Shown here: positions 1 to 5,010 of the stretch, in pieces | How positions within the stretch are numbered: position 1 is the first letter of the stretch | Layout: the number at the start of each line of letters is the position of its first letter | Assembly (NCBI GenBank): GCA_030616165.1 | Contig: JAUWXV010000270.1 | Span: forward strand, 1-5,010 | DNA from: a bacterium | GTDB lineage: Bacteria; SM23-31; JAUVVT01 | Reading direction: 5' to 3' | DNA: 5,010 nucleotides | The notes under the pieces: model-generated | Seen by the model: only the letters and a program-made list of their open reading frames with translations | Database searches by the model: none | Told to the model about the DNA's origin: nothing | Made by a program: the position numbers and the translations under genes

Positions 1-10
1 CACAAGTTTT

Positions 11-64
11 GACATTTAGTCATTTGGATTTTATTTGGCATTTGAGCTTTGAAATTTGGTCTTT
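11..64. repeat. degenerate 7-base periodic repeat
   Basis: The stretch reads as successive 7-8 base units of the form GRNNTTT: GACATTT, AGTCATTT, GGATTTT, a short ATTT, then GGCATTT, GAGCTTT, GAAATTT and GGTCTTT with exact 7-base phasing from 37 to 64. No start codon, frame or RNA fold explains it. It looks like a decayed short tandem repeat and may continue left beyond the window. I recall similar TTTGACATTT-like degenerate intergenic tracts in some uncultured bacterial genomes, but cannot verify that here. Confidence 0.5.
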
Positions 65-260
65 TATTAGTAATACATCATAAAACTGCTTTTTTCAGGT
101 GCGAATATTTAAAGTTAATGTATTAACAAATCGTTACACTAGCAGAAATTTTTTAAATTTTCCGAAACTCACCACAGTTCAGCAATGTAAAAATGAGTAA
201 GAAGGTATTAAAAAATTGTGCAAAAATCATTCCAAGAAGAATAATTGACTTTATGAAATA
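65..260. other. AT-rich intergenic stretch, no gene seen
   Basis: No reading frame of credible length, no tRNA-like fold and no convincing promoter pair is visible. The longest item is a 25-codon plus-strand frame (193-270) without a ribosome binding site, which I do not accept as a gene. Together with the repeats on either side this makes positions 1-424 gene-free. Confidence 0.6.
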
Positions 261-397
261 CAATAGATGAGTCAAGTTTAAAAAGGTTAAAACCGCGAAT
301 TTCGCTAATCAAAACTAATTGATTTTTATTAAATTGTGTAATATTAAATTAATGAAATTCGCGTAATTAGCGGTTTTTAGAGCAGACTCATAGATTG
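261..397. repeat. 137-base imperfect inverted-repeat (MITE-like) element
   Basis: The outer arms are CAATAGATGAGTC (261-273) and, on the opposite strand, CAATCTATGAGTC (397-385), matching at 11 of 13 bases. Nested inner arms lie at 289-310 and 356-377; both begin AAAACCGC when read inward and match at 18 of 22 positions. Between them is about 45 bases of almost pure A+T. Inside the arms, GCGAATT/GCTAATT-like words recur, so the arms are themselves internally repetitive. The left spacer between outer and inner arms is longer than the right by about eight bases. The nested terminal repeats without a coding frame suit a small non-autonomous element or a large palindromic intergenic repeat. No clear target duplication is seen. 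Confidence 0.6.
280..377 (-). terminator. possible terminator of the polymerase operon
   Basis: Read on the minus strand, the inner inverted repeat begins about 48 bases after the dnaE2 stop codon. Its second arm ends in GCGGTTTT and is followed by AACCTTTTT (288-280), a U-rich tail as in factor-independent terminators. Against this, the loop is about 45 bases and the pairing has four mismatches, so it is not a compact classical hairpin. The same palindrome is listed as a repeat element, and termination may be a by-product or absent. Confidence 0.3.
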
Positions 398-424
398 CAA
401 ACAGAAAAATATGTTTAAATATTT

Positions 425-3400
425 TCAAAAGAAAAAACAATTGTTCTTCAACTTTTCAATATTCTCTATTCCAGACTTACTATTCAATTTTTTAATTTTT
501 TCCACAATAAGGTTAGCCTCACCAGGTATTCTGGATTGAACCTTTCCGATTATTATAAAAGGACCAACACCTTTTAATAGTGCACCGTATTCCTGATAAA
601 CCTTTGGAAATAAAACACATTCCATAACACCTTTTTTGTCTTCGATTGTGATAAATTTCATAAATTCACCATTTTTCGTATATGCCTTCCTTCCTGTTAC
701 AATCCATCCTGCCACCTTTACTTTATTCTCCCTTTTCTTTTCAAGCTCATTAGAAAAAGTAATTGTGGGGTCTCTTTCAATCTCCGGGAAAATGCTCAAT
801 GGATGACCAGAAACGGCAAAGTTCAATATTTCAATTTCATTAACAATACGCTGAACAAAATTATACGGAGAGAGATTCAGATTGCCTGTAAGAATTCGCG
901 TAACTTCTCTTTTTTTCTTATTTTTAAAATAGACTTTCGCCTTAATAATAAGATTCGGTTCACTTTTTTCAATAGAACGAACTGCCCCACATCTGATAAG
1001 ATTATTTATCTCCTTTTCTCCCAGCGAACAGCGGTCTATTAAATCATATAATTCAGTGAATTTTCCCTTTTTCCTCTCTGAGACAATCTTATTCATACTC
1101 TTACAGGTTAGTTCTGAAACAGCCGAAAGTCCTGATATTATTTCATTACCACTCGATGTAAATTCGATTTCCGCTTTATTCACGTCAGGGGGAACAATTT
1201 TTAATCCCATTCTCCTGCATTCCTCTATATATTCTGCTCTTGAATAGAATCCCCCAAAATTATTCAACACCGCTGTCATATATTCAACAGTGTAGTAATT
1301 CTTCAGATATGCACTCTGATATGCAATAAGTCCGTATGTAGCACTGTGAGCCTTGTTAAATCCATAACCAACAAAATTGCAGAGAAGATTCCATATATTT
1401 TTTGCTTCTTTTTCATCGAGACCGTTTTTTATCGCCCCATCTGTAAACTTTTTGTTTATACTCTTCAGTTCGTTTTTATTCCTCGATTTGGTCATTGCCC
1501 TCCTTAATATATCTGCTTCTCCATATGACAGGCCTGCTATTTCATTGGCTATCTTTAAAACCTGCTCCTGATAAACGATTATACCGCATGTATCTTTAAG
1601 TATCGGTTCCAGAGATGGATGTGAATATTTGACATCTTCTATTCCAGCCCTCCTTTTAATATATAAATCTTTCATTCCCCCTTCTGAAGGTCCGGGGCGG
1701 ATAAGAGCAACCGCAATAATTATATCATCAAGGTTTTGAACGGTCAATTTTCGCAATAACCCTCTCATTGCAGGGCTCTCAAGTTGAAAACATCCAATGG
1801 TATTCCCATTCCCTATCATCATCAGGGTCTGGTGGTCATCCTCCGATATATCATCAAGATTATCCTTTCCAACACTTTTAAGGCAGTCTGAAATAACACT
1901 CAAAGACCTTACTCCGAGCAAGTCCATCTTTACAAGTCCTAACTTTGCAATAGAATACATATCATGCTGAGAAATGATAATCCCTTTTCTTGACTCTTCC
2001 AGAGGTGTATATTGAGTAATCTTATCCGGGGCAATTATCACGCCCCCAGGATGAATCGAAAGATGCCGCGGAAAATTAGTAATCTTTTTACAGTCTGAAA
2101 GCATATTTTTATACACATTCGTCTTCAGCGGGCTGTCCTTACATTCCGGCACCTTCTCCAGAGATTCTTCAAGGTTTTCAATTTTCCGATGAGGGAGCGT
2201 TTTTGTCAAGTTTCTCACCTCTTCCTCTGAAAAACCATACGCTTTCCCCACATCACCAATAGACGACCTTATCCCAAAGGTATTAAAAGTGCATATCATT
2301 GCTGTTTTATGATGTCCGTATTTCCGATAAACATAATCTATAACCTGGTCTCTCCTCTTCCAGCACAAATCAAGGTCTATATCAGGCGGGTCACTCCTCT
2401 CCGGATTAAGAAACCGTTCAAAGTAAAGATTATATTTTATCGGGTCCACTCGTGTAATACCAAGTGTGTATGAAACAATACTATCCCCAGCCGAACCCCT
2501 CCCAACGCAGGGTATTCCATTGTTTTTCGCATAATCAACAATATCCTTTACTATCAGAAAATATTCCGTATATCCCATAGAATTGATGATATCAAGTTCA
2601 TACTCCAGCCTTGAGGTTATCTCATCTGTCAACTTTTTGTATAATCTTTCTGCCCCTTTCCAGCACATCTTCTTCAAAATAGAAAGAGGTGTTTCTCCAT
2701 CTGGTACATCAATTTTTGGAAAAACCGGTTTATTCAGCGAATATTCAAACCTGCACTTTCTAGATATTATTTGTGTATTTTTGATTGCACCGGGATATCG
2801 TGAAAACATCTCTTTCATCTCTTTTTTTGATTTCAGATACTGCTCCTCACTCCCTTCGAATTTTGTCCGTGAAATTGTATCACTTTTATCTATTGCATGC
2901 AGAAGTCTCCTCAGCGGAAATTCCGACTTCGAGAGATAATGAACATCATTGGTGCATACCAACGGAACACCCATATTTATACTCAAATCATTCAGTTTGT
3001 GATTCAGCAGTTTGTCTCCTGCTCCATAATACTGAATCTCTATATAAAAATCTTCCCCGAAAACTCTTTTCCATTTTCTGCACTCAGTTACTGCCCTGTC
3101 CACATTCCTTGAGTTGATAAACCTCGTTATTCTCCCCTTTTTCCCTCCCGAAAGGGCAACAAGCCCCGAATGCCTCTTAAATATACTCCCATCATCTATA
3201 CTAAATTTGAGATGCCCCCCTTTAATACTCCCAACAGTGATTATATCACATAAATTATTATACCCTTCACTGTTTTTCACAAGAAGAACAACGGAACTCC
3301 CATCTGAAAGAGTAATTTCACTCCCTATTACAGGATGTATTCCTTTCTTATTTGCCTTCTCATAAAAACATACAGAGCCATAAAGATTATTATGGTCTGT

Positions 3401-3520
3401 AAGAGCAAGATGCTTCATACCAAGATTTACCGCTTTTTCAATAAGGGATTCAATCGGCACAACTCCGTCAAGAAGACTGAAGTTACTGTGACAGTGAAGG
3501 TGCGTGAAGAATGTATCCAT
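425..3520 (-). CDS. dnaE2: error-prone DNA polymerase III alpha subunit, DnaE2 type
   Basis: A 1031-residue C-family DNA polymerase, probably acting in translesion or damage-induced synthesis. Domains in order: N-terminal PHP domain (HLHCHS at 7-12, ALTDHNNLYG at 39-48, NDVHYL at 191-196); palm with GRGSAGDS (340-347) and PPDIDLDL (378-385), giving catalytic Asp382 and Asp384; KMDLLG with the third Asp at 533; fingers (GFNKAHSATYG, 720-730); helix-hairpin-helix region near 775-850; OB fold about 934-1005 (KVAGWIVTGRKAYTKNGEF). Three things favour DnaE2 over replicative DnaE1: SDPPDID before the catalytic aspartates, RHLSIHPGG (485-493) where DnaE1 usually has RNAGIHAAG, and an end soon after the OB fold with no long tau-binding tail. 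The PHP domain has lost some metal-ligand positions, and no clear QxxLF-type clamp motif is seen. The ATG at 3520 puts the PHP motif at the usual distance from the N terminus and has a Shine-Dalgarno AGGA. The gene overlaps the end of the upstream Y-family polymerase gene by 38 bases. C-family polymerase identity is certain; the DnaE2 subclass is likely. Confidence 0.93.
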   Translation of the reverse strand: MDTFFTHLHCHSNFSLLDGVVPIESLIEKAVNLGMKHLALTDHNNLYGSVCFYEKANKKGIHPVIGSEITLSDGSSVVLLVKNSEGYNNLCDIITVGSIKGGHLKFSIDDGSIFKRHSGLVALSGGKKGRITRFINSRNVDRAVTECRKWKRVFGEDFYIEIQYYGAGDKLLNHKLNDLSINMGVPLVCTNDVHYLSKSEFPLRRLLHAIDKSDTISRTKFEGSEEQYLKSKKEMKEMFSRYPGAIKNTQIISRKCRFEYSLNKPVFPKIDVPDGETPLSILKKMCWKGAERLYKKLTDEITSRLEYELDIINSMGYTEYFLIVKDIVDYAKNNGIPCVGRGSAGDSIVSYTLGITRVDPIKYNLYFERFLNPERSDPPDIDLDLCWKRRDQVIDYVYRKYGHHKTAMICTFNTFGIRSSIGDVGKAYGFSEEEVRNLTKTLPHRKIENLEESLEKVPECKDSPLKTNVYKNMLSDCKKITNFPRHLSIHPGGVIIAPDKITQYTPLEESRKGIIISQHDMYSIAKLGLVKMDLLGVRSLSVISDCLKSVGKDNLDDISEDDHQTLMMIGNGNTIGCFQLESPAMRGLLRKLTVQNLDDIIIAVALIRPGPSEGGMKDLYIKRRAGIEDVKYSHPSLEPILKDTCGIIVYQEQVLKIANEIAGLSYGEADILRRAMTKSRNKNELKSINKKFTDGAIKNGLDEKEAKNIWNLLCNFVGYGFNKAHSATYGLIAYQSAYLKNYYTVEYMTAVLNNFGGFYSRAEYIEECRRMGLKIVPPDVNKAEIEFTSSGNEIISGLSAVSELTCKSMNKIVSERKKGKFTELYDLIDRCSLGEKEINNLIRCGAVRSIEKSEPNLIIKAKVYFKNKKKREVTRILTGNLNLSPYNFVQRIVNEIEILNFAVSGHPLSIFPEIERDPTITFSNELEKKRENKVKVAGWIVTGRKAYTKNGEFMKFITIEDKKGVMECVLFPKVYQEYGALLKGVGPFIIIGKVQSRIPGEANLIVEKIKKLNSKSGIENIEKLKNNCFFF

Positions 3521-4700
3521 GTTTTTCCATCCTGTATTTTGTCTTTAAAGGCATGGTATTGGCAGGATATACAGATGTAAAACCAAACTTATATCTAACA
3601 GTATCAATCTTTTCGTTCAATCTTTCCTTTTTTGATTCATTTTGAAATAAAATTGCCTGCCTATATTTTCTTTCAATCTTACCTACCGCAACCGATACTA
3701 ACCTAAGGCAAATTCTCCTGAAATGTATCTTTTTGTATATCCTCATTATCTCCTTAAATATAATCCCACTGTCATCTGTTACCTCTGATAAGACACGAGA
3801 ATGTGCAGTATTTACATTGTCGGAAAAGAGCAATTTCAATCTTACACTTCCACATACCCAGCAGTTTTCTCTTAATTTATAAGCAATCCTTTCGGAAAGA
3901 TATGCGATTGTTCCTATTATAATCTCTTCATTATCTGTATCCTCCTCAAAAGATGTCTCTCTGCTTATCTGTTTTGATATTACTTTTGCCTTTACCGGAC
4001 TGTTATCTATGCAGTTTGCATATTCCCATATTTTTTTTCCATTTATGCCGAAGAGCTGGATAAGTAAATCTCTGGAAACTTTTGTAATATCCCCTATGGT
4101 TTTGATTCCAATTCCCTTTAATAATCTTTCCGATACCCTCCCTATACCCGGAAGTTCACTTACAGGTAGTTTCGCAATAAATTCCTTTTCCATTCCAGAT
4201 GGCACAATTGTAATTCCGTCTGGTTTATTGCGTGCAGATGCAATCCTCGCTACGAGTTTTGAAGTAGCAGCACCAATAGATACCGTTATCTTTAATTCTT
4301 CGTAAATCTCTGATTTAATATAATTTGTTACTTTATATATTGAATCGAAAAATCTTTTAAAACCCGTAACATCAATATAAACATCATCTAATGAACTTAC
4401 CTCAACGTAAGGTGTAATCCTGTATAAGATTTTTTTTATGGTTTCAGATACTGCTCTGTATCTTCTGAAATCTCCCTTAAGACATACTGCCTCAGGACAG
4501 AGTTTTTTTGCCATCTGAATTGGCATACCAGTCTTCACACCGCACATTCTTGCTTCATAACTTGCAGTGTGAACACAAGCCCGCTGGTTCTCATCTCCAC
4601 CAACAATCACAGGCTTATCTCGTAAAACGGGATTTAAACTCTTTTCAACAGATGCAAAAAAAGCATCCGCATCTATGTGAATTATATTCCTCTCTTTCAT
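3483..4700 (-). CDS. dinB: Y-family translesion DNA polymerase, DinB/Pol IV type
   Basis: A 405-residue Y-family polymerase that would insert nucleotides opposite damaged template bases. Visible parts: HIDADAFFASVE (8-19) with metal ligand Asp10 and steric-gate Phe15; CVHTASYEARMCGVKTGMP in the fingers (42-60); SSLDDVYIDVTG (102-113) with catalytic Asp105; TVSIGAATSKLVARIAS (139-155) and NKPDG; thumb helix-hairpin-helix LPGIGRVSERLLKGIGIKTI (183-202); little finger starting near SRETSFEEDTD (246-256). QAILF (348-352) is a plausible beta-clamp motif, followed by a tail (LNEKIDTVRYKFGFTSV) like that of several DinB/UmuC relatives. The residue after Asp105 is Asp106, where DinB proteins usually have the catalytic Glu. 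The start is placed at 4700, not at an in-frame ATG at 4856: the family begins a few residues before HIDAD, the extra 52 codons run through palindromic repeats, and a strong promoter lies between the two ATGs. There is no Shine-Dalgarno before 4700, consistent with a leaderless mRNA. It is not an ImuB-type inactive paralogue, because the acidic residues remain. It is first in the operon with dnaE2. Confidence 0.92.
   Translation of the reverse strand: MKERNIIHIDADAFFASVEKSLNPVLRDKPVIVGGDENQRACVHTASYEARMCGVKTGMPIQMAKKLCPEAVCLKGDFRRYRAVSETIKKILYRITPYVEVSSLDDVYIDVTGFKRFFDSIYKVTNYIKSEIYEELKITVSIGAATSKLVARIASARNKPDGITIVPSGMEKEFIAKLPVSELPGIGRVSERLLKGIGIKTIGDITKVSRDLLIQLFGINGKKIWEYANCIDNSPVKAKVISKQISRETSFEEDTDNEEIIIGTIAYLSERIAYKLRENCWVCGSVRLKLLFSDNVNTAHSRVLSEVTDDSGIIFKEIMRIYKKIHFRRICLRLVSVAVGKIERKYRQAILFQNESKKERLNEKIDTVRYKFGFTSVYPANTMPLKTKYRMEKHGYILHAPSLSQ
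3530..3533 (-). promoter_or_regulatory. ribosome binding site of dnaE2 inside the upstream gene
   Basis: On the minus strand AGGA (followed by TGG) lies nine bases before the ATG at 3520, within the last codons of the Y-family polymerase gene. This supports the overlapping start and suggests that ribosomes finishing the first gene can help translate the second. Confidence 0.6.
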
Positions 4701-4706
4701 ATATAT

Positions 4707-4724
4707 AGTATACAAATGTTCACT
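4707..4724. promoter_or_regulatory. dyad operator-like site over the -10 and spacer
   Basis: The 18 bases form a symmetric pattern AGT-NN-ACA-NN-TGT-NN-ACT, with all 12 specified positions paired. The site covers the -10 hexamer and the adjacent spacer, where a bound repressor would block RNA polymerase. Read on the plus strand it contains ATAC-AAAT-GTTC, on the same centre of symmetry. This matches the Gram-positive/cyanobacterial style LexA pattern (GAAC or GTAC, four bases, GTTC) in one half and only partly in the other. SOS control would suit both genes, but the regulator's identity is inference. Confidence 0.45.
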
Positions 4725-4735
4725 ATAAATGTCAA
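4707..4735 (-). promoter_or_regulatory. sigma-70 type promoter of the dinB-dnaE2 operon
   Basis: On the minus strand TTGACA (4735-4730) and TATACT (4712-4707) are separated by exactly 17 bases: a perfect -35 and a one-mismatch -10. Only six bases (ATATAT) separate the -10 from the ATG at 4700, so the expected transcription start falls at or within a base or two of the A of the start codon. The message should be leaderless or nearly so, which explains the absent Shine-Dalgarno sequence. Confidence 0.8.
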
Positions 4736-4757
4736 GTATTTTTTTACAATCCTCTTT

Positions 4758-4781
4758 GCAACCTTTTTGAAAAAAGGTTGC
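4758..4781. repeat. hairpin 1 of upstream module A
   Basis: A perfect 11-base inverted repeat, GCAACCTTTTT with AAAAAGGTTGC, around a two-base GA centre. It lies 23 bases upstream of the operon's -35 box. Neither strand has the U-rich tail expected of a terminator. The TTTGAAAA core recurs in the hairpin at 4919-4944, and the same ACTTT-containing linker type follows both. Confidence 0.75.
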
Positions 4782-4792
4782 ACCAAAAACTT

Positions 4793-4832
4793 TATACTTC
4801 CTTATCCCTTGCTTCGCAAGGGATAAGGTATA
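4793..4832. repeat. hairpin 2 of upstream module A
   Basis: A perfect 12-base stem, CTTATCCCTTGC (4801-4812) with GCAAGGGATAAG (4816-4827), closed by a TTC loop. The outer pairing TATAC/GTATA (4793-4797 with 4828-4832) extends it past a three-base TTC bulge. The general form is the same as the stem at 4963-4997, with a TTTGC/TTGC-to-GCAA apex but otherwise different sequence. Confidence 0.75.
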
Positions 4833-4898
4833 ATCTAAAAATTTTCTTGACTGCATTTGATAAATTTCAGATATTGTCTATATTATAAAGATTTTTCT
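4833..4898. other. AT-rich spacer between hairpin modules
   Basis: No frame or clear regulatory pair is visible. A plus-strand TTGATA (4857-4862) and TATTAT (4881-4886) are 18 bases apart, but this is weak in such AT-rich sequence and no plus-strand gene follows within the window. Confidence 0.4.
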
Positions 4899-4917
4899 TA
4901 CTTTCTTTTGAAAAAGA
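4899..4917. repeat. partial direct copy of hairpin 1 of module B
   Basis: TACTTTCTTTTGAAAAAGA repeats the first part of the adjacent hairpin (4921 onward: TACTTTCTTTGAAAAGAAAG) in direct orientation 22 bases away. It keeps a six-base TCTTTT/AAAAGA pairing around the same GA centre (4904-4917). It looks like a duplicated and truncated arm. Confidence 0.5.
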
Positions 4918-4918
4918 T

Positions 4919-4944
4919 CCTACTTTCTTTGAAAAGAAAGTAGG
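4919..4944. repeat. hairpin 1 of upstream module B
   Basis: A perfect 12-base inverted repeat, CCTACTTTCTTT with AAAGAAAGTAGG, around a GA centre. It corresponds in position and core (TTTGAAAA) to the hairpin at 4758-4781, but its outer arms differ while remaining fully complementary. The following GCAAAGAAACTTTTA resembles GCACCAAAAACTTTA after the first copy. Confidence 0.75.
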
Positions 4945-4962
4945 CAAAGAAACTTTTAAATT

Positions 4963-4997
4963 ATTTCTAATTCTTTGCGTAGCAAAGAATTAGAAAT
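4963..4997. repeat. hairpin 2 of upstream module B
   Basis: A perfect 16-base stem, ATTTCTAATTCTTTGC with GCAAAGAATTAGAAAT, closed by a GTA loop. It is the longest exact palindrome in the window and the counterpart of the stem at 4793-4832. No run of T follows at once on either strand; on the plus strand GGATAAACTTTTT follows and reaches the window edge, so a plus-strand terminator cannot be fully excluded. Confidence 0.75.
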
Positions 4998-5010
4998 GGA
5001 TAAACTTTTT

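Follow-up and report, generated by a model that had tools for sequence, protein, structure and literature searches.

Why should two double hairpins stand side by side at the end of a bacterial contig, with arms that differ widely between the copies and yet remain complementary throughout? The window analyzed here, 5,010 bases long, is an entire contig from a draft genome of 3.74 Mb. It carries a gene for a DnaE-type polymerase (425-3520, minus strand, PF07733) and, upstream of dnaE on the same strand, a gene for a DinB/Y-family polymerase that starts near position 4700 (PF00817). Directly before dinB we observed a promoter-like sequence on the minus strand (4707-4735, TTGACA-17-TATACT, 11 of 12 bases) that overlaps an imperfect palindrome, AGTATACAAATGTTCACT, a possible SOS operator for the dinB-dnaE pair.

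Both modules are located upstream of dinB and match, to within one or two bases, the positions given in the initial annotation of this DNA: module A at 4757-4830 and module B at 4919-4997. Both are perfect double hairpins in which all arms are 100% complementary, and both consist of a first hairpin (H1), whose 12-bp arms enclose a GA loop, a linker with an ACTTT end and a second hairpin (H2). H1 of module A (4757-4782) reads TGCAACCTTTTT-GA-AAAAAGGTTGCA and has an apical T5/A5 tract, and the H2 of this module (4798-4830) has perfect 13-bp arms (4800-4812 and 4816-4828) around a TTC loop. H1 of module B (4919-4944) reads CCTACTTTCTTT-GA-AAAGAAAGTAGG, with a pyrimidine arm TTTCTTT (4924-4930), a purine arm AAAGAAA (4933-4939) and an outer stem CCTA/TAGG; its H2 (4963-4997), ATTTCTAATTCTTTGC-GTA-GCAAAGAATTAGAAAT, has perfect arms of 16 bp (4963-4978 and 4982-4997). 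The initial annotation described H1 as having a TTTGAAAA centre. This sequence is there, but H1 pairs up to a two-base loop, so that the supposed centre is the apex of the stem together with the GA loop. The AAACTTT linker that it described is present as well, but the annotation overlooked that this linker is a mirror copy of an H1 arm.

Modules A and B fold as DNA or RNA with z values of -7.2 to -8.9, and 0 of 200 dinucleotide shuffles were as good. A blastn search with the region gave at least 54 matches in the genome, with 40 of 267 candidates scored. We then built a covariance model from 24 modules, and the search for other paired-hairpin copies that the initial annotation had suggested as a check found at least 122 in this genome and 66 in a same-family genome of another genus, as its proposal of a dispersed, BIME-like repeat family had anticipated; four other genomes of the class and one outgroup gave no match. 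Modules A and B themselves score 69 bits (4757-4830) and 99.5 bits, respectively. In a MAFFT alignment of 24 hand-picked modules, 92.9% of the cells were paired and changes on both sides of a pair occurred in 110 cells, against a shuffled mean of 28.7. Among 88 covariance-model matches, standard pairs filled 96.1% of the pair cells, both-side changes were seen in 486 cells (shuffled, 121.7) and in 26 of the 28 pairs, and the signal was destroyed when the partners were slid against each other. The alignment of these matches is fitted to the model and hence leans towards the structure, and the MAFFT alignment gives the same picture. Both data sets agree with the earlier view that the arms vary while staying complementary, and that the folded form is kept rather than the sequence.

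Hairpins and linkers listed from 528 kb of the genome revealed what the linker is. Read on the T-rich strand, it precedes H1 and is the mirror image of the H1 pyrimidine arm, except that the basal one or two C are replaced by G where a strict mirror would have C, leaving one or two positions without canonical triads. Seven arm types take the linkers expected from this rule (CTTTCTTT with TTTCTTTG, CTTTCTTTT with TTTTCTTTG, CTTCTTTT with TTTTCTTG, CCTTTTT with TTTTTGG, CCTTTTTT with TTTTTTGG, CTTTTTT with TTTTTTG and CTTTTTTT with TTTTTTTG), and the lengths of the T-runs in arm and linker vary together. The H1s with linkers from the 528 kb follow the rule with rare single-base exceptions (for example L016 4098). 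In module A, the linker CCAAAAACTTT (4783-4793, plus strand; AAAGTTTTTGG on the minus strand) mirrors the arm CCTTTTT with CC read as GG. In module B, the linker CAAAGAAACTTT (4945-4956, plus strand) contains AAAGAAA at 4946-4952, which mirrors the purine arm and is a candidate third strand; the minus strand reads TTTCTTT here.

Arms of asymmetric sequence distinguish mirror order from direct order. In a survey of 193 genomes the arm CTTCTTTT was accompanied by the mirror linker CAAGAAAA in 16 cases (10 in this genome and 6 in the same-family genome) and by the direct-order CAAAAGAA in none; the same survey, too sparse for the arm CTTTTCTT, contained no match to it. In 36 genomes reached from other loci, CTTTTCTT had its mirror linker, which is CAAAAGAA, in 149 of the 150 matches listed, and CTTTCTTTT had the mirror linker CAAAGAAAA in 32 cases and the direct-order CAAAAGAAA in 2, both of which are opposite-strand readings overlapping a mirror match. 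The mirror rule holds in several phyla. That two arm types have opposite linkers excludes a mere preference for a single linker sequence. The asymmetric arms also rule out Watson-Crick pairing between linker and arm and direct duplication of the arm. Moreover, a mirror copy cannot come from duplication or inverted duplication, so ordinary copying is not its source. Mirror order is what a third strand running parallel to the purine arm requires, and the mirror linker therefore fits a triple helix. Where the H1s of a full element differ between its two ends, each linker corresponds to the H1 at its own end (L031 12780 and 12932); pairing of the two linkers with each other, which we considered as a cause of the linker sequence, is thereby ruled out.

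Intrastrand-triplex motifs have been described in prokaryotes by Holder et al. 2015 (PMC4666352). The ITxF definition of such repeats asks for three stems in succession (pyrimidine, purine and third strand), each 6-15 nt long, which are separated by loops of 1-6 nt and form matching triads. Module B has TTTCTTT, AAAGAAA and AAAGAAA with loops of 2 and 6 nt and no mismatch. Most other H1s conform as well; module A, with five triads, would fall short of the strict cut and fits the class only loosely. In the asymmetric arms the order of the third strand is mirror and not direct (16:0, 149:1 and 32:2). The E. coli repeat known as BoxC, PIT or TM-ECO folds into a stable triplex in vitro; its copies are arranged in inverted pairs, are without exception intergenic, mark unstable loci and show no preferred distance to reading frames; in vivo footprinting in E. 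coli did not show stable triplex formation (PMC4666352). These repeats were also treated by Hoyne and Maher 2000, as cited in PMC4666352.

The present repeat shares with PIT/BoxC/TM-ECO the order of pyrimidine arm, loop, purine arm, short loop and third strand, a high copy number, an intergenic position, frequent inverted pairs and presence or absence between related genomes. We read E. coli copies directly, and the one at NC_000913 164547-164631 consists of a triplex, an 18-nt centre and an inverted triplex. Unlike the G/C-rich E. coli repeat, ours is A/T-rich; the loop separating its third strand from the purine arm forms an outer stem with the 5' flank, a feature absent from all the E. coli copies that we read; its complete copies mostly centre on one or two long perfect hairpins instead of a short centre; its third strand mirrors the arm base for base, whereas E. 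coli has T opposite A; and it lies strikingly close to stop codons. It does not fit the consensus of TM-ECO/BoxC proper (CCCTCNCCC-N3-6-GGGNGAGGG-N3-GGGNGAGGG), its arms being A/T-rich and different in sequence. Like H-DNA, it contains a homopyrimidine mirror repeat that can give rise to T.A-T and C+.G-C triads, but the complementary purine run is on the same strand in a hairpin, so that one strand alone can fold. Like MITEs, it is short, non-coding and dispersed with inverted ends, but shows neither a terminal repeat of a known transposase nor a target duplication. In the open-licence literature we found no report of an A/T-rich, hairpin-filled, stop-proximal form, and a search with the linker sequence returned nothing relevant. 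The triplex repeat type has been described already; the A/T-rich form, the hairpin-filled layout and the stop-codon habit appear to be undescribed.

A complete copy is an inverted pair, H1, linker, H2, linker' and H1' (for example L017 9884-10005). Some copies have two H2s (L031 12780-12955, L031 14305-14475 and L022 6552-6705), and a minimal one has none (L032 8284-8362). Modules A and B of the window are half copies. Beyond module B the contig looks as if it stops inside a right-hand linker: GGATAAACTTTTT (4998-5010, plus strand) resembles the start of this linker in full copies, and a minus-strand covariance-model match (4963-5010) ends at the contig edge. A decayed right end may be present after module A (4837-4872, minus strand), where by eye we distinguished a linker-like AAAAATTTTCTTG (4837-4849) and an eroded H1'; a weak minus-strand covariance-model match covers 4797-4871 (38.9 bits, E 4e-4). 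An extra incomplete H1 (CTTACTTTCTTTTGAAAAAG, 4897-4916, plus strand) forms a direct repeat immediately 5' of module B. Half-copy H1 arms precede 9 of 44 H1s, against a background of 2%. Such incomplete pyrimidine arms just before a complete H1 were seen at window 4897-4916, in L023, L024, L026 and L151, and in Gemmiger loci such as L036, L037 and L062, as if copies nested into or recombined with earlier ones. The stand-alone palindromes ATTCCCCCGAGTACTCGGGGGAAT at L035 2956-3039 are of the same type as some H2 apices, which suggests that H2 tips are themselves a dispersed repeat.

Exact copies of the H1-plus-linker string are found, among the matches listed, in Oscillospiraceae/Gemmiger, other Clostridia, Gammaproteobacteria, Chlorobi, Chloroflexi, Lentisphaerae and Prevotella, and this sharing of H1 could reflect either transfer or convergence on a good triplex sequence. 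The whole module including H2 was found only in the family of this genome and in assembly CSMAG_1171, among the matches listed and the genomes searched with the covariance model. At five Clostridia RGIG loci (L046, L067, L095, L097 and L113) tandem H1-linker arrays are attached to a conserved body (AATAACGTGCATCGTTATCG...AACCCGTCGGACGC) and seem to form a further composite element.

The position of the repeat relative to genes was analyzed with a simple gene caller on contigs most of which had been chosen for having BLAST hits; of the 42 elements that could be placed on these, 41 are flanked by codirectional genes, compared with 175 of 228 background gaps of at least 80 nt. Behind a gene of the same direction, 18 of 28 copies begin between -25 and +10 nt relative to the stop codon, against an expectation of 7.2, in some copies the stop codon is inside H1, and the peak at zero distance recurs in other phyla. 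At one orthologous site in Gemmiger, H1 is placed exactly at the stop codon in two genomes; in five or six other genomes, which lack H1, the gene ends alike but different sequence comes next, mostly an ordinary terminator. At a second Gemmiger site (L061/L040), two genomes have in common an H1 after the stop codon and a separate conventional terminator further downstream; L061, unlike L040, has in addition a second element of about 90 bp. The separate terminator and the presence/absence pattern indicate that H1 is not the terminator and that copies come and go. We found no transposase and no clean insertion junction, and no target duplication was resolved at the two Gemmiger sites, so that the case for mobility is built on copy number and on presence/absence. 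The orientation of the repeat relative to replication, deduced from contig GC skew, was uninformative (25 with, 16 against).

Three other readings of the modules fit worse than a triplex repeat. One is that they are REP/BIME elements (REPINs) mobilised in trans by the Y1 (RAYT/TnpA-REP) transposases of the genome, in which we found seven PF01797 matches. The palindromes, the high copy number, the inverted pairs and the extragenic position are what such elements would show, but the rest of the evidence makes this origin improbable. No H1 occurs in the examined flanks of 4 of the 7 Y1 genes; one Y1 gene (L011) has an H1 fragment about 150 bp upstream, as expected on a copy-rich contig. Several are flanked instead by distinct hairpins of their own with GTAG/CTAC tags (L009 CCGAGCCTG...CAGGCTCGGCTACG, L014 GTAGGGGC...). 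H1 has no GTAG/CGTC tetranucleotide tag outside its stem, GTAG being confined to the paired 3' arm in some variants, and its inner hairpins are much longer; nor does the RAYT model predict a mirror linker. The REP identity considered in the initial annotation therefore does not hold in the strict sense, since the Y1/RAYT genes have differently built hairpins and are not flanked by H1 and H2. We recorded Y1/RAYT-like genes with their own hairpin repeats at L009 1102-2276, L012 1100-1219 and L014 1302-1331 and 2041-2068; these loci are typical REP systems, unrelated to the triplex repeat. A REP-like hairpin, GGGCGGGTAAACCCGCCCCTACG, also lies within the reading frames of two different Y1 genes (L010 1730-1751 and L011 1733-1754).

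The modules might alternatively act as RNA, either in a 3' UTR or as a small RNA, with the triple helix or the double hairpin serving to protect or regulate a transcript. The place directly behind stop codons with one predominating orientation and the strong covariation of the pairs would suit this function, and RNA can form pyrimidine-motif triplexes, but purine-motif triplexes do not form in RNA (PMC4666352), and in most unpaired copies it is the purine linker that the mRNA of the upstream gene contains. An element kept as RNA is expected to tolerate G.U mispairs and not A.C mispairs on the RNA strand. We counted both among the covariance-model matches, the hand-picked modules being biased because perfect arms had been required, and found that mispairs were strand-symmetric, with 12 G.U against 14 A.C in the best 50 matches and 33 against 30 in all 88, a comparison weakened somewhat by some full elements being counted on both strands, which would blur any true difference. 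G.U being as rare as A.C argues for selection on DNA and not on RNA. In addition, an Rfam scan gave only sub-threshold chance matches, none above the gathering score. The structured-RNA candidate of the initial annotation thus seems to us a doubtful one.

That the modules are ordinary intrinsic terminators of neighbouring genes, alike by chance, is very improbable: the elements are located at gene ends and there is one terminator-like, chance-like match at H1 of module B on the minus strand, but the H1 stems are A/T-rich without a consistent T-run after the stem, the H1 at the L061/L040 site has a conventional terminator separately downstream of it, a terminator needs no mirror linker, and the E. 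coli PIT had neither promoter nor terminator activity in the earlier work of Maher and colleagues, as PMC4666352 cites it.

We consider it likely that modules A and B belong to a dispersed non-coding DNA repeat of the A/T-rich intrastrand-triplex type (PIT/BoxC/TM class) whose complete form is an inverted pair. Each end, H1 with its own linker, would constitute one A/T-rich intrastrand-triplex motif: in a single strand the linker would fold back along the H1 hairpin as the third strand, with T.A-T and C+.G-C triads on the T-rich strand. Module A provides only five A/T triads, and its third strand is consequently weak, making it a weak member of the family. Triplex or hairpin would form transiently when the DNA becomes single-stranded during replication or transcription. 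As most unpaired copies have the purine linker on the mRNA side and RNA supports no purine-motif triplex (PMC4666352), folding is more likely on the T-rich strand, as single-stranded DNA. With zero spacer the third strand has no bridge across the 4-5 bp outer stem, so this stem and the triplex probably exclude each other and may represent alternative states. The inner hairpins would be kept perfect at the DNA level. The family may spread or turn over by a replication-linked single-strand process that uses factors in trans; in this genome no mobilising protein was identified, and the Y1/RAYT genes are poor candidates. A bolder version, which we put forward tentatively and think rather unlikely, is that H1 and its linker form a bistable switch between a 12-bp hairpin with the outer stem closed and a triplex of 7-8 triads with the stem open. 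In this version the triads would be selected in several phyla, and the element, placed behind stop codons, would act on exposed single-stranded DNA as a pause for the fork or polymerase or as the end at which a single-strand mobile element, itself undescribed, is recognised.

Bacterial triplex repeats have been known mainly from one G/C-rich sequence, in which triplex order is hard to separate from plain conservation, and A/T-rich triplex motifs were earlier judged to be nearer to random expectation. In the family of the window modules, many different arms each take the matching mirror third strand, and this amounts to covariation evidence that the triplex itself is kept. The mirror rule makes testable what had been a biophysical possibility, and the location behind stop codons and the inner hairpins offer new handles on the function and spread of triplex repeats.
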